A program made the translations under genes and the position numbers. DNA of 64,000 nucleotides from Pseudomonas sp. M30-35. Its GTDB lineage: Bacteria; Pseudomonadota; Gammaproteobacteria; Pseudomonadales; Pseudomonadaceae. Location: contig NZ_CP020892.1 of assembly GCF_002163625.1 (NCBI RefSeq), forward strand, positions 3,038,001-3,102,000. The letters are read 5' to 3'. This document shows, piece by piece, positions 1 through 64,000 of this stretch. The stretch's first letter is position 1; each line of letters starts with the position of its first letter. The notes beneath the pieces were generated by a model. The model was not told where the DNA came from, made no database searches, and saw only the letters and a list, made by a program, of their open reading frames with translations.

Positions 1-859
1 TATGAAGGCCAAACAAGGCCGACACTCCGCCGTGGGTGACATGTACACCGCCACCGGCAAGACCGGCGAGCGGGAAGCCCAAGGCAACGACTGACTCGCC
101 GAGATCACAACCAGAACCTTGCTTGAACGAAACAGCCTTCAGACCTGGACATTCCAGTACTCTTAACAGCGCAAAATCATTACTGCGGTCGACTACCACT
201 GGCTCTGCACGGTAGCGCCCATCAAAAGAAGCGATGTGAATTTCCTGCATGCCTTCAATAACATGGGCACAGGTCAAAATGTGATGGGTTGAGACAGCGA
301 AACCGGTGCCCGTTGCACCACTACCTGTTCGACCCGATTCCGAAGGCATCGTGCGGCCCTTGGGGTGAGCCTCATCCATATCGAGCCCAATTCTACGGCC
401 CAGCGCCGCCAAACCGTATGCAGAGCCTTCAGCCAAGGCGCGAAACTTCCATAGACTATCACGCAGGTAATACTCACCGATGATGAGCGCAGACTCGCCG
501 TTGTCCTGTAGATCAAGCTTGCACTCGATCTGACCATCAATTTGCAGATGCAGGGTTTTAAGCGCGTTAACCGGGCCTGCGGCTGAGTAACTGTAGACAA
601 CTAAAAGCACGCGCTCAGCACCGTCCGGAAGCGCGGCCAAGTTGAGGCTGCAACCGACCTTTTCCGGCCCCCCGCTCCATTCCATCCAGCCTTGCGGAGT
701 TTGGAATAGCGCTGCCGGGCCTTTCGGCTGTCGCTTCTCATTAACCGGCAATATCGCAACGGCAGCGTACTCGCCAAACGCGTTGGCATCGCTGCACTCC
801 AGAGTCCACTCGCTCTGAGATCCCGATATTGCGGTGTTTGCGCCAGGCGCTAGCGCCAT
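1..859 (-). CDS. TerD domain fused to trypsin/HtrA-like protease (partial, runs off left edge)
   Basis: An open frame on the minus strand starts with ATG at 859, is preceded by an in-frame TAA and a GGAGG ribosome site, and stays open for 286 codons to base 1. Residues 15-162 look like a TerD domain: the C-terminal block (IIGEYYLRDSLWKFRALAEG, then GLAALGRRIGL) matches the usual TerD ending. The acidic calcium-binding loop typical of TerD (GDN...GDDE) is absent, replaced by WSGGPEKVG. After a short Gly/Ser/Thr linker (about 168-183) comes a chymotrypsin-fold protease: GTGFAVS, catalytic His199 in LTCAHV and Asp228 in NDFALLRV. The catalytic Ser motif should lie just beyond the window. It is 95 bp downstream of the ATP-grasp gene on the same strand, probably one operon. 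What it cleaves is unknown. The fold calls rest on motifs only. Confidence 0.75.
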   Translation of the reverse strand, partial: MALAPGANTAISGSQSEWTLECSDANAFGEYAAVAILPVNEKRQPKGPAALFQTPQGWMEWSGGPEKVGCSLNLAALPDGAERVLLVVYSYSAAGPVNALKTLHLQIDGQIECKLDLQDNGESALIIGEYYLRDSLWKFRALAEGSAYGLAALGRRIGLDMDEAHPKGRTMPSESGRTGSGATGTGFAVSTHHILTCAHVIEGMQEIHIASFDGRYRAEPVVVDRSNDFALLRVLECPGLKAVSFKQGSGCDLGESVVALGFPLAGLAGGGVHVTHGGVSALFGLH

Positions 860-954
860 CATTCTTTACGCCCTCCCTGACCGCTCATGCACTCTCCCTG
901 ATGCTCACTGGACCAACCGCAACAATATACGATCATACCGATAGCCATTCAGAA

Positions 955-1950
955 TCACACCGGCAAGGGTATAGCAACTGTGACGGCCTTCACCCGGACA
1001 TTCGCGAGCCAATCACTTTCGGGCTCTTTGAAACCCAATCTACGGGCAGCGAAGATGCCTGGCAAGTTGATACCAGTCGCGCGGGTATAACCGATCCCGC
1101 CTGAGTAGCGCGGGTTTATTTCCAATAAATGTGGCTTGCCGTCCGCGTCATCTCGCGTCTGGATATTGACGATACCGTCGCAGCCAAAGTGCTGAGCAGC
1201 CTTGACCGCCAACTCAACAGCCGCACCCTCGCGCTCGAATGTCTGATAAAGGCCTTTCTTGCGCCGCCCGACAAACGCAACAGTACGACCCGCTTCACAA
1301 ACCATGTCCACCGAACACTCGCTACCCGCCATGTACGGCATCACCAACATCGCAGGCTTGGTCTCAGTTGCAGCGTATGCCTGCAGATAAGTATCGAAAT
1401 TGACTTCACGCACACCTTTGGCAAAGCAGCTGAACGCATCTGCTTGCGGGTTGAAGCGCCAAAAGCCCTCGCCATAGATCCCGACAACAGGCTTGATGCA
1501 GACCTCACCCTGCGCCGCAAGGGTTGCATAGGCCGTGGCCAATTCCAGAGCATCAGTTACCGTGATTGCCGGCACACAATCCAAGCCGGCTTGCTCAGCC
1601 TGCGCCGTGAACAAGCTCTTGTCGTCGACGCAATTGAGGGCCTCAATCGACAGGCCACCGGTCACCAAAGTCAGGCCAGCAGCGTCAAATTGAGCACGTG
1701 CAGACTCAATCAAGCGGCCCTCGCGCCCAGCCAGTATGACTTTGATGTTGTTCTCCAGAGCGGTTTGCAGTACCCACTCGATCCGCTCTTGGCTGTCCGC
1801 TGGCTCGAAAAGGCTGACGTCAGCGAGCCCAGTAATTTCCGGCCGGGCCTGTCCGTGGGAGGCGAAGATTTTCACACCCGCAGGCAATGCCTCGCGCGCA
1901 CCTATGATGATGTCGCGTTGACTGGACTGCCCTTCGAGTAACCAAATCAT
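955..1950 (-). CDS. ATP-grasp family enzyme
   Basis: A 331-residue protein with ATP-grasp architecture: an N-terminal Rossmann-like pre-grasp half, a nucleotide-binding middle with CIKPVVGIYGEG, and the magnesium-ligand motif LLEINPRYSGGIG near residue 275-285. Such enzymes use ATP to join a carboxylate to an amine or thiol through an acyl-phosphate; the substrate here cannot be read. AGGAG precedes the ATG at 1950. It is followed on the same strand by the TerD-protease gene. ATP-grasp proteins are known companions of TerD proteins in Ter-type stress gene clusters, where a nucleoside- or peptide-like product has been proposed. Family call firm, specific role inferred. Confidence 0.85.
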   Translation of the reverse strand: MIWLLEGQSSQRDIIIGAREALPAGVKIFASHGQARPEITGLADVSLFEPADSQERIEWVLQTALENNIKVILAGREGRLIESARAQFDAAGLTLVTGGLSIEALNCVDDKSLFTAQAEQAGLDCVPAITVTDALELATAYATLAAQGEVCIKPVVGIYGEGFWRFNPQADAFSCFAKGVREVNFDTYLQAYAATETKPAMLVMPYMAGSECSVDMVCEAGRTVAFVGRRKKGLYQTFEREGAAVELAVKAAQHFGCDGIVNIQTRDDADGKPHLLEINPRYSGGIGYTRATGINLPGIFAARRLGFKEPESDWLANVRVKAVTVAIPLPV

Positions 1951-2574
1951 CTGGAGCTCCTAAATATGTGCACGTGCGCAGCAGCTAACCTTTGTGAGGC
2001 AGCAGTTGCGGGTCTCCAATGGAGGGAAAGGACGGAGATGTCCGATCTCAGCGCTCATTAGGGCGACGTGTAATGCCGGTGTCGATTTGTCAGAGCGACT
2101 ACGACGCCGGAACGATTGGCGCTTGGGAAAGAAGCTCGACGCTCTAAAAACTTTTTCACACTCAGCTCGCGAATGGGCTCATGCCTAGTTAAAAGAGATG
2201 TCCACTGTCCGTGCACAGGTGTCCGCTTAGTTGATTCAAGCAGTCAATAATATCAGCTTGCCTAGCGACTAAAACGACTAGCAAAACCTTGTATCAATTG
2301 ACTGTTACAACAAGAAGATACGCCAATAAAGCCGCCTCAAGTGCGCTGCAAACACTGGCTCAGCAGCGTGCAACAACCTCTCCTAAATGCCAATGAGTCG
2401 AGTTGACGCGCCCAAGCAGGGCTAACCAGCAGAAACCTCACTGCCTCCTCCATGTTGGAGTAATGTTGTTTGAACGACTTCTATCGCCGGATATCTGATC
2501 TATATACAAGTAAACATCTGACCTTGATCCGGGAAATGAGGCAAAATCCTGCTAATTACAAATGGAGTGTCTAC
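1951..2574. other. Intergenic region, 624 bp
   Basis: Lies between the divergent ATP-grasp and DUF1523 genes. The only open frames are short, start with weak codons and lack recognisable motifs or ribosome sites. It should hold the promoters of both flanking genes. A TTGACT hexamer occurs at about 2299, but no convincing -10 follows at 16-18 bp. Confidence 0.5.
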
Positions 2575-3114
2575 ATGAAGTGGTTAAAAGGGCTGGTACT
2601 GGGCGCGCTCATTCTGGTGGTTGGCGCCAGTGCACTGGGACTGTTTTACATACTGCCTCAGCATGATGTGGTACTGATCACAGGTGTCGAGGTCAAACGC
2701 GTCGACCATGACGGCGTGATCAATGCCGAGAACCCTGCGGACGGCCCTACCCGGGACGTCTACTTTATTAATACCGAGAACCCAGACAGCAAAAAAGTTG
2801 TGGTCTATCGCAACGAAGATACCGGCTGGGGCTTCCCTTGGTACTTCAAGTTTGACTCGGCTGACGAGCAGGCCAAAGCCCAAGGCTACTCACGTGATAC
2901 GGAGCAATTGGCGCTGATCCGTTACTACGGCTGGCGAATCCAGATACTGTCGGTTTTCCCAAACATCACCCAAATCGAGGCGACCAACAGCCGCGCCGAA
3001 CCGTTTCCTTGGTTCAATACAATTTTCTTCAGCGTGCTCTTGCTGCTGGCGATTTTCATAGCCATTAACGTAAAACGCCGCAACAAGCGTCGCAACCAAG
3101 TCGTTGCAAGCTGA
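2575..3114 (+). CDS. DUF1523 family membrane protein
   Basis: A 179-residue protein of unknown function. A transmembrane helix covers about residues 4-25, followed by a conserved extracytoplasmic domain with VVLITGVEVKRVD, DVYFINTE and VVYRNEDTGWGFPWYFKFD, the signature of DUF1523. A second hydrophobic helix (about 150-168) and a very basic tail (KRRNKRRNQ) follow, so both ends should face the cytoplasm. The frame is open back to 2470, but ATG 2575 has GGAG at a suitable distance and gives the family's usual start right before the first helix. It stands alone, divergent from the ATP-grasp gene. Confidence 0.8.
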   Translation: MKWLKGLVLGALILVVGASALGLFYILPQHDVVLITGVEVKRVDHDGVINAENPADGPTRDVYFINTENPDSKKVVVYRNEDTGWGFPWYFKFDSADEQAKAQGYSRDTEQLALIRYYGWRIQILSVFPNITQIEATNSRAEPFPWFNTIFFSVLLLLAIFIAINVKRRNKRRNQVVAS

Positions 3115-3183
3115 GAAACCCAAGCCGATAAACAGCTGACCAGGGCGCAGGCGCTTACTCCCGACAGGGAATCGCCGGCCCCA

Positions 3184-4173
3184 TCAGTTGCGCTCTATTG
3201 GCGTCGAGGTCAGTTCGAATGGACTGTTGCTGCGGCGCTGATTGCGGTCTTCACGCGGGGTGGCGCCAAAGAAGTTACGGTAGGCGCTGGAGAAGTGCGG
3301 GCCAGATGAGAAACCACACGACAAGCCAATCTGAATAATCGACTTACTGGTTTGCATCAGCAATTGGCGCGCCTTGTTGAGGCGCAGCTCAAGGTAATAC
3401 TGGCTCGGCACCCGATTGAGATACTGCTTGAAGATACGCTCCAGCTGACGACGTGAGACGCAAACGTGCTGGGCGATTTCATCAGTGGTCAGCGGCTCCT
3501 CGATATTAGCTTCCATCAGCAACACTGCTTGAGTCAGCTTAGGATGGCTCGAACCCAAGCGATTCTGCAGCGGAATCCGCTGACGCTCGCCGCCCTCACG
3601 AATACGTTCAACCACCAACTCCTCGCTGACAGCACCAGCAAGCTCGGCTCCGTGGTCACGCGCCAACAACGCCAGCAGCAAATCCATCACCGCCATGCCG
3701 CCACAGGCGGTCAAGCGGTCGCGATCCCAATCGAACAAGTGGCTGGTGGCAATGACTTTAGGAAAGCGCTCTGTAAAGTCATCCTGCCAGCGCCAGTGCA
3801 CAGAGGCGCGATAGCCATCAAGCAAACCTATTTGCGCCAGCGGGTAGACTCCAGCAGCGATTGAGCCAATCACACAACCGCTACGCACCATCTGCTTAAT
3901 CGCGCTCGACAACCCCGGCGCAATGCTTGCTGGCGGCTCATCTGCCAGCAAAAACAGACGCTGCAAACCTTCAAGCTTCCCCGCCCAAGGCTCACCCGGC
4001 AGCGTCCAGCCACCCGTTGAGGCCTCAGCCTGCGGCTCGGCTTGCAAGAAGGTCAGTTCGTAGACCACTTCAGGGTGAACACGCTGCGCAACACGCAACG
4101 CTTCCTCAGCCATCGCCAGGGTTAGCGGCTTGGTGGAGGGCCAGATCAGGAAGCCAATTCGGTGGGAGTTCAT
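3184..4173 (-). CDS. argR: ArgR, AraC-family arginine regulator
   Basis: A 329-residue regulator with an N-terminal DJ-1/glutamine-amidotransferase-like sensing domain (starting RIGFLIWPSTKPLTLAMAEE) and a C-terminal AraC HTH pair (about 215-315: TTDEIAQHVCVSRRQLERIF, then IGLSCGFSSGPHFSSAYRNF). In Pseudomonas, ArgR responds to arginine, activates arginine catabolism and uptake and represses biosynthesis; it is unrelated to the E. coli ArgR repressor. It is the last gene of the aotJQMOP-argR cluster, as in P. aeruginosa, 70 bp after aotP with a strong hairpin between. Start ATG 4173 fits the family N-terminus. Confidence 0.95.
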   Translation of the reverse strand: MNSHRIGFLIWPSTKPLTLAMAEEALRVAQRVHPEVVYELTFLQAEPQAEASTGGWTLPGEPWAGKLEGLQRLFLLADEPPASIAPGLSSAIKQMVRSGCVIGSIAAGVYPLAQIGLLDGYRASVHWRWQDDFTERFPKVIATSHLFDWDRDRLTACGGMAVMDLLLALLARDHGAELAGAVSEELVVERIREGGERQRIPLQNRLGSSHPKLTQAVLLMEANIEEPLTTDEIAQHVCVSRRQLERIFKQYLNRVPSQYYLELRLNKARQLLMQTSKSIIQIGLSCGFSSGPHFSSAYRNFFGATPREDRNQRRSNSPFELTSTPIERN

Positions 4174-4197
4174 TCGGGGCAGTTTAGCTCTGTTATA

Positions 4198-4227
4198 GGG
4201 TCACTGAGCAACGCTCGCCAGTGACCC
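4198..4227 (-). terminator. Hairpin between aotP and argR (possible attenuator)
   Basis: A 9-bp perfect stem, GGGTCACTG (4198-4206) with CAGTGACCC (4219-4227), and a 12-nt loop in the 70-bp gap between aotP and argR. No T-run follows in the transcribed direction, so complete rho-independent termination is unlikely. It could slow or partly stop transcription, or protect the upstream mRNA. Confidence 0.5.
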
Positions 4228-4243
4228 CACGCAATTAAGGTGC

Positions 4244-5008
4244 TTATTTTAGGCTACCGGAGAGAAACTGCTTAAGGCGATCGGATTGCGGATTCGCCAA
4301 CACTTCACGTGGGCAACCGCGCTCTTCAACTACACCTTTATGCAAAAACACAAGTTGGTTTGACACTTCACGGGCAAAGCCCATTTCGTGCGTTACAACC
4401 ACCATGGTACGCCCCTCTTGGGCAAGGTCTTGCATAACTTTGAGCACTTCACCGACCAACTCCGGATCCAGTGCTGAAGTAGGCTCATCGAACAGCATCA
4501 CTTCGGGCTCCATGGCCAGCGCGCGAGCAATGGCTACACGCTGCTGCTCACCGCCGGACATGTGCGCCGGATACGCCTCTTTGCGATGGGCTACGCCGAC
4601 TTGGTTCAAGTAGTGTTCAGCTTTCTCAAGCGCTTCTTTCTTCGACATGCCCAGCACGTGGATCGGCGCTTCGATGACGTTTTCCAAGGCGCTCATATGC
4701 GACCACAGATTGAAGTGCTGAAATACCATCGCCAGGCGCGAGCGCATGCGCTGCAGCTGCTTGGGGTCTGCCGCTTTAAGCGCGCCGTCTTTATTGGGTA
4801 CCAGTTTCAGCTCTTCGTTGTTGAGCAGAATCTTGCCGCCATGCGGCTGCTCAAGCATGTTGATGCAACGCAGAAAAGTACTTTTACCGGAACCACTGGA
4901 ACCAATAATACTGATCACATCACCGGCTTTGGCCGCCAGCGATACACCCTTCAGCACTTCATGGCTGCCATAGCGCTTGTGCAAGTCTTGAACTTCAAGT
5001 TTGTACAT
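4244..5008 (-). CDS. aotP: AotP, arginine/ornithine ABC transporter ATPase
   Basis: A 254-residue cytoplasmic ATPase powering uptake of basic amino acids through AotQM. Walker [10 protein letters not shown] is at 36-44, the ABC signature MSGGEQ at 150-155 and Walker [13 protein letters not shown] at 170-181; the switch His is in VVTHEMGFA. Full length for polar amino acid transporter ATPases. It lies 26 bp after aotO and before argR in the aotJQMOP-argR order. Arginine/ornithine specificity comes from synteny and family, not from the ATPase itself. Confidence 0.95.
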
Positions 5009-5034
5009 GGTGTCGACTCTCGAATGCAGTGAAA

Positions 5035-6147
5035 TCAGTCGCTGAGTAAGCGGCCCTGACGTATAGATTGATGTCCGGCCACCTTGGCCAACCAGCGTCC
5101 CGGCTGGGCAAAACGCATGCGTTCAATCGCGAAGATCACACCTGAAGTACCTGCGCAAACCACGCTGTGCTGGTCGTCGAGCGGATCGATCACTTCAAAT
5201 ACCGGAGTTCCGGCCTCTACATAAGCGCCAGCAGATTGCAGGAAACTCACCACACCCGAATGCGGTGGATAAAGCATTTCAGTACCGGCAAACGGCACGG
5301 CATCGCAGCAATCTTCTGGTGCTGCTGGCCACTGCCCGCTGATTAAGCCTTGCTCTGCGAGAAACGCCAAAATCGATTCAGCATCAGCACAGGCCTGATC
5401 GCGCTCAGTGCGCTCCATTCCACCCAGCTCGACGGTCGTTGCGATGCATACCGGTTCAATTTTGGCTTCCGGGAAGCGCTGGGCCAAACGTAACCAAGGC
5501 CCCGAACAAGCCTCATCAAAAGATGAACCGCCAGAATCTTCAGCGAGCAGCACAGTTCCCGCATGCAGACGAGCCGCGAGCGAACGTAATTGCGCCCAGT
5601 GCTGGGGTATCGCATACAGATGCACAACCGCTTCAAAGTCACAATGCAGATCAAGCACCACGTCGGCATCACAGGCGTGCAGCTGCAATAAGCGCTGCAT
5701 GCCTTCGAGCTGCGATTGAGCGGGCGCTAACGCCTTGAGCGCATCACGCATCACGGCGCGTATCAGTTGCGTATTAGCCGCCACATCGGCGCCCAACTTA
5801 CCTTCGAGCTGAGGTGCGATTACATCAGCCAGATCAACAAAGTCACGGTTGAAGTTATGACCGCTGCTCAACTCAAAACGGCCTTGATGCTGACCTTGAA
5901 CCATTTGCCCAAGACCGATGGGGTTGGCAACTGGCACCAGCTCGATCACAGCATTGAGCTGGCCTTGCTGCTCAAGCTCAAGCAAGCGACGTTTAAGCTC
6001 TACCGCAACACGCATGCCGGGTAATTCATCAGCGTGCAGTGAGGCCTGAATATAGACTTTTCGCTCGCCGCTGCCGAAGCTGAACACCGACAGTCGGCGC
6101 TCGGTGCCGGGCGTGCTCCAAGGCAATAGATGATCAATACGCTGCAT
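5035..6147 (-). CDS. aotO: AotO, succinylglutamate desuccinylase/aspartoacylase-like protein
   Basis: A 370-residue member of the M14-related zinc acylase family (AstE/AspA-like). The early zinc-ligand motif HADE lies in [17 protein letters not shown], arginine-type substrate residues are plausible in [11 protein letters not shown], and a further His ligand lies in [14 protein letters not shown] lipoyl-like C-terminal domain (about 285-360) is typical of longer members. It is encoded inside the arginine transport operon, between aotM and aotP. In P. aeruginosa the equivalent gene was reported as not needed for transport, so it may deacylate an arginine-derived compound; that role is unproven. 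Confidence 0.85.
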
Positions 6148-6157
6148 CAGCCTCTCC

Positions 6158-6856
6158 TCAATGCTTACGCGGGGCCAGATAGGCCAACCAGCGACGCTCG
6201 GCCAACTTGAACAGGCGCACCAGAATGAAGGTCAGGCATAGGTAGAACACGCCCGCTGTGATGAACGCTTCAAACGGTAAGTAGTACTGCGAGCTGACCG
6301 TGCGCGCAGCGCCCGTAATGTCGATCAAGGTCACGATCGAGGCCAGACTTGTGGTGTGCAGCATCATGATGACTTCGTTGCTGTACTGCGGCAACGCACG
6401 CCGAATAGCCGACGGCAGCAAGATACGGCGATACAGTTTGACCCGTGACATGCCCATGGCCTTGGCCGCCTCGATTTCGCCATGCGGCGTCGCCTTGAGA
6501 CTGCCCGCAAGAATCTCAGCGGTATAAGCGCTGGTGTTGATCGAAAATGCAACGCAAGCGCAGAACGCTGCATTAGAGAAGTACGGCCACAGCACGCTTT
6601 CACGAATGACCTCGAACTGAGCCAGACCGTAATAGATCAGAAACAGCTGCACCAGCATCGGCGTACCGCGAATGACATACGTGTAGAGCCAGGCCGGAAA
6701 GTTAATCCAGACCGATTTGGAGATGCGCATCAATGCCAGCGGAATCGCCAGCATCAAACCAAAAAACAGAGAGATCAGCAGTAACTTCAGGGTCACCAAA
6801 ACGCCGCCGAAATAAAGTGGCAGGCTGTCCCAAATAACGTTGTAATCGAAAATCAT
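6158..6856 (-). CDS. aotM: AotM, arginine/ornithine ABC transporter permease
   Basis: A 232-residue inner-membrane permease of the His/Glu/Gln/Arg/opine family. Several hydrophobic helices are visible, with the cytoplasmic EAA loop GEIEAAKAMGMSRVKLYRRI near residues 126-145, which contacts the ATPase AotP. It should pair with AotQ to form the pore. It lies 16 bp after aotQ and 10 bp before aotO in the operon. Start ATG 6856 gives a normal N-terminus for the family (MIFDYNVIWDSLPLYFGG). Confidence 0.93.
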   Translation of the reverse strand: MIFDYNVIWDSLPLYFGGVLVTLKLLLISLFFGLMLAIPLALMRISKSVWINFPAWLYTYVIRGTPMLVQLFLIYYGLAQFEVIRESVLWPYFSNAAFCACVAFSINTSAYTAEILAGSLKATPHGEIEAAKAMGMSRVKLYRRILLPSAIRRALPQYSNEVIMMLHTTSLASIVTLIDITGAARTVSSQYYLPFEAFITAGVFYLCLTFILVRLFKLAERRWLAYLAPRKH

Positions 6857-6872
6857 AAGTGCGCTCCCCTAC

Positions 6873-7562
6873 TCAAAGATCAGCGGCTTTAGTGCCGACC
6901 GAGTAACGTTTTTCGAGAAAACGCAGAGCCAGCAGTGACACGCTGGTCAGCACCAGGTACAGCGCTGCGACTGCCAGATAAAAAGTAAAAGGCTCACGCG
7001 TAGCATCTGCTGCGCTTTTAGCCTTGAACATCATATCTTGCAGACCCACGACCGAAATCAGCGCCGTGGCTTTGGTCAGCACCAACCAGTTGTTGGTGAA
7101 ACCGGGAATTGCAAAACGAATCATTTGTGGCACAAGAATGCGAAAGAACACCTTGAGATTGCTCATGCCATAAGCAACGCCAGCCTCCGCCTGCCCTTTA
7201 GGGATCGCCATGAAAGCGCCACGAAAGGTTTCAGACAGGTACGCGCCAAAGATAAAGCCCATGGTGAAGACACCCGCTACAAACGGGTTGATGTCGATGT
7301 AATCGTCATAACCGAGCATCGGCGCGACACGATTGACCATGTCCTGACCGCCGTAAAAAATCAGCAGGATCAGTACCAGATCGGGAATACCGCGAACAAC
7401 CGTAGCGTAGGTTTCGCCCAGTATTGCCAGCCATTTAATCGGCGACAGACGAAAAGCCGCACCCAACAAGCCGAGAACAGTCGCCACTGCCATTGAGGTC
7501 AGGGCCAAAATTACGGTTAGCCAAGCACCGTCAAGAATGGTCGAACCATAGCCATTGAGCAT
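6873..7562 (-). CDS. aotQ: AotQ, arginine/ornithine ABC transporter permease
   Basis: A 229-residue inner-membrane permease, partner of AotM. It has the EAA motif GQAEAGVAYGMSNLKVFFRI around residues 122-141, typical of polar amino acid importers, and about five hydrophobic segments. It follows aotJ after a 151-bp gap rich in stem-loops, which may lower its expression relative to the binding protein. ATG 7562 is the natural start (MLNGYGSTILDGAWLTV). Confidence 0.93.
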   Translation of the reverse strand: MLNGYGSTILDGAWLTVILALTSMAVATVLGLLGAAFRLSPIKWLAILGETYATVVRGIPDLVLILLIFYGGQDMVNRVAPMLGYDDYIDINPFVAGVFTMGFIFGAYLSETFRGAFMAIPKGQAEAGVAYGMSNLKVFFRILVPQMIRFAIPGFTNNWLVLTKATALISVVGLQDMMFKAKSAADATREPFTFYLAVAALYLVLTSVSLLALRFLEKRYSVGTKAADL

Positions 7563-7581
7563 GCTCTTGTTTCCTCATGCA

Positions 7582-7701
7582 GGCGCCGGGCGGCGCCGAA
7601 GAGTACATCGAAAAGTGGCGCATACCGTGCAGTGCAAAACACTGCACAGCTTACGTTCACCAACGGATTGAGATGTGCACGTTATCCGTGTGCGCCACTT
7701 T
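7582..7701 (-). promoter_or_regulatory. Structured intercistronic region between aotJ and aotQ
   Basis: Three strong pairings lie in the 151-bp aotJ-aotQ gap. An outer 11-bp stem pairs AAAGTGGCGCA (7612-7622) with TGCGCCACTTT (7691-7701). Inside it is a perfect hairpin GTGCAGTG (7627-7634) / CACTGCAC (7640-7647). A third hairpin, GGCGCC/GGCGCC, is at 7582-7597. Such structures after a binding-protein gene commonly protect the upstream mRNA 3' end and lower downstream expression; this function is inferred. Confidence 0.65.
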
Positions 7702-7713
7702 CACTTGAGGCGA

Positions 7714-8493
7714 TTATTCGCCGTAGACGTCAAAGTCGAAGTACTTGTCCTGAACTTCCTTGTACTTACCGTTAGCACGGATGTCTTCAATGGCAGTGCT
7801 GATTTTGTTCGCCAGCTCAGTGTCGCCTTTACGTACAGCGATGCCAGCACCTTGACCGAAATACTTCTTATCGTTTAAGTCCGGGCCTACCAGCGCGTAG
7901 CCTTTGCCAGCGTCAGTCTTGAGGAAGCCATCATCGATGTTGACAGCGTCAGCCAGGGTTGCGTCGACGCGACCTGCGGTGAGATCAAGAAAAATCTCGT
8001 TCTGCGAGCTGTAGCGGACCACTTCAACCCCAGCCGGTGCCAACACATCGGTGGCGTAACGATCGTAGATCGAGGCGCGCTGAACACCGACCTTTTTACC
8101 TTTGAGATCAACCTTTGGATCATTGATCACAGTGCCGGCCTTCATCGCCAGCTTGGCTGGGGTGTGATAGTACTTCTTGGAAAAATCTACCGACTTCAAA
8201 CGGTCTTCGGTAATGGTCAGAGAAGACAATACAGCGTCGAACTTACGAACCTTCAGAGCGGGGATCAGGCCGTCGAACTCCTGCTCGATCCACGTACACT
8301 TAACCTGCATTTGCTCGCACAAAGCATTGCCGATGTCGTAATCAAAGCCAGTGATCTGGCCTTCCGGAGTTTTGAAGGCAAACGGTGGGAATGCGGCTTC
8401 AATACCGATGCGCAGTGGTTTTGCATCATCAGCCATGGCCAGTGGCGACAGAACGGATAGCGCCAGTGCGCCGAGAAGTGCAATCTTCTTCAT
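7714..8493 (-). CDS. aotJ: AotJ, periplasmic arginine/ornithine-binding protein
   Basis: A 259-residue solute-binding protein of family 3. Its signal peptide MKKIALLGALALSVLSPLAMA should be cleaved near residue 21-22; the mature part starts with DDAKPLRIGIEAAFPPFAF and contains FDYDIGNALC, a typical amino-acid binding lobe. It captures basic amino acids in the periplasm and delivers them to AotQM. The frame is open to 8553, but ATG 8493 has AAGGAG at the right distance and starts the signal peptide exactly. First gene of the aot operon, behind an ArgR-like site. Confidence 0.95.
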   Translation of the reverse strand: MKKIALLGALALSVLSPLAMADDAKPLRIGIEAAFPPFAFKTPEGQITGFDYDIGNALCEQMQVKCTWIEQEFDGLIPALKVRKFDAVLSSLTITEDRLKSVDFSKKYYHTPAKLAMKAGTVINDPKVDLKGKKVGVQRASIYDRYATDVLAPAGVEVVRYSSQNEIFLDLTAGRVDATLADAVNIDDGFLKTDAGKGYALVGPDLNDKKYFGQGAGIAVRKGDTELANKISTAIEDIRANGKYKEVQDKYFDFDVYGE

Positions 8494-8627
8494 CTTGTGA
8501 CTCCTTCGAGAGGGAATGGCATCGGATGGCAGTGGATAAGTGCATTCAGCCATATATGAATTGTAGTTAACTCGCCATCAAACTACGCAGTGCGCAGGCA
8601 ATGTACGGCTTCGGCTGAGTGTGCGGC

Positions 8628-8670
8628 ATTCTAGCGAGAGGCTGAAACTGTATATTTCTTCAATGCGACA
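8628..8670 (-). promoter_or_regulatory. Putative ArgR half-site and aotJ promoter
   Basis: Read on the minus strand, TGTCGC (8670-8665) is followed by 8 bases and AA (8656-8655), matching the Pseudomonas ArgR consensus TGTCGC-N8-AA. A -10-like TAGAAT lies at 8633-8628, putting the site over the expected -35, as for an activator contacting RNA polymerase. The second ArgR half-site is not obvious. Confidence 0.5.
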
Positions 8671-8980
8671 AGTAATTACAAATGCACCTAAGGCGCCTTG
8701 GCAGGCGATTGACATCCCGAGCAAAAAATGCGTAGGAAGAATTGAAATCCAACCAATTATAAAAGCAATATCGACGCCAATATTTTAAGACCCTTTATTC
8801 CACGGGCCTAATTGGCTAATTTTATTTCAAAAGCCAAGTATTTTCAGCATTTAAAATGCGCAAAGTGTTCCCATGCGCCCCAATTAGGCGCAACAGTGTT
8901 ACGCATCGCTGGATGATTTAAAGCTTGTTGCAGGGCCGCGACCCTTTCGCGACCTCGGTATCAAGCAGATTAATCGGTGC

Positions 8981-9014
8981 AAAAAAAGACGCCCAACTCA
9001 TAGAGCCGGGCGTT
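8981..9014 (-). terminator. Rho-independent terminator of acsA
   Basis: On the minus strand, the stem ACGCCC/GGGCGT (9013-9008 with 8994-8989) is followed by TCTTTTTTT. It lies 38 bp past the acsA stop. Confidence 0.85.
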
Positions 9015-9051
9015 TAAATTACCGCAATTGCTTATTCAGACATGCTCAAGG

Positions 9052-11013
<1,962 letters not shown>

Positions 11014-11213
11014 TAACAACTCCTTAAGCACAAAGGGATTGGTTATTTTTATATTGCCCATTGTGTGACCAGCAGCCCCATTGCAGGCCATTCGACCATG
11101 GTCTTAGCGTGGTGTTACTGTACTTTCGACGGGGGAAATTGAGCGGCAGGGCCTGGTTTGCTTGCCATTACCCTACCCAAAGCACTGCCAAGCGCATTCG
11201 CGAACGAACAGCC

Positions 11214-12095
11214 CTAGCGTCTTCCTTGCTGCCAGGCTGCCGCCAAACCACTCAGGCAAATGATCACAATACCGACCAACGTGCTGCTGTCAGGTACGTG
11301 GGAAAAGACCAGAAAGCCGAGCAAACCTGCAAACACGATCTGGCAGTAGCCAAAGGGTGCCAACAGTGCCGGTGGCGCACTGCGAAACGCTTGAGTCAAA
11401 AACAGATGCGCAGACATGCCACATGTACCCAGCGCCAGCATTAACAGGCCATGAGTAAGGCTGGGAACCTCCCAGAAAAACGGCACCAGCGCACTAACCA
11501 GCAATGTATTAAACAGCCCAGCAAAGAAATTACTGGTTGTTGGCGAATCGATCCCGCTCAGTTTACGGGTCAGAATCTGGTAGCAGCTGAAGCACATCGC
11601 CGAGCAAAACGGCAAGATAATCGCCAGGGTAAACATTTCACCGCCTGGATGGACAATCACCAACACCCCGGCAAAACCGACCAAGACTGCAGCCCACTGG
11701 CGCCGACTCACGGACTCACCAAGCAAGGGCACTGACAATGCCGTCACCAACAGCGGTGCTAAAAAGTTAACCGCGGTAGCCTCAGCCAAGGGAATAAACA
11801 GCAAGCTAGTGGTAAAGAACAGGCTCGTCCCCAGTAAGCAACAAGCACGCAGAGCCTGAAGCCCCGGCCGCTTACTGCGCAAAACACGCAAACCCGACTG
11901 CGGCAGGAATATCCCGGCCATGAGCAAGGTATGCACCACATACCGCGCCCACACCACCATCACGACCGGGTAGAAACCAGACAGATATTTAGACAGCGCA
12001 TCATGACTGGCGAACAAAAACGTCGCCAACAGGATGAGCAGAATCCCTTTAACGGGGTGGCTAGAATTCGACAGCGTTGCGCTGCTGGCACTCAT
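11214..12095 (-). CDS. DMT/EamA family transporter
   Basis: A 293-residue membrane protein with about ten hydrophobic helices arranged as two EamA repeats (about 15-145 and 155-288). The first repeat begins LLATFLFASHDALSKYLSG. These carriers export metabolites, amino acids or drugs, or take up small molecules; the substrate cannot be told from sequence. It stands alone between acsA and an AraC regulator, all on the minus strand. Start ATG 12095 has only a weak ribosome site. Confidence 0.8.
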   Translation of the reverse strand: MSASSATLSNSSHPVKGILLILLATFLFASHDALSKYLSGFYPVVMVVWARYVVHTLLMAGIFLPQSGLRVLRSKRPGLQALRACCLLGTSLFFTTSLLFIPLAEATAVNFLAPLLVTALSVPLLGESVSRRQWAAVLVGFAGVLVIVHPGGEMFTLAIILPFCSAMCFSCYQILTRKLSGIDSPTTSNFFAGLFNTLLVSALVPFFWEVPSLTHGLLMLALGTCGMSAHLFLTQAFRSAPPALLAPFGYCQIVFAGLLGFLVFSHVPDSSTLVGIVIICLSGLAAAWQQGRR

Positions 12096-12305
12096 GCACG
12101 TCTCATTGTTGAACGCAGGTCAGAGCCTACAAAAGATGAATAGGCTGCTAACTATAGTTCAGTGTACTGAGCTGACCAAGTGCTTGAGGTTAATAAAATC
12201 CAATGGCTATCGTTGCCCGTCCGCTCGATACCTTTTCGTCGCCAGCAAAGTCATAGCGCAGCTTGTCTGGCAAGGTTCTGGCAAGCGATCGGTCTGATGG
12301 CTTGA

Positions 12306-13313
12306 TTAGCGGGCCAGCAACTGGCGACGATACTCACCCGGAGTCACGCCAAACCAGCGCTTGCAGGAGCGGTTAAAAACACTTTGCTCGCTGTAGCCAA
12401 GCAGGCCAGCCACCTGCGACATGGGCATATGCCGCTCACTCAAGTAATGCTCGGCCCGGTTACGTCGAACCTGCTCAACCAGCTCATCAAAACGACAACC
12501 TTCTTCAGCGAGACGTCGCTGTAGCAAGCGAGGATGCAACCCTAGCTGAGCAGCAATAATGACAAGGCGGCAGCGGTTGGTCGGCAATAATCGAAAAATC
12601 AGACGATTGACCTGCTCGAGCAAACTCGTCGACTTTTGCGCGCCTATATGGCTTAGGTACTGGACCATTGCGCGGTGCAGGCTGGGGTCTTGTTGTTCAA
12701 TTCGGTGATGTAACTGCGCGGCAGTCAGTACGAACGCATTGACCGGCTGAGCGTCATAAACCGAGGTTTTGAAATAGCGTCGATAGCGCGCTTGCGGCAA
12801 TGGGCTGATGCCACTGAGCAGTACCGTCTGAGCCGCGAATGAGGGGCCAAACAATAAGCGCATGATGTTGTGCGCCACCCCCATGGACAGTTCAACCATC
12901 TGCCTCTGCATATGCACGCCAGGCAGGCGAATATCAACTGCCATTCGCGGCGCATCGGCGACGGTTAAATCCAGATCCAACTCAATTCCAGGGCTGTGAT
13001 AGCCGATAAAGCGCACCAACTCAGCCAACGCTTGCCCAGCTGTTGCGGAGCTGCGCGCAATAATCGCCACAGGCCCGAGAATATGGATGTCTTGATACTC
13101 AGCCATACGCAGACCGAAGTCAGGGCAGTCCAGTTCCTCAGCAGCGCACTCAAGCAACTCGATTAAGGTACGTAATTGGACTGAAGCATCTTCCTCATCG
13201 AGCAGATTTATTGGCACCCGAAACCGCTCTAATAGCCGTATAGGGTCCCCGCCCAGTTCCGTGACCAATTCACGAAAACCAATAAATGAAGTCGTTCTGA
13301 TGAGTGCTGTCAT
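12306..13313 (-). CDS. AraC-family regulator with Arabinose_bd-type N-domain
   Basis: A 335-residue regulator. Residues about 10-195 resemble the N-terminal ligand domain found in OruR-like AraC regulators (LGGDPIRLLERFRVP, then ELVRFIGYHSPGIELDLD); the C-terminal 90 residues hold the two HTHs (RLAEEGCRFDELVEQVRR, then MSQVAGLLGYSEQSVFNRS). It is divergent from a GMC oxidoreductase and likely controls it. The frame extends to a TTG at 13328; ATG 13313 is preferred. The upstream repeat at 13320-13350 abuts the start, suggesting autoregulation. Confidence 0.82.
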   Translation of the reverse strand: MTALIRTTSFIGFRELVTELGGDPIRLLERFRVPINLLDEEDASVQLRTLIELLECAAEELDCPDFGLRMAEYQDIHILGPVAIIARSSATAGQALAELVRFIGYHSPGIELDLDLTVADAPRMAVDIRLPGVHMQRQMVELSMGVAHNIMRLLFGPSFAAQTVLLSGISPLPQARYRRYFKTSVYDAQPVNAFVLTAAQLHHRIEQQDPSLHRAMVQYLSHIGAQKSTSLLEQVNRLIFRLLPTNRCRLVIIAAQLGLHPRLLQRRLAEEGCRFDELVEQVRRNRAEHYLSERHMPMSQVAGLLGYSEQSVFNRSCKRWFGVTPGEYRRQLLAR

Positions 13314-13319
13314 GTCACT

Positions 13320-13350
13320 AAAGATCAATTAAAAGTCGTCAAAGATCAAT
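13320..13350. repeat. Direct repeat AAAGATCAAT, 21-bp spacing (putative AraC-type operator)
   Basis: Two exact copies of AAAGATCAAT at 13320-13329 and 13341-13350, start to start 21 bp, i.e. two helical turns. AraC-family proteins usually bind such direct repeats. It lies in the divergent gap between the AraC gene and the GMC oxidoreductase. Confidence 0.6.
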
Positions 13351-13446
13351 AAAATTATAGCGCATCGGCTAACAATTAATCAGGATCCACTGACTGCATT
13401 GCATCCAATGCGATGTGCCCACAATAATTAAAATTGGGACTTCCTC

Positions 13447-15042
13447 ATGCAATTTGACTACATCATCATTGGTGCCGGCTCAGCAGGTTGTGTACTGGCC
13501 AACCGACTGAGCGCCAACCCTGAAGTGTCCGTGTGTCTGCTTGAGGCAGGTTCCGAAGACACCTCCCCGCTGATTCACACCCCCGTTGGGGTTGCCGCTA
13601 TCTTGCCCACTCGCCATGTTAACTGGGCATTCGACACTACCGCTCAGAAGGGCCTCGACAACCGGATTGGCTACCAACCCCGTGGTAAAACCTTGGGCGG
13701 CAGTAGCTCGATTAACGGCATGATCTATATTCGTGGTGACCGCAGTGACTATGAGGACTGGAAAGCACTGGGCAACGACGGCTGGGGCTATGACGATGTA
13801 CTGCCCTACTTTCGCAAAAGTGAGACCTATCACGGCGGAGCCAATCAGTTTCATGGCGGTGAAGGCGAACTGTTTGTTGACCAACTAGCGCACCACCCAG
13901 TCACCAAAGCCTTTATTGAAGCGGGTATCAGCGCCGGTCATAAGCATAACTCCGACTTCAACGGCGAAGACCAAGAAGGCGTTGGCGCCTACGATGTGAC
14001 CATTCATAACGGCCGTCGCTGGAGCACCGCAACTGCTTTTTTAAAGCCAATCCGCAATCAGCGCAGCAACCTCAAGGTGATCACCGGCGCACTGGCTGAA
14101 CGTATTATTCTTGACGGCAAAAAAGCAGTTGGTGTGTCTATCCGCCTGAAAGGTAAAAGCCAACAGCTCAAAGCACGTAAAGAGGTGCTTCTAAGCGCTG
14201 GCGCATTTGGTAGCCCACACCTGTTGATGCTTTCCGGGATTGGTCGCAAAGAGGACCTGGAGCCGCATGGCATTGCAGTCCTGCATGAGCTGCGCGGAGT
14301 GGGCCAGCAGCTCCAAGACCATCCAGACATGGTGATTTCCTACCGCAGTCCAGATACCTCGTTGCTGGGTGTGTCTATTACCGGCTCGCCCAAAATGGGT
14401 AAAGCGCTGTGGCAGTACACACGGACTAAAACAGGACCATTTGCGAGCAACTGCGCAGAGGGCGGCGCTTTTCTGAAAACTGACCCAGCCCTTGACCGGC
14501 CCGATGTTCAGTTGCACTCAGTGATTGCCTTGATTGATGATCACAACCGTAAACTGCATTGGGGCCACGGTTTCAGCTGCCACATTTGCGTGCTGAGACC
14601 CAAGAGCGTCGGCAGCGTGGGGCTAAATTCAAGCGACCCGGCAGCTCCACCCAAAATCGACCCTAATCTGCTTGGCCATGAGGATGATCTCAAAACCCTG
14701 CTCAAGGGTTATCGCATGGCGCAAGAGATCATCAAACAAGCGCCGATGGCTGCTTATCAGCTCAAGGATATATACGGCACCGATACGCAAACAGACGAAG
14801 AACTGCTGCAAAGTATTCGTTCGCGTGCAGACAGTATTTATCACCCGGTTGGCACCTGCAAAATGGGCAGCGATGACAACGCAGTGGTCGATAACCACTT
14901 ACGTGTGCATGGTATCGACAACCTTCGCGTGATTGATGCATCCGTAATGCCGACGCTGGTTGGCGGCAACACCAACGCTGGCACAATCATGATTGCAGAA
15001 CGGGCCGCTGAGTGGCTAACTCAGGCTGAAACCAGCGTTTGA
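13447..15042 (+). CDS. GMC family FAD-dependent oxidoreductase (choline/alcohol dehydrogenase-like)
   Basis: A 531-residue flavoenzyme. The FAD-binding GAGSAG is at residues 9-14; the first GMC signature lies in PRGKTLGGSSSINGMIYIRG (about 78-97); the second in LSAGAFGSPHLLMLSGIG; catalytic region HPVGTCKMG near 475 and NTNAGTIMIAE near the C-terminus. Relatives oxidise alcohols, choline or polyethylene glycol, passing electrons to the respiratory chain; substrate uncertain. Starts at ATG 13447, transcribed away from the AraC regulator, and ends at a strong terminator. No betaine aldehyde dehydrogenase sits beside it, which argues against a dedicated choline pathway. Confidence 0.87.
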   Translation: MQFDYIIIGAGSAGCVLANRLSANPEVSVCLLEAGSEDTSPLIHTPVGVAAILPTRHVNWAFDTTAQKGLDNRIGYQPRGKTLGGSSSINGMIYIRGDRSDYEDWKALGNDGWGYDDVLPYFRKSETYHGGANQFHGGEGELFVDQLAHHPVTKAFIEAGISAGHKHNSDFNGEDQEGVGAYDVTIHNGRRWSTATAFLKPIRNQRSNLKVITGALAERIILDGKKAVGVSIRLKGKSQQLKARKEVLLSAGAFGSPHLLMLSGIGRKEDLEPHGIAVLHELRGVGQQLQDHPDMVISYRSPDTSLLGVSITGSPKMGKALWQYTRTKTGPFASNCAEGGAFLKTDPALDRPDVQLHSVIALIDDHNRKLHWGHGFSCHICVLRPKSVGSVGLNSSDPAAPPKIDPNLLGHEDDLKTLLKGYRMAQEIIKQAPMAAYQLKDIYGTDTQTDEELLQSIRSRADSIYHPVGTCKMGSDDNAVVDNHLRVHGIDNLRVIDASVMPTLVGGNTNAGTIMIAERAAEWLTQAETSV

Positions 15043-15060
15043 GCAAATGTTGTACCCATA

Positions 15061-15090
15061 AAAAAACCGGCAATGATTGCCGGTTTTTTT
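15061..15090 (+). terminator. Bidirectional terminator after the GMC gene
   Basis: AAAAAACCGGCAAT/ATTGCCGGTTTTTT-type stem with T-runs on both strands, between the GMC gene (+) and sthA (-). Confidence 0.93.
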
Positions 15091-15191
15091 ATTTAAGCCT
15101 AATCAGTAACTCTCCCGATTCGGCCATTGCCAATCCTTTGAGTTACTGAACGGGTCATCCCCAACCGGCTCAGGCCACCGGTCGGAGCCGG

Positions 15192-16586
15192 TCAAAAAAG
15201 CCGGTTGAGGCCATCGAACGCAGCAACCCGGTAGGCTTCAGCCATGGTCGGGTAGTTGAAGGTGGTATTGACGAAATACTTAAGCGTATTCGCTTCACCT
15301 TTCTGGTTCATGATCGCCTGACCAATGTGCACGATCTCCGAGGCTTGATAACCGAAGCAGTGTACGCCTAGAACCTCAAGGGTTTCACGGTGGAACAAAA
15401 TCTTCAGCATGCCGACCGGCTCACTGGAAATCTGTGCGCGGGCCATGCCTTTGAAAAACGCCTTACCGACTTCGTAAGGGATTTTATCCTGGGTCAGTTC
15501 CCGCTCGTTCTTACCGATCGAGCTAATTTCAGGAATGGTGTAAATGCCGGTTGGCACATCATTGACGAAACGCCAGCTGTCGTTTTCAACAATGCTCCCA
15601 GAAGCTGAACGGCCCTGGTCAAAAGCAGCACTTGCCAAACTTGGCCAACCGATCACATCACCGGCTGCATAGATGTTTGGCACAGTTGTGCGGTAATGCT
15701 CATCAACATCCAGCTGGCCACGACCATTGGCCTTGAGACCAATGTTTTCCAATGCCAGCTTGTCGGTGTTACCGGTACGACCGTTACACCAGAGCAAAGC
15801 ATCTGCCTTGATTTTCTTACCTGACTTCAGGTGCAGTACAACACCGTTATCGACACCTTCGATGCGCTCATACTCTTCATTGTGGCGAATCAAGACATTG
15901 GTGTTGCGCAGGTGATAACTCAAGGCATCGGAGATTTCAGGATCAAGGAAGCTGAGCAGTTGATCGCGGTTGTCGATCAGATCGACCAATACGCCAAGGC
16001 CGCTGAAGATCGATGCGTACTCACAACCAATCACCCCTGCCCCGTAAATGATCAAGCGACGTGGCGTGTGGCTCAAGGTCAGGATGGTGTCGCTATCATA
16101 AACCCGCGGGTGGGTAAAATCAACACCATCCGGACGGTATGGACGCGAGCCGGTGGCAATGACGATGTCCTTGGCGACCAGTTTCTCAACCGCACCATTT
16201 GGGCAAACCACTTCAATCGTGTGCTCATCGGCAAAGCTTGCCGTGCCATGAAACACGTCAATACGATTACGTGCGTAGTAACCAGTGCGTGAAGAAACCT
16301 GCTTGGAGATAACCCGCTCGGCGCTTTTCAGGACGTCCGGGAAAGAGAACCAACGCGGCTCGCCAATCTGGCGAAACATCGGGTTGGTGTTGAACTGCAT
16401 GATCTGACGAACCGAGTGACGCAAGGCCTTGGAGGGCACGGTCCCCAAGTGAGTGCTGTTGCCACCCACTTCGCGGCGACTGTCGATCACAGCAACTTTG
16501 CGCCCGGCTTTTACCGCGTTCATTGCTGCGCCTTCACCCGCTGGGCCGGAACCCAATACCACTACGTCGTAGTTGTAGACCGCCAT
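15192..16586 (-). CDS. sthA: Soluble pyridine nucleotide transhydrogenase
   Basis: A 464-residue cytoplasmic flavoprotein that exchanges reducing equivalents between NADPH and NAD+. FAD motif [13 protein letters not shown] is at the N-terminus, the NAD(P) motif [18 protein letters not shown] in the middle (about 180), and an FAD loop [19 protein letters not shown] near 300. It belongs to the disulfide reductase family, but the redox Cys pair is missing: the site reads [17 protein letters not shown], as in true SthA enzymes. It lies 105 bp downstream of the nqr/apbE/nqrM operon, on the same strand. Confidence 0.96.
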
Positions 16587-16690
16587 GTTTACTCCTCAAA
16601 TCACACCGCAGCGCATTCTCTACACTGGCGGCAGGGCCAACACTGCCATTGCAGCTTGGCAATCAGAAACTTGTGTACGCTAAACCACTG

Positions 16691-16918
16691 CTAAATCTTG
16701 GTTGCGTCATAAGCCAGCGTGGTTTGTTTAGCTGGGTCAACACTGTTCACTTCTTCGCACTTCTCACGGCTACCGCCACAAATCGAGCACTCTTTTTCGA
16801 TGCCCAAATTAGCGATACCGCCGCACGAACCAGCGATGGGTTTACGGCCCATGATGACACCAACTGCCATCATCGAAACCACCAGCAACATCACCAAAAA
16901 TACGATTACAAAAGTCAT
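16691..16918 (-). CDS. nqrM: NqrM, Na+-NQR maturation factor
   Basis: A 75-residue protein with an N-terminal membrane helix (about 2-24) and a cysteine-rich cytoplasmic part (GSCGG, then KECSICGGSREKCEE) ending in a short tail. NqrM is required to install the iron centre in the NqrD/NqrE membrane pair. Its ATG overlaps the apbE stop by 4 bp, so it is translated with the nqr operon, of which it is the last gene. Confidence 0.92.
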   Translation of the reverse strand: MTFVIVFLVMLLVVSMMAVGVIMGRKPIAGSCGGIANLGIEKECSICGGSREKCEEVNSVDPAKQTTLAYDATKI

Positions 16919-17940
16919 TGCTCTTCTCCTGCAGCAAAAAGCTGCTCGAATGCAGGGCTGCTATTGGTGACGAAGGCTTCGCCTTCACGGGTCACGAAAA
17001 ACGCAGCAACACCTGCCTCTCTAGCGTAAGCCATACCGCGCTCAGGCCCAAGCACCATCAACAACGTCGACAAACCATCAGCCATCAAGGTTGAACGATT
17101 CGCCACTGTTACCGAGGCCAACTTGTGGGTAATCGGCGCGCCTGTTTGCGGATCAATGGTATGCGAGTAACGCACACCGTTTTCTTCAAAATAATTACGG
17201 TAATCGCCCGAGGTAGAAATACCGTAACCGTCGAGCTCAAGGACTTTTTGCGACACGCGCTCATCATCGCGTGGCGCCTCGATGGCTATACGCCAAGGCT
17301 GACCATCAGGCTTTTTACCCGCGGCCTTTAGCTCGCCAGTCGCTTCGACCAAATAGCTGGTGATACCCAGTTCCTTGAGTCGCTTAATAATCTTATCGAC
17401 CGTATAACCTGCAGCAATGCTGTTGAAGTCGAGCTGAATGCCGACATCTTTACACAACGACTGCCCGTCGATATGCAGGTGCTGATGACCAATGTGCTTA
17501 CGCGCCTCGGTTACCTGCTCAGGAGTTGGGACTTTCTCAGCCCTGGCCTTTGGACCAAACCCCCAGAGATTGAGCAACGGCTCAAGGGTCAGGTCAAACG
17601 CCCCGTCACTTTGCTCAGACAACTCACCGCCCACTCGAACCAACTCAAGCATGCCTTCTGGTAGCTGCATGCAACTGCCAGCGGGGGCCTGGTTGAACTC
17701 GGATACAAGCGAATCATCACGGTAGGTCGACATTTGTTTATCGACCTCGGCAAGAATCGCCTCGGTCTGTGCTTTGACCTCGGCAACGTCAGGCGTAGCG
17801 TCAGTGTGAACGTACTTAACACTGTACGAACTGCCCATGGTTGGGCCGCCAAACTCTTCTACCCGGTCCGAAAACCAGCAGCCCGTTAGGGCTGCCGCCA
17901 AGGCGACAGCAATAACGGGCTGTAGTACAGCGTGTTTCAT
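16915..17940 (-). CDS. apbE: ApbE, FAD:protein FMN transferase
   Basis: A 341-residue lipoprotein-like enzyme that transfers FMN from FAD to threonines of NqrB and NqrC. The signal sequence ends in a lipobox (AAALTGC at about 14-20); the catalytic fold shows GGPTMGSSYSVKY, LEPLLNLWGFGP, GIQLDFNSIAAGYTVDKI and the FAD motif region GYGISTSGDYRNYF. The frame is open to 18039, but ATG 17940 starts the signal peptide, 2 bp after the nqrF stop. Its presence here fits the flavinylation sites seen in NqrB and NqrC. Confidence 0.94.
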   Translation of the reverse strand: MKHAVLQPVIAVALAAALTGCWFSDRVEEFGGPTMGSSYSVKYVHTDATPDVAEVKAQTEAILAEVDKQMSTYRDDSLVSEFNQAPAGSCMQLPEGMLELVRVGGELSEQSDGAFDLTLEPLLNLWGFGPKARAEKVPTPEQVTEARKHIGHQHLHIDGQSLCKDVGIQLDFNSIAAGYTVDKIIKRLKELGITSYLVEATGELKAAGKKPDGQPWRIAIEAPRDDERVSQKVLELDGYGISTSGDYRNYFEENGVRYSHTIDPQTGAPITHKLASVTVANRSTLMADGLSTLLMVLGPERGMAYAREAGVAAFFVTREGEAFVTNSSPAFEQLFAAGEEQ

Positions 17941-17942
17941 GA

Positions 17943-19166
17943 TCAACCGCCGAAGTCGTCGAGGAGGATATTTTCCTGCTCTACACCTAAATCGATCAGC
18001 ATCTTGATCACTGCGGCGTTCATCATTGGTGGGCCGCACATGTAGAACTCACAATCTTCTGGAGCCGGATGGTCCTTCAGATAGTTCTCGTACAACACAT
18101 TGTGGATGAAGCCTTTCAGACCAGTCCAGTTATCTTCCGGCTGCGGATCAGACAACGCCAAGTGCCACTGAAAGTTTGAGTTCTCAGCCTGCAACTGATC
18201 GTACTCTTCGTTGTAGAACGCCTCACGCATGGAGCGTGCGCCGTACCAGAAGCTGATCTTGCGCGTCGACTTCAAACGCTTGAGTTGGTCGAAGATGTGC
18301 GAACGCATTGGCGCCATACCCGCACCACCACCGATAAACACCATCTCTGCGTCAGTCTCTTTGGCGAAGAACTCACCAAATGGTCCGTAAACAGTGATTT
18401 TATCGCCCGGTTTGAGGCTGAACACATACGAAGACATCTGACCCGGTGGCAAGTGATCCTTGCCTGGTGGCGGCGATGCGATACGGATGTTGAACTTCAC
18501 CAGACCGACTTCTTCTGGGTAGTTGGCCATCGAGTAGGCGCGAATGACTGTCTCTTCAACCTTTGACACGTACTTCCACTGGTTGAATTTGTCCCAGTCG
18601 CCGCGATATTCCTCTTGAATATCGAAGTCTTTGTAATGCACTTCGTGCGGTGGGCACTCAAGCTGTACGTAACCACCTGCGCGGAAGTCAACGCTCTCGC
18701 CTTCTGGCAATTTGAGCGTCAGCTCCTTAATGAAGGTGGCAACGTTAGGATTGGACTCTACAGTGCACTCCCACTTCTTCACACCGAAGACTTCTTCCGG
18801 CACTTCAATCTTCATGTCCTGCTTGACGGCAGCCTGACATGACAAGCGCCAGCCTTCTTTGGCTTCACGACGCGTGAAATGCGACTCTTCAGTGGAAAGC
18901 ATTTCGCCACCGCCAGAAGAAATCACACACTTGCATTGGGCGCAGGTACCGCCGCCACCACAAGCAGATGACAAAAACACATTATTGGCAGCCAAGGTTT
19001 GCAGCAATTTGCCGCCCGCCGGGACTACGATGGTCTTTTCACCGTTGATTTCGATGCTCACGTCACCACTGGAAACCAGCTTGGCGCGCGCCATCAGGAT
19101 AATCACTACCAACGCCAGAACGATGGCGGTGAACATGCCTATTGCGAGAAAAATTTCGTAATTCAT
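17943..19166 (-). CDS. nqrF: NqrF, NADH-oxidising subunit of Na+-NQR
   Basis: A 407-residue subunit: one N-terminal membrane helix (about 5-26), a plant-type 2Fe-2S domain with [16 protein letters not shown] (about 68-83) and Cys in RLSCQ, then a ferredoxin-reductase module with the FAD motif RAYSMANYP and NADH-binding [12 protein letters not shown]. It takes electrons from NADH and passes them towards NqrB/C. The gene lies between nqrE and apbE, 15 bp after nqrE. Confidence 0.97.
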
Positions 19167-19181
19167 CTGTTCATCCCGTCC

Positions 19182-19790
19182 TTACAACTGCACGCCAGAG
19201 AAGGACATGAAGCCCAGAGACATCAAGCCGATGGTGATGAAGGTAATACCCAAACCCTGCAAACCAGCCGGTACGTCACTGTACTTGAGCTTCTCGCGAA
19301 TCCCTGCCAGAGCGGCAATCGCCAGCGCCCAGGACAAGCCCGAACCGAAACCATAAACGGTACTTTCAGCCAGGTTGTAATCACGTTGCACCATGAACAA
19401 GGTACCGCCCATGATCGCGCAGTTAACCGTGATCAGTGGCAAAAACACACCCAAGGCGTTGTACAGCGCGGGTACGTACTTATCCAAGAGCATTTCAAGG
19501 ATTTGCACGATGGCCGCAATTACACCGATGTAGCTGAGCAGACCCAGAAAGCTCAGGTCCACTTCAGGCAGACCAGCCCACGCCAGTGCGCCGTCTTTGA
19601 GCAGGTAGGTGTAGATCAGGTTGTTGGCTGGAACGGTGATGACCTGCACCACGATTACAGCGATACCCAGACCAATCGCAGTCTCTACTTTCTTCGAGAT
19701 CGCGATAAAGGTGCACATGCCCAGGAAGAAGGCTAAGGCCATGTTCTCAACGAACACCGCTTTAGCCAGCAGGCTCAGATAATGTTCCAT
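19182..19790 (-). CDS. nqrE: NqrE, Na+-NQR membrane subunit
   Basis: A 202-residue integral membrane protein with six hydrophobic helices (NqrDE/RnfAE family). It pairs with NqrD around a membrane iron centre; the expected cysteines are in [12 protein letters not shown] and [13 protein letters not shown]. The start codon overlaps the nqrD stop by one base (TAATG), which implies coupled translation. Confidence 0.96.
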
Positions 19791-20458
19791 TAATAAGCCT
19801 CCTTATTCGAGACCTGTGGCGCCATTTTGAAGCTTGGCTTTTCCACTTGATCTTTCTTCCAGCTACGAATGCCCCAGATAAACAGGCCGATCAGGAAGAA
19901 CGCCGAAGGTGGCAGCAGCAACATGCCGTTAGGCTGATACCAACCGCCGTCGTTGATAACCGGAAGGATTTCAAAGCCCAGCAGCTTACCGGCACCAAAT
20001 AGCTCACGAATGATGCCGAGAGCAATCAACATGGCGCTGTAACCCAGACCGTTACCGATACCATCGAAGAACGACAGCACTGGCGGGTTCTGCATGGCAA
20101 AGGCTTCAGCACGGCCCATTACGATACAGTTGGTGATGATCAGGCCGATAAATACCGACAGCTGTTTCGACAGGCTAAAGGCAAACGCCTTGAGCACCTG
20201 ATCAACCAGGATTACCAAGGATGCAATAATCACCATCTGCACAATCATGCGGATCGAGCTTGGGATCTGACTGCGGATCATCGAGATAAACAGGTTGGAG
20301 AACCCGGTTACCAAGGTCAAAGCGATCGACATAACCAGTGCGGTCTTCAGGTTCGAGGTTACCGCCAGCGCGGAACAGATACCCAGAATCTGCAAACCAA
20401 TCGGGTTGTTGTTGAAGATCGGATTGAGCAGGACCTCTTTAATAGTCGGCTGCGACAT
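19790..20458 (-). CDS. nqrD: NqrD, Na+-NQR membrane subunit
   Basis: A 222-residue membrane protein, partner of NqrE, with six helices and conserved Cys in [19 protein letters not shown] and [16 protein letters not shown], expected to bind the shared iron centre. The frame opens at a TTG (20464), but ATG 20458 begins the conserved N-terminus [15 protein letters not shown], 2 bp after the nqrC stop. Confidence 0.95.
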
Positions 20459-20460
20459 GA

Positions 20461-21249
20461 TCAAGCCTCCCCTGCGTTCAATTTAGTGAGAAACGGACCA
20501 AAACCTTGTTCACCCATCCAGAACTTCAACAGGTGATCAACGCCATTACTGGTCAGTGTTGCCCCGGCGAGTGCGTCAACCTGATGCACGGCTTTCGGGC
20601 TTTTCGGGTCGACACCACCTTTAACCACAGAAATAGCTACTTTGCCATCGTCTGAGTAAACGGTTTTGCCTGGCCACAAGGCCTTCCATTTCGGGTTATC
20701 AACTTCGCCGCCCAAACCTGGGGTTTCAGCATGCTGATAAAAACCAAAGCCACTTACAGTGTCGAGATCATCTTGCAGCGCGATAAAACCGTACAGCGTC
20801 GACCACAGGCCTTGCCCGCGAATCGGCAATACGACTTTATCCAGCTTGCCGTCTGTCTCAACCAAGTAAACGATGGTGTAGCGCTCACGGCGCTTGATCT
20901 TGGCGAAATCTTGCTCAGGCTCTAGAGCAATTGACTCGCTCGGATCTTTCGCACCTTGCAGTGGTTCGTACTTGAGCGGGTCTTTAGCGTCGCTGAATGT
21001 ACCGGTTTGCAGGTCAACAATCTTTGCCGTAATACGCCCGTCAAACAGCGCTTTGACTTCTTTACCGCTCATCTCTGGATTACCCAGACCGGCGATAGCC
21101 AGAATGCTGCGCTGCTTGTCCAGCAGACGGTTGTCCTGCTGCGCTGGTTTCAGCGCAATTGCGGCACCGGCAACAAATACCGAGCACACCAGGCAAACCA
21201 GCAGGGCCACCAGCAACGTACGTGCGGTGGATTCTTTTTGACTAGACAT
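20461..21249 (-). CDS. nqrC: NqrC, FMN-carrying subunit of Na+-NQR
   Basis: A 262-residue subunit with one N-terminal helix (about 11-34) and a periplasmic FMN domain. The flavinylation motif [12 protein letters not shown] places the FMN on Thr231, the residue ApbE should modify. [16 protein letters not shown] is typical of the family. Overlaps nqrB by 8 bp and is followed by nqrD after 2 bp. Confidence 0.96.
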
Positions 21250-22453
21250 TGCGTGCCAGCCTCCGCTTGATATTGGCTTGAACGACGAAGTGGTCGATCA
21301 ACGGTGAAAACAGGTTGGCAAACAGGATCGCCAGCATCATGCCTTCTGGGAACGCCGGGTTAACCACACGGATCAACACCACCATAAAGCCAATCAGAGC
21401 ACCGAAAATCCACTTGCCGGTGTTGGTCATAGAGGCCGACACCGGGTCGGTGGCCATGAAGAACATACCGAAGGCGAAACCACCCACTACCATATGCCAG
21501 TACCACGGCATGGCGAACATCGGGTTGGTGTCAGAGCCAATCAAATTGAACAGCATGCTCAGACCGATCATGCCGAGCATGACCCCAGCGACAATGCGCC
21601 ACGAAGCAATTTTGGTCATCACCAAGATGCCGCCACCGATCAACAACGCCAGCGTGCTGGTTTCACCGATAGAGCCGTTGATAGTGCCGACAAACGCATC
21701 CATCCAGCTGATGCCATTGCCGATCACGTTCTCAATACCGCCGGCTGCTGCCAAGCCCAGCGAGGTCGCGCCAGCAAAGCCATCAACCGATGTCCATACC
21801 GCATCGCCCGACATCTGCGCTGGATAGGCGAAGAACAGGAATGCACGACCGGCGAGTGCCGGGTTGAGGAAGTTTTTGCCGGTACCGCCGAATACTTCCT
21901 TGCCGATTACCACGCCGAAGCTGATGCCCAGTGCCACTTGCCACAACGGAATGCTTGCCGGCAGGATCAAGGCAAACAGCACCGAGGTAACGAAGAAACC
22001 TTCGTTGACTTCGTGTTTGCGGATCGAGGCGAACAGCACTTCCCAGAAACCGCCCACAATAAAGGCAGTTGCATAGATAGGCAGGAAGTACGCGGCACCC
22101 TGGATGAAGTTATCCCAAATGCTGGTCGGGTCGAAGCCTGCCAAAGAGCTAATCAAGGCGAAGCGCCAGCCCTCTTGAGCAGCCAGCAGATCAGGGCTTG
22201 CAGTGTAAATCAGGTTAGCTTGGTAGCCAGTGTTCCACATGCCGAAGAACATCGCCGGGAAGGTACACATCCAGACGGTGATCATCATGCGCTTGAGGTC
22301 AATACCGTCACGCACGTGAGCTGTGGTTTTGGTTACGCTGCCCGGGCGGTAGAAAAAGGTGTCAACTGCCTCATACAAGGCATACCACTTTTCGTACTTA
22401 CCACCGGATTCAAAGTTGTGCTCGATTTTATCGAGAAAAGCACGGATACCCAC
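21242..22453 (-). CDS. nqrB: NqrB, core Na+-translocating subunit
   Basis: A 403-residue polytopic membrane protein with about ten helices; it holds riboflavin and a covalent FMN and forms the sodium channel. The FMN site is Thr230 in [11 protein letters not shown]. Conserved [22 protein letters not shown] lies near 184-205. ATG 22453 is 2 bp after the nqrA stop; the 3' end overlaps nqrC. Confidence 0.97.
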
Positions 22454-22455
22454 GA

Positions 22456-24169
<1,714 letters not shown>

Positions 24170-24195
24170 AAAAAACGGGAGCCGCGGCTCCCGTT
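24170..24195 (-). terminator. Rho-independent terminator of gap
   Basis: Perfect stem ACGGGAGCC/GGCTCCCGT (24175-24194) followed on the minus strand by TTTTT, about 20 bp past the gap stop. Confidence 0.93.
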
Positions 24196-24215
24196 CTTTG
24201 TACCGCTAATAGGCC

Positions 24216-25664
24216 TTAGCGAGGAAACGCTGGCGGGTTAACCCCGACCATGTCTTCCATTACACGCACGACCTGACAGCTGTAACCGAATTCGTTGTCG
24301 TACCAAACGTACAGTACAACGCGGTTATCGTTGCTAATAGTCGCCTCAGCATCAACCACACCGGCGTGACGCGAGCCGACGAAGTCAGTCGAAACCACTT
24401 CTTGCGAATTAACGTAATCGATCTGCTTATGCAGATCCGAGTGCAGCGCCATGTAGCGCAGATACTCATTGATTTCTTCGCGAGAGGTCGATTTCTCAAG
24501 GTTGAGGTTGAGAATGGCCATCGACACGTTTGGCGTCGGAACTCGAATCGCGTTACCGGTCAGCTTGCCTTTAAGCACTGGCAGAGCCTTGGCCGCCGCA
24601 GTAGCCGCGCCGGTTTCGGTGATAACCATGTTCAGCGCAGCCGAACGACCACGACGACTGCCTTTATGGAAGTTATCGATCAGGTTCTGGTCGTTGGTGT
24701 ACGAGTGAACGGTTTCAACGTGACCGTTGACGATGCCGTACTTGTCATCGACCGCCTTGAGCACCGGCACGATGGCGTTGGTGGTGCAAGACGCAGCAGA
24801 GATGATCTTGTCATCCGGGCTGATGTCAGTGTGGTTGATACCGTGAACGATATTCTTCAGCTCGCCTTTACCCGGCGCGGTCAGAACGACACGGTTAATG
24901 CCTGGGCACTTAAGGTGCTGGCCCAAGCCTTCAGCGTCGCGCCACTTACCAGTGTTATCCACCAGCAGAGCGTTTTCGATGCCGTAAGCGGTGTAGTCGA
25001 TTGATGCTGGATCATTCGAGTAAATAACCTGGATCAGGTTACCGTTGGCGCTCAGGGTGTTGTTGGCTTCATCAACAGTGATGGTGCCATTGAACGGACC
25101 ATGAACCGAGTCACGGCGCAGCAAGCTGGCGCGTTTGTCCAAGTCATTCTCAGCACCTTTACGCACAACAATGGCGCGCAGACGCAGACCATCGCCACCA
25201 CCAGTTTTTTCGATCAGGATGCGCGCCAACAAACGGCCGATACGACCAAAGCCATACAGCACGACGTCGGTACCCTTACGGGCTGAGACGCTTTGCTGAC
25301 CGGTAACCGCTTCAAGCTCTTCGCGGACGAACTGCTCAAGGCTACGACCGTTGGCTTCTTTTCCGAACTTGGCCATCATGCGGCCGAGGTCGATCGAAGC
25401 GGAGCCCAGCTTGAGCTCGCCCATGGTTTTGAGAACCTGGAACGTGTCGTGTACCGACAGCTCAACATCACCATCAAGACGGTGGCGAGCATAACGGTGA
25501 GCTTTGAGTATCTGAATAACGGAACGATTGATCAGGCTACGACCATAGATCGATGTGACCACGTTGTTATTGCGATAGAGCTGGCCGATCATCGGAATCA
25601 TCGCTTCCGCAAGGGCTTCTCGATCGATCCACTCACCAAGACACTGGTCGGGCTTCTGATTCAC
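24216..25664 (-). CDS. gap: Long-form glyceraldehyde-3-phosphate dehydrogenase
   Basis: A 482-residue GAPDH with about 125 extra residues ahead of the Rossmann fold, which starts VVLYGFGRIGRLLARI. The catalytic Cys is in SAASCTTNAIVPVLKA; substrate motifs GRSAALNMVITETGA and RVPTPNVSMAILNLN follow. This long type is common in Pseudomonas beside mfd and is thought to act in central carbon metabolism, possibly gluconeogenic. The frame runs to ATG 25682, but a GTG at 25664 has GGAAGG at the right spacing and gives the family N-terminus (MNQKPDQCLGEWID); the longer start remains possible. Divergent from mfd. An inverted repeat ATGTAG/CTACAT (25683-25710) holding two GGGGCT copies lies just upstream. 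Confidence 0.93.
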   Translation of the reverse strand: MNQKPDQCLGEWIDREALAEAMIPMIGQLYRNNNVVTSIYGRSLINRSVIQILKAHRYARHRLDGDVELSVHDTFQVLKTMGELKLGSASIDLGRMMAKFGKEANGRSLEQFVREELEAVTGQQSVSARKGTDVVLYGFGRIGRLLARILIEKTGGGDGLRLRAIVVRKGAENDLDKRASLLRRDSVHGPFNGTITVDEANNTLSANGNLIQVIYSNDPASIDYTAYGIENALLVDNTGKWRDAEGLGQHLKCPGINRVVLTAPGKGELKNIVHGINHTDISPDDKIISAASCTTNAIVPVLKAVDDKYGIVNGHVETVHSYTNDQNLIDNFHKGSRRGRSAALNMVITETGAATAAAKALPVLKGKLTGNAIRVPTPNVSMAILNLNLEKSTSREEINEYLRYMALHSDLHKQIDYVNSQEVVSTDFVGSRHAGVVDAEATISNDNRVVLYVWYDNEFGYSCQVVRVMEDMVGVNPPAFPR

Positions 25665-25814
25665 AGGCAGTACCTTCCACATATGTAGGGGCTGAAAAAA
25701 GGGGCTACATTATGCCGATCCAAGCGCTCGGGGGCAATGTCGCCTGTCGAAACTGACAGCAAGCACTTTCGCCAGCTACAATCGGCGGCCTTGTATCCTG
25801 ACCGTGAGCCGCCT

Positions 25815-28800
25815 GTGTCTGTACTGCGCCTTCCGTCCCTGCCCGCCGCGGCCGGCAAACAACACTGGGGTAACCTCCCCGGCGCTGCGCTAAGCCTAGC
25901 AATTGCCGAGGCTGCAAGCGCTGCTAATCGCTTTACGCTACTCCTGACCGCCGACAGCCAGAGCGCTGAACGCCTTGAACAGGAGTTGAGTTTTTTTGCC
26001 CCTCAACTACCCGTATTGCATTTCCCCGACTGGGAAACCTTGCCCTACGATCTTTTTTCGCCACATCAAGACATTATTTCGCAGCGCATTTCTGCACTTT
26101 ACCGCCTGCCGGAATTAAAACATGGCATTTTGGTAGTGCCGATAACTACCGCCCTACATCGCCTGGCCCCGACGCGCTTCCTGCTCGGTAGCAGCCTGGT
26201 ACTCGATGTTGGCCAAACCCTCGACGTCAACGACATGCGCAGTCGCCTTGAAGCCACGGGCTATCGCTGCGTTGATACGGTTTATGAACATGGCGAGTTT
26301 GCTGTACGCGGCGCGCTGATTGATTTATTTCCGATGGGCAGCAAGCAGCCGTATCGGATTGATCTATTCGATGACGAAATCGAAACCCTGCGCACCTTTG
26401 ATCCGGAAACCCAGCGTTCGATCGACAAAGTTGAATCAATCAAGCTGCTGCCAGCGCGCGAGTTTCCGCTGGAAAAGAAAGCCGTTACTGATTTCCGCGG
26501 CCGTTTCCGCGAGCGCTTTGATGTCGATTTCCGCCGCTGCCCAATCTATCAAGACCTTTCCACAGGCATTACCCCGGCAGGTATCGAGTACTACATCCCG
26601 CTGTTTTTTGAGGAAACCGCAACCCTATTCGACTATCTGCCGCAAGACACCCAAGTATTCTCACTGCCCGGCATCGAAAAAGCCGCCGAACAGTTCTGGA
26701 ATGACGCCCGCAACCGTTATGAAGAACGCCGAGTCGACCCTGAACGGCCACTGCTACCTCCAGCGGATATCTTTTTACCGGTTGAAGACTGCTTCGCCCG
26801 CCTGAAAAACTGGCCGCGCGTAGTGGTTAGCCAAGATGACATCGAGGATGGCGTGGGCCGCCTGCGCTTTAATGCGCAACCATTGCCTGACCTCGCGATT
26901 GAAGCCAAGGCCAGCGAGCCTTTAGCCGCACTGCGACGCTTTATCGAAGAATATCAAGGCCGGATTCTGTTCTGCGCCGAGTCTGCCGGGCGCCGCGAAG
27001 TACTGCTCGAATTGCTCGCAAGGCTGAAACTGAAGCCTAAAGAAGTCGATGGCTGGCCACAGTTTATCGCTGGCAAGGAACGCTTAGGCATCACCATCGC
27101 GCCACTCGATGAAGGCTTGCAGCTCGACGATGTCGCGCTGATCGCCGAAAGCCCGTTATTCGGCCAGCGCGTGATGCAGCGCCGACGCCGTGAAAAAACC
27201 CGTGATGCCGGTGAAAACGTCATCAAGAACCTCACCGAGCTGCGCGAGGGTTCGCCCGTGGTGCATATCGACCACGGTGTTGGTCGTTATCAAGGCTTGA
27301 TCACATTGGAGATTGACGGCCAGAACGCCGAGTTTTTGTCGTTGCAGTACGCCGAAGAAGCAAAACTTTATGTGCCAGTTGCCAGCCTGCACCTGATCGC
27401 CCGCTACACCGGCAGCGACGATGCGCTTGCCCCGCTACACCGCCTCGGCTCGGAAATCTGGCAGAAAGCCAAACGCAAAGCAGCCGAACAGGTCCGTGAC
27501 GTTGCCGCAGAGCTACTGGATATCTACGCGCGCCGCGCCGCGCGTGAAGGCTATGCCTTTGCCGACCCACAAGTCGACTACGCCACTTTCAGCGCGGGCT
27601 TCCCGTTCGAGGAGACGCTCGATCAGCAAACCGCAATTGATGCTGTACGTGAAGACATGCTCGCCCCGAAACCGATGGACCGCCTGATCTGCGGTGATGT
27701 CGGCTTCGGCAAGACTGAAGTGGCCATGCGCGCCGCTTTCATTGCGGTGCATGGCGGCAAGCAAGTGGCAATTCTGGTACCAACCACCCTGCTCGCCCAG
27801 CAGCACTACAACAGTTTTCGCGACCGATTTGCCGACTGGCCAGTAAAGGTCGAGGTAATGAGCCGCTTTAAAAGCGCCAAGGAAGTTGGCGAGGCCATGC
27901 AGCAACTGGCGCAAGGCAAGGTCGATATAGTCATCGGCACCCACAAACTGCTGCAAGATGATGTCAAGTTCGACAACCTTGGCCTGGTTATCATCGACGA
28001 AGAACACCGCTTTGGCGTGCGCCAGAAAGAGCAGCTTAAAGCGCTGCGCAGCGAAGTCGATATCCTCACCCTCACCGCCACACCGATCCCGCGCACGCTG
28101 AACATGGCCGTCGCCGGGATGCGTGACCTGTCGATTATTGCCACACCTCCGGCCCGACGCTTGTCAGTGCGCACCTTCGTCATGGAACAGCAAAACACCG
28201 TGATCAAAGAGGCGCTGCTGCGTGAGTTACTGCGTGGCGGCCAGGTTTACTACCTGCACAACGATGTTAAAACCATCGAAAAATGTGCCGCCGACCTTGC
28301 ACAGCTGGTCCCGGAGGCGCGCATAGGTATCGGCCACGGGCAGATGCGTGAACGCGAACTTGAACAGGTGATGGGCGACTTCTACCACAAGCGCTTCAAC
28401 GTGCTGATCGCCTCGACCATCATCGAAACCGGTATTGACGTGCCGAGCGCCAATACCATCATTATCGAGCGCGCCGACAAATTTGGTCTGGCCCAGCTGC
28501 ATCAATTGCGCGGGCGAGTTGGCCGCAGCCACCACCAGGCGTATGCGTACCTGTTGACGCCGCCACGCAAACAACTCACCGACGACGCACAAAAGCGCCT
28601 TGAAGCCATTGCCAACGCACAAGACCTCGGAGCGGGCTTTGTTCTGGCGACCCACGACCTTGAGATTCGCGGCGCAGGCGAACTGCTAGGCGATGGCCAG
28701 AGCGGTCAGATTCAAGCAGTTGGCTTCACGCTGTACATGGAAATGCTCGAGCGCGCGGTTAAAGCCATACGCAAAGGTGAGCAACCGAATCTCGACCAGC

Positions 28801-29252
28801 CATTGGGTGGCGGACCGGAAATCAACCTGCGAGTGGCAGCCCTGATTCCCGATGATTATCTACCCGACGTGCATGCACGCCTGATCCTGTATAAACGCAT
28901 CGCCTCGGCGGTCGATGAAGACGGCCTGAAAGAATTGCAGGTGGAAATGATTGATCGCTTTGGCCTGCTCCCCGAGCCGACCAAAAACCTGGTCCGCATC
29001 ACCTTGCTTAAACTGCAAGCCGAAACCCTGGGCATCAAAAAGGTCGATGCCGGCCCACAAGGTGGTCGCATCGAATTTGCTGCGGACACCTGTGTTGACC
29101 CGCTGACACTGATCAAGTTGATTCAGGGCCAGCCCAACCGTTATAAATTCGAAGGCGCTACGCTGTTCAAATTCCAGGTTCCAATGGAGCGGCCGGAAGA
29201 ACGATTCAATATACTTGAAGCGCTGTTTGAGCGCCTGAAACCCTCATCTTGA
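25815..29252 (+). CDS. mfd: Mfd, transcription-repair coupling factor
   Basis: A protein of about 1145 residues that displaces RNA polymerase stalled at DNA damage and recruits UvrA. It has a UvrB-like N-terminal part (HFPDWETLPYDLFSPHQD), an RNA-polymerase interaction domain (VVHIDHGVGRYQGL), helicase motors with Walker A CGDVGFGKTEVAMR and DEEH box IIDEEHRFGVRQ, the TRG region (QLRGRVGRSHHQAYAYLL), and the C-terminal UvrA-mimic autoinhibitory domain. The frame opens at ATG 25737, but GTG 25815 matches the Pseudomonas start (SVLRLPSLPAAAGKQ); the ribosome site is weak for either. Confidence 0.96.
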   Translation: MSVLRLPSLPAAAGKQHWGNLPGAALSLAIAEAASAANRFTLLLTADSQSAERLEQELSFFAPQLPVLHFPDWETLPYDLFSPHQDIISQRISALYRLPELKHGILVVPITTALHRLAPTRFLLGSSLVLDVGQTLDVNDMRSRLEATGYRCVDTVYEHGEFAVRGALIDLFPMGSKQPYRIDLFDDEIETLRTFDPETQRSIDKVESIKLLPAREFPLEKKAVTDFRGRFRERFDVDFRRCPIYQDLSTGITPAGIEYYIPLFFEETATLFDYLPQDTQVFSLPGIEKAAEQFWNDARNRYEERRVDPERPLLPPADIFLPVEDCFARLKNWPRVVVSQDDIEDGVGRLRFNAQPLPDLAIEAKASEPLAALRRFIEEYQGRILFCAESAGRREVLLELLARLKLKPKEVDGWPQFIAGKERLGITIAPLDEGLQLDDVALIAESPLFGQRVMQRRRREKTRDAGENVIKNLTELREGSPVVHIDHGVGRYQGLITLEIDGQNAEFLSLQYAEEAKLYVPVASLHLIARYTGSDDALAPLHRLGSEIWQKAKRKAAEQVRDVAAELLDIYARRAAREGYAFADPQVDYATFSAGFPFEETLDQQTAIDAVREDMLAPKPMDRLICGDVGFGKTEVAMRAAFIAVHGGKQVAILVPTTLLAQQHYNSFRDRFADWPVKVEVMSRFKSAKEVGEAMQQLAQGKVDIVIGTHKLLQDDVKFDNLGLVIIDEEHRFGVRQKEQLKALRSEVDILTLTATPIPRTLNMAVAGMRDLSIIATPPARRLSVRTFVMEQQNTVIKEALLRELLRGGQVYYLHNDVKTIEKCAADLAQLVPEARIGIGHGQMRERELEQVMGDFYHKRFNVLIASTIIETGIDVPSANTIIIERADKFGLAQLHQLRGRVGRSHHQAYAYLLTPPRKQLTDDAQKRLEAIANAQDLGAGFVLATHDLEIRGAGELLGDGQSGQIQAVGFTLYMEMLERAVKAIRKGEQPNLDQPLGGGPEINLRVAALIPDDYLPDVHARLILYKRIASAVDEDGLKELQVEMIDRFGLLPEPTKNLVRITLLKLQAETLGIKKVDAGPQGGRIEFAADTCVDPLTLIKLIQGQPNRYKFEGATLFKFQVPMERPEERFNILEALFERLKPSS

Positions 29253-29263
29253 AGGATCAATTT

Positions 29264-29797
29264 GTGAATATGCGTGCACTTCGCAGCCTTGCCCTGCTGC
29301 CTTTATTGGCGCTTAGCGCCTTAAGCCAGACAGCACAGGCAGCCGACAGTTATCAAATTGAGGTAATTGTATTTCGCCAACCCGGTGAACTGCTGATTTC
29401 AGGCAACCGCGCCCCGGATGACTGGCGCCAGGGCGCACGCCTGATCGAGACCGACCAAGAGCGTGCAACTGCACTTAACGATGAAGCAGACAAGCTTAAT
29501 GATGGCGGCGATTATCAGGTGCTGCTGCACAAGGCCTGGACCCAAGCCAACGATGAAACCGTAGCACTCAGCATGGGTGATGAGCGTCTGGGTCACGCGC
29601 CGATTGAAGGCACGCTAAGCCTCAAGCAAGAGCGTTCGCTACAAGTCAAAGTGGATCTGTGGATCAACCAGTTTGAACCCGGCGGGTTGGTTTCGCGCAG
29701 TGAGCACCTAAAGCAAACAAGCACCCTGCATACACGCAAACTTAACTATATCGATCACAGCAATCTGGGCATGTTGATTCGAGTTCGCCCGGAATAA
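29264..29797 (+). CDS. csiV: CsiV family protein
   Basis: A 177-residue secreted or membrane-anchored protein. The N-terminal signal sequence (ALRSLALLPLLALSALSQTAQA) precedes YQIEVIVFRQ, typical of CsiV (cell shape integrity) proteins, which in Vibrio affect peptidoglycan synthesis through LpoA. It begins 11 bp after mfd; GTG 29264 has AAGGA 7-8 bases upstream, with ATG 29270 as the alternative. Coupled to mfd in the same order as in P. aeruginosa. Confidence 0.8.
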   Translation: MNMRALRSLALLPLLALSALSQTAQAADSYQIEVIVFRQPGELLISGNRAPDDWRQGARLIETDQERATALNDEADKLNDGGDYQVLLHKAWTQANDETVALSMGDERLGHAPIEGTLSLKQERSLQVKVDLWINQFEPGGLVSRSEHLKQTSTLHTRKLNYIDHSNLGMLIRVRPE

Positions 29798-29810
29798 ACT
29801 CACCTGCACG

Positions 29811-29974
29811 GCGGACAAGCTTCGCGTTGTCGCACCCTACAATGCCAGCAACATGTAGGGCGGATAACGCTGTTTTATCCGCCATTGCCCGCAATATCCA
29901 TTCGGGCAACGCGCTCCTCTTCGAGCACTTCGGCACTTGCCCCATGCGGGACAAGCTTCGCGTTGTTACAACCT
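29811..29974. repeat. Imperfect direct repeats around a REP-like palindrome
   Basis: Two copies of a 29-30 bp unit, GCGGACAAGCTTCGCGTTGT... at 29811-29840 and GCGGGACAAGCTTCGCGTTGT... at 29946-29974, differ at a few bases. Between them is a 9-bp perfect stem GGCGGATAA/TTATCCGCC (29859-29867 and 29875-29883). This resembles the dispersed GTAGGGCGGATAAC elements of Pseudomonas. It separates csiV (+) and the convergent mtnP gene (-). Confidence 0.6.
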
Positions 29975-29987
29975 ACCTTGCCGCTAT

Positions 29988-31746
<1,759 letters not shown>

Positions 31747-31755
31747 AGGAAATCC

Positions 31756-32280
31756 TTAATCAAGAGGTATTGCGGCCCAATCAGGGCACGCCGCTTCATC
31801 TATAACCACCGCACAATTGACCGGCACCCGCGGGAACAGTTGCAGCAGATCAGCGTTGCGCAATCGGATGCAGCCGTGGGAAAGCGCCACGCCCATCGGT
31901 TCGGTATCTGGGGTGCCATGCAGATAAATGTAGCGCCGGAAAGTATCGACCTTACCCAAACGGTTACGCCCAATTTCGCAGCCACTGAGCCAGAGAATCC
32001 GGGTCAGAATCCAATCGCGCCCCGGAAAGGCCGCCGCCATTTGTGCTGACCATACTTCGCCCGTCCAGCGACGTCCGCGCAACACGGCGGCCAAGGGTAA
32101 TCCATCGCCAATTTTAGCGCGCACGATATGCCGCCCGCGCGGCGTGCAGCCGGAGCCATTTTGTTCGCCAACACCATTAAGCGCGGTGGAAACCGGCAAG
32201 CGCAGCAATAACTTGCCTTCAGCTAAACCATAAAGGCACTGATCGGCAATAGAGATGTGTAATAAATCGAGGGTAGCCAT
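31756..32280 (-). CDS. L,D-transpeptidase (YkuD) family protein
   Basis: A 174-residue protein with the YkuD catalytic core: HGTPDTEPMGVALSHGCIRLRN (about 122-143), where the His and Cys of SHGCIRL are catalytic. No signal peptide is visible, unusual for an enzyme acting on peptidoglycan, so either it works on cytoplasmic recycled peptides or export is by another route. It sits 9 bp upstream of nagZ on the same strand, which fits cell-wall recycling. Confidence 0.88.
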   Translation of the reverse strand: MATLDLLHISIADQCLYGLAEGKLLLRLPVSTALNGVGEQNGSGCTPRGRHIVRAKIGDGLPLAAVLRGRRWTGEVWSAQMAAAFPGRDWILTRILWLSGCEIGRNRLGKVDTFRRYIYLHGTPDTEPMGVALSHGCIRLRNADLLQLFPRVPVNCAVVIDEAACPDWAAIPLD

Positions 32281-32328
32281 GGGCGGCTAGCTTAGCGGAT
32301 CAACTCCACTACGCCCACCCATTAGGCA

Positions 32329-33036
32329 TTAAACCTTGGCCGCAAGCGGAGGATTTTTTACCCGAGGCCGCAATTGCGCAGCCGCCAAGGCAGGATCACT
32401 CAAACCCGACTCTGAACGCATGCCCGCCGCCAGAAACGGCACCATCAGGCGCATCACTTGTTCAATCGAGGTATTAACCCCGAAATCAGTCTCCGACATC
32501 GCACGCAAAGCCTTGATACCCGACATGCTGAATGCAGCCGCGCCAAGCATAAAGTGCACGCGCCAGAACAACTCGAGTGGCGGGATACGGGGGGCAGCAT
32601 CATGAACCAGCATCATGTAACGCCGGAATACTTTGCCGTAGACCTCTTCAAGGTACTTGCGCAGGTGGCCTTGGCTTTGACTGAAGGCCAAACCGAGCAA
32701 ACGCATGAATATTGATAGATCGTTGCCACTGCGCGGCTTAACCGCAAGCGCATGCTCAACCAATAACTCGAGAAGTTCTTCAAGGGATATTTGAGTGCCT
32801 GGTTTGGCCTCACGGCGATCCAGTTCACGCTCGAGACTGGCGCAGAACGGGCCAAGAAACCGCGAAAAAACCGCTTGAATCAGGGCCTTTTTCGAGCCGA
32901 AGTGATAGTTCACGGCCGCAAGATTGACCCCAGCTTTGCTGGTAATCAAGCGCAACGAGGTTTCCGCAAACCCTTTTTCGGCAAACAGTTGCTCTGCGGC
33001 ATCCAAAATGCGTTCAACAGTTTCCGACTGAGCCAT
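32329..33036 (-). CDS. psrA: PsrA, TetR-family fatty-acid-responsive regulator
   Basis: A 235-residue regulator with an N-terminal TetR HTH (about 8-54: VERILDAAEQLFAEKGFAET, VNLAAVNYHFGSKKALIQ). In Pseudomonas, PsrA activates rpoS and represses its own gene and fatty-acid genes; long-chain fatty acids release it. A perfect PsrA operator lies 28 bp upstream (33064-33077). Start ATG 33036. Divergent from lexA. Confidence 0.95.
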   Translation of the reverse strand: MAQSETVERILDAAEQLFAEKGFAETSLRLITSKAGVNLAAVNYHFGSKKALIQAVFSRFLGPFCASLERELDRREAKPGTQISLEELLELLVEHALAVKPRSGNDLSIFMRLLGLAFSQSQGHLRKYLEEVYGKVFRRYMMLVHDAAPRIPPLELFWRVHFMLGAAAFSMSGIKALRAMSETDFGVNTSIEQVMRLMVPFLAAGMRSESGLSDPALAAAQLRPRVKNPPLAAKV

Positions 33037-33063
33037 TATTCATTACCTGACAAACACTTGTTT

Positions 33064-33077
33064 GAAACATACGTTTC
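33064..33077. promoter_or_regulatory. PsrA operator, GAAACATACGTTTC
   Basis: A perfect inverted repeat GAAAC-N4-GTTTC, matching the PsrA consensus (G/C)AAAC(N2-4)GTTT(G/C), 28 bp upstream of psrA. It should mediate autorepression. Confidence 0.88.
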
Positions 33078-33258
33078 GGCTCCATGCATTGTCAAGCGTT
33101 GCAACGCGGTCTTTTGCATCAACCTTAATTAGCCTACCCGCTCTCGGACAACTAAAACCAAGACGCTCACCAAAGCAACCAAGTAACACAAACACCGGAA
33201 GAAAATAGCACGATTAAATTAAGCCAATTGCAAAAGGATGATTGCCAAGCTCGATCCA

Positions 33259-33293
33259 CTGTATATAATCCCAGTCACTGTATATAAAAACAG
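33259..33293. promoter_or_regulatory. Two LexA (SOS) boxes
   Basis: CTGTATATAATCCCAG (33259-33274) and CTGTATATAAAAACAG (33278-33293) both fit CTG-N10-CAG and are 19 bp apart start to start, just upstream of lexA ATG 33304. They indicate tight autoregulation of lexA-sulA. Confidence 0.95.
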
Positions 33294-33303
33294 AGCTGAC
33301 CCA

Positions 33304-33912
33304 ATGATAAAGCTGACGCCACGCCAAGCTGAGATTCTCGCCTTCATCAAGCAATGCCTTGAAGACAACGGCTTTCCGCCTACCCGCGCAGAAATCGCTC
33401 AGAAGCTAGGTTTCAAATCGCCCAACGCTGCCGAGGAACACCTCAAAGCGCTCGCCCGCAAAGGCGCGATAGAAATGACCCCGGGCGCTTCTCGCGGCAT
33501 TCGCATTCCAGGCTTCGAACCCAATGCAGAAGAAGACGGCTTGCCCGTCATCGGTCGAGTGGCTGCCGGTGAACCGATTCTGGCGCAACAGCACATCGAA
33601 GATTCCTGCCGAATCAACCCCGAATTCTTTCACCCCAGAGCCGACTATTTACTGCGCGTACGCGGTATGAGCATGAAAGACATCGGCATATTGGATGGTG
33701 ACCTACTGGCCGTGCACACCACGAGAGAAGTGCGTAATGGCCAGGTAGTCGTGGCGCGAATTGATGATGAAGTCACCGTCAAACGCTTTAAGCGCGAAGG
33801 TAGCAAAGTCTGGTTGATTGCCGAAAACCCTGAATTTGCGCCAATTGAAGTCAACCTTGAAGAGCAGGACTTAGTCATTGAAGGGTTAAGTGTCGGCGTT
33901 ATTCGCCGCTAA
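33304..33912 (+). CDS. lexA: LexA, SOS repressor
   Basis: A 202-residue repressor: winged HTH in the N-terminal 65 residues ([12 protein letters not shown], then [22 protein letters not shown]), the self-cleavage site Ala-Gly in GRVAAGEP (about 88), catalytic Ser in [12 protein letters not shown] and Lys in VKRFKREG. RecA-stimulated autocleavage lifts repression of DNA repair genes. The frame opens at 33238, but that would place the start inside the SOS boxes; ATG 33304 is the family start. It is followed by sulA after 10 bp. Confidence 0.97.
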
Positions 33913-33922
33913 TGGAGTATTT

Positions 33923-34396
33923 ATGCAGCTGTCTCAACCGCTAAATCAGACACAACTTCCACTATTCGAGGCTTTTATGGCTGTCAGCGCACCTGCACTG
34001 CCGCAAGAAGCACTCAACGATGCCTGGCAGGATCAGCCTCAGGCATTTAGCGAGTTGTCGCTCAGAGGCGCCGCGAGACACTGCCTAACCCTACTCGCCC
34101 CAATCCTTCGCGAGCTGAGCGAAAATGACAGCGAGCGCTGGCTGACGCTAATTGCGCCACCCGGCAACCTGACGCAAGGCTGGCTGCGCGATGCCGGCCT
34201 CAATCGCGAACGGATCTTGCTACTGCATCCGCGTGGTGAACAAAGCACACTGCAACTTGCAGAGGAAGCGTTGAAGCTGGGCCGTAGCCACACCGTAGTC
34301 AGCTGGCTTCATCCGCTTGAGCGTGCAGCTCGCCAGACCCTCGAAAGTGCTGCGCGCAAAGGCAGTGCACAAAGCCTGAATATCAGCTTGGGCTGA
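33923..34396 (+). CDS. sulA: SulA, SOS cell-division inhibitor
   Basis: A 157-residue protein that blocks FtsZ assembly during the SOS response. The core WLTLIAPPGNLTQGWLRDAG, RILLLHPRGEQST and VVSWLHPLE is conserved. The frame opens inside lexA at 33890; ATG 33923 has GGAG six bases upstream and is preferred. Co-transcribed with lexA from the SOS-controlled promoter. Confidence 0.93.
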   Translation: MQLSQPLNQTQLPLFEAFMAVSAPALPQEALNDAWQDQPQAFSELSLRGAARHCLTLLAPILRELSENDSERWLTLIAPPGNLTQGWLRDAGLNRERILLLHPRGEQSTLQLAEEALKLGRSHTVVSWLHPLERAARQTLESAARKGSAQSLNISLG

Positions 34397-34451
34397 TACG
34401 GCTCACATCAGTGCCATCTGTCGCGAGAGGCCGAGCTTTTTCAGGGATTGG

Positions 34452-34685
34452 TTAGTGCAGAACGCGCTCTTCACCTTCATGTTGAAAGTCGTTTTCGGCT
34501 AAACGCCCAGCCATCTGCACGCCCACATTGAGCATGGCTTTGGCCACTTCAACATGCTGCCCCTGCAGGAATGACTTCGCATCCGAGGAGAAATCCAGCA
34601 CTACAAGCGCCTCCTCATCGTCTGCGCGGCGCAAGGCGATACGGCCATCAGGTAGTTCTACGATTTCTAAAAACGAAGTAGGCAT
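34452..34685 (-). CDS. Conserved small protein of unknown function
   Basis: A 77-residue acidic protein (FLEIVELPDGRIALRRADD, then EALVVLDFSSDAKSFLQG) with no signal peptide, membrane helix or known motif. Its position between sulA and topA matches an uncharacterised gene in Pseudomonas. Start ATG 34685. No function can be assigned. Confidence 0.75.
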   Translation of the reverse strand: MPTSFLEIVELPDGRIALRRADDEEALVVLDFSSDAKSFLQGQHVEVAKAMLNVGVQMAGRLAENDFQHEGEERVLH

Positions 34686-34762
34686 AGGTTTGAGTCTCCA
34701 CGTTAGCCGCTCATTGTAACAGCCGACTAGAGCGTCGCCCTAGCCCGCTGATCAATAACGGC

Positions 34763-35281
34763 TTACCACTCGCTAAGCGATTCGCGGAAACGCCGCGCCA
34801 GAGCGGTTATTTGCTTGCGCCAAGCCTCAAGTGTTTCACGCTCAAGTAACTCAGGCTGCGGATCAATGCTAATCGCCTCAATCAAAGGCGTAGTCGGATC
34901 GACTTTAGCTTTGTGCTGCATCTGTGGCGGCTTATGCAGCGCCTTATATGCCTCTAACAACTGCGCAAGCCAGGTTTCAGAGTGACCCGCCAATTCAACC
35001 AGCTCCGAAAACTCCGGACTTGGCGCGGCTTCGAGCATTGACGAATCAAGCAGGACTTCAATCTGTGGCGACTGGCTGTTAGGCAAGCGGTAGTAACCGG
35101 CGATCTCGTGGCACAAACCGAGTACAGCGCCATATAAATGGAACAGCGTAGCCTCACGCTCGGCCTGAACCAGTCCCTGAACATTCATTGCTTGCGACTC
35201 TTGCGCCTTGCGCCATGACTCCAGCGACAAGCCAGCGTAAAAGATTTTTTGATTGGTGCGGGTGTACAACTCGTTAGCCAT
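34763..35281 (-). CDS. Conserved protein, DUF6586-like
   Basis: A 172-residue, mainly helical, soluble protein beginning MANELYTRTNQKIFYAGLSL and containing LHLYGAVLGLCHEIAGYYRLP-like content (FHLYGAVLGLCHEIAGYY). It resembles the Pseudomonas DUF6586 family by memory. The frame opens at a TTG (35287); ATG 35281 with GAGGAG upstream is preferred. Located between topA and a small conserved gene; function unknown. Confidence 0.75.
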   Translation of the reverse strand: MANELYTRTNQKIFYAGLSLESWRKAQESQAMNVQGLVQAEREATLFHLYGAVLGLCHEIAGYYRLPNSQSPQIEVLLDSSMLEAAPSPEFSELVELAGHSETWLAQLLEAYKALHKPPQMQHKAKVDPTTPLIEAISIDPQPELLERETLEAWRKQITALARRFRESLSEW

Positions 35282-35337
35282 GGCCAACCACTCCTCGACA
35301 GATCAACGATCAAAACTTGAGCAGACTGGTTTGCGCC

Positions 35338-35404
35338 AGCCAAGCTGATTTTAAGCTTGGCTAACTAGAGGTCCAGCCGTGCAGGCACTGAGCCTGCGCG
35401 GCTG
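35338..35404. terminator. Tandem hairpins downstream of topA
   Basis: Two strong stems: CAGCCGTGCAGGC (35374-35386) with GCCTGCGCGGCTG (35392-35404), and AGCCAAGCT (35338-35346) with AGCTTGGCT (35354-35362). They fill the 130-bp gap between topA and the next minus-strand gene. T-runs are weak, so this may be an imperfect terminator or processing site. Confidence 0.55.
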
Positions 35405-35410
35405 CTCCAA

Positions 35411-38023
35411 TCAACGCTTCTTGTCTTCGACCTTCCACTTACCGCCGTCAAAGAATGCTTTCCAGCCTGTAGGTTTACCTTCGACCTCAGTCTGTACATA
35501 TTGCTCTTTGGTTTTACGGCTGTAACGAATAACTGCTGGACGGCCTTCTGGATCTTTCTGTGGCGCGCTGAACAGGAATTCGTACTTCGGGTCGATCTCG
35601 TCTTTGTGCGGCAGAATCTCGATCACCAGTGGAGCACGGGTCTCACGATTCTTTGGAAACTGGCTGGCAGCCAAGAACAGACCCGATGCGCCATCGCGCA
35701 ACACATAGGTGTCATTGACCTTCTCGCACTTCAGTTCCGGCATTTTAACCGCGTCCATCTTTGGTGGCGCAGGCTCACCGCTACGCAGCAATTTACGGGT
35801 GTTTTTGCACTCGCTATTGGTGCAACCAAAGAACTTGCCGAAACGACCGGTTTTCAGCTGCATCTCGCTGCCGCACTTATCGCACTCAAGACTCGGGCCT
35901 TCGTAACCCTTGATCCGGTATTGACCGGTTTCAATCTCGTAGCCAGCACAATCCGGGTTATTACCGCAGATATGCAGCTTGCGCGTTTCGTCCAGCAGAT
36001 AAGCATCCATCGCGGTGTCGCAAATCTTGCAGCGATGCTTGCCGAGCAGCACCAGGGATTCCGACTCGCCCTCGTCGTCCGCAGCGATTTCATCGCCAGG
36101 CACCAGATTGATGGTCGACTTACAGCGCTCCTTGGGTGGCAAGCTGTAGCCTGAGCAGCCGAGGAACACGCCGGTCGAGGCCGTGCGGATCATCATCGGA
36201 CGACCACACTCGCGACAGGCAATATCAGTCAGCGTTGGCGTGTTGGCACGCATGCCGGTGTCACCGTCAGCCGCTACTTCAAGTTTTTTCTTGAAATCGC
36301 CGTAGAACTCATCGAGCACGTTTTTCCACTCACGCTCGCCCTGAGCAACATCATCGAGGTGCTCTTCCATGCCAGCGGTGAAACCGTAGTCCATTAGATT
36401 AGAGAAACTTTCAGACAGTCGCTCAGTAACGATATCGCCCATCTTTTCCGAGTAGAAACGACGGTTGTGCAGTGCAACGTAGCCGCGATCCTGAATCGTC
36501 GAGATGATTGCTGCATAGGTCGACGGACGACCAATACCACGCTTTTCCATCTCTTTAACCAAGCTGGCTTCCGAGTAACGCGCTGGCGGCTTGGTGAAGT
36601 GCTGGCTCGGATCAAGCTTGATCAGCTTGAGTGCTTCACCCTGATTCATTTCAGGCAGCACGGCATCGTCACCCGGCTTGCTCAACTGTGGCAACGCCCG
36701 GGTGTAACCATCAAACTTGAGGATACGGCCCTTGGCCCGCAACTCGAACTGCGCAGCCGCGACCGTAACAGTCGTCGACAGGTATTGCGCCGGTGGCATC
36801 TGACATGCAACGAACTGGCGCCAGATCAGCTCATACAGACGCTCGGCATCACGTTCCATACCGCTCAGCTGAGTCGGCTTGGTGTTGACATCGGAGGGAC
36901 GAATCGCTTCGTGAGCCTCTTGCGCACCTTCTTTGCTGCTGTACATGTTCGGCGTTTCCGGCAGGTACTTCTTGCCGAATTCGTCTTCAATAAAGCTGCG
37001 CACCATGCTTACGGCATCGGCCGACAGGTTCGTCGAGTCGGTACGCATATAAGTGATGTAGCCAGCCTCATACAGACGCTGCGCCATCATCATGGTCTTT
37101 TTCACGCCGAAGCCCAGGCGATTGCTTGCAGCCTGTTGCAGGGTCGAAGTGATAAAAGGTGCAGAAGGCTTGCTGCTGGTCGGTTTGTCTTCACGCTTGG
37201 CGACGCTGTAGCTGGATGCTTTAAGCGTCTCCAGCGCAGCCATAGCCTGCGCTTCGTTGAGCGGCTTGAATGCTGCGCCGTTCTCACGGGCCACTTCAAA
37301 ACGCACGGTGTCTTTTTTGCCAGTAGCCAGATCAGCATGCACTTCCCAGTACTCTTCCGGGACAAAGGCACGAATCTCTTTTTCACGCTCAACCACCAGC
37401 TTGACCGCTACCGACTGCACGCGACCTGCCGACAGACCGCGAGCAATCTTCGACCACAACAATGGCGAAACCATGTAACCCACTACACGGTCGAGAAAGC
37501 GTCGGGCTTGCTGAGCGTTTACTCGATTGATATCGAGTTCGCCTGGCTTGGAGAATGCCTCTTGAATGGCTTTCTTGGTGATCTCGTTAAACACCACGCG
37601 CTTGTAACGACTGTCATCACCACCAATGGATTCGCGCAGGTGCCAGGCAATGGCTTCCCCCTCGCGGTCCAAGTCGGTTGCGAGATAGATGGTGTCGGCG
37701 TCTTTGGCTAAGCGGCGCAATTCATCAACGACTTTCTCTTTGCCCGGAAGGATCTCGTACTTGGCTTTCCAGCCATGCTCGGGATCAACCCCCATGCGCG
37801 CAACCAATTGACGCTTGGCTTTTTCCTTTGGCGACAGAGCCGGAGCTTCGCCTGCAGCAGCTTTTCCGCGTTTGGCCGGTTCTTTGGCCGCACTTGCCGA
37901 ACCACTAGTAGGCAGGTCACGGATGTGGCCGATGCTCGACTTCACCACGTACTCGTTGCCCAAGTACTTGTTGATGGTCTTGGCCTTGGCCGGGGATTCC
38001 ACGATGACCAGCGATTTACCCAT
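35411..38023 (-). CDS. topA: TopA, DNA topoisomerase I
   Basis: An 870-residue type IA enzyme relaxing negative supercoils. TOPRIM domain: [18 protein letters not shown] and [14 protein letters not shown]; catalytic Tyr325 in [14 protein letters not shown]. The C-terminus carries three four-Cys zinc-finger-like motifs (CRECG...C, CKICD...C, CDKCG...C) and a C-terminal domain. A lysine/alanine-rich insert (about 43-70) after the first motif is common in Pseudomonas. Start ATG 38023. Confidence 0.97.
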
Positions 38024-38138
38024 GGATCAGAAAATTCCTGAATGTGAAGAAAAGAAAAGGCAGGAGACGCCTTGTCTGGCACCGCTATATATAGTGGCGC
38101 TCAAGGCAAGGTCAAGTTTAGGTGTTCAGCCGAGTGCC

Positions 38139-38375
38139 TCAAGGTTTACCAAAAAGCGGCGTTTCAGCTTCGATCAGAGCGAAGCGTGGAACGCTTTCGC
38201 CGTCAACATCGACACGCTCACAAAACATCTCAAGCGGACGAACCCAAAGCCCATAATCACCGTACAGCGCCTGATAAACAACGACCTGCTGCTCAGTTTC
38301 AGAATGTTGCGCGACGCCAAAAACACGGTACTCAGGGCCTTTGTAGTGGCGGTAAAGACCGGGTTTTATCTGCAT
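38139..38375 (-). CDS. DUF1653 family protein
   Basis: A 78-residue protein with the DUF1653 core: GLYRHYKGPEYRVFGVAQHSET, VVYQALYGDYGLWVRPLEMF. These small beta-rich proteins are widespread and of unknown function, with a fold thought to suit binding small ligands or nucleic acid. ATG 38375 follows AAGGA; GTG 38378 directly before it is possible. In Pseudomonas it regularly sits between topA and fadA. Confidence 0.88.
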   Translation of the reverse strand: MQIKPGLYRHYKGPEYRVFGVAQHSETEQQVVVYQALYGDYGLWVRPLEMFCERVDVDGESVPRFALIEAETPLFGKP

Positions 38376-38466
38376 CACTCACTTCCTTAAAAAAATAAAA
38401 ATTTATCGCAAGGGAATACCTGAAAAAAACTAGCTCGGTATTTTTTCAGCAACTCCCCAACAAACA

Positions 38467-38492
38467 AAAACCGGGGCACAAGGCCCCGGTTT
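38467..38492 (-). terminator. Terminator of fadBA
   Basis: Stem AACCGGGGC (38469-38477) / GCCCCGGTT (38483-38491) followed on the minus strand by TTTGTTTG, about 16 bp past the fadA stop. Confidence 0.88.
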
Positions 38493-38507
38493 CGCATCCC
38501 TGAACGA

Positions 38508-41860
<3,353 letters not shown>

Positions 41861-42339
41861 CAACTGATCTCCACGATATGGAAGCTAAACAGTACACATC
41901 AGAGCCAACCAGCAAGCTGCTCCGCGGCTGAGCCGCCTAGAGTAGCGTTAAAAACGCCTGGCACACCCACTGATGCGATATTCGAGCAGTAAAGGCGTCG
42001 TTTATTACAAACAAACGCTCAATTCATACGCCCGTTTGATTTGGGTCGGCACACATTCAGGGAAAAGACTTAACTTGTCAATTGTCGATCGGTGAGTGAA
42101 AGCCGACAAAAATGCTGGAAAACCCTGCCAGAGCCATGCGAGCTGTGGCCTGCAAAGGATTATTAGCAAATCTTTTGACCTGTAATTCAGCAACAGTCGG
42201 CCGCAAAAGCAGCGCAATAACACGCTAGTAAATCAGTCCACGGCCCGGTACATTTATAGACAGATGGCAGGCAAAGACCTGCCACAACTTGCCAACCAAA
42301 ACAACAACGAACCCTACTAAAGGGTCTATGGAGCGCTGC
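41861..42339. other. Intergenic region between fadB and a conserved plus-strand gene, 479 bp
   Basis: Divergent promoter region with no supported gene. A stem GGCAGG/CCTGCC occurs at 42266-42283 and ACCCT/AGGGT near 42312-42327 just before the next gene. No perfect PsrA box is present. Confidence 0.5.
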
Positions 42340-43161
42340 ATGACAAGCCGAATGCTTGCCATTTCTCTACGTACTTTCCTAGTTATCGCTATGCTCCTGA
42401 TCAGCCCGCTTAGCCCAGCTGCAACGACTCCGGCAGAGAGCCTGCTACAGCTTCACCAGATGCGCCTTGACACCCAAAAAAGCCTCAGCAGCTTCTACAT
42501 GTATAACAACATGGAAGGTGATCAGCGTTATGCGCGGATGATCGATGAGGCTATCAGCCAAGCCAATCAGGCCTTAGCGGGCTTGCAAGATTTAAACGGG
42601 GACAGCTCGAAAGCTCTCAGCGGCCAACTGATTGAGCTCTGGAGCAGCTACGAGAGCAACCTCAAACAATTAGTTAGCACCCTTAAAGCCCAAGGCTATA
42701 CCGACTTGCAGCCGGTGGCAGATCTGGCCGAACACAATCAAAGAATCATGGCGCTGAGCCAAGAGCTCTACAGCAAGATTGAGCAGGAAAGTGGCTATAG
42801 CGTGCCACCGCTGATTCAGCAAAGCCGTAAGCAAAGCCTATTGATGCAAGCTATTGCGGTCGATTATTCATCGCGCAGTGCATCGGTAGGAGCGACCTTC
42901 ATGGGCGGCGGTGACAGCCGTAGCATCGAAGAGTTGGTCAGCGAGTTTGCCAGCACTCTGAAGCAGCTCAGTCAGGCGCCTGAAAATACGGATCAAACCA
43001 GTGAAACGCTGAACAATGTAGGCACAAAATGGAACTACATTGAAAAGTCATTGAAAAATTACAATGAAAACAGTGTACCCTTCTTGGTTAGCAAGTACTC
43101 AGACAGCATCATTGAGGAGCTGGAACGGCTATCCTCACAATATGCAGCTGCATCGACCTAA
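42340..43161 (+). CDS. Conserved exported protein, unknown function
   Basis: A 273-residue protein with a signal peptide (MLAISLRTFLVIAMLLISPLSPA after a short start) and a mainly helical, probably coiled-coil mature part (LLQLHQMRLDTQKSLSSFY, EELVSEFASTLKQLSQ). ATG 42340 has GGAG at 7 bp; ATG 42328 is an alternative. The gene lies at the position of an uncharacterised gene between fadBA and uup in Pseudomonas. No catalytic motif is visible. Confidence 0.75.
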   Translation: MTSRMLAISLRTFLVIAMLLISPLSPAATTPAESLLQLHQMRLDTQKSLSSFYMYNNMEGDQRYARMIDEAISQANQALAGLQDLNGDSSKALSGQLIELWSSYESNLKQLVSTLKAQGYTDLQPVADLAEHNQRIMALSQELYSKIEQESGYSVPPLIQQSRKQSLLMQAIAVDYSSRSASVGATFMGGGDSRSIEELVSEFASTLKQLSQAPENTDQTSETLNNVGTKWNYIEKSLKNYNENSVPFLVSKYSDSIIEELERLSSQYAAAST

Positions 43162-43271
43162 GCGCTCAAGCAATTATGCGAAATAACCGCGTCGATATGG
43201 GTACACAGAATTTACCGGCCTGCCTGGCCAACTTTCCAGCCCGGTGCTTGCATCGGGCTTTTCTTTGCCTG

Positions 43272-43709
43272 CTAAAAGTAGCTTTTGAGAAAACCGCTGA
43301 TCGCTTCCAGATCCTGTGCTTTAGCACTCTCACCCCAGCACACGGCAACCATTTGCGGACTCAGCTCAGCCTTGTAGACATCTGCAGGCAAGCTCGCCAA
43401 CTGCTCAGCAAGCCCAGCATTCGCGCACGGCTCACGCCATTGATTGAGCCACTGCCCCGGCTCTGCCTGCCAATAACACCAGCTGTCCTTATGCCCACGA
43501 CGCCGCGCCAGGTGATACTGCGGACAAGTGGCGGGCTGCCCACGCTGCATCCAGTGCGGCCACTCTTGGCGCGATATATTCACGGCCAAACCGAATTGTC
43601 TGGCCTGCATACGCACATCCATGCGCCCACGCAAACGCCGCGAAGGCATGAGCATTGCCAAGGGGCTGAGCACACAAAAAAGCAAAGCCAACACAATCCA
43701 AGTGGTCAT
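43272..43709 (-). CDS. Conserved membrane-anchored protein, unknown function
   Basis: A 145-residue protein with an N-terminal hydrophobic helix (MTTWIVLALLFCVLSPLAML), a basic stretch (PSRRLRGRMDVR) and a soluble domain rich in Trp and Cys. No known motif. The frame opens at 43742; ATG 43709 starts the helix and is preferred although its ribosome site is weak. Convergent with the gene ending at 43161 and divergent from usp. Confidence 0.7.
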   Translation of the reverse strand: MTTWIVLALLFCVLSPLAMLMPSRRLRGRMDVRMQARQFGLAVNISRQEWPHWMQRGQPATCPQYHLARRRGHKDSWCYWQAEPGQWLNQWREPCANAGLAEQLASLPADVYKAELSPQMVAVCWGESAKAQDLEAISGFLKSYF

Positions 43710-43797
43710 AGGGTATATCTCTATTGTAAAAGCCTGCCGCAAGCGCTAATTAACGTTCATACTTAGATTCATCGACTATCCATTTAAGGAGTCTCTC

Positions 43798-44238
43798 ATG
43801 TCCTACACACATATCTTGGTCGCTGTAGACCTAACCGAAGAGTGCGACCCGGTCATGAGCCGTGCGCAAATTCTGGCACGCAACAACGACGCTAAGCTGT
43901 CAGTAGTGCATGTTGTCGAACCAATGGCCATGGCATTTGGTGGTGACGTGCCAATGGATTTGTCGATGCTGCAACAGCAGCAATTTGATCAGGCCCGTGA
44001 ACGCCTTGATACATTTGCAGTGAAATACAACGAGCTGGCCGCTGATCAACGGCATCTGACCTACGGCCAACCGCGTCAAGAGATCCACCGCCTAGCTGAA
44101 GAACAAGGTTGCGATCTGATCATTGTGGGTAGTCATGGTCGCCACGGCCTCGCCCTGCTGCTTGGATCTACCGCTAATGACGTGCTTCACGGCGCCCCTT
44201 GTGATGTGCTCGCCGTGCGCTTGAAAAAGCCTGAGTAA
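43798..44238 (+). CDS. Universal stress protein, UspA family
   Basis: A 146-residue single-domain Usp starting YTHILVAVDLTEECDPVMSRA. The ATP-binding pattern G-2x-G-9x-G(S/T) is present as GRHGLALLLGSTAN. Such proteins bind ATP and help survival under starvation or low oxygen; the specific role is unknown. AAGGAG precedes ATG 43798. A large hairpin follows the gene. Confidence 0.93.
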   Translation: MSYTHILVAVDLTEECDPVMSRAQILARNNDAKLSVVHVVEPMAMAFGGDVPMDLSMLQQQQFDQARERLDTFAVKYNELAADQRHLTYGQPRQEIHRLAEEQGCDLIIVGSHGRHGLALLLGSTANDVLHGAPCDVLAVRLKKPE

Positions 44239-44251
44239 ACTTCACAGCGGT

Positions 44252-44286
44252 GCCCAAGCCTGCCAGCTTAGCTGGCAGGCTTGGGC
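44252..44286. terminator. Long perfect hairpin between convergent genes
   Basis: A 16-bp perfect stem, GCCCAAGCCTGCCAGC with GCTGGCAGGCTTGGGC and a 3-nt loop, lies between usp (+) and the gene at 44291-44977 (-). It lacks a clear T-run on either strand, so it may be a strong processing barrier or mutual terminator. Confidence 0.65.
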
Positions 44287-44290
44287 AGTG

Positions 44291-44977
44291 TCACTCCAAA
44301 CCCTCTCCCGCACTCATCACCATTGGCCGGACTTTCTGTAGCTGGGTTTCCAGCGAGTAGGTCATGCTTGATGACATCGAAAAGAAAGTTAAAAACGCCT
44401 TCAAATTAGAGTCACCCTTGCAAGTGTCGTGAATCCGCTGCCAGAACGCCTGATTAACCAACTGCAATTGCTGGAACATCCGCACCAACCCCTTCAACTC
44501 CCAGTCGGCATGACGCCCTTCTCGCGAATTGAAATATTGACGCGACAAATAGAGTGAGAATGCGCGCAGGATAAACTCCTGATTACTGGCAAACGGCAGA
44601 TGGTGCTGTGCCATCGGCTTTAGTTTGCCCAGCACTGGGCACGCGCTGGTTGCCATGATCACCCCAAGCAAAGCACGCAACCCCTCTTCGAGCCCTGCGT
44701 GCTTGGTGTATTCACGCTCAGGTGTACGCACCCAGACCATGGCTTTAGCAAATGCAGGCAAGCCTTGGAAGTCTTCGATCACGCGGTGCAGATCCACTGC
44801 AGCCGGGCAATGACTAAAACTGTCTTTGCTCAGCGGACAATTGCTGCATTGTTGGTTGCTCAGGCGTGTCCATGCCGGTGCACTGGTTGCTTCTAACGGA
44901 TCGTATTCACGGTCCAGCTCGATGCGATAATTAAACTGATGACTGTCGTCGAGAGTAATGCGGTACTCGATAGACAT
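44291..44977 (-). CDS. Conserved protein (possibly DUF6901 family)
   Basis: A 228-residue soluble protein starting MSIEYRITLDDSHQFNYRIE, with a four-Cys cluster SNQQCSNCPLSKDSFSHCPA (about 42-61) that may bind metal, and a later Cys in ATSACPVLGKL. From memory it resembles DUF6901. A conserved helical C-terminal part follows. No function can be stated. Alone on the minus strand, downstream of uup. Confidence 0.65.
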   Translation of the reverse strand: MSIEYRITLDDSHQFNYRIELDREYDPLEATSAPAWTRLSNQQCSNCPLSKDSFSHCPAAVDLHRVIEDFQGLPAFAKAMVWVRTPEREYTKHAGLEEGLRALLGVIMATSACPVLGKLKPMAQHHLPFASNQEFILRAFSLYLSRQYFNSREGRHADWELKGLVRMFQQLQLVNQAFWQRIHDTCKGDSNLKAFLTFFSMSSSMTYSLETQLQKVRPMVMSAGEGLE

Positions 44978-45024
44978 TGAATTCTCCAGCAGGCTTAAGC
45001 GCTACAGTCCATGACTGCATAAAT

Positions 45025-45052
45025 GCCCAGCCCTCTAGAATGAGGGCTGGGC
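45025..45052 (-). terminator. Terminator-like hairpin after uup
   Basis: Stem GCCCAGCCCTC (45025-45035) / GAGGGCTGGGC (45042-45052), 35 bp past the uup stop. On the minus strand it is followed by ATTTATGC, a weak T-run. Confidence 0.65.
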
Positions 45053-45086
45053 TCTTATATTCAAGACGGTCCAGACTATCGGAGAA

Positions 45087-47009
45087 TTAGCCTTCCAGCT
45101 CTGCCCAACGTTCCAGTAAGTGATCCAGTTCCTCTTGCAGTACCGGCAATTTGGCCAAGACCTCCGCGGTTGTTTCAGCGGGCTGTTGGTAGAAGGCCGG
45201 GTCAGTGATTTGTGCCTGAACCGCCGCCATCTTTTGCTCGACTGCATCAATCTGTGCGGGCAAGGCTTCCAACTCACGCTGCAGTTTGTAGCTAAGTTTT
45301 TTCTTGGCTGGAGCACTCTGCTCAACCACAGGCGTTGCCGCTGGCTCAGGTGCTGCAACCACTGCAGAAGCCAGCTCAGCCTTACCGGCTTTAGTTTCAC
45401 CAACCCCCAACAAACGTGCCGAACCGCCTTGGCGGATCCAGTCCTGATAGCCGCCGACGTATTCACGCACGCGACCTTCGCCTTCAAACACCAGCGTGCT
45501 GGTCACCACGTTGTCGAGGAATGCCCGGTCGTGGCTGACCATCAGCACGGTGCCCGGGAAAGTCAGCAGAACTTCTTCAAGCAACTCAAGGGTTTCAACG
45601 TCGAGGTCATTGGTCGGTTCGTCGAGCACCAGCAAGTTTGCTGGCTTGCTGAATAGCTTGGCGAGCAGCAAACGTGCACGCTCACCACCTGACAGGGCTT
45701 TAACTGGTGTACGTGCGCGCTGCGGGCTGAACAGGAAGTCGCCAAGATAACTCAGCACATGTCGGCTCTGGCCGTCGATCTCGATAAAGTCACGGCCTTC
45801 AGCTACATTGTCGATAACGGTTTTTTCCAGATCCAACTGATGACGCAGCTGGTCGAAATAAGCCACATCAATGCGCGTACCTTCATCAACACTACCGCTG
45901 GTAGGTTGCAGGCCACCAAGCATCAGCTTGAGCAATGTGGTTTTACCGGTACCGTTAGCACCCAGCAAACCAATTCGGTCACCACGCTGCAGCACCATCG
46001 AAAAATCCTTAACCAGCATCGGACCATCAGGATGGGCGAAGCTGACGTTCTCAAGCACCATCACCTGCTTGCCTGATTTCTCGGCTGTTTCCAGCTGAAT
46101 GTTGGCTTTACCGGTGCGTTCACGACGCTCACTGCGCTCAACGCGTAGCGCCTTGAGGGCACGAACACGGCCTTCGTTACGGGTGCGTCGGGCTTTGATG
46201 CCTTGACGAATCCACACTTCCTCTTGCGCTAGGCGCTTGTCGAACAGTGCGTTGGCGGTTTCTTCAGCAGCCAGTGTCGCTTCTTTATGCACCAGGAAAC
46301 TGGCGTAATCACCATTCCAGTCGATCAGGCCGCCACGGTCCAGTTCAAGAATACGGGTTGCCAGATTCTGCAGGAATGAACGGTCGTGGGTAATAAACAG
46401 CACTGCGCCCTGAAAACCAATCAGCGCCTCTTCCAGCCAGGCAATAGCGCCAATATCCAAGTGGTTGGTTGGCTCATCGAGCAGCAGCAGATCAGGTTCA
46501 GAAACCAATGCCTGGGCCAGCAAGACGCGACGGCGCCAACCACCGGACAGCTCAGCCAGCGTTTTGTCGGCAGGCAATTGCAAACGGCTCAAGGTGCTGT
46601 CGACCAACTGCTGCAAGCGCCAGCCATCACGGGCTTCAAGGTCTTGCTGCACGTGCATCAGTTTATCGAGGTCAGCCTCGTTTTGAATGTTCTGGCTCAG
46701 GTGATGGTATTCAGCCAGCAACGCACCGACGCCATCCAGACCTTCAGCCACAACGTCAAACACTGTACGTTCGTCGGCACGCGGCAATTCTTGCGGCAAC
46801 TCGCCTATTTTAAGACCGGGAGCGCGCCACACGGCGCCTTCATCCGGTTTTTGGTCGCCCTTGACCAACTTCAGCATGCTCGATTTGCCTGTGCCATTAC
46901 GGCCAATAATACAAACGCGCTCGCCTCGGGCTATCTGCCAAGACACCTTGTCCAGCAGCGGCATGGCGCCGTACGCCAGGGAAACATCGGTGAACTTAAG
47001 CAGGGTCAT
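45087..47009 (-). CDS. uup: Uup, ABC-F ATPase
   Basis: A 640-residue soluble protein with two ABC cassettes: Walker A GRNGTGKSS and GANGTGKTT, signatures LSGGWRRRV and LSGGERARL, Walker B LLLLDEPTNHLD and LLVLDEPTNDLD, with a linker between them and a C-terminal coiled-coil, the mark of Uup. ABC-F proteins act on the ribosome; Uup also limits transposon excision and binds branched DNA. The frame opens at 47024; ATG 47009 gives the domain start. Divergent from slt. Confidence 0.93.
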   Translation of the reverse strand: MTLLKFTDVSLAYGAMPLLDKVSWQIARGERVCIIGRNGTGKSSMLKLVKGDQKPDEGAVWRAPGLKIGELPQELPRADERTVFDVVAEGLDGVGALLAEYHHLSQNIQNEADLDKLMHVQQDLEARDGWRLQQLVDSTLSRLQLPADKTLAELSGGWRRRVLLAQALVSEPDLLLLDEPTNHLDIGAIAWLEEALIGFQGAVLFITHDRSFLQNLATRILELDRGGLIDWNGDYASFLVHKEATLAAEETANALFDKRLAQEEVWIRQGIKARRTRNEGRVRALKALRVERSERRERTGKANIQLETAEKSGKQVMVLENVSFAHPDGPMLVKDFSMVLQRGDRIGLLGANGTGKTTLLKLMLGGLQPTSGSVDEGTRIDVAYFDQLRHQLDLEKTVIDNVAEGRDFIEIDGQSRHVLSYLGDFLFSPQRARTPVKALSGGERARLLLAKLFSKPANLLVLDEPTNDLDVETLELLEEVLLTFPGTVLMVSHDRAFLDNVVTSTLVFEGEGRVREYVGGYQDWIRQGGSARLLGVGETKAGKAELASAVVAAPEPAATPVVEQSAPAKKKLSYKLQRELEALPAQIDAVEQKMAAVQAQITDPAFYQQPAETTAEVLAKLPVLQEELDHLLERWAELEG

Positions 47010-47326
47010 GGTACGCCTCAACATTTATGCAGCGACTGCGCTAGCAATATTCTTCGGAGAAAAACCGTAAGTTACTGAATAACTGCGGCCAACCCCTTTA
47101 AATACAGTGTTCGCATCGCGAAATTTGATTAGCGGAGCGTTAATGCTCCGATAAAAAACTGGGCGCGCATTCTAACCGAGTTGAGCCTCGGTATTGCGGG
47201 CATTTTTCATTATTAACGCATGCAAGGCGCCAGTTGGCTTTCGCCCACCCCAAGCAAACAGCTAAGCTAGGGACATCAAGCGCCGAGCTGCACAGCGCCC
47301 AATCAGATCCCACGCATGGAAGTGTC
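47010..47326. other. Intergenic region between uup and slt, 317 bp
   Basis: Divergent promoter region. A stem CGGAGC/GCTCCG is at 47133-47150 followed by ATAAAAAAC; neither flanking gene ends here, so it is unlikely to be a terminator. No gene is supported. Confidence 0.5.
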
Positions 47327-49255
47327 ATGTCCCGCCGACTGTTAAAACTGTTTTCTTGCTTAATCATCTCGGCCACTGCTCTCTCCGCCGCACAGGCCGC
47401 GAGCTTGAGCCAGCAACGCCAATATTACGATGAAGCTAAACGCGCCCTTGATAAAGGTGATAGCGGCCCGTACCGGCGTTATGCGAGCGCGCTAAGCGAT
47501 TACCCGTTAGAGCCCTACCTGGCCTATACCGAGCTGACTGCGCGACTAAAATCTGCCAGCAATGCCGAAATTGAGCGCTTTCTTGCTGATCACGGTGATT
47601 TACCTCAAGCCAGCTGGATGAAATTGCGCTGGTTGCGCTGGCTAGCAGAACGTGGCGACTGGGCAACCTTTGCAAAATATTACGACCCTGCGCTGAATTT
47701 CACCGAGCTCGATTGCCTGAACGGTCGCTACCAAATGGGCCACGGTAAAGTTGCTGAGGGTTACGCCACCGCAGAAAAACTCTGGCTGGTGGGTAAATCG
47801 CAACCTGAGGCCTGTGATCGCTTATTCGACGCGTGGGCAGCGGCAGGACAACTCACAGAAAACAAACGCTGGCAGCGTGCCAAATTGGCGGCCGAAGCAC
47901 GCAACTACAGCCTCACCAGTTACCTGACCAAAGACACGCCGACACTCAGCGAAGAAGGCAAGCTACTGATTGATGTCGCACAAAAGCCGCAACTGCTGAG
48001 CAACCCTGCCCGCTTCACCCCAGTCGATGGGCCAATGGCTGACATCGTCAGTTTGGGCTTGCGCCGCCTCGCCCGCCAGGATCCAGAGAAAACCCTGAGC
48101 CTGCTCGATAGCTATGCTCAACGCATGCATTTCTCTGATGCGGAGAAAATCTCAATCGCTCGCGAAGTAGGTTTATCGCTGGCCAAGAACTTTGATCCAC
48201 GCGCGCTCGCCGTAATGGCCAAGTACGACCCTAAACTGCAAAACGACACTGTCAGTGAATGGCGCGCCCGTCTGTTGATGCGCCTGGGGCGCTGGGAAGA
48301 AACCTACAAGCTGACCCAACAAATGCCCACCGAGCTGGCACACACCAGCCGCTGGCGTTACTGGGCCGCTCGCAGCCTGCAACTTTCCAAGCCAAACAGC
48401 GCAGAACCAACGCAGCTCTATCGCAGCCTGGCCACTGAGCGCGACTTCTACGGCTTTATGGCTGCAGACCAAGTCAAGGTTCCATACAAGTTCAACAACA
48501 AACCGCTGGATCTCGACCCCAGCGTCGTCAAAAAAGTGCGCAATACGCCAGGTATTCGTCGCGCCATAGAATTTCACGACCGCGGCCAAATTGTTGATGG
48601 CCGCCGCGAGTGGTATCACGTCAGCCGTCAGTTCGACCGCGACGAGCTGGTCGCTCAAGCACGTCTTGGTTATGAATTACAGTGGTACTTCCCAGCAATT
48701 CGCACCATTAGTTTGGCCAAATACTGGGATGATCTGGACGTGCGCTTCCCGGTAACTCATCGCTCATCACTCAATAATGAAGCTAAAAAACGCGGCCTTC
48801 ATTCCAGCTGGGTGTTTGCAATTACCCGCCAGGAAAGCGCCTTCATGGCCGATGCGAAATCGCCTGCTGGCGCCATGGGCTTGATGCAGTTGATGCCCGC
48901 TACAGCCAAGGAGACCGCGCGCCGTTTTGATATCCCGCTGAGCAACCCGAATAATGTGTTGATCCCTTCGGTCAACATTAAGCTGGGCACTGCTTACCTG
49001 AGCCAGGTTTACGCGCAGTTCAATGGCAATCGAGTACTTGCGACTGCGGCTTACAACGCGGGTCCGGGGCGCGTTCGCCAGTGGCTACGCGGCGCCGATC
49101 ACCTGCCGTACGATGTATGGGTTGAAAACATCCCATACGATGAAACCCGCCAATACGTGCAGAACGTGCTGTCATATGCCGTCATCTACGGTGAAAAACT
49201 TAACGCACCACAGCCATTGATTGCCTGGCATGAGCGTTACTTTGATGATCAATAA
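47327..49255 (+). CDS. slt: Soluble lytic transglycosylase
   Basis: A 642-residue periplasmic enzyme cutting the glycan chain to 1,6-anhydro-MurNAc ends. Signal peptide about 1-24 (CLIISATALSAAQA), long helical superhelix (U and L domains), and the GEWL-like catalytic domain near the C-terminus: catalytic Glu in TRQESAFMADAKSPAGAMG, then LMQLMPATA and ATAAYNAGPGRVRQWL. The frame opens at 47234; ATG 47327 with GGAAG starts the signal peptide. Ends at a strong terminator. Confidence 0.96.
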   Translation: MSRRLLKLFSCLIISATALSAAQAASLSQQRQYYDEAKRALDKGDSGPYRRYASALSDYPLEPYLAYTELTARLKSASNAEIERFLADHGDLPQASWMKLRWLRWLAERGDWATFAKYYDPALNFTELDCLNGRYQMGHGKVAEGYATAEKLWLVGKSQPEACDRLFDAWAAAGQLTENKRWQRAKLAAEARNYSLTSYLTKDTPTLSEEGKLLIDVAQKPQLLSNPARFTPVDGPMADIVSLGLRRLARQDPEKTLSLLDSYAQRMHFSDAEKISIAREVGLSLAKNFDPRALAVMAKYDPKLQNDTVSEWRARLLMRLGRWEETYKLTQQMPTELAHTSRWRYWAARSLQLSKPNSAEPTQLYRSLATERDFYGFMAADQVKVPYKFNNKPLDLDPSVVKKVRNTPGIRRAIEFHDRGQIVDGRREWYHVSRQFDRDELVAQARLGYELQWYFPAIRTISLAKYWDDLDVRFPVTHRSSLNNEAKKRGLHSSWVFAITRQESAFMADAKSPAGAMGLMQLMPATAKETARRFDIPLSNPNNVLIPSVNIKLGTAYLSQVYAQFNGNRVLATAAYNAGPGRVRQWLRGADHLPYDVWVENIPYDETRQYVQNVLSYAVIYGEKLNAPQPLIAWHERYFDDQ

Positions 49256-49270
49256 GTCTTGATCAGCAGC

Positions 49271-49296
49271 AAAAAGGGGCCTTATGGCCCCTTTTT
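49271..49296. terminator. Bidirectional terminator between slt and the MOSC gene
   Basis: AAAAAGGGGCC/GGCCCCTTTTT with a 4-nt loop, T-runs on both strands, between convergent genes. Confidence 0.95.
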
Positions 49297-49317
49297 GCTT
49301 GATAGCTGCGCCCGGCG

Positions 49318-50124
49318 CTATTCAAGCACCTCAACCGGCATACCCAGATCAAGCTTACCCGAGCTCAAAGCAATCAGGTTTTGTCCAAAGAACACATCAC
49401 CTTCTATCTGACGATAGGTTTTTAGTGTGGTCAACGGCTCACGATCCGCACTGCGCTCGCCTGTTGCCGGGTCAAGGGTGGTCATGATGCAACGCGAGCA
49501 ACCCTTGGCGACCTTGAACTCGATGCCCCCGATTGCGATACGCTTCCAGCTATCCTCAGCGTATGGCTCGCTGCCTTCGACCACCACGTTGGGACGAAAG
49601 CGCAGCATTTCCAAATCACGCCCCACCCGCTTGGATAAATCATCCAGCGAGGATTGGCCAATCAACAGCAAAGGGAAACCGTCAGCGAAAGCTACTTTTT
49701 GGCCGATCTCTGCATACACCGGGTCGATCTGTCTGGCCCGTTCTGGCGCGACGTACACCAACCGGCATTCACGCTGCAAAAACTGGCTCAACCACTGTGC
49801 AGCACCATCACCTGCATCCGGCACACGCAAGCTGTCGCGCCAGATATGCACACCGCGTAAATCTTCACTGTCCTGCGGCACGGCAACCTGCAAGTCAGGC
49901 ATACCCGGTGCGCTCAAAAGCAATTCACCGGGGCTTTGCCAGTGAGCTTTTATCTGATTCATCTGGCCTAAAAGACGCTGGGTAATAAAGCGCCCGCTCT
50001 GCGCATCAACTACCATCCAACGGCGATCACCTTGCACACCTAAAGAGTCAAGCTGGGTGCTTTGCAGCAATTCGGCAGCGCCAGACTTAAGTGGGTAACG
50101 ATACAAACCAGAGAGACGAAACAT
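49318..50124 (-). CDS. MOSC domain protein
   Basis: A 268-residue protein with an N-terminal MOSC beta-barrel (FRLSGLYRYPLKSGAAELL) and the C-terminal MOSC domain, whose conserved Cys is in AKGCSRCIMTTLDPATGE. These proteins bind molybdenum cofactor or transfer sulfur, e.g. YcbX/YiiM types detoxifying hydroxylated compounds. The frame opens at 50139; ATG 50124 is preferred. Its start codon overlaps the divergent DUF1499 gene within a CATG. Confidence 0.88.
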   Translation of the reverse strand: MFRLSGLYRYPLKSGAAELLQSTQLDSLGVQGDRRWMVVDAQSGRFITQRLLGQMNQIKAHWQSPGELLLSAPGMPDLQVAVPQDSEDLRGVHIWRDSLRVPDAGDGAAQWLSQFLQRECRLVYVAPERARQIDPVYAEIGQKVAFADGFPLLLIGQSSLDDLSKRVGRDLEMLRFRPNVVVEGSEPYAEDSWKRIAIGGIEFKVAKGCSRCIMTTLDPATGERSADREPLTTLKTYRQIEGDVFFGQNLIALSSGKLDLGMPVEVLE

Positions 50125-50632
50125 GAGCCAGCACTCCAAAACTCAAAACCTTGTTATACGAGCATGCGCCAGCGCTCACAAGCCCGCGTTAGGCCTTACT
50201 GTTATTTTGCTACTAACTGCGTGTAGCGCTAGCTCACCGGCGACCCTGGGCGTGAATGCGGGGCGCTTTGAGCCATGCCCCAGCTCACCAAATTGCGTAA
50301 ACAGCCAAGCGACAGACAGCGAACATAAAATCGCACCACTGGCGCTCAATGGCAGCCCAGCTGAAACCCAAGCACGGCTGTTGCTAGTCATCGCCGAGCA
50401 GCCGCGCGCGACACTTACCAAAGCCGAGGGTAATTATCTGCGGTTTGAGTTCACCAGCGCGCTGATGCGCTTTGTCGATGACGTTGAGTTTCTGATCGGC
50501 AGCCAATCCGTCGAAGTGCGTTCAGCATCGCGTCTGGGCTATTCCGATATGGGTGTGAATCGACAACGGATTGAGACCATCCGCGAAGCATTAGCCAAGG
50601 GACCCCCTGAAAAAGGTAGCGAGCGACGATAG
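50123..50632 (+). CDS. DUF1499 family lipoprotein
   Basis: A 169-residue protein with a lipoprotein-like signal (LTVILLLTACSAS: LTAC lipobox at about 31-34) and a DUF1499 domain (PCPSSPNCVNSQA, then FTSALMRFVDDVEFLI, VEVRSASRLGYSDMGVNRQRIE). Function unknown. Its ATG at 50123 forms a CATG with the MOSC start, so each gene's ribosome site lies within the other's coding end. Confidence 0.85.
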   Translation: MSQHSKTQNLVIRACASAHKPALGLTVILLLTACSASSPATLGVNAGRFEPCPSSPNCVNSQATDSEHKIAPLALNGSPAETQARLLLVIAEQPRATLTKAEGNYLRFEFTSALMRFVDDVEFLIGSQSVEVRSASRLGYSDMGVNRQRIETIREALAKGPPEKGSERR

Positions 50633-50861
50633 GACAAGGCACAACGACCAACGGGAGTAACAGCCAAAGGCTGGCCCAAAGGGCGAGCGCCAGCGAGTCA
50701 AAACTGCGAAAAAGCGACCGGGGTCGCGCTCGACTTTACGTGTTGTAAATGAGCATTTTGAGCAGTTTTTTAACGCAGTACGGACTGCCCCAGTAATATC
50801 GAGCGCAGTAGTTTTTCAGATGTTCCCAAGCAGCCTTGAGCGACCGCTTGGCATGCAGAAT
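50633..50861. repeat. Structured, probably repetitive intergenic element
   Basis: Contains a palindrome GCGACCGGGGTCGC, a hairpin TTTAC-GTGTT-GTAAA and runs such as GGGCGAGCGCCAGCGAGTC. The text resembles intergenic repeats I associate with Pseudomonas genomes, but that cannot be checked here. No gene is supported. Confidence 0.45.
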
Positions 50862-51788
50862 TTAAACGTCTAGCTCAAGGCGCTGACGTACAACATCCAC
50901 TAACTTGTCAGGTTGGAATTTCGACAAGAAGTTGTCGCAACCCACCTTCTTCACCATGGCATCGTTAAAGCTGCCCGATAGCGAGGTGTGCAATACGATA
51001 TACAAACCCGCCATGCGCGGGTCCTGGCGGATTTCAGTAGTGAGGCGATAGCCGTCCATCTCTGGCATCTCGGCATCGGTGAACACCATCAGTAATTTAT
51101 CAGTAAGCACTTCACCTGCGTCCGCCCAGCCTTTGAGCATGTTCAAAGCCTTTAAGCCATCGCTGGCAACGTGCATCTTGACGCCGAGTTGACCGAGGGT
51201 CTCACGCAACTGAGATAACGCCACACTGGAGTCATCGACCAGCAGTACCTCGCGACCCTGCGCTTTGTGTAACAGTGGGTCACTCAGGCGTTCGCTGGAA
51301 ATTTTCGCGCTGTAAGGGACAATTTCAGCCAAGACCATCTCAACATCGATGATTTCAACCAGCTGTTCATCAACCTTGGTTATTGCCGTCAAGTAATGCT
51401 GACGCCCTGCTCCGCCTGGTGGTGGCAGAACAGCCTCCCAATTAAGATTGATGATGCGCTCGACGCCACCTACCAGAAACGCCTGAACTGAGCGGTTGTA
51501 TTCCGTGACGATGATGGTGCTTTGTTCGGTCGGCACAATCGGACGCATACCGATCGCCTGTGACAGGTCGATCACTGGTATGGTTTTACCCCGTAGATTA
51601 ACCACCCCACAGACACACCGATGACGGTTTGGCATCAAGGTTAATTTGGGCATGTGCAGGACTTCCTGCACTTTGAAAACGTTAATCGCAAACAGCTGAC
51701 GCCCGTTCAAACGGAACATCAGAATTTCCAGACGATTTTCACCCACCAACTGCGTGCGTTGGTCTACCGAATCTAGAATTCCGGCCAC
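50862..51788 (-). CDS. cheV: CheV-type chemotaxis coupling protein, copy 1
   Basis: A 308-residue fusion of a CheW-like coupling domain (about 15-160: ILMFRLNGRQLFAINVFKVQEVL, GVVNLRGKTIPVIDLSQAIG) and a receiver domain (about 175-300: LLVDDSSVALSQL, phospho-acceptor Asp in VFTDAEMPEMDGYRL). CheV links chemoreceptors to CheA and may adjust sensitivity. It is outside any chemotaxis operon. Start ATG 51788; the next gene upstream, yegS, is on the same strand. Confidence 0.93.
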   Translation of the reverse strand: MAGILDSVDQRTQLVGENRLEILMFRLNGRQLFAINVFKVQEVLHMPKLTLMPNRHRCVCGVVNLRGKTIPVIDLSQAIGMRPIVPTEQSTIIVTEYNRSVQAFLVGGVERIINLNWEAVLPPPGGAGRQHYLTAITKVDEQLVEIIDVEMVLAEIVPYSAKISSERLSDPLLHKAQGREVLLVDDSSVALSQLRETLGQLGVKMHVASDGLKALNMLKGWADAGEVLTDKLLMVFTDAEMPEMDGYRLTTEIRQDPRMAGLYIVLHTSLSGSFNDAMVKKVGCDNFLSKFQPDKLVDVVRQRLELDV

Positions 51789-51907
51789 TGCGAGCTCCTG
51801 TTATATAGACCGACTACACCCGGTATATCGGCAGGCATGTACATAACTGGAGCGTGCGCCAGAAGAATCTATCCCTAGCCCCTTCTGAGCGCATTACTTA
51901 CTGATAC

Positions 51908-52807
51908 TCAAGAACGGCTCAATAACGGCGAATAGACCGGCAAATGAACACGTAGCGCTTTCTCAAGCGCTTTGAAGCGCAGCTTCGTGGCGTTCATCGG
52001 CTCGCCATCAAGGTTGAGATCAAGCCCTTCTGGCGCTTCAACTTCGAGCCAGGCAACACGCGCCCCCTGCGAAACACTTTCGACACCATTCATTGAGCCT
52101 GACAGCATCGTGCCCAGCGTGCCGACCATGTCTGGCGCGGCAGGCACGATGCAGACATCCAGCAAGCCATCATCAATACGCGCATTCGGGCACAACACAT
52201 GCCCTCCGCCCGCTTGGGAACCGTTACCAATACCTAATGCTAAAAACTCGCCTTCCCAACTGAAATCCGGGCCTTTAAAACGCCCGAACGCCGTGCGCAC
52301 TTCGGCAAAGCGACTTAACCCAGTCAAAAAATAGGCTGCCCCACCGAGCATCTTTTTTAAATCTTCCGGGGTATTCGTCGTGACACTGGTGCCAAAACCG
52401 CCAGTGGCCATGTTCAGGAATATGTGCTCATTGACCTCACCCAGATCAATGGGCGTCGGCTCATGGTCGAGTAAATCAAGCGCCTCCTGTATATCCACTG
52501 GCACCCCGGCCGCGGTCGCAAAGTCGTTGGCCGTACCCAGACCGAGAAGAACCAAACTGGCATCGCTGTCTGCGAGCGCAATCACTTCGGCAACCGCACG
52601 CAAGGTGCCATCACCACCACCAGCAATCAACGTCGGGTAGCCAGCCGCAAGCGCTTCACGGGCTATACGTTGAGCATCGCCAGCTTCCCAGGTGACTCTT
52701 ACCGCGATCTCCCAGCCCTGCTCGCGTTTAGCGTGGATAGCAGTGCGTAGCGCTTCGTTCAGCGCCTGCTTGCCATGCAAAATCAACAGCGCTTTGCGTT
52801 CACTCAT
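51908..52807 (-). CDS. yegS: YegS-like lipid kinase
   Basis: A 299-residue member of the diacylglycerol-kinase fold family: nucleotide motif IAGGGDGTLRAVAEVI, LGLGTANDFATAAGVP, and a C-terminal beta-sandwich (LGIGNGSQAGGGHVLCPNA, LDLNLDGEPMN). E. coli YegS phosphorylates phosphatidylglycerol in vitro. Start ATG 52807 follows AAGGAG. Likely monocistronic. Confidence 0.92.
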   Translation of the reverse strand: MSERKALLILHGKQALNEALRTAIHAKREQGWEIAVRVTWEAGDAQRIAREALAAGYPTLIAGGGDGTLRAVAEVIALADSDASLVLLGLGTANDFATAAGVPVDIQEALDLLDHEPTPIDLGEVNEHIFLNMATGGFGTSVTTNTPEDLKKMLGGAAYFLTGLSRFAEVRTAFGRFKGPDFSWEGEFLALGIGNGSQAGGGHVLCPNARIDDGLLDVCIVPAAPDMVGTLGTMLSGSMNGVESVSQGARVAWLEVEAPEGLDLNLDGEPMNATKLRFKALEKALRVHLPVYSPLLSRS

Positions 52808-53112
52808 TGATTGCTCCTTGTAGGACTTAAAGCTTATTGGATGATGGGCGAAAGCCTTCTCGCCTGATTAACAGACCACGGCACAATGCATTTGTCGCTG
52901 ATTACCTAGAAATGTTGAGTCTAAGGGGTAAATCAACAAACTGCTGCTGAATAAAAACTCGAGCCCACCCATCAAGCAATCAATTAAATAGATATAAATT
53001 ATCCACAAAAAGCGCTTTTTATAACAACTAAACTGATAGAAACTTACCTCATTACCACTTGATAGCGCTTACCGACCACAGGTTGCGTATCACTCACTGA
53101 GGGGATATCGAA
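52808..53112. other. Intergenic region between yegS and pirin, 305 bp
   Basis: Divergent promoter region, AT-rich in its middle. A perfect 14-bp palindrome AAAAAGCGCTTTTT sits at 53007-53020, a possible operator. No gene is supported. Confidence 0.5.
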
Positions 53113-53811
53113 ATGATTGAAGTTCGAGCTTTTGCGGACCTCGGCGGCGCCGAGCATGGTTGGTTGAATGCACGTCACCACTTTTCTTTCGCTGAGTACT
53201 ATGATCCGCAGCGCATGTCTTGGGGCGATCTACGCGTTTGGAACGATGATGAAATCGCTGCGCACTCAGGGTTTCCACCGCACCCACACCGTGACATGGA
53301 AATTATCACCTATGTTCGCCAAGGCGCGATTACCCACAAGGATAACTTGGGTAACCATGGTCGCACTGAAGCCGGTGATGTGCAGGTGATGAGTGCGGGC
53401 ACCGGTATTGCCCACAGCGAATTCAACCTGGAAGACACCACCACTAAAATCTTCCAGATTTGGATCACCCCGAATCAGTTTGACTCACCCCCATCATGGG
53501 GAGCCAAGCCGTTTCCTAAAGGCGACCGCGCTGGCAGTTTTGTGACATTGGCAAGTGGTAACACTGAGGATAAAGACGCGTTGCCTATCCGGGCAAATGC
53601 ACGCGTTGCAGCTGCGACGCTGAAAGCCGGGCAAACGACTGAATATGTGCTCGGCGCTGACCGCAAAGCCTATCTAGTTGCTTCTACAGGCGCCTTTGAG
53701 ATCAACGGCGTCGCAGCTAAAACCCGAGATGGCGTTGCTGTTCGTGACGTTGAAGTACTCACTGTGACCGCTAGCGAAGACACTGAAATTGTCTTGGTCG
53801 ACGTTGCATAA
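53113..53811 (+). CDS. Pirin family protein (YhhW-like)
   Basis: A 232-residue bicupin. Metal ligands of the N-terminal cupin: two His in PPHPHRDMEIITYV (about 56-58), and His/Glu in GTGIAHSEFN (about 101-103). E. coli YhhW and human pirin have quercetinase activity; the natural substrate here is unknown. Start ATG 53113 with GGGGATA upstream. Followed by a terminator. Confidence 0.93.
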   Translation: MIEVRAFADLGGAEHGWLNARHHFSFAEYYDPQRMSWGDLRVWNDDEIAAHSGFPPHPHRDMEIITYVRQGAITHKDNLGNHGRTEAGDVQVMSAGTGIAHSEFNLEDTTTKIFQIWITPNQFDSPPSWGAKPFPKGDRAGSFVTLASGNTEDKDALPIRANARVAAATLKAGQTTEYVLGADRKAYLVASTGAFEINGVAAKTRDGVAVRDVEVLTVTASEDTEIVLVDVA

Positions 53812-53828
53812 GCAAACACTGTACTGCC

Positions 53829-53869
53829 CGACAAAGCCCTCTGCTTACTCAGAGCCGGGGGCTTTTGTC
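53829..53869 (+). terminator. Terminator after the pirin gene
   Basis: Stem CGACAAAGCCC (53829-53839) pairs with GGGCTTTTGTCG (53858-53869) with one bulged base; TTTT lies in the 3' arm. Located 18 bp past the stop. Confidence 0.75.
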
Positions 53870-53937
53870 GTGCGTTTTGCGGCCTGGCCAGTTTTTAAAC
53901 GTACAATAGGGTTGGCTAATCACACCATAAGAACAAC

Positions 53938-54963
53938 ATGAACAGTCTTGGTTTCACCGCCGCGCCCGCCCTGCTTAAATACCTGCGCCATGCAGAGTTC
54001 TTAGGCCTTGATGCTGATCAGGCATTGCAGGCTGCAAACTTGTCGCGTGAAGACCTCAGTGACAACGCCAAGCGCATCCCCAGCGACAACCATGAGCGCT
54101 TGCTCAAGTATTTTCTCATGCACTCCGATGACCTGTTATTCGGCCTGAACAGTGCCCGCTATGTACAACCGGGATCGTGGAGTGTGCTCGGTTACATCAC
54201 CCTAAACTGTGCAACCCTGGGTGAAGCGATTAGCCGAATCGTGCCCTATGAAAAACTGGTCGGTGACATGGGCGTCAGCCGAGTTGAAAGCCATACAGAG
54301 CAAACCCGATTGATCTGGAGTTGCCGCCATGATGAACCGCTGATACGTCGGCACATGGTTGAAAATGTTCTGGCATCCTGGCTGCTGTACGCCCGCTGGA
54401 TAGCTGACAAGGACTACTCACCAGCCGCAGTATGGTTTGAGCATCCCCAACCAGATGGCGTACACAGTGAAGCCTACCAAGCTGCATTTGGCTGCCCAGT
54501 ATTATTTGAGCAACCCTGCAATGCACTGATAATCCCCAATCAATTACTTGCAATTGAGCTGCGCCAAGCAGACCCGAACCTGCTGCGTACGCTGGAAGAA
54601 CATGCGCTGGCGTTGATGGCAAAATTCGATGATGAGCAGCCACTCCCTGCACGGGTAAAGGGCGCCCTGCGCTTGCTACTCAAAGACGGTTTACCCCGTA
54701 AAGAGCGAGTTGCAGAACGCTTCGACATGACCGTGCGCACCTTGCAACGGCATCTGCAGCAAGCAGGCACAAGCTATCAATTGATACTCGATGAATTGCG
54801 CCAGGAGCTTGCTGAGCATTATTTACTGCGCAGCGACTTACCCGTGCAAGACATTGCCAGCTACCTTGGCTTCAGTGAGTCGAGATCGTTTCACCGCAGT
54901 TTTAAAATCTGGACTGGGCAAACACCGGGCGAGTATCGACTGACACATCGCCCAAAGGGTTAG
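53938..54963 (+). CDS. AraC-family regulator
   Basis: A 341-residue regulator with an Arabinose_bd-type N-terminal domain (ALLKYLRHAEFLGLDADQAL, then VQPGSWSVLGYITLNCATLGEA) and C-terminal HTHs (KERVAERFDMTVRTLQRHLQ, then VQDIASYLGFSESRSFHRSF). Related to OruR/AdpA-like regulators; target and ligand unknown. No nearby divergent enzyme gene marks a target. It runs convergent into moeA with 11 bp between stops. Confidence 0.88.
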   Translation: MNSLGFTAAPALLKYLRHAEFLGLDADQALQAANLSREDLSDNAKRIPSDNHERLLKYFLMHSDDLLFGLNSARYVQPGSWSVLGYITLNCATLGEAISRIVPYEKLVGDMGVSRVESHTEQTRLIWSCRHDEPLIRRHMVENVLASWLLYARWIADKDYSPAAVWFEHPQPDGVHSEAYQAAFGCPVLFEQPCNALIIPNQLLAIELRQADPNLLRTLEEHALALMAKFDDEQPLPARVKGALRLLLKDGLPRKERVAERFDMTVRTLQRHLQQAGTSYQLILDELRQELAEHYLLRSDLPVQDIASYLGFSESRSFHRSFKIWTGQTPGEYRLTHRPKG

Positions 54964-54974
54964 TCTGCGCCGCT

Positions 54975-56189
54975 TTAACCGAGAATTTCACTCATTGGAA
55001 TAAAGCGCACGCTATCACCTTCAGCCAAGGCTTTGCCCTCGAGCACCTCCGCCAATCCTTCAGCCCAAGCCGCACTGCGCAGCACGCCCGAGCTTTGATT
55101 CGGGTGCATCACCACCCGGCCATTTTCAATTCGCGCACGCACGTACTCACGGCGATTACCCACCTTACTCCAAGCGAATCCAGCGGGCATTGGAAAACCC
55201 AGTGGCTCAACCCTGGCAACACCCATGCGCCGCAGTAAATATGGGCGTGCCAGCAAACCAAAGGTCACCAGCGTCGAAGCCGGGTTACCCGGCAAACCCA
55301 ACACCGGCACGCCACGGAAGGCACCAAAGGTCAGCGGCTTTCCTGGTTTGATCGCCAGCTTCCAAAGCGCTAACTCGCCCTCTTCACGCAGTGCCGCGCC
55401 GAGAAAGTCAGCCTCTCCCACCGACACCCCTCCGGTTGAGAGAATCAAGTCAACATCGTTGAGCGCTGCAAGTGCATCTCGCGTCAGTTGCAGATCATCA
55501 GCGAGTATTCCCGCGTCAATCACGTCACACCCTAAACGCTGCAACCAAGTACAGAGCAAGCGACGATTACTGTTGTAGATCTGTCCGGGGCCAAGTGCTT
55601 GCCCTGGCTCGATCAACTCATCGCCGGTCGACAGCACGGCAACCCGAACTCGCTTGTATACCTGCAAGCTGCCCGCGCCGAGAGATGCGGCCAAGCCCAG
55701 TTCAATCGGCCCCAACCGAGTACCTGCAGGCAATACGCAGTCGCCGACCTTGGTTTCCTGGCCTTGGGCGCGAATGTTTTGGCCCACAAGCATACGCTGG
55801 CTAAAGCTGACACGTTGATCATCGCCAAGCTGCACATTCTCTTGCATCTCAACCACATCGGTACCCGCTGGCAATGGCGCGCCGGTGAAGATCCGGGCAC
55901 AGGTACCAGGCTCAAGCGGTTGCGGTAATGTGCCCGCAAGAATCCGTTGACTGACCCGCAATGGCTCACCCTGCCAGTCGGCCAAACGCAGTGCATAACC
56001 ATCCATTGCACTGTTTGCCCATGGCGGCAGATCCAATGATGAAACGAGCGCCTCAGCCAACACACGACCGTCAGCCTCAGCCAGCTTGACCGACTCAGTC
56101 TGCTCAATCGGCGCAGCATCGGCCAACGCCATCAAGCGCTCTAAAGCAACTTCTACCGGCAATAATCCGGGTTGATCACAGCTGCTCAT
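54975..56189 (-). CDS. moeA: MoeA, molybdopterin molybdenumtransferase
   Basis: A 404-residue enzyme inserting molybdate into adenylated molybdopterin. Conserved blocks DLPPWANSAMDGYALR, RIFTGAPLPAGTDVVEMQE, VLSTGDELIEPG, LSTGGVSVGEADF and PVLGLPGNPASTLVTF are present. The frame opens at 56204; ATG 56189 overlaps the moaB stop in an ATGA, giving coupling. Second gene of moaB-moeA, divergent from mobA. Confidence 0.95.
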   Translation of the reverse strand: MSSCDQPGLLPVEVALERLMALADAAPIEQTESVKLAEADGRVLAEALVSSLDLPPWANSAMDGYALRLADWQGEPLRVSQRILAGTLPQPLEPGTCARIFTGAPLPAGTDVVEMQENVQLGDDQRVSFSQRMLVGQNIRAQGQETKVGDCVLPAGTRLGPIELGLAASLGAGSLQVYKRVRVAVLSTGDELIEPGQALGPGQIYNSNRRLLCTWLQRLGCDVIDAGILADDLQLTRDALAALNDVDLILSTGGVSVGEADFLGAALREEGELALWKLAIKPGKPLTFGAFRGVPVLGLPGNPASTLVTFGLLARPYLLRRMGVARVEPLGFPMPAGFAWSKVGNRREYVRARIENGRVVMHPNQSSGVLRSAAWAEGLAEVLEGKALAEGDSVRFIPMSEILG

Positions 56190-56725
56190 CCACGGCTCTC
56201 GCACGCAGCGGCTTGTTTCAGGTGCGGGACAAAGTTGCAGGGGCGATGGCTGGCATCCAGTTGCTCAGCAAGAATCCCATCCCAAGCGGTACGACAAGCA
56301 TTTGTCGAACCCGGCAAGCAGCACACCAGCGTGCCGTTAGCCAAGCCAGCCAAAGCTCTGGATTGAATGGTCGAGGTGCCAATATCAGGCACAGAAATCT
56401 GCCGGAACAACTCACCAAAACCATCGACGTGCTTGTCCAGCAAACAGCTCACGGCTTCGGGTGTGCTATCGCGCCCGGTGAACCCCGTACCGCCAGTGAT
56501 CAGCACAACTTGCACCAGCTCTTCGGCAATCCATGTCGCGACTTGTGCACGGATCTTGTACAGATCGTCTTTAAGCAACACCCGGGCAGCCAAGTTGTGA
56601 CCGGCAGCTTCCAGACGATCAACCAAAGTCTGTCCCGAAGTATCGTTGTCGAGGCTGCGCGTGTCGCTGACGGTCAATACTGCAATGTTCAGCGGGACAA
56701 ATGAGGTGTCGAGTTTGTGGCCCAT
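56186..56725 (-). CDS. moaB: MoaB, molybdopterin adenylyltransferase-type protein
   Basis: A 179-residue MogA/MoaB-fold protein: NIAVLTVSDTRSLDNDTSG, the MPT-binding LITGGTGFTGRDSTPEAVS, and LPGSTNACRTAWDGIL. It should bind or adenylate molybdopterin before MoeA acts. The frame opens at 56758; ATG 56725 is preferred. Overlaps moeA by 4 bp. Confidence 0.94.
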   Translation of the reverse strand: MGHKLDTSFVPLNIAVLTVSDTRSLDNDTSGQTLVDRLEAAGHNLAARVLLKDDLYKIRAQVATWIAEELVQVVLITGGTGFTGRDSTPEAVSCLLDKHVDGFGELFRQISVPDIGTSTIQSRALAGLANGTLVCCLPGSTNACRTAWDGILAEQLDASHRPCNFVPHLKQAAACESRG

Positions 56726-56793
56726 AACAGAGTTCCGGTTGTTCAAATAATTGCCCAATGTTATATCACAGGCTCCCTTTTAGAGATTGCTTG

Positions 56794-57378
56794 ATGTCAA
56801 CTCGGACCCAGTTTAATCAGTGCTCAATCCTGATCCTTGCGGGTGGCCGTGGTCAGCGTATGGGCGGTCGTGACAAAGGGCTGTTGCTGTGGCGTGATAA
56901 GCCATTGATTGCGTGGCTGCATGATCTGGTGCGCCCGCTTAGCGATGACTTGATCATCTCGTGTAACCGCAATAGCGGCGATTACGCACGCTATGCAGAT
57001 CAGTTGGTTGCCGATGATGACAGCGACTTCCAGGGACCGCTGGCCGGCATCCGCGCGGGGCTGAAGGTTGCCTGTCATGAGCACGTGCTGGTCCTGCCCT
57101 GCGACGCGCCAATGCTCGACCTGAAACTACTCAAGGATCTACAAAAACTCGCTGGCGATGTTCCGGCTGTCGTGCGCCAGGGTGAGTACCTTGAACCCTT
57201 GTTCAGCGTGATTCCACGCCAGTTGAGCAACCAGCTGGAGACAGCATGGCTCGCCGGTGAGCGCAGTCCGCAACGCTGGTTGCGCAGCCTTGATCCACGC
57301 GTTCTTGACTGCCCCGATCACGACCCGCGCTTAGCCAACATGAACACCCCGGAACTCCTCAACACCACTATCAAGTGA
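56794..57378 (+). CDS. mobA: MobA, molybdenum cofactor guanylyltransferase
   Basis: A 194-residue nucleotidyltransferase that adds GMP to molybdopterin. The N-terminal GTP loop [19 protein letters not shown] is complete, with LPCDAPMLD as the magnesium site. ATG 56794 is preferred to the upstream 56758; TTG 56791 is also possible. Divergent from moaB-moeA. Confidence 0.95.
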
Positions 57379-57464
57379 GCAATTTCGCGGAAGTTGACGG
57401 AACTTTGGCGCCAGCGACCTATCTTAAGTTTGGTACGTAATTTCAACCCATGAGGAGAAACACC

Positions 57465-57686
57465 ATGAGCCAACGGACAATCGCAGCATTATTCCTGACT
57501 CTGGGCCTTGCGACTCTGGCAGGCTGCGCTTCACCGACGGTAATAACCCTCAACGACGGTCGTGAAATCCAGACTGTTGATGAGCCTGATTACGATGACG
57601 AGTCAGGCTTCTACGAATTTGAGCAACTTGATGGCAAGCGTGCTCGCGTCAATAAAGATGAAGTTCGCACCGTTAAAGAGCTGTAA
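57465..57686 (+). CDS. YgdI/YgdR-type small lipoprotein
   Basis: A 73-residue lipoprotein: signal MSQRTIAALFLTLGLATLAGC with the lipobox LAGC, then a YgdI/YgdR-like domain (VITLNDGREIQTVDEP, YEFEQLDGKRARVNKDEV). Function unknown; outer-membrane anchoring likely. ATG 57465 follows GGAG; the frame opens at 57450. It follows mobA as in P. aeruginosa. Confidence 0.9.
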   Translation: MSQRTIAALFLTLGLATLAGCASPTVITLNDGREIQTVDEPDYDDESGFYEFEQLDGKRARVNKDEVRTVKEL

Positions 57687-57872
57687 TTGCAAACTACCCC
57701 CGGGTGTTGCCAGCGCTTCGCTCGGGTGTAGTGCTTTCCCCTTCTCTTAGGGTTTTGGCTGCCGCTGCCTTGCGGTAAAACCAGCCATAGCAACCGCGCC
57801 CTGTTTTACGCCACGGCTTACAAACGCAAGCTGCTTCTTCTTACAACCCCAAACTGCTTCGCTTACTGGCGC

Positions 57873-58757
57873 TTATTCGAGCGCTTGGAACGCTCTCACC
57901 AGCGCATTACTCAAATCTACCGTTGAGAACTTGGTCAGCATATCGTTGGCCCCCACTGAGCGCGCTTTCTCAGTGTTCATGGTGCTGTCGAGCGAAGTGT
58001 GCAACAGCACGTAGGTGTCGCTAATGTCCGCAGTCTTGCGAATTTCACGCACCAGGCTGTAGCCATCCATCTCTGGCATTTCAATATCTGAAACCAAAAC
58101 CTCAATCGGCATGCCCTTTTGATGCTGTTCCTGCAATACCGCAAATGCACTGGCAGCGCTGCGCACTGACTGACAATCAAGACCGAGTTTACGCAAGGTA
58201 TTTACCGTCTGATGCAGTGCCACATGCGAGTCATCGACCACCAGCACCCGACGCCCTTCGAGCATTTTTAAATCAGCACTGGATATCAGTGAATCATCGA
58301 GCTCCTCGGGCTCTGCAGGTGCAATATCATGCAGAACTTTTTCGATATCGAGCACCTGTACGATTGCCCCGTCGATCTGCGTCACGCCCGTAATAAAAGC
58401 ACGGTTACCTGAGCCTGCTGGCGGTGGCTTAACATCGCGAGTTGAGCACTGCACGATGCGCTCAACGGCCTGCACATGCAGGCCCTGACGCGAACGACTT
58501 AACTCGGTGACGATCAAGCAGCCCTCGTTCGTGGCGTTATTACCGCGCTCACCAATCGCCCGCGCCAGATCAATCACGGTCAATGAAGCGCCACGCAAAC
58601 TCGCAATACCACGCACATGCGGATGACGATTAGGTAACTTGGTCAACACAGGGCAAGCAATGATTTCATTAACCTTGAGCAGGTTAATCCCCAGCAAACG
58701 ACCACTGTGCAGGCGAAACAACAGCAGCGATAAGGAATCTCCCAAAACTGCACTCAC
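57873..58757 (-). CDS. cheV: CheV-type chemotaxis coupling protein, copy 2
   Basis: A 294-residue CheW-receiver fusion, a paralogue of the gene at 50.9 kb. CheW part: LLFRLHSGRLLGINLLKVNEI, GIASLRGASLTVIDLARAIG; receiver: LVVDDSHVALHQT and Asp in VSDIEMPEMDGYSLV. The frame opens at a TTG (58778); GTG 58757 with GGGAG upstream is preferred. Confidence 0.9.
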   Translation of the reverse strand: MSAVLGDSLSLLLFRLHSGRLLGINLLKVNEIIACPVLTKLPNRHPHVRGIASLRGASLTVIDLARAIGERGNNATNEGCLIVTELSRSRQGLHVQAVERIVQCSTRDVKPPPAGSGNRAFITGVTQIDGAIVQVLDIEKVLHDIAPAEPEELDDSLISSADLKMLEGRRVLVVDDSHVALHQTVNTLRKLGLDCQSVRSAASAFAVLQEQHQKGMPIEVLVSDIEMPEMDGYSLVREIRKTADISDTYVLLHTSLDSTMNTEKARSVGANDMLTKFSTVDLSNALVRAFQALE

Positions 58758-58803
58758 CGCGTCACTCCCCTTCGTCAATAAATAGTGCTGAGCGACTGAT
58801 TCA

Positions 58804-59040
58804 TCAGCTCAGAAAAGCAACCACTTGCTCAGCTTCAAATGGCCAGTTCAATTCGGCCCCAGTGTCACAACGACGCAATACCGGAATCAGCAAGCCATAG
58901 CGTTCGACCCATACCGGGTCATCTGCAATATCCACTAATTCAACTAGCAGACCATGCTCAACAAAAGGCATTAACAGTGCCTCGGCCACTTCACATAAAT
59001 GGCAACCAAGGGTGCCAAACAGTTGGCATTCGGGCAGCAT
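58804..59040 (-). CDS. Glutaredoxin-like (DUF836) protein
   Basis: A 78-residue thioredoxin-fold protein with an N-terminal CxxC (GTLGCHLCE, residues 13-16) and a C-terminal part ending LNWPFEAEQVVAFL. Such proteins handle thiol redox chemistry; partner unknown. ATG 59040. Upstream of the cheV paralogue on the same strand. Confidence 0.85.
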   Translation of the reverse strand: MLPECQLFGTLGCHLCEVAEALLMPFVEHGLLVELVDIADDPVWVERYGLLIPVLRRCDTGAELNWPFEAEQVVAFLS

Positions 59041-59440
59041 TTGAGCATCTCCTGTCTTTGGTTCAGGCTCTGAAGTGTGCAGTTTAGCACCCTGTACACA
59101 CTCGCCTGACGCCTAAAACATTCAGCAACTCGCCATGACACACCCAAGTATTACGCGTTGAAAGCAACCGACAGACTGTCTGTTGCGAACCTGTTCGTAA
59201 CGACCTATCAAACGTTGACGGCAGAGCCAAAGAAAACTTTAACGGCGAAATCAGTCTACTTTTCAAGCGACCCGACGAATCGTTAAATCACGGCTAATGG
59301 CCTGCTTATCGGCTCCGTAAAGACTGATCATCGGTTCGCAGACTAAAGTCTAAAAGCAAACCGTTGGCTCTCATGCTTTATTTCATTGCGTCGTAGTAGA
59401 TCTGTAGTAGATCGACTCGCCCCATGAGGAGACAACAATA
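59041..59440. other. Intergenic region upstream of the OprD-type porin, 400 bp, with palindromes
   Basis: A perfect palindrome ACAGACTGTCTGT (59171-59183) abuts a 20-bp near-palindrome GTTGCGAACCTGTTCGTAAC (59182-59201, one mismatch). Two copies of GTAGTAGATC in tandem (11-bp period, 59393-59414) lie just before the porin. No gene is supported; these may be operators for the porin or the divergent glutaredoxin gene. Confidence 0.55.
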
Positions 59441-60709
59441 ATGATTCAGACTCCCCTTGCCCGTGCTGTGGCTATCGCCACGCTAGGTGCCTGCTGCGCA
59501 CTGCCGACGGTTGCCCATGCCGAGTTTTTCAAAGACAGCAAAGCAACCATTGAGGCCCGTAATTTTTACTTCAACCGTGACCTGCGTGACACCACATCAG
59601 CCCAACAGTCAAAACGCGAAGAGTGGGCACAGGGATTTATCGTTAAAGCTGAGTCTGGCTTTACGGAAGGGACTGTTGGCTTTGGTCTTGATGCCTATGC
59701 CGGGCTTGGCCTAAAGCTTGATTCATCTGCCGACCGTACAGGCAGCGGCCTGTTACCCGGAGCTATTGGCACTGAAGCACCAGACGACTACTCCGAAGCC
59801 ACCGCAACGGCCAAAGTCAGAATATCCAAGACGATTGGCAAGATCGGCGGTTTAACGCCAAAACTGCCTACCATCTCGGCAAACGACTCCCGCCTGCTGC
59901 CGCAAACCTTTCTCGGCGGGCATATCAACTCTCAAGAAATTGCCGGCTTGAATATTGATGGCGGTGTGATCAAAGAACAGAACCAACGTGATTCATCCAA
60001 CTTTGAAGACCTGAGCATCAACGGTGGCGGCAAGCGCAATTTTAATCTGGGAGGCAGCGAAGCCGACGATTTCAATTTTGCCGGGGTCTCCTACAAATGG
60101 ACTGACAACCTCACTACTGGCTACAACTACGGCGAGCTGGAAGAGATCTACAAACAGCACATCGTTAACCTGGTCCACGTGTTACCGATTGGCGACAAGC
60201 AAAGCTTGAAGACTGACCTGCGCTATGCACGCTCCACGGACGACGGCAACACTAACGTCGACAACAACGCATTTGGCGCCATGTTTACCTACGCCCTGGG
60301 CTCTAGCAGCTTCGGCCTGGGTTACCAGTCAATGAGTGGCGATACCGGCTACGCCTACATCAACGGCACCGATCCGTTCTTGGTCAACTATGTACAAATT
60401 GGCGATTTTGCCAACAAAGACGAGAAGTCCTGGCAAGCACGCTTTGACTACAACTTTGCGGGTCTGGGGGTTCCCGGCCTGACCTTCATGACGCGCTATA
60501 TCAGCGGTGACAATATCGACCAACTGAGTGCAGCGACTGATGAAGACGGCAAGGAATGGGAACGCAACACCGACATTGCTTACGTCTTCCAAGACGGCCC
60601 GCTGAAGAACCTGGGAGTCAAATGGAGGAACGCAACTGTACGCAACAACTTCGCTAACGACATGGATGAAAACCGCCTAATCGTCAGCTACACGCTGGCC
60701 TTGCAATAA
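59441..60709 (+). CDS. OprD-family outer-membrane porin
   Basis: A 422-residue porin. Signal peptide MIQTPLARAVAIATLGACCALPTVAHA is followed by EFFKDSKATIEARNFYFNRDLRD, the classic OprD start; alternating beta strands run to the C-terminal SYTLALQ. OprD members take up amino acids, small peptides or carboxylates, with specificity differing by paralogue; here unknown. GAGGAG lies 8-10 bp before ATG 59441. Ends at a strong terminator. Confidence 0.94.
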   Translation: MIQTPLARAVAIATLGACCALPTVAHAEFFKDSKATIEARNFYFNRDLRDTTSAQQSKREEWAQGFIVKAESGFTEGTVGFGLDAYAGLGLKLDSSADRTGSGLLPGAIGTEAPDDYSEATATAKVRISKTIGKIGGLTPKLPTISANDSRLLPQTFLGGHINSQEIAGLNIDGGVIKEQNQRDSSNFEDLSINGGGKRNFNLGGSEADDFNFAGVSYKWTDNLTTGYNYGELEEIYKQHIVNLVHVLPIGDKQSLKTDLRYARSTDDGNTNVDNNAFGAMFTYALGSSSFGLGYQSMSGDTGYAYINGTDPFLVNYVQIGDFANKDEKSWQARFDYNFAGLGVPGLTFMTRYISGDNIDQLSAATDEDGKEWERNTDIAYVFQDGPLKNLGVKWRNATVRNNFANDMDENRLIVSYTLALQ

Positions 60710-60719
60710 CCTGCAGCAG

Positions 60720-60756
60720 GCAATAAAAAACCCGGTCTAACCGGGTTTTTTATTGC
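60720..60756. terminator. Bidirectional terminator between the porin and amt
   Basis: A 17-bp perfect stem, GCAATAAAAAACCCGGT with ACCGGGTTTTTTATTGC and a CTA loop, with T-runs on both strands. Confidence 0.96.
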
Positions 60757-60765
60757 TTGAAATCA

Positions 60766-61974
60766 TTAGTCCTGACTCACCGCACCGATCTTATGTATCG
60801 ATAGATCAGCACCGTAATATTCCTCTTCCTGACTCAAGCGAATGCCCATGGTTGTTTTCAGCAAACCGTAAACCACAAAGCCGCCAAGCAACGCCACTGC
60901 GACACCAAGCCCAGTGCCGATCAACTGACTGACCATGCTCACACCTCCCAGCCCGCCCAGGGCTTGCTGACCAAATATACCGCAAGCAATCCCACCCCAG
61001 ACGCCACACAATCCATGCAAAGGCCAGACACCCAACACATCATCAATCTTCCAGTTTGCCTGCGCCGCGGTGAATGCCCAGACGAAGAATGCTCCCGCAA
61101 CAGCTCCCGTAACCAAAGCCCCAACCGGGTGCATCAAATCGGACCCCGCGCACACGGCAACCAACCCAGCTAGCGGGCCGTTGTGCAAAAAGCCGGGGTC
61201 ATTACGCCCGACAAATAATGCAGCGACAGTGCCGCCGACCATCGCCATCAAGGTGTTAACCGCAACCAGGCCACTTACGCTGCCAAGGGTTTGCGCGCTC
61301 ATCACATTGAAACCAAACCAACCGATAATCAAAACCCAGGAACCCAAGGCTAGAAAAGGGATGTTCGAGGGCGCGAACGCAACCAAGCGCCCATCACGAT
61401 AACGACCGTCACGGCGACCCAATAAAATCACCGCGCCAAAGGCTAACCACCCGCCCATAGCATGCACGACAACGGACCCGGCGAAATCGTGAAAAGCAGC
61501 ACCAAACTGCGCCTCAAGCCAAGCTTGAAAACCGAAGTTGCCGTTCCAGATCAGGCCCTCAAAAAACGGGTAGATGAAAGCAACAATCAACACCGTCGCA
61601 CACAGCTGCGGCCCGAATTTCGCGCGCTCGGCAATGCCCCCGGAAATAATCGCCGGGATGGCTGCAGCAAAGGTCAAAAGAAAGAAGAATTTGACCAAGG
61701 CATAGCCATTGCCTTCAGTCAGAACTGCTGCTGGCTGAAAAAAAGTCACGCCATATGCGACCCAATAACCTATAAAGAAATAGGCCAAGGCAGAAACCGC
61801 AAAGTCTGAGAGGATTTTCGATAAGGCGTTCACTTGGTTTTTCTGGCGTACCGTACCCACCTCAAGGAAGGCAAATCCGGCATGCATCGCTAAAACCATC
61901 ACGGCACCCAACAAAATGAAAAGGGTGTTGGACCCATGAATCAGCGTTTCTACAGCACTGTTAATGTTTTCCAT
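60766..61974 (-). CDS. amt: Ammonium transporter (Amt family)
   Basis: A 402-residue inner-membrane channel with about eleven helices. The pore twin-His pair is in HDFAGSVVVHAMGG and WPLHGLCGVWGG; AMHAGFAFLEVGTVRQKNQ is the conserved N-terminal Amt segment. It carries ammonium/ammonia for assimilation; no glnK gene lies beside it. ATG 61974 is preferred; TTG 61980 is also possible with GGAG six bases upstream. Confidence 0.94.
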   Translation of the reverse strand: MENINSAVETLIHGSNTLFILLGAVMVLAMHAGFAFLEVGTVRQKNQVNALSKILSDFAVSALAYFFIGYWVAYGVTFFQPAAVLTEGNGYALVKFFFLLTFAAAIPAIISGGIAERAKFGPQLCATVLIVAFIYPFFEGLIWNGNFGFQAWLEAQFGAAFHDFAGSVVVHAMGGWLAFGAVILLGRRDGRYRDGRLVAFAPSNIPFLALGSWVLIIGWFGFNVMSAQTLGSVSGLVAVNTLMAMVGGTVAALFVGRNDPGFLHNGPLAGLVAVCAGSDLMHPVGALVTGAVAGAFFVWAFTAAQANWKIDDVLGVWPLHGLCGVWGGIACGIFGQQALGGLGGVSMVSQLIGTGLGVAVALLGGFVVYGLLKTTMGIRLSQEEEYYGADLSIHKIGAVSQD

Positions 61975-62346
61975 CGGCAAGCGACACTCCGTCTACAGAC
62001 CAAGAGCACCAATTCGGATCTTTTTATTAATGCGCGCACCAATAGGAAGCACCGAGAATTGTTTGCTGATGACAGCAACCTCACGAGACGCTCCAATTTC
62101 GTGCCGCCCGAATCTGGCAGAATCGCACTTAGTCGTTATTTATTAATGGGTTAGCCTTGCACCAAAGTGCAAAGCAGAGCAGCCTGAAAGCCCCAATTAA
62201 GCGCGTGAACGCACAGACCTGCACCACGACAATGCAATCGCTATACCAAACGGACGATACTGGCTCGGCAGTGATATCAGATTGAACCCTTGTAACAAAT
62301 GCCACTCGAAGCATATAGACGTTCTATAACATCAAGGAGAGTTGAA
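61975..62346. other. Intergenic region between amt and a YqjD-like gene, 372 bp
   Basis: Divergent promoter region. A palindrome TTGCAC-CAAA-GTGCAA is at 62157-62172; no sigma-54 box of the expected form was found upstream of amt. No gene is supported. Confidence 0.5.
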
Positions 62347-62661
62347 ATGGCGCGTAAAAAAACCGTCTCGAACCAAGATGAACTTCTAAACGAGTTTCAA
62401 GCATTAGTGCGCGATACCGAGTCACTGCTCCAGCAATCAGCCGGGCTCGCGGGTGATCAAGGCGAAGAACTGCGTGATCAAATCCGCAACAGCCTGAACC
62501 GTGCACGTTCAACCTTGCACTCAGCCGAAGAAGCCGTGATTGAGCGGGGCAAGGCAGCTGTTGATGCGACCGAAGGTTACGTCCAAACCCACCCATGGCA
62601 ATCTATCAGTATCGCCGCCGGTGTTGGTATGCTGCTCGGTATGTTGATTACTAAGCGCTAA
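62347..62661 (+). CDS. DUF883 (ElaB/YqjD) family protein
   Basis: A 104-residue protein: charged helical region (about 8-75) and a C-terminal membrane helix with a glycine zipper, HPWQSISIAAGVGMLLGMLI. E. coli YqjD and ElaB are tail-anchored inner-membrane proteins; YqjD binds ribosomes in stationary phase. AAGGAGAG precedes ATG 62347. First of a three-gene operon like yqjDEK. Confidence 0.9.
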   Translation: MARKKTVSNQDELLNEFQALVRDTESLLQQSAGLAGDQGEELRDQIRNSLNRARSTLHSAEEAVIERGKAAVDATEGYVQTHPWQSISIAAGVGMLLGMLITKR

Positions 62662-62677
62662 CGGACGACAAAACTAC

Positions 62678-63061
62678 ATGGAAGCTAGATCACAGCCCAG
62701 TGCCGGGACTGGCCCCTCACCTCGCAGATTTGCCGGAGCCCTACTTGGGCTCCTGCATGGCCACGTAGCCCTGTTTGGTGAAGAGCTTAAGGAACAACAA
62801 ACCCACGCAGTTCGCCTGTTGCTGCTGACCAGTTTAAGTTTGGTTTTTGGCCTGCTACTGGTGATAGGACTCTCGGCAACACTGTTGATCTGCTTCTGGG
62901 ATGATTACCGCATCCCAGTCATCATCGGCTTGTGTATATTTTATTCAGTGGCGCTCATCGTCAGCTTGATCACATTGCTCAACTGTTTGCGCGATGCGCC
63001 AAGCCCATTCAGTGCAAGCCTTGAAGAGATTGCACGCGACCGGGAGCAGTTGTTGCCATGA
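62678..63061 (+). CDS. YqjE-like (DUF1469) membrane protein
   Basis: A 127-residue protein with two hydrophobic helices (about 43-72 and 78-103: LLLLTSLSLVFGLLLVIGLS, VIIGLCIFYSVALIVSLITL). YqjE partners YqjD in E. coli; exact role unknown. Starts 16 bp after the DUF883 gene and overlaps the next gene by 4 bp (ATGA). Confidence 0.85.
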   Translation: MEARSQPSAGTGPSPRRFAGALLGLLHGHVALFGEELKEQQTHAVRLLLLTSLSLVFGLLLVIGLSATLLICFWDDYRIPVIIGLCIFYSVALIVSLITLLNCLRDAPSPFSASLEEIARDREQLLP

Positions 63062-63387
63062 GCCAACCTGAATTGCCTCATTTACATGCAAACGCGTCGC
63101 GCAAGGATCTGCGCAAAGCCATGCTGCGCATGCGCTTGGAAATGCATCGCCAAGAAATACGCCACGAAACCCTGGTTATGTTGGAGCCACTGCGCAAGGC
63201 AAAAAGCTTTGGTAGCCAATGGCGCGAGCAGTTGGCTGGCGGCGGCACATCGTTGTGGATCACGGGCGGCGCAGTGCTGCTCGCAGGCTTGGGCCTGAAA
63301 AAGACCAATTGGCGACGCTGGATCAAAATTGCACTGATTACCCTGCCGCTATTACGTCGTGTTCCCCCGAAGGACACGCCCCAATAG
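63058..63387 (+). CDS. YqjK-like protein
   Basis: A 109-residue protein: basic N-terminal helix (SRKDLRKAMLRMRLEMHRQE) and a short hydrophobic C-terminal segment (LWITGGAVLLAGLGLKK). Position after YqjE-like and the small basic-helical layout fit YqjK. Function unknown. Overlaps the previous gene by 4 bp; followed by a terminator. Confidence 0.8.
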   Translation: MSQPELPHLHANASRKDLRKAMLRMRLEMHRQEIRHETLVMLEPLRKAKSFGSQWREQLAGGGTSLWITGGAVLLAGLGLKKTNWRRWIKIALITLPLLRRVPPKDTPQ

Positions 63388-63397
63388 CCGCCCCCTT

Positions 63398-63420
63398 AAA
63401 GCCAGAGCATTCTGGCTTTA
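63398..63420 (+). terminator. Terminator after the yqjDEK-like operon
   Basis: Stem AAAGCCAGA (63398-63406) / TCTGGCTTT (63411-63419) with a 4-nt loop; TTT is in the 3' arm. Confidence 0.75.
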
Positions 63421-63521
63421 TTGCTTGGCTGGCCACGTTCTTGCTTTAACTCCTACGTGCCGCACCATTAAGTCCAGTTCCCGCGGCGTTGTTGTTAAGA
63501 CTCTTAACGAAGGATGCTTGC

Positions 63522-64000
63522 GTGCTCGACGGTCAGCCAACTGTTGTCTTTCAACCTTTCATCGACACTGCCACTGGCAAGATTGCCGGTGTTGAAGCGC
63601 TTGCACGACTGCGCGACAGGCATGGGCAATTACACTCAGCTGGCCCGCTCTTCAGTAACCCGAAAACACCCTTGGCCGGTTTACGCAGGCTTGACCGAGC
63701 CATCCGTCAACAAGCTCTGCAACGCTTTCATCAAGCGCCGGCCGAATGGTTTTTGAGCCTGAATATTTCTCCACGCTGGGTTAGCCGCCTACGTATTGGC
63801 CAACCTCTACCCAGCCTGAAACAATTGCAACAAAGCGGCATAGCAGCTGAACGCGTGGTTTTCGAAATCACCGAGCAAGGCGGAGCCAGTCAACGCCTGC
63901 CAGCTGTAGTTGCAGCGTATCGAGAAGCTGGCGCCCGGGTCGCGATTGATGACTTTGGGGCGGGCTACTCGCAGCTTGACCGAGTACTGGCGTTGCAGCC
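63522..64000 (+). CDS. EAL-domain cyclic-di-GMP phosphodiesterase (partial, runs off right edge)
   Basis: The first 159 residues of an EAL protein from GTG 63522, with AAGGA seven bases upstream. Catalytic motifs visible so far: the EAL equivalent EALARL, the Asn of LSLNISPRW, FEITE, and IDDFGAGYSQLD, in the expected order, so activity in cyclic-di-GMP breakdown is likely. No GGDEF or membrane part precedes it; a C-terminal domain may follow off the window. An ATG at 63514 in another frame gives only a shadow reading. Confidence 0.88.
   Translation, partial: MLDGQPTVVFQPFIDTATGKIAGVEALARLRDRHGQLHSAGPLFSNPKTPLAGLRRLDRAIRQQALQRFHQAPAEWFLSLNISPRWVSRLRIGQPLPSLKQLQQSGIAAERVVFEITEQGGASQRLPAVVAAYREAGARVAIDDFGAGYSQLDRVLALQ

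Follow-up and report, generated by a model that had tools for sequence, protein, structure and literature searches.

The left end of the analysed DNA raises the question of what a trypsin-like protease does when it is joined to a TerD-type domain. The window, that is, the whole stretch of 64,000 nucleotides from Pseudomonas sp. M30-35 (G000:C1:3038001-3102000), opens within a gene for such a fusion, which the original prediction had read as a sensor that activates proteolysis, possibly in a stress or phage response. Published work treats the way in which the Ter operon acts as unsettled, and a conserved, optional protease with a putative TerD adaptor offers a handle on what this operon does to the cell.

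Architecture and conservation of the fusion protein

The fusion gene was found on the minus strand as an open reading frame (862..2) that is open past the left end of the window. Its 5' part (1..862, minus strand), assigned from the reading frame and Pfam, comprises the first 287 of 379 codons. The full gene (G000:C1:3037723-3038862, minus strand) encodes a protein of 379 amino acids, with its 3' end 277 bases outside the window. The start reads ATGATG and is preceded by a GGAGGG stretch. Since the first Met is the start in relatives of the protein, two of the catalytic residues are numbered His200 and Asp229, rather than His199 and Asp228 as originally predicted.

Three parts were distinguished in the protein, all encoded on the minus strand: a TerD-type N-terminal domain (residues 1-160; 383..862), a flexible linker (residues 161-181; 320..382), with pLDDT values below 50 at residues 169-180 and a pN/pS of 0.20-0.56 in three comparisons, and an S1C/HtrA-type protease domain (residues 182-347), of which residues 182-287 are encoded in the window (1..319) and the remainder outside it. 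Pfam reported Trypsin_2 at residues 185-318 (E 3.7e-25) and TerD (PF02342) at residues 72-154 (E 1.2e-6), the latter with 28.5 bits, above the curated cut-off of 25.3, and spanning the C-terminal half of the profile only. In line with these matches, the predicted structure had a TerD fold in the N-terminal domain and an S1C/HtrA-type fold in the protease domain. The fold lists obtained with a second structure model contained HtrA-type and other S1 protease chains, and the TerD domain was absent from them. The predicted fusion was thus borne out by Pfam hits for both domains and by the predicted fold; that the N-terminal half is not TerD, named beforehand as the result that would overturn the prediction, was contradicted by the Pfam score and the TerD fold.

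The catalytic triad is intact and the architecture complete. His200 (263..265, minus strand), Asp229 (176..178, minus strand) and Ser304 were invariant in 97 of 97 aligned proteins, namely the window's protein and 96 others at 40-84% identity. As foreseen, the serine lies beyond the window; however, it is found 17 codons after the last codon in the window, within GSSGSP (from residue 302), and not 40-60 codons on within GNSGGP or GDSGGP. A missing serine, the other outcome named beforehand as overturning the prediction, is thereby contradicted as well. These counts replace those of a pattern-based check, rejected as too narrow, which had flagged two of 80 loci, reading NDIALMRI and SNAHV, and two of 127 proteins.

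Comparison with three relatives gave a pN/pS of 0.14-0.25 for the whole gene, and of 0.07-0.16 for the protease domain, which had the lowest value of all parts in every one of the three comparisons; of the two domains, TerD is the faster-evolving one. The gene is therefore under purifying selection, and the invariant triad together with the low pN/pS indicates a maintained and probably active protease.

Place of the gene in the Ter operon

First in the gene run is ATPgrasp_Ter (955..1950, minus strand; Pfam), an ATP-grasp enzyme belonging to the Ter biosynthetic module, followed by TerD-protease, PRTase_2-TRSP, a HAD-IIB-like gene (a weak match without a Pfam hit), StiP-PELOTA, a C-C bond lyase, a HAD-IB phosphatase and six ter genes arranged in the order terZABCDE. 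All genes beyond ATPgrasp_Ter and the fusion lie left of the window. This co-directional set of ATP-grasp, PRTase, HAD, StiP, C-C lyase and ter genes makes up a Ter biosynthetic operon, and TerD-protease is thus a gene of this known stress operon, as the expected stress setting implied. According to its Pfam description, StiP is a cysteine protease; fused here to a PELOTA RNA-binding domain (L006:14691-15785, minus strand, left of the window), it constitutes a second candidate protease, of a different kind, in the same operon. No Rfam match at gathering scores was detected in 20 kb of this locus.

The search for similar fusions and their neighbours that the original prediction had proposed returned 368 relatives (369 proteins in a profile search with the relatives' alignment), with both Pfam domains in all 120 of those listed. 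Within up to 10 kb of flank on each side, another Ter-operon gene was present in all 80 named loci, the 80 top-ranking ones among 161 relatives. There, a PRTase gene was the direct downstream neighbour in 74, an ATP-grasp gene the upstream one in 68 and both were found in 66, some absent neighbours being contig ends. The hosts of the 80 loci were mostly Pseudomonas, the others being Burkholderia, Stutzerimonas, Oceanobacter, Marinobacterium, Ventosimonas, Parachitinimonas, Enterobacillus, Fluviicoccus and Thiothrix. Plasmids carry the gene as well, including the tellurite plasmid pRBL16: among 72,556 plasmid records, 154 gave a match, which in 127 of these covered 80% or more of the protein. 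The suggested phage role found no backing, as tblastn of the fusion protein against 50,697 phage records gave no match and PADLOC matches were confined to the protease domain.

Presence counts of the fusion were obtained in three draws of genomes and are lower bounds from thin sampling, with 4-5 candidates scored per genome. In a genus-level sample of 398 genomes, the fusion was present in at least 43 and StiP in 53, and all 43 also had StiP. Class-wide, six of 369 genomes had a match, including the window's own; one of the other five (G635) was a Sel1-repeat protease without a TerD match. In the phylum-wide draw of 398 genomes, the fusion was detected in the window's own genome only.

Ten of the 53 genomes with StiP had no protease gene. 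Nine of them gave no tblastn trace and one retained a remnant of residues 156-230, and the stretches around StiP contained the operon minus the fusion gene in all ten. Three of the nine traceless cases and the remnant case also had no ATP-grasp gene or were missing most of it, so that the absence in these four is not a loss of the fusion gene alone. The remnant (L157:12277-12501, minus strand) stands with an ATP-grasp remnant (residues 265-329) in an otherwise complete Ter gene set. In a tree of four operon proteins (88 rows: the window, 77 of the 80 named loci and the ten without the gene), the protease-less members fell in at least five places among members with the gene. A Fitch count gave seven changes, a figure that depends on rooting the tree at Thiothrix and on a cluster with short branches (L151-L155 with L076), and at least five places is the safer statement. 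The Fisher p value computed in the same analysis takes no account of relatedness. Because the fusion is missing from ten of 53 StiP genomes that are scattered in the operon tree, TerD-protease is an accessory part of the Ter operon, and the pattern fits its repeated loss.

Two genomes of one other genus (G486 and G617) have a TerD-protease at 33-39% identity beside bioC/bioD-like genes, named by eye from sequence; the 16-18 kb of surrounding sequence contained no match to the Ter operon. Canonical TerD genes occur elsewhere in both; in G617 the distance is about 27 kb, within one contig. PRTase_2 gave no match in G617, and in G486 it lies on another contig than the fusion. These two loci demonstrate that TerD-protease need not be linked to the operon, and G617, which gave no PRTase_2 match, that it need not come with the metabolite module.

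Some further loci were recorded. The same two genomes have TerD domains within reading frames of 1144 and 1128 codons (G486:C6:15407-15916 and G617:C126:2986-3495), perhaps another TerD fusion. G723 has two equal-scoring TerD-protease copies on two contigs (L170, L171), one of them followed by a truncated PRTase gene, and in G492 (L161) a TerD-protease match with two in-frame stops lies near a PRTase gene.

Domain features and proposed role

The absence of the usual acidic calcium loop, claimed for the TerD-type domain, was upheld by a profile-profile alignment with Klebsiella TerD, whose ligand residue numbers were taken from PMC8779313 and whose side-chain binders were assigned by residue type. 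The ligand positions aligned to G30, Y32, two gaps, K68 and V69, and none of the six was kept in this best alignment, which suggests that the calcium ligands of canonical TerD were lost; E31, adjacent to an aligned ligand column and acidic in 80 of 97 rows, would be one retained acidic residue if the alignment were shifted by one column. The closest kin of the domain was the N-terminal half of TerA, TerZ giving a weak profile match only (E 4e-4), and TerD core residues were conserved among the fusion relatives.

The protease domain has kin of a different make-up. The class-level match in G635 is a Sel1-repeat protein (L169:225-2207) with a similar protease and C-terminal tail, and a search with its protease part returned 4595 relatives. 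Among the 120 of these that were listed (P0131-P0250), 98 had Sel1 (PF08238) and none had TerD; other partners were what we take to be, for some of the Pfam numbers, TPR, ankyrin, peptidoglycan-binding, TonB and WG-repeat families. The tail of the window's protein has a predicted helix and strand at residues 360-377 and no Pfam match. A C-terminal motif [VILF]x[VIL]xC was present in 113 of the 120 listed sister proteases, and the form W-x-[VIL]-[ED]-[ACV] in 125 of 127 TerD fusions. Protease and tail thus appear, from these comparisons, to be a module that is also fused to Sel1 and other repeats, a relation newly noted here. Since TerD occupies the place of the binding repeats in the sister proteases, it has the appearance of an adaptor that was swapped in. 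A crude measure of hydrophobicity showed an N-terminal hydrophobic stretch in 72 of the 120 sister proteases and in none of 83 TerD fusions, which points to a cytosolic location of the TerD version.

In view of these features, the reading we prefer, and to which we give about an even chance, is that of a cytosolic, Ter-docked and stress-gated protease of the HtrA-like (S1C) type, contributed by the Ter stress operon as an optional member. Its TerD-type domain, a TerA-N-like version without the usual calcium ligands, would replace the repeat or binding domains of the sister proteases and would either attach the protease to the assembly of Ter proteins or bind the nucleoside-like product of the operon, thereby placing and gating proteolysis under stress. 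Docking on Ter proteins is putative, being suggested by domain kinship, and a docking or adaptor role would fit the comparative evidence at least as well as a sensor that activates proteolysis. The loci outside the operon in G486 and G617 count against this reading, as does the sufficiency of terC and terD for tellurite resistance in E. coli (PMC8779313). This reading overlaps in part with the next two.

A tentative alternative, possible though not one we would expect, is an allosteric sensor protease, in which the nucleoside-like compound made by the neighbouring biosynthetic genes would bind to TerD, and this binding would itself switch the protease on. TerD domains have been proposed as receptors of specialised nucleotide derivatives (PMC7159879, PMC7824862), in a Ter system described as comprising biosynthesis, ligand-binding and membrane parts (PMC7824862), and the location between ATP-grasp and PRTase genes in most named loci is in keeping with this. 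However, ligand binding by TerD is itself a proposal, and G617 has the fusion and no PRTase_2 match.

We consider it unlikely that the protease is gated by thiol or metalloid chemistry, with Cys198 (269..271, minus strand), two residues before the catalytic His, and Cys252 (107..109, minus strand) being oxidised or metalloid-bound under stress. Both residues are lineage-specific: Cys198 is found in 93 and Cys252 in 88 of 97 fusions. Neither position holds a cysteine in any of 122 sister proteases (120 listed, P0129 and P0130, the last itself a TerD fusion outside the operon), which have N in 120 and S in two at the former. Judged from these alignments, most Ter-linked members have gained the cysteine two residues before the catalytic His, which is likewise newly noted here, and the pair may act as a redox or metalloid switch. 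In favour of this reading, the two cysteines are jointly missing in four rows, the most divergent ones, which belong to Thiothrix (three) and G723; on the other hand, five of 97 rows have Cys198 without Cys252, four have neither, and the substitutions could reflect a packing change. The combined version, a thiol-gated cytosolic HtrA-like protease in which TerD would dock to the Ter assembly and the cysteine pair would sense oxidant or metalloid stress, seems quite unlikely; if it were true, the Ter operon would have a proteolytic output arm.

Just as improbable in our estimation is a general quality-control protease of the cytosol, in which TerD would do no more than aid folding or solubility: the predicted HtrA-like fold, the faster evolution of the TerD domain and the occurrence of the fusion outside the operon agree with it, but the tight operon linkage in 80 loci and the conserved TerD core residues argue for a Ter-specific role. 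Finally, a fusion created by sequencing error, or a decaying gene, is refuted by full-length relatives in many species and by purifying selection, and its probability is negligible.

Comparison with known systems

The architecture is already in print, which corrects the impression that such a fusion was unexpected. The table of a survey from 2008, on the serine proteases of prokaryotes, contains TerD-Tryp for Pseudomonas syringae (YP_273108.1) and Tryp-(Sel1)6 for other organisms, and the survey calls TerD-Tryp not functionally characterised (PMC2605481). The P. syringae protein shares the TerD N-terminal and trypsin-like C-terminal parts, and the relatives found here likewise occur in many Pseudomonas species; in the accessible part of the survey it is a single example without operon context (PMC2605481). 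Among the top-ranked results of our literature searches, no functional study of a TerD-protease fusion was found.

Regarding tellurite, a requirement of the fusion for resistance was considered and set aside, as terC and terD suffice for resistance in E. coli according to the accessible text of the pRBL16 study (PMC8779313). The gene combinations described there are those of terZABCDE, and the words "protease", "peptidase" and "trypsin" are absent from its main text (PMC8779313).

Compared with HtrA, DegP and DegS, the window's protein has no PDZ domain among its Pfam matches up to E 0.1 and no N-terminal hydrophobic stretch, carrying TerD instead, and has Cys in place of Asn two residues before the catalytic His. 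The NCBIfam HtrA models remained below their curated cut-offs, the best being degP_htrA_DO with 76.9 bits vs. 416.2. The Sel1- and repeat-fused S1C proteases are alike in protease domain and tail, and differ by the array of repeats in their N-terminal part, which is often (72 of 120) preceded by a hydrophobic leader.

The Ter stress operon with its biosynthetic module was reportedly described by Anantharaman, Iyer and Aravind in 2012, as we take from citing papers and Pfam descriptions. That operon and the window's share ATPgrasp_Ter, PRTase_2-TRSP, HAD, StiP-PELOTA, the C-C lyase, TerB, TerC and TerD, and the window's operon has TerD-protease in addition.
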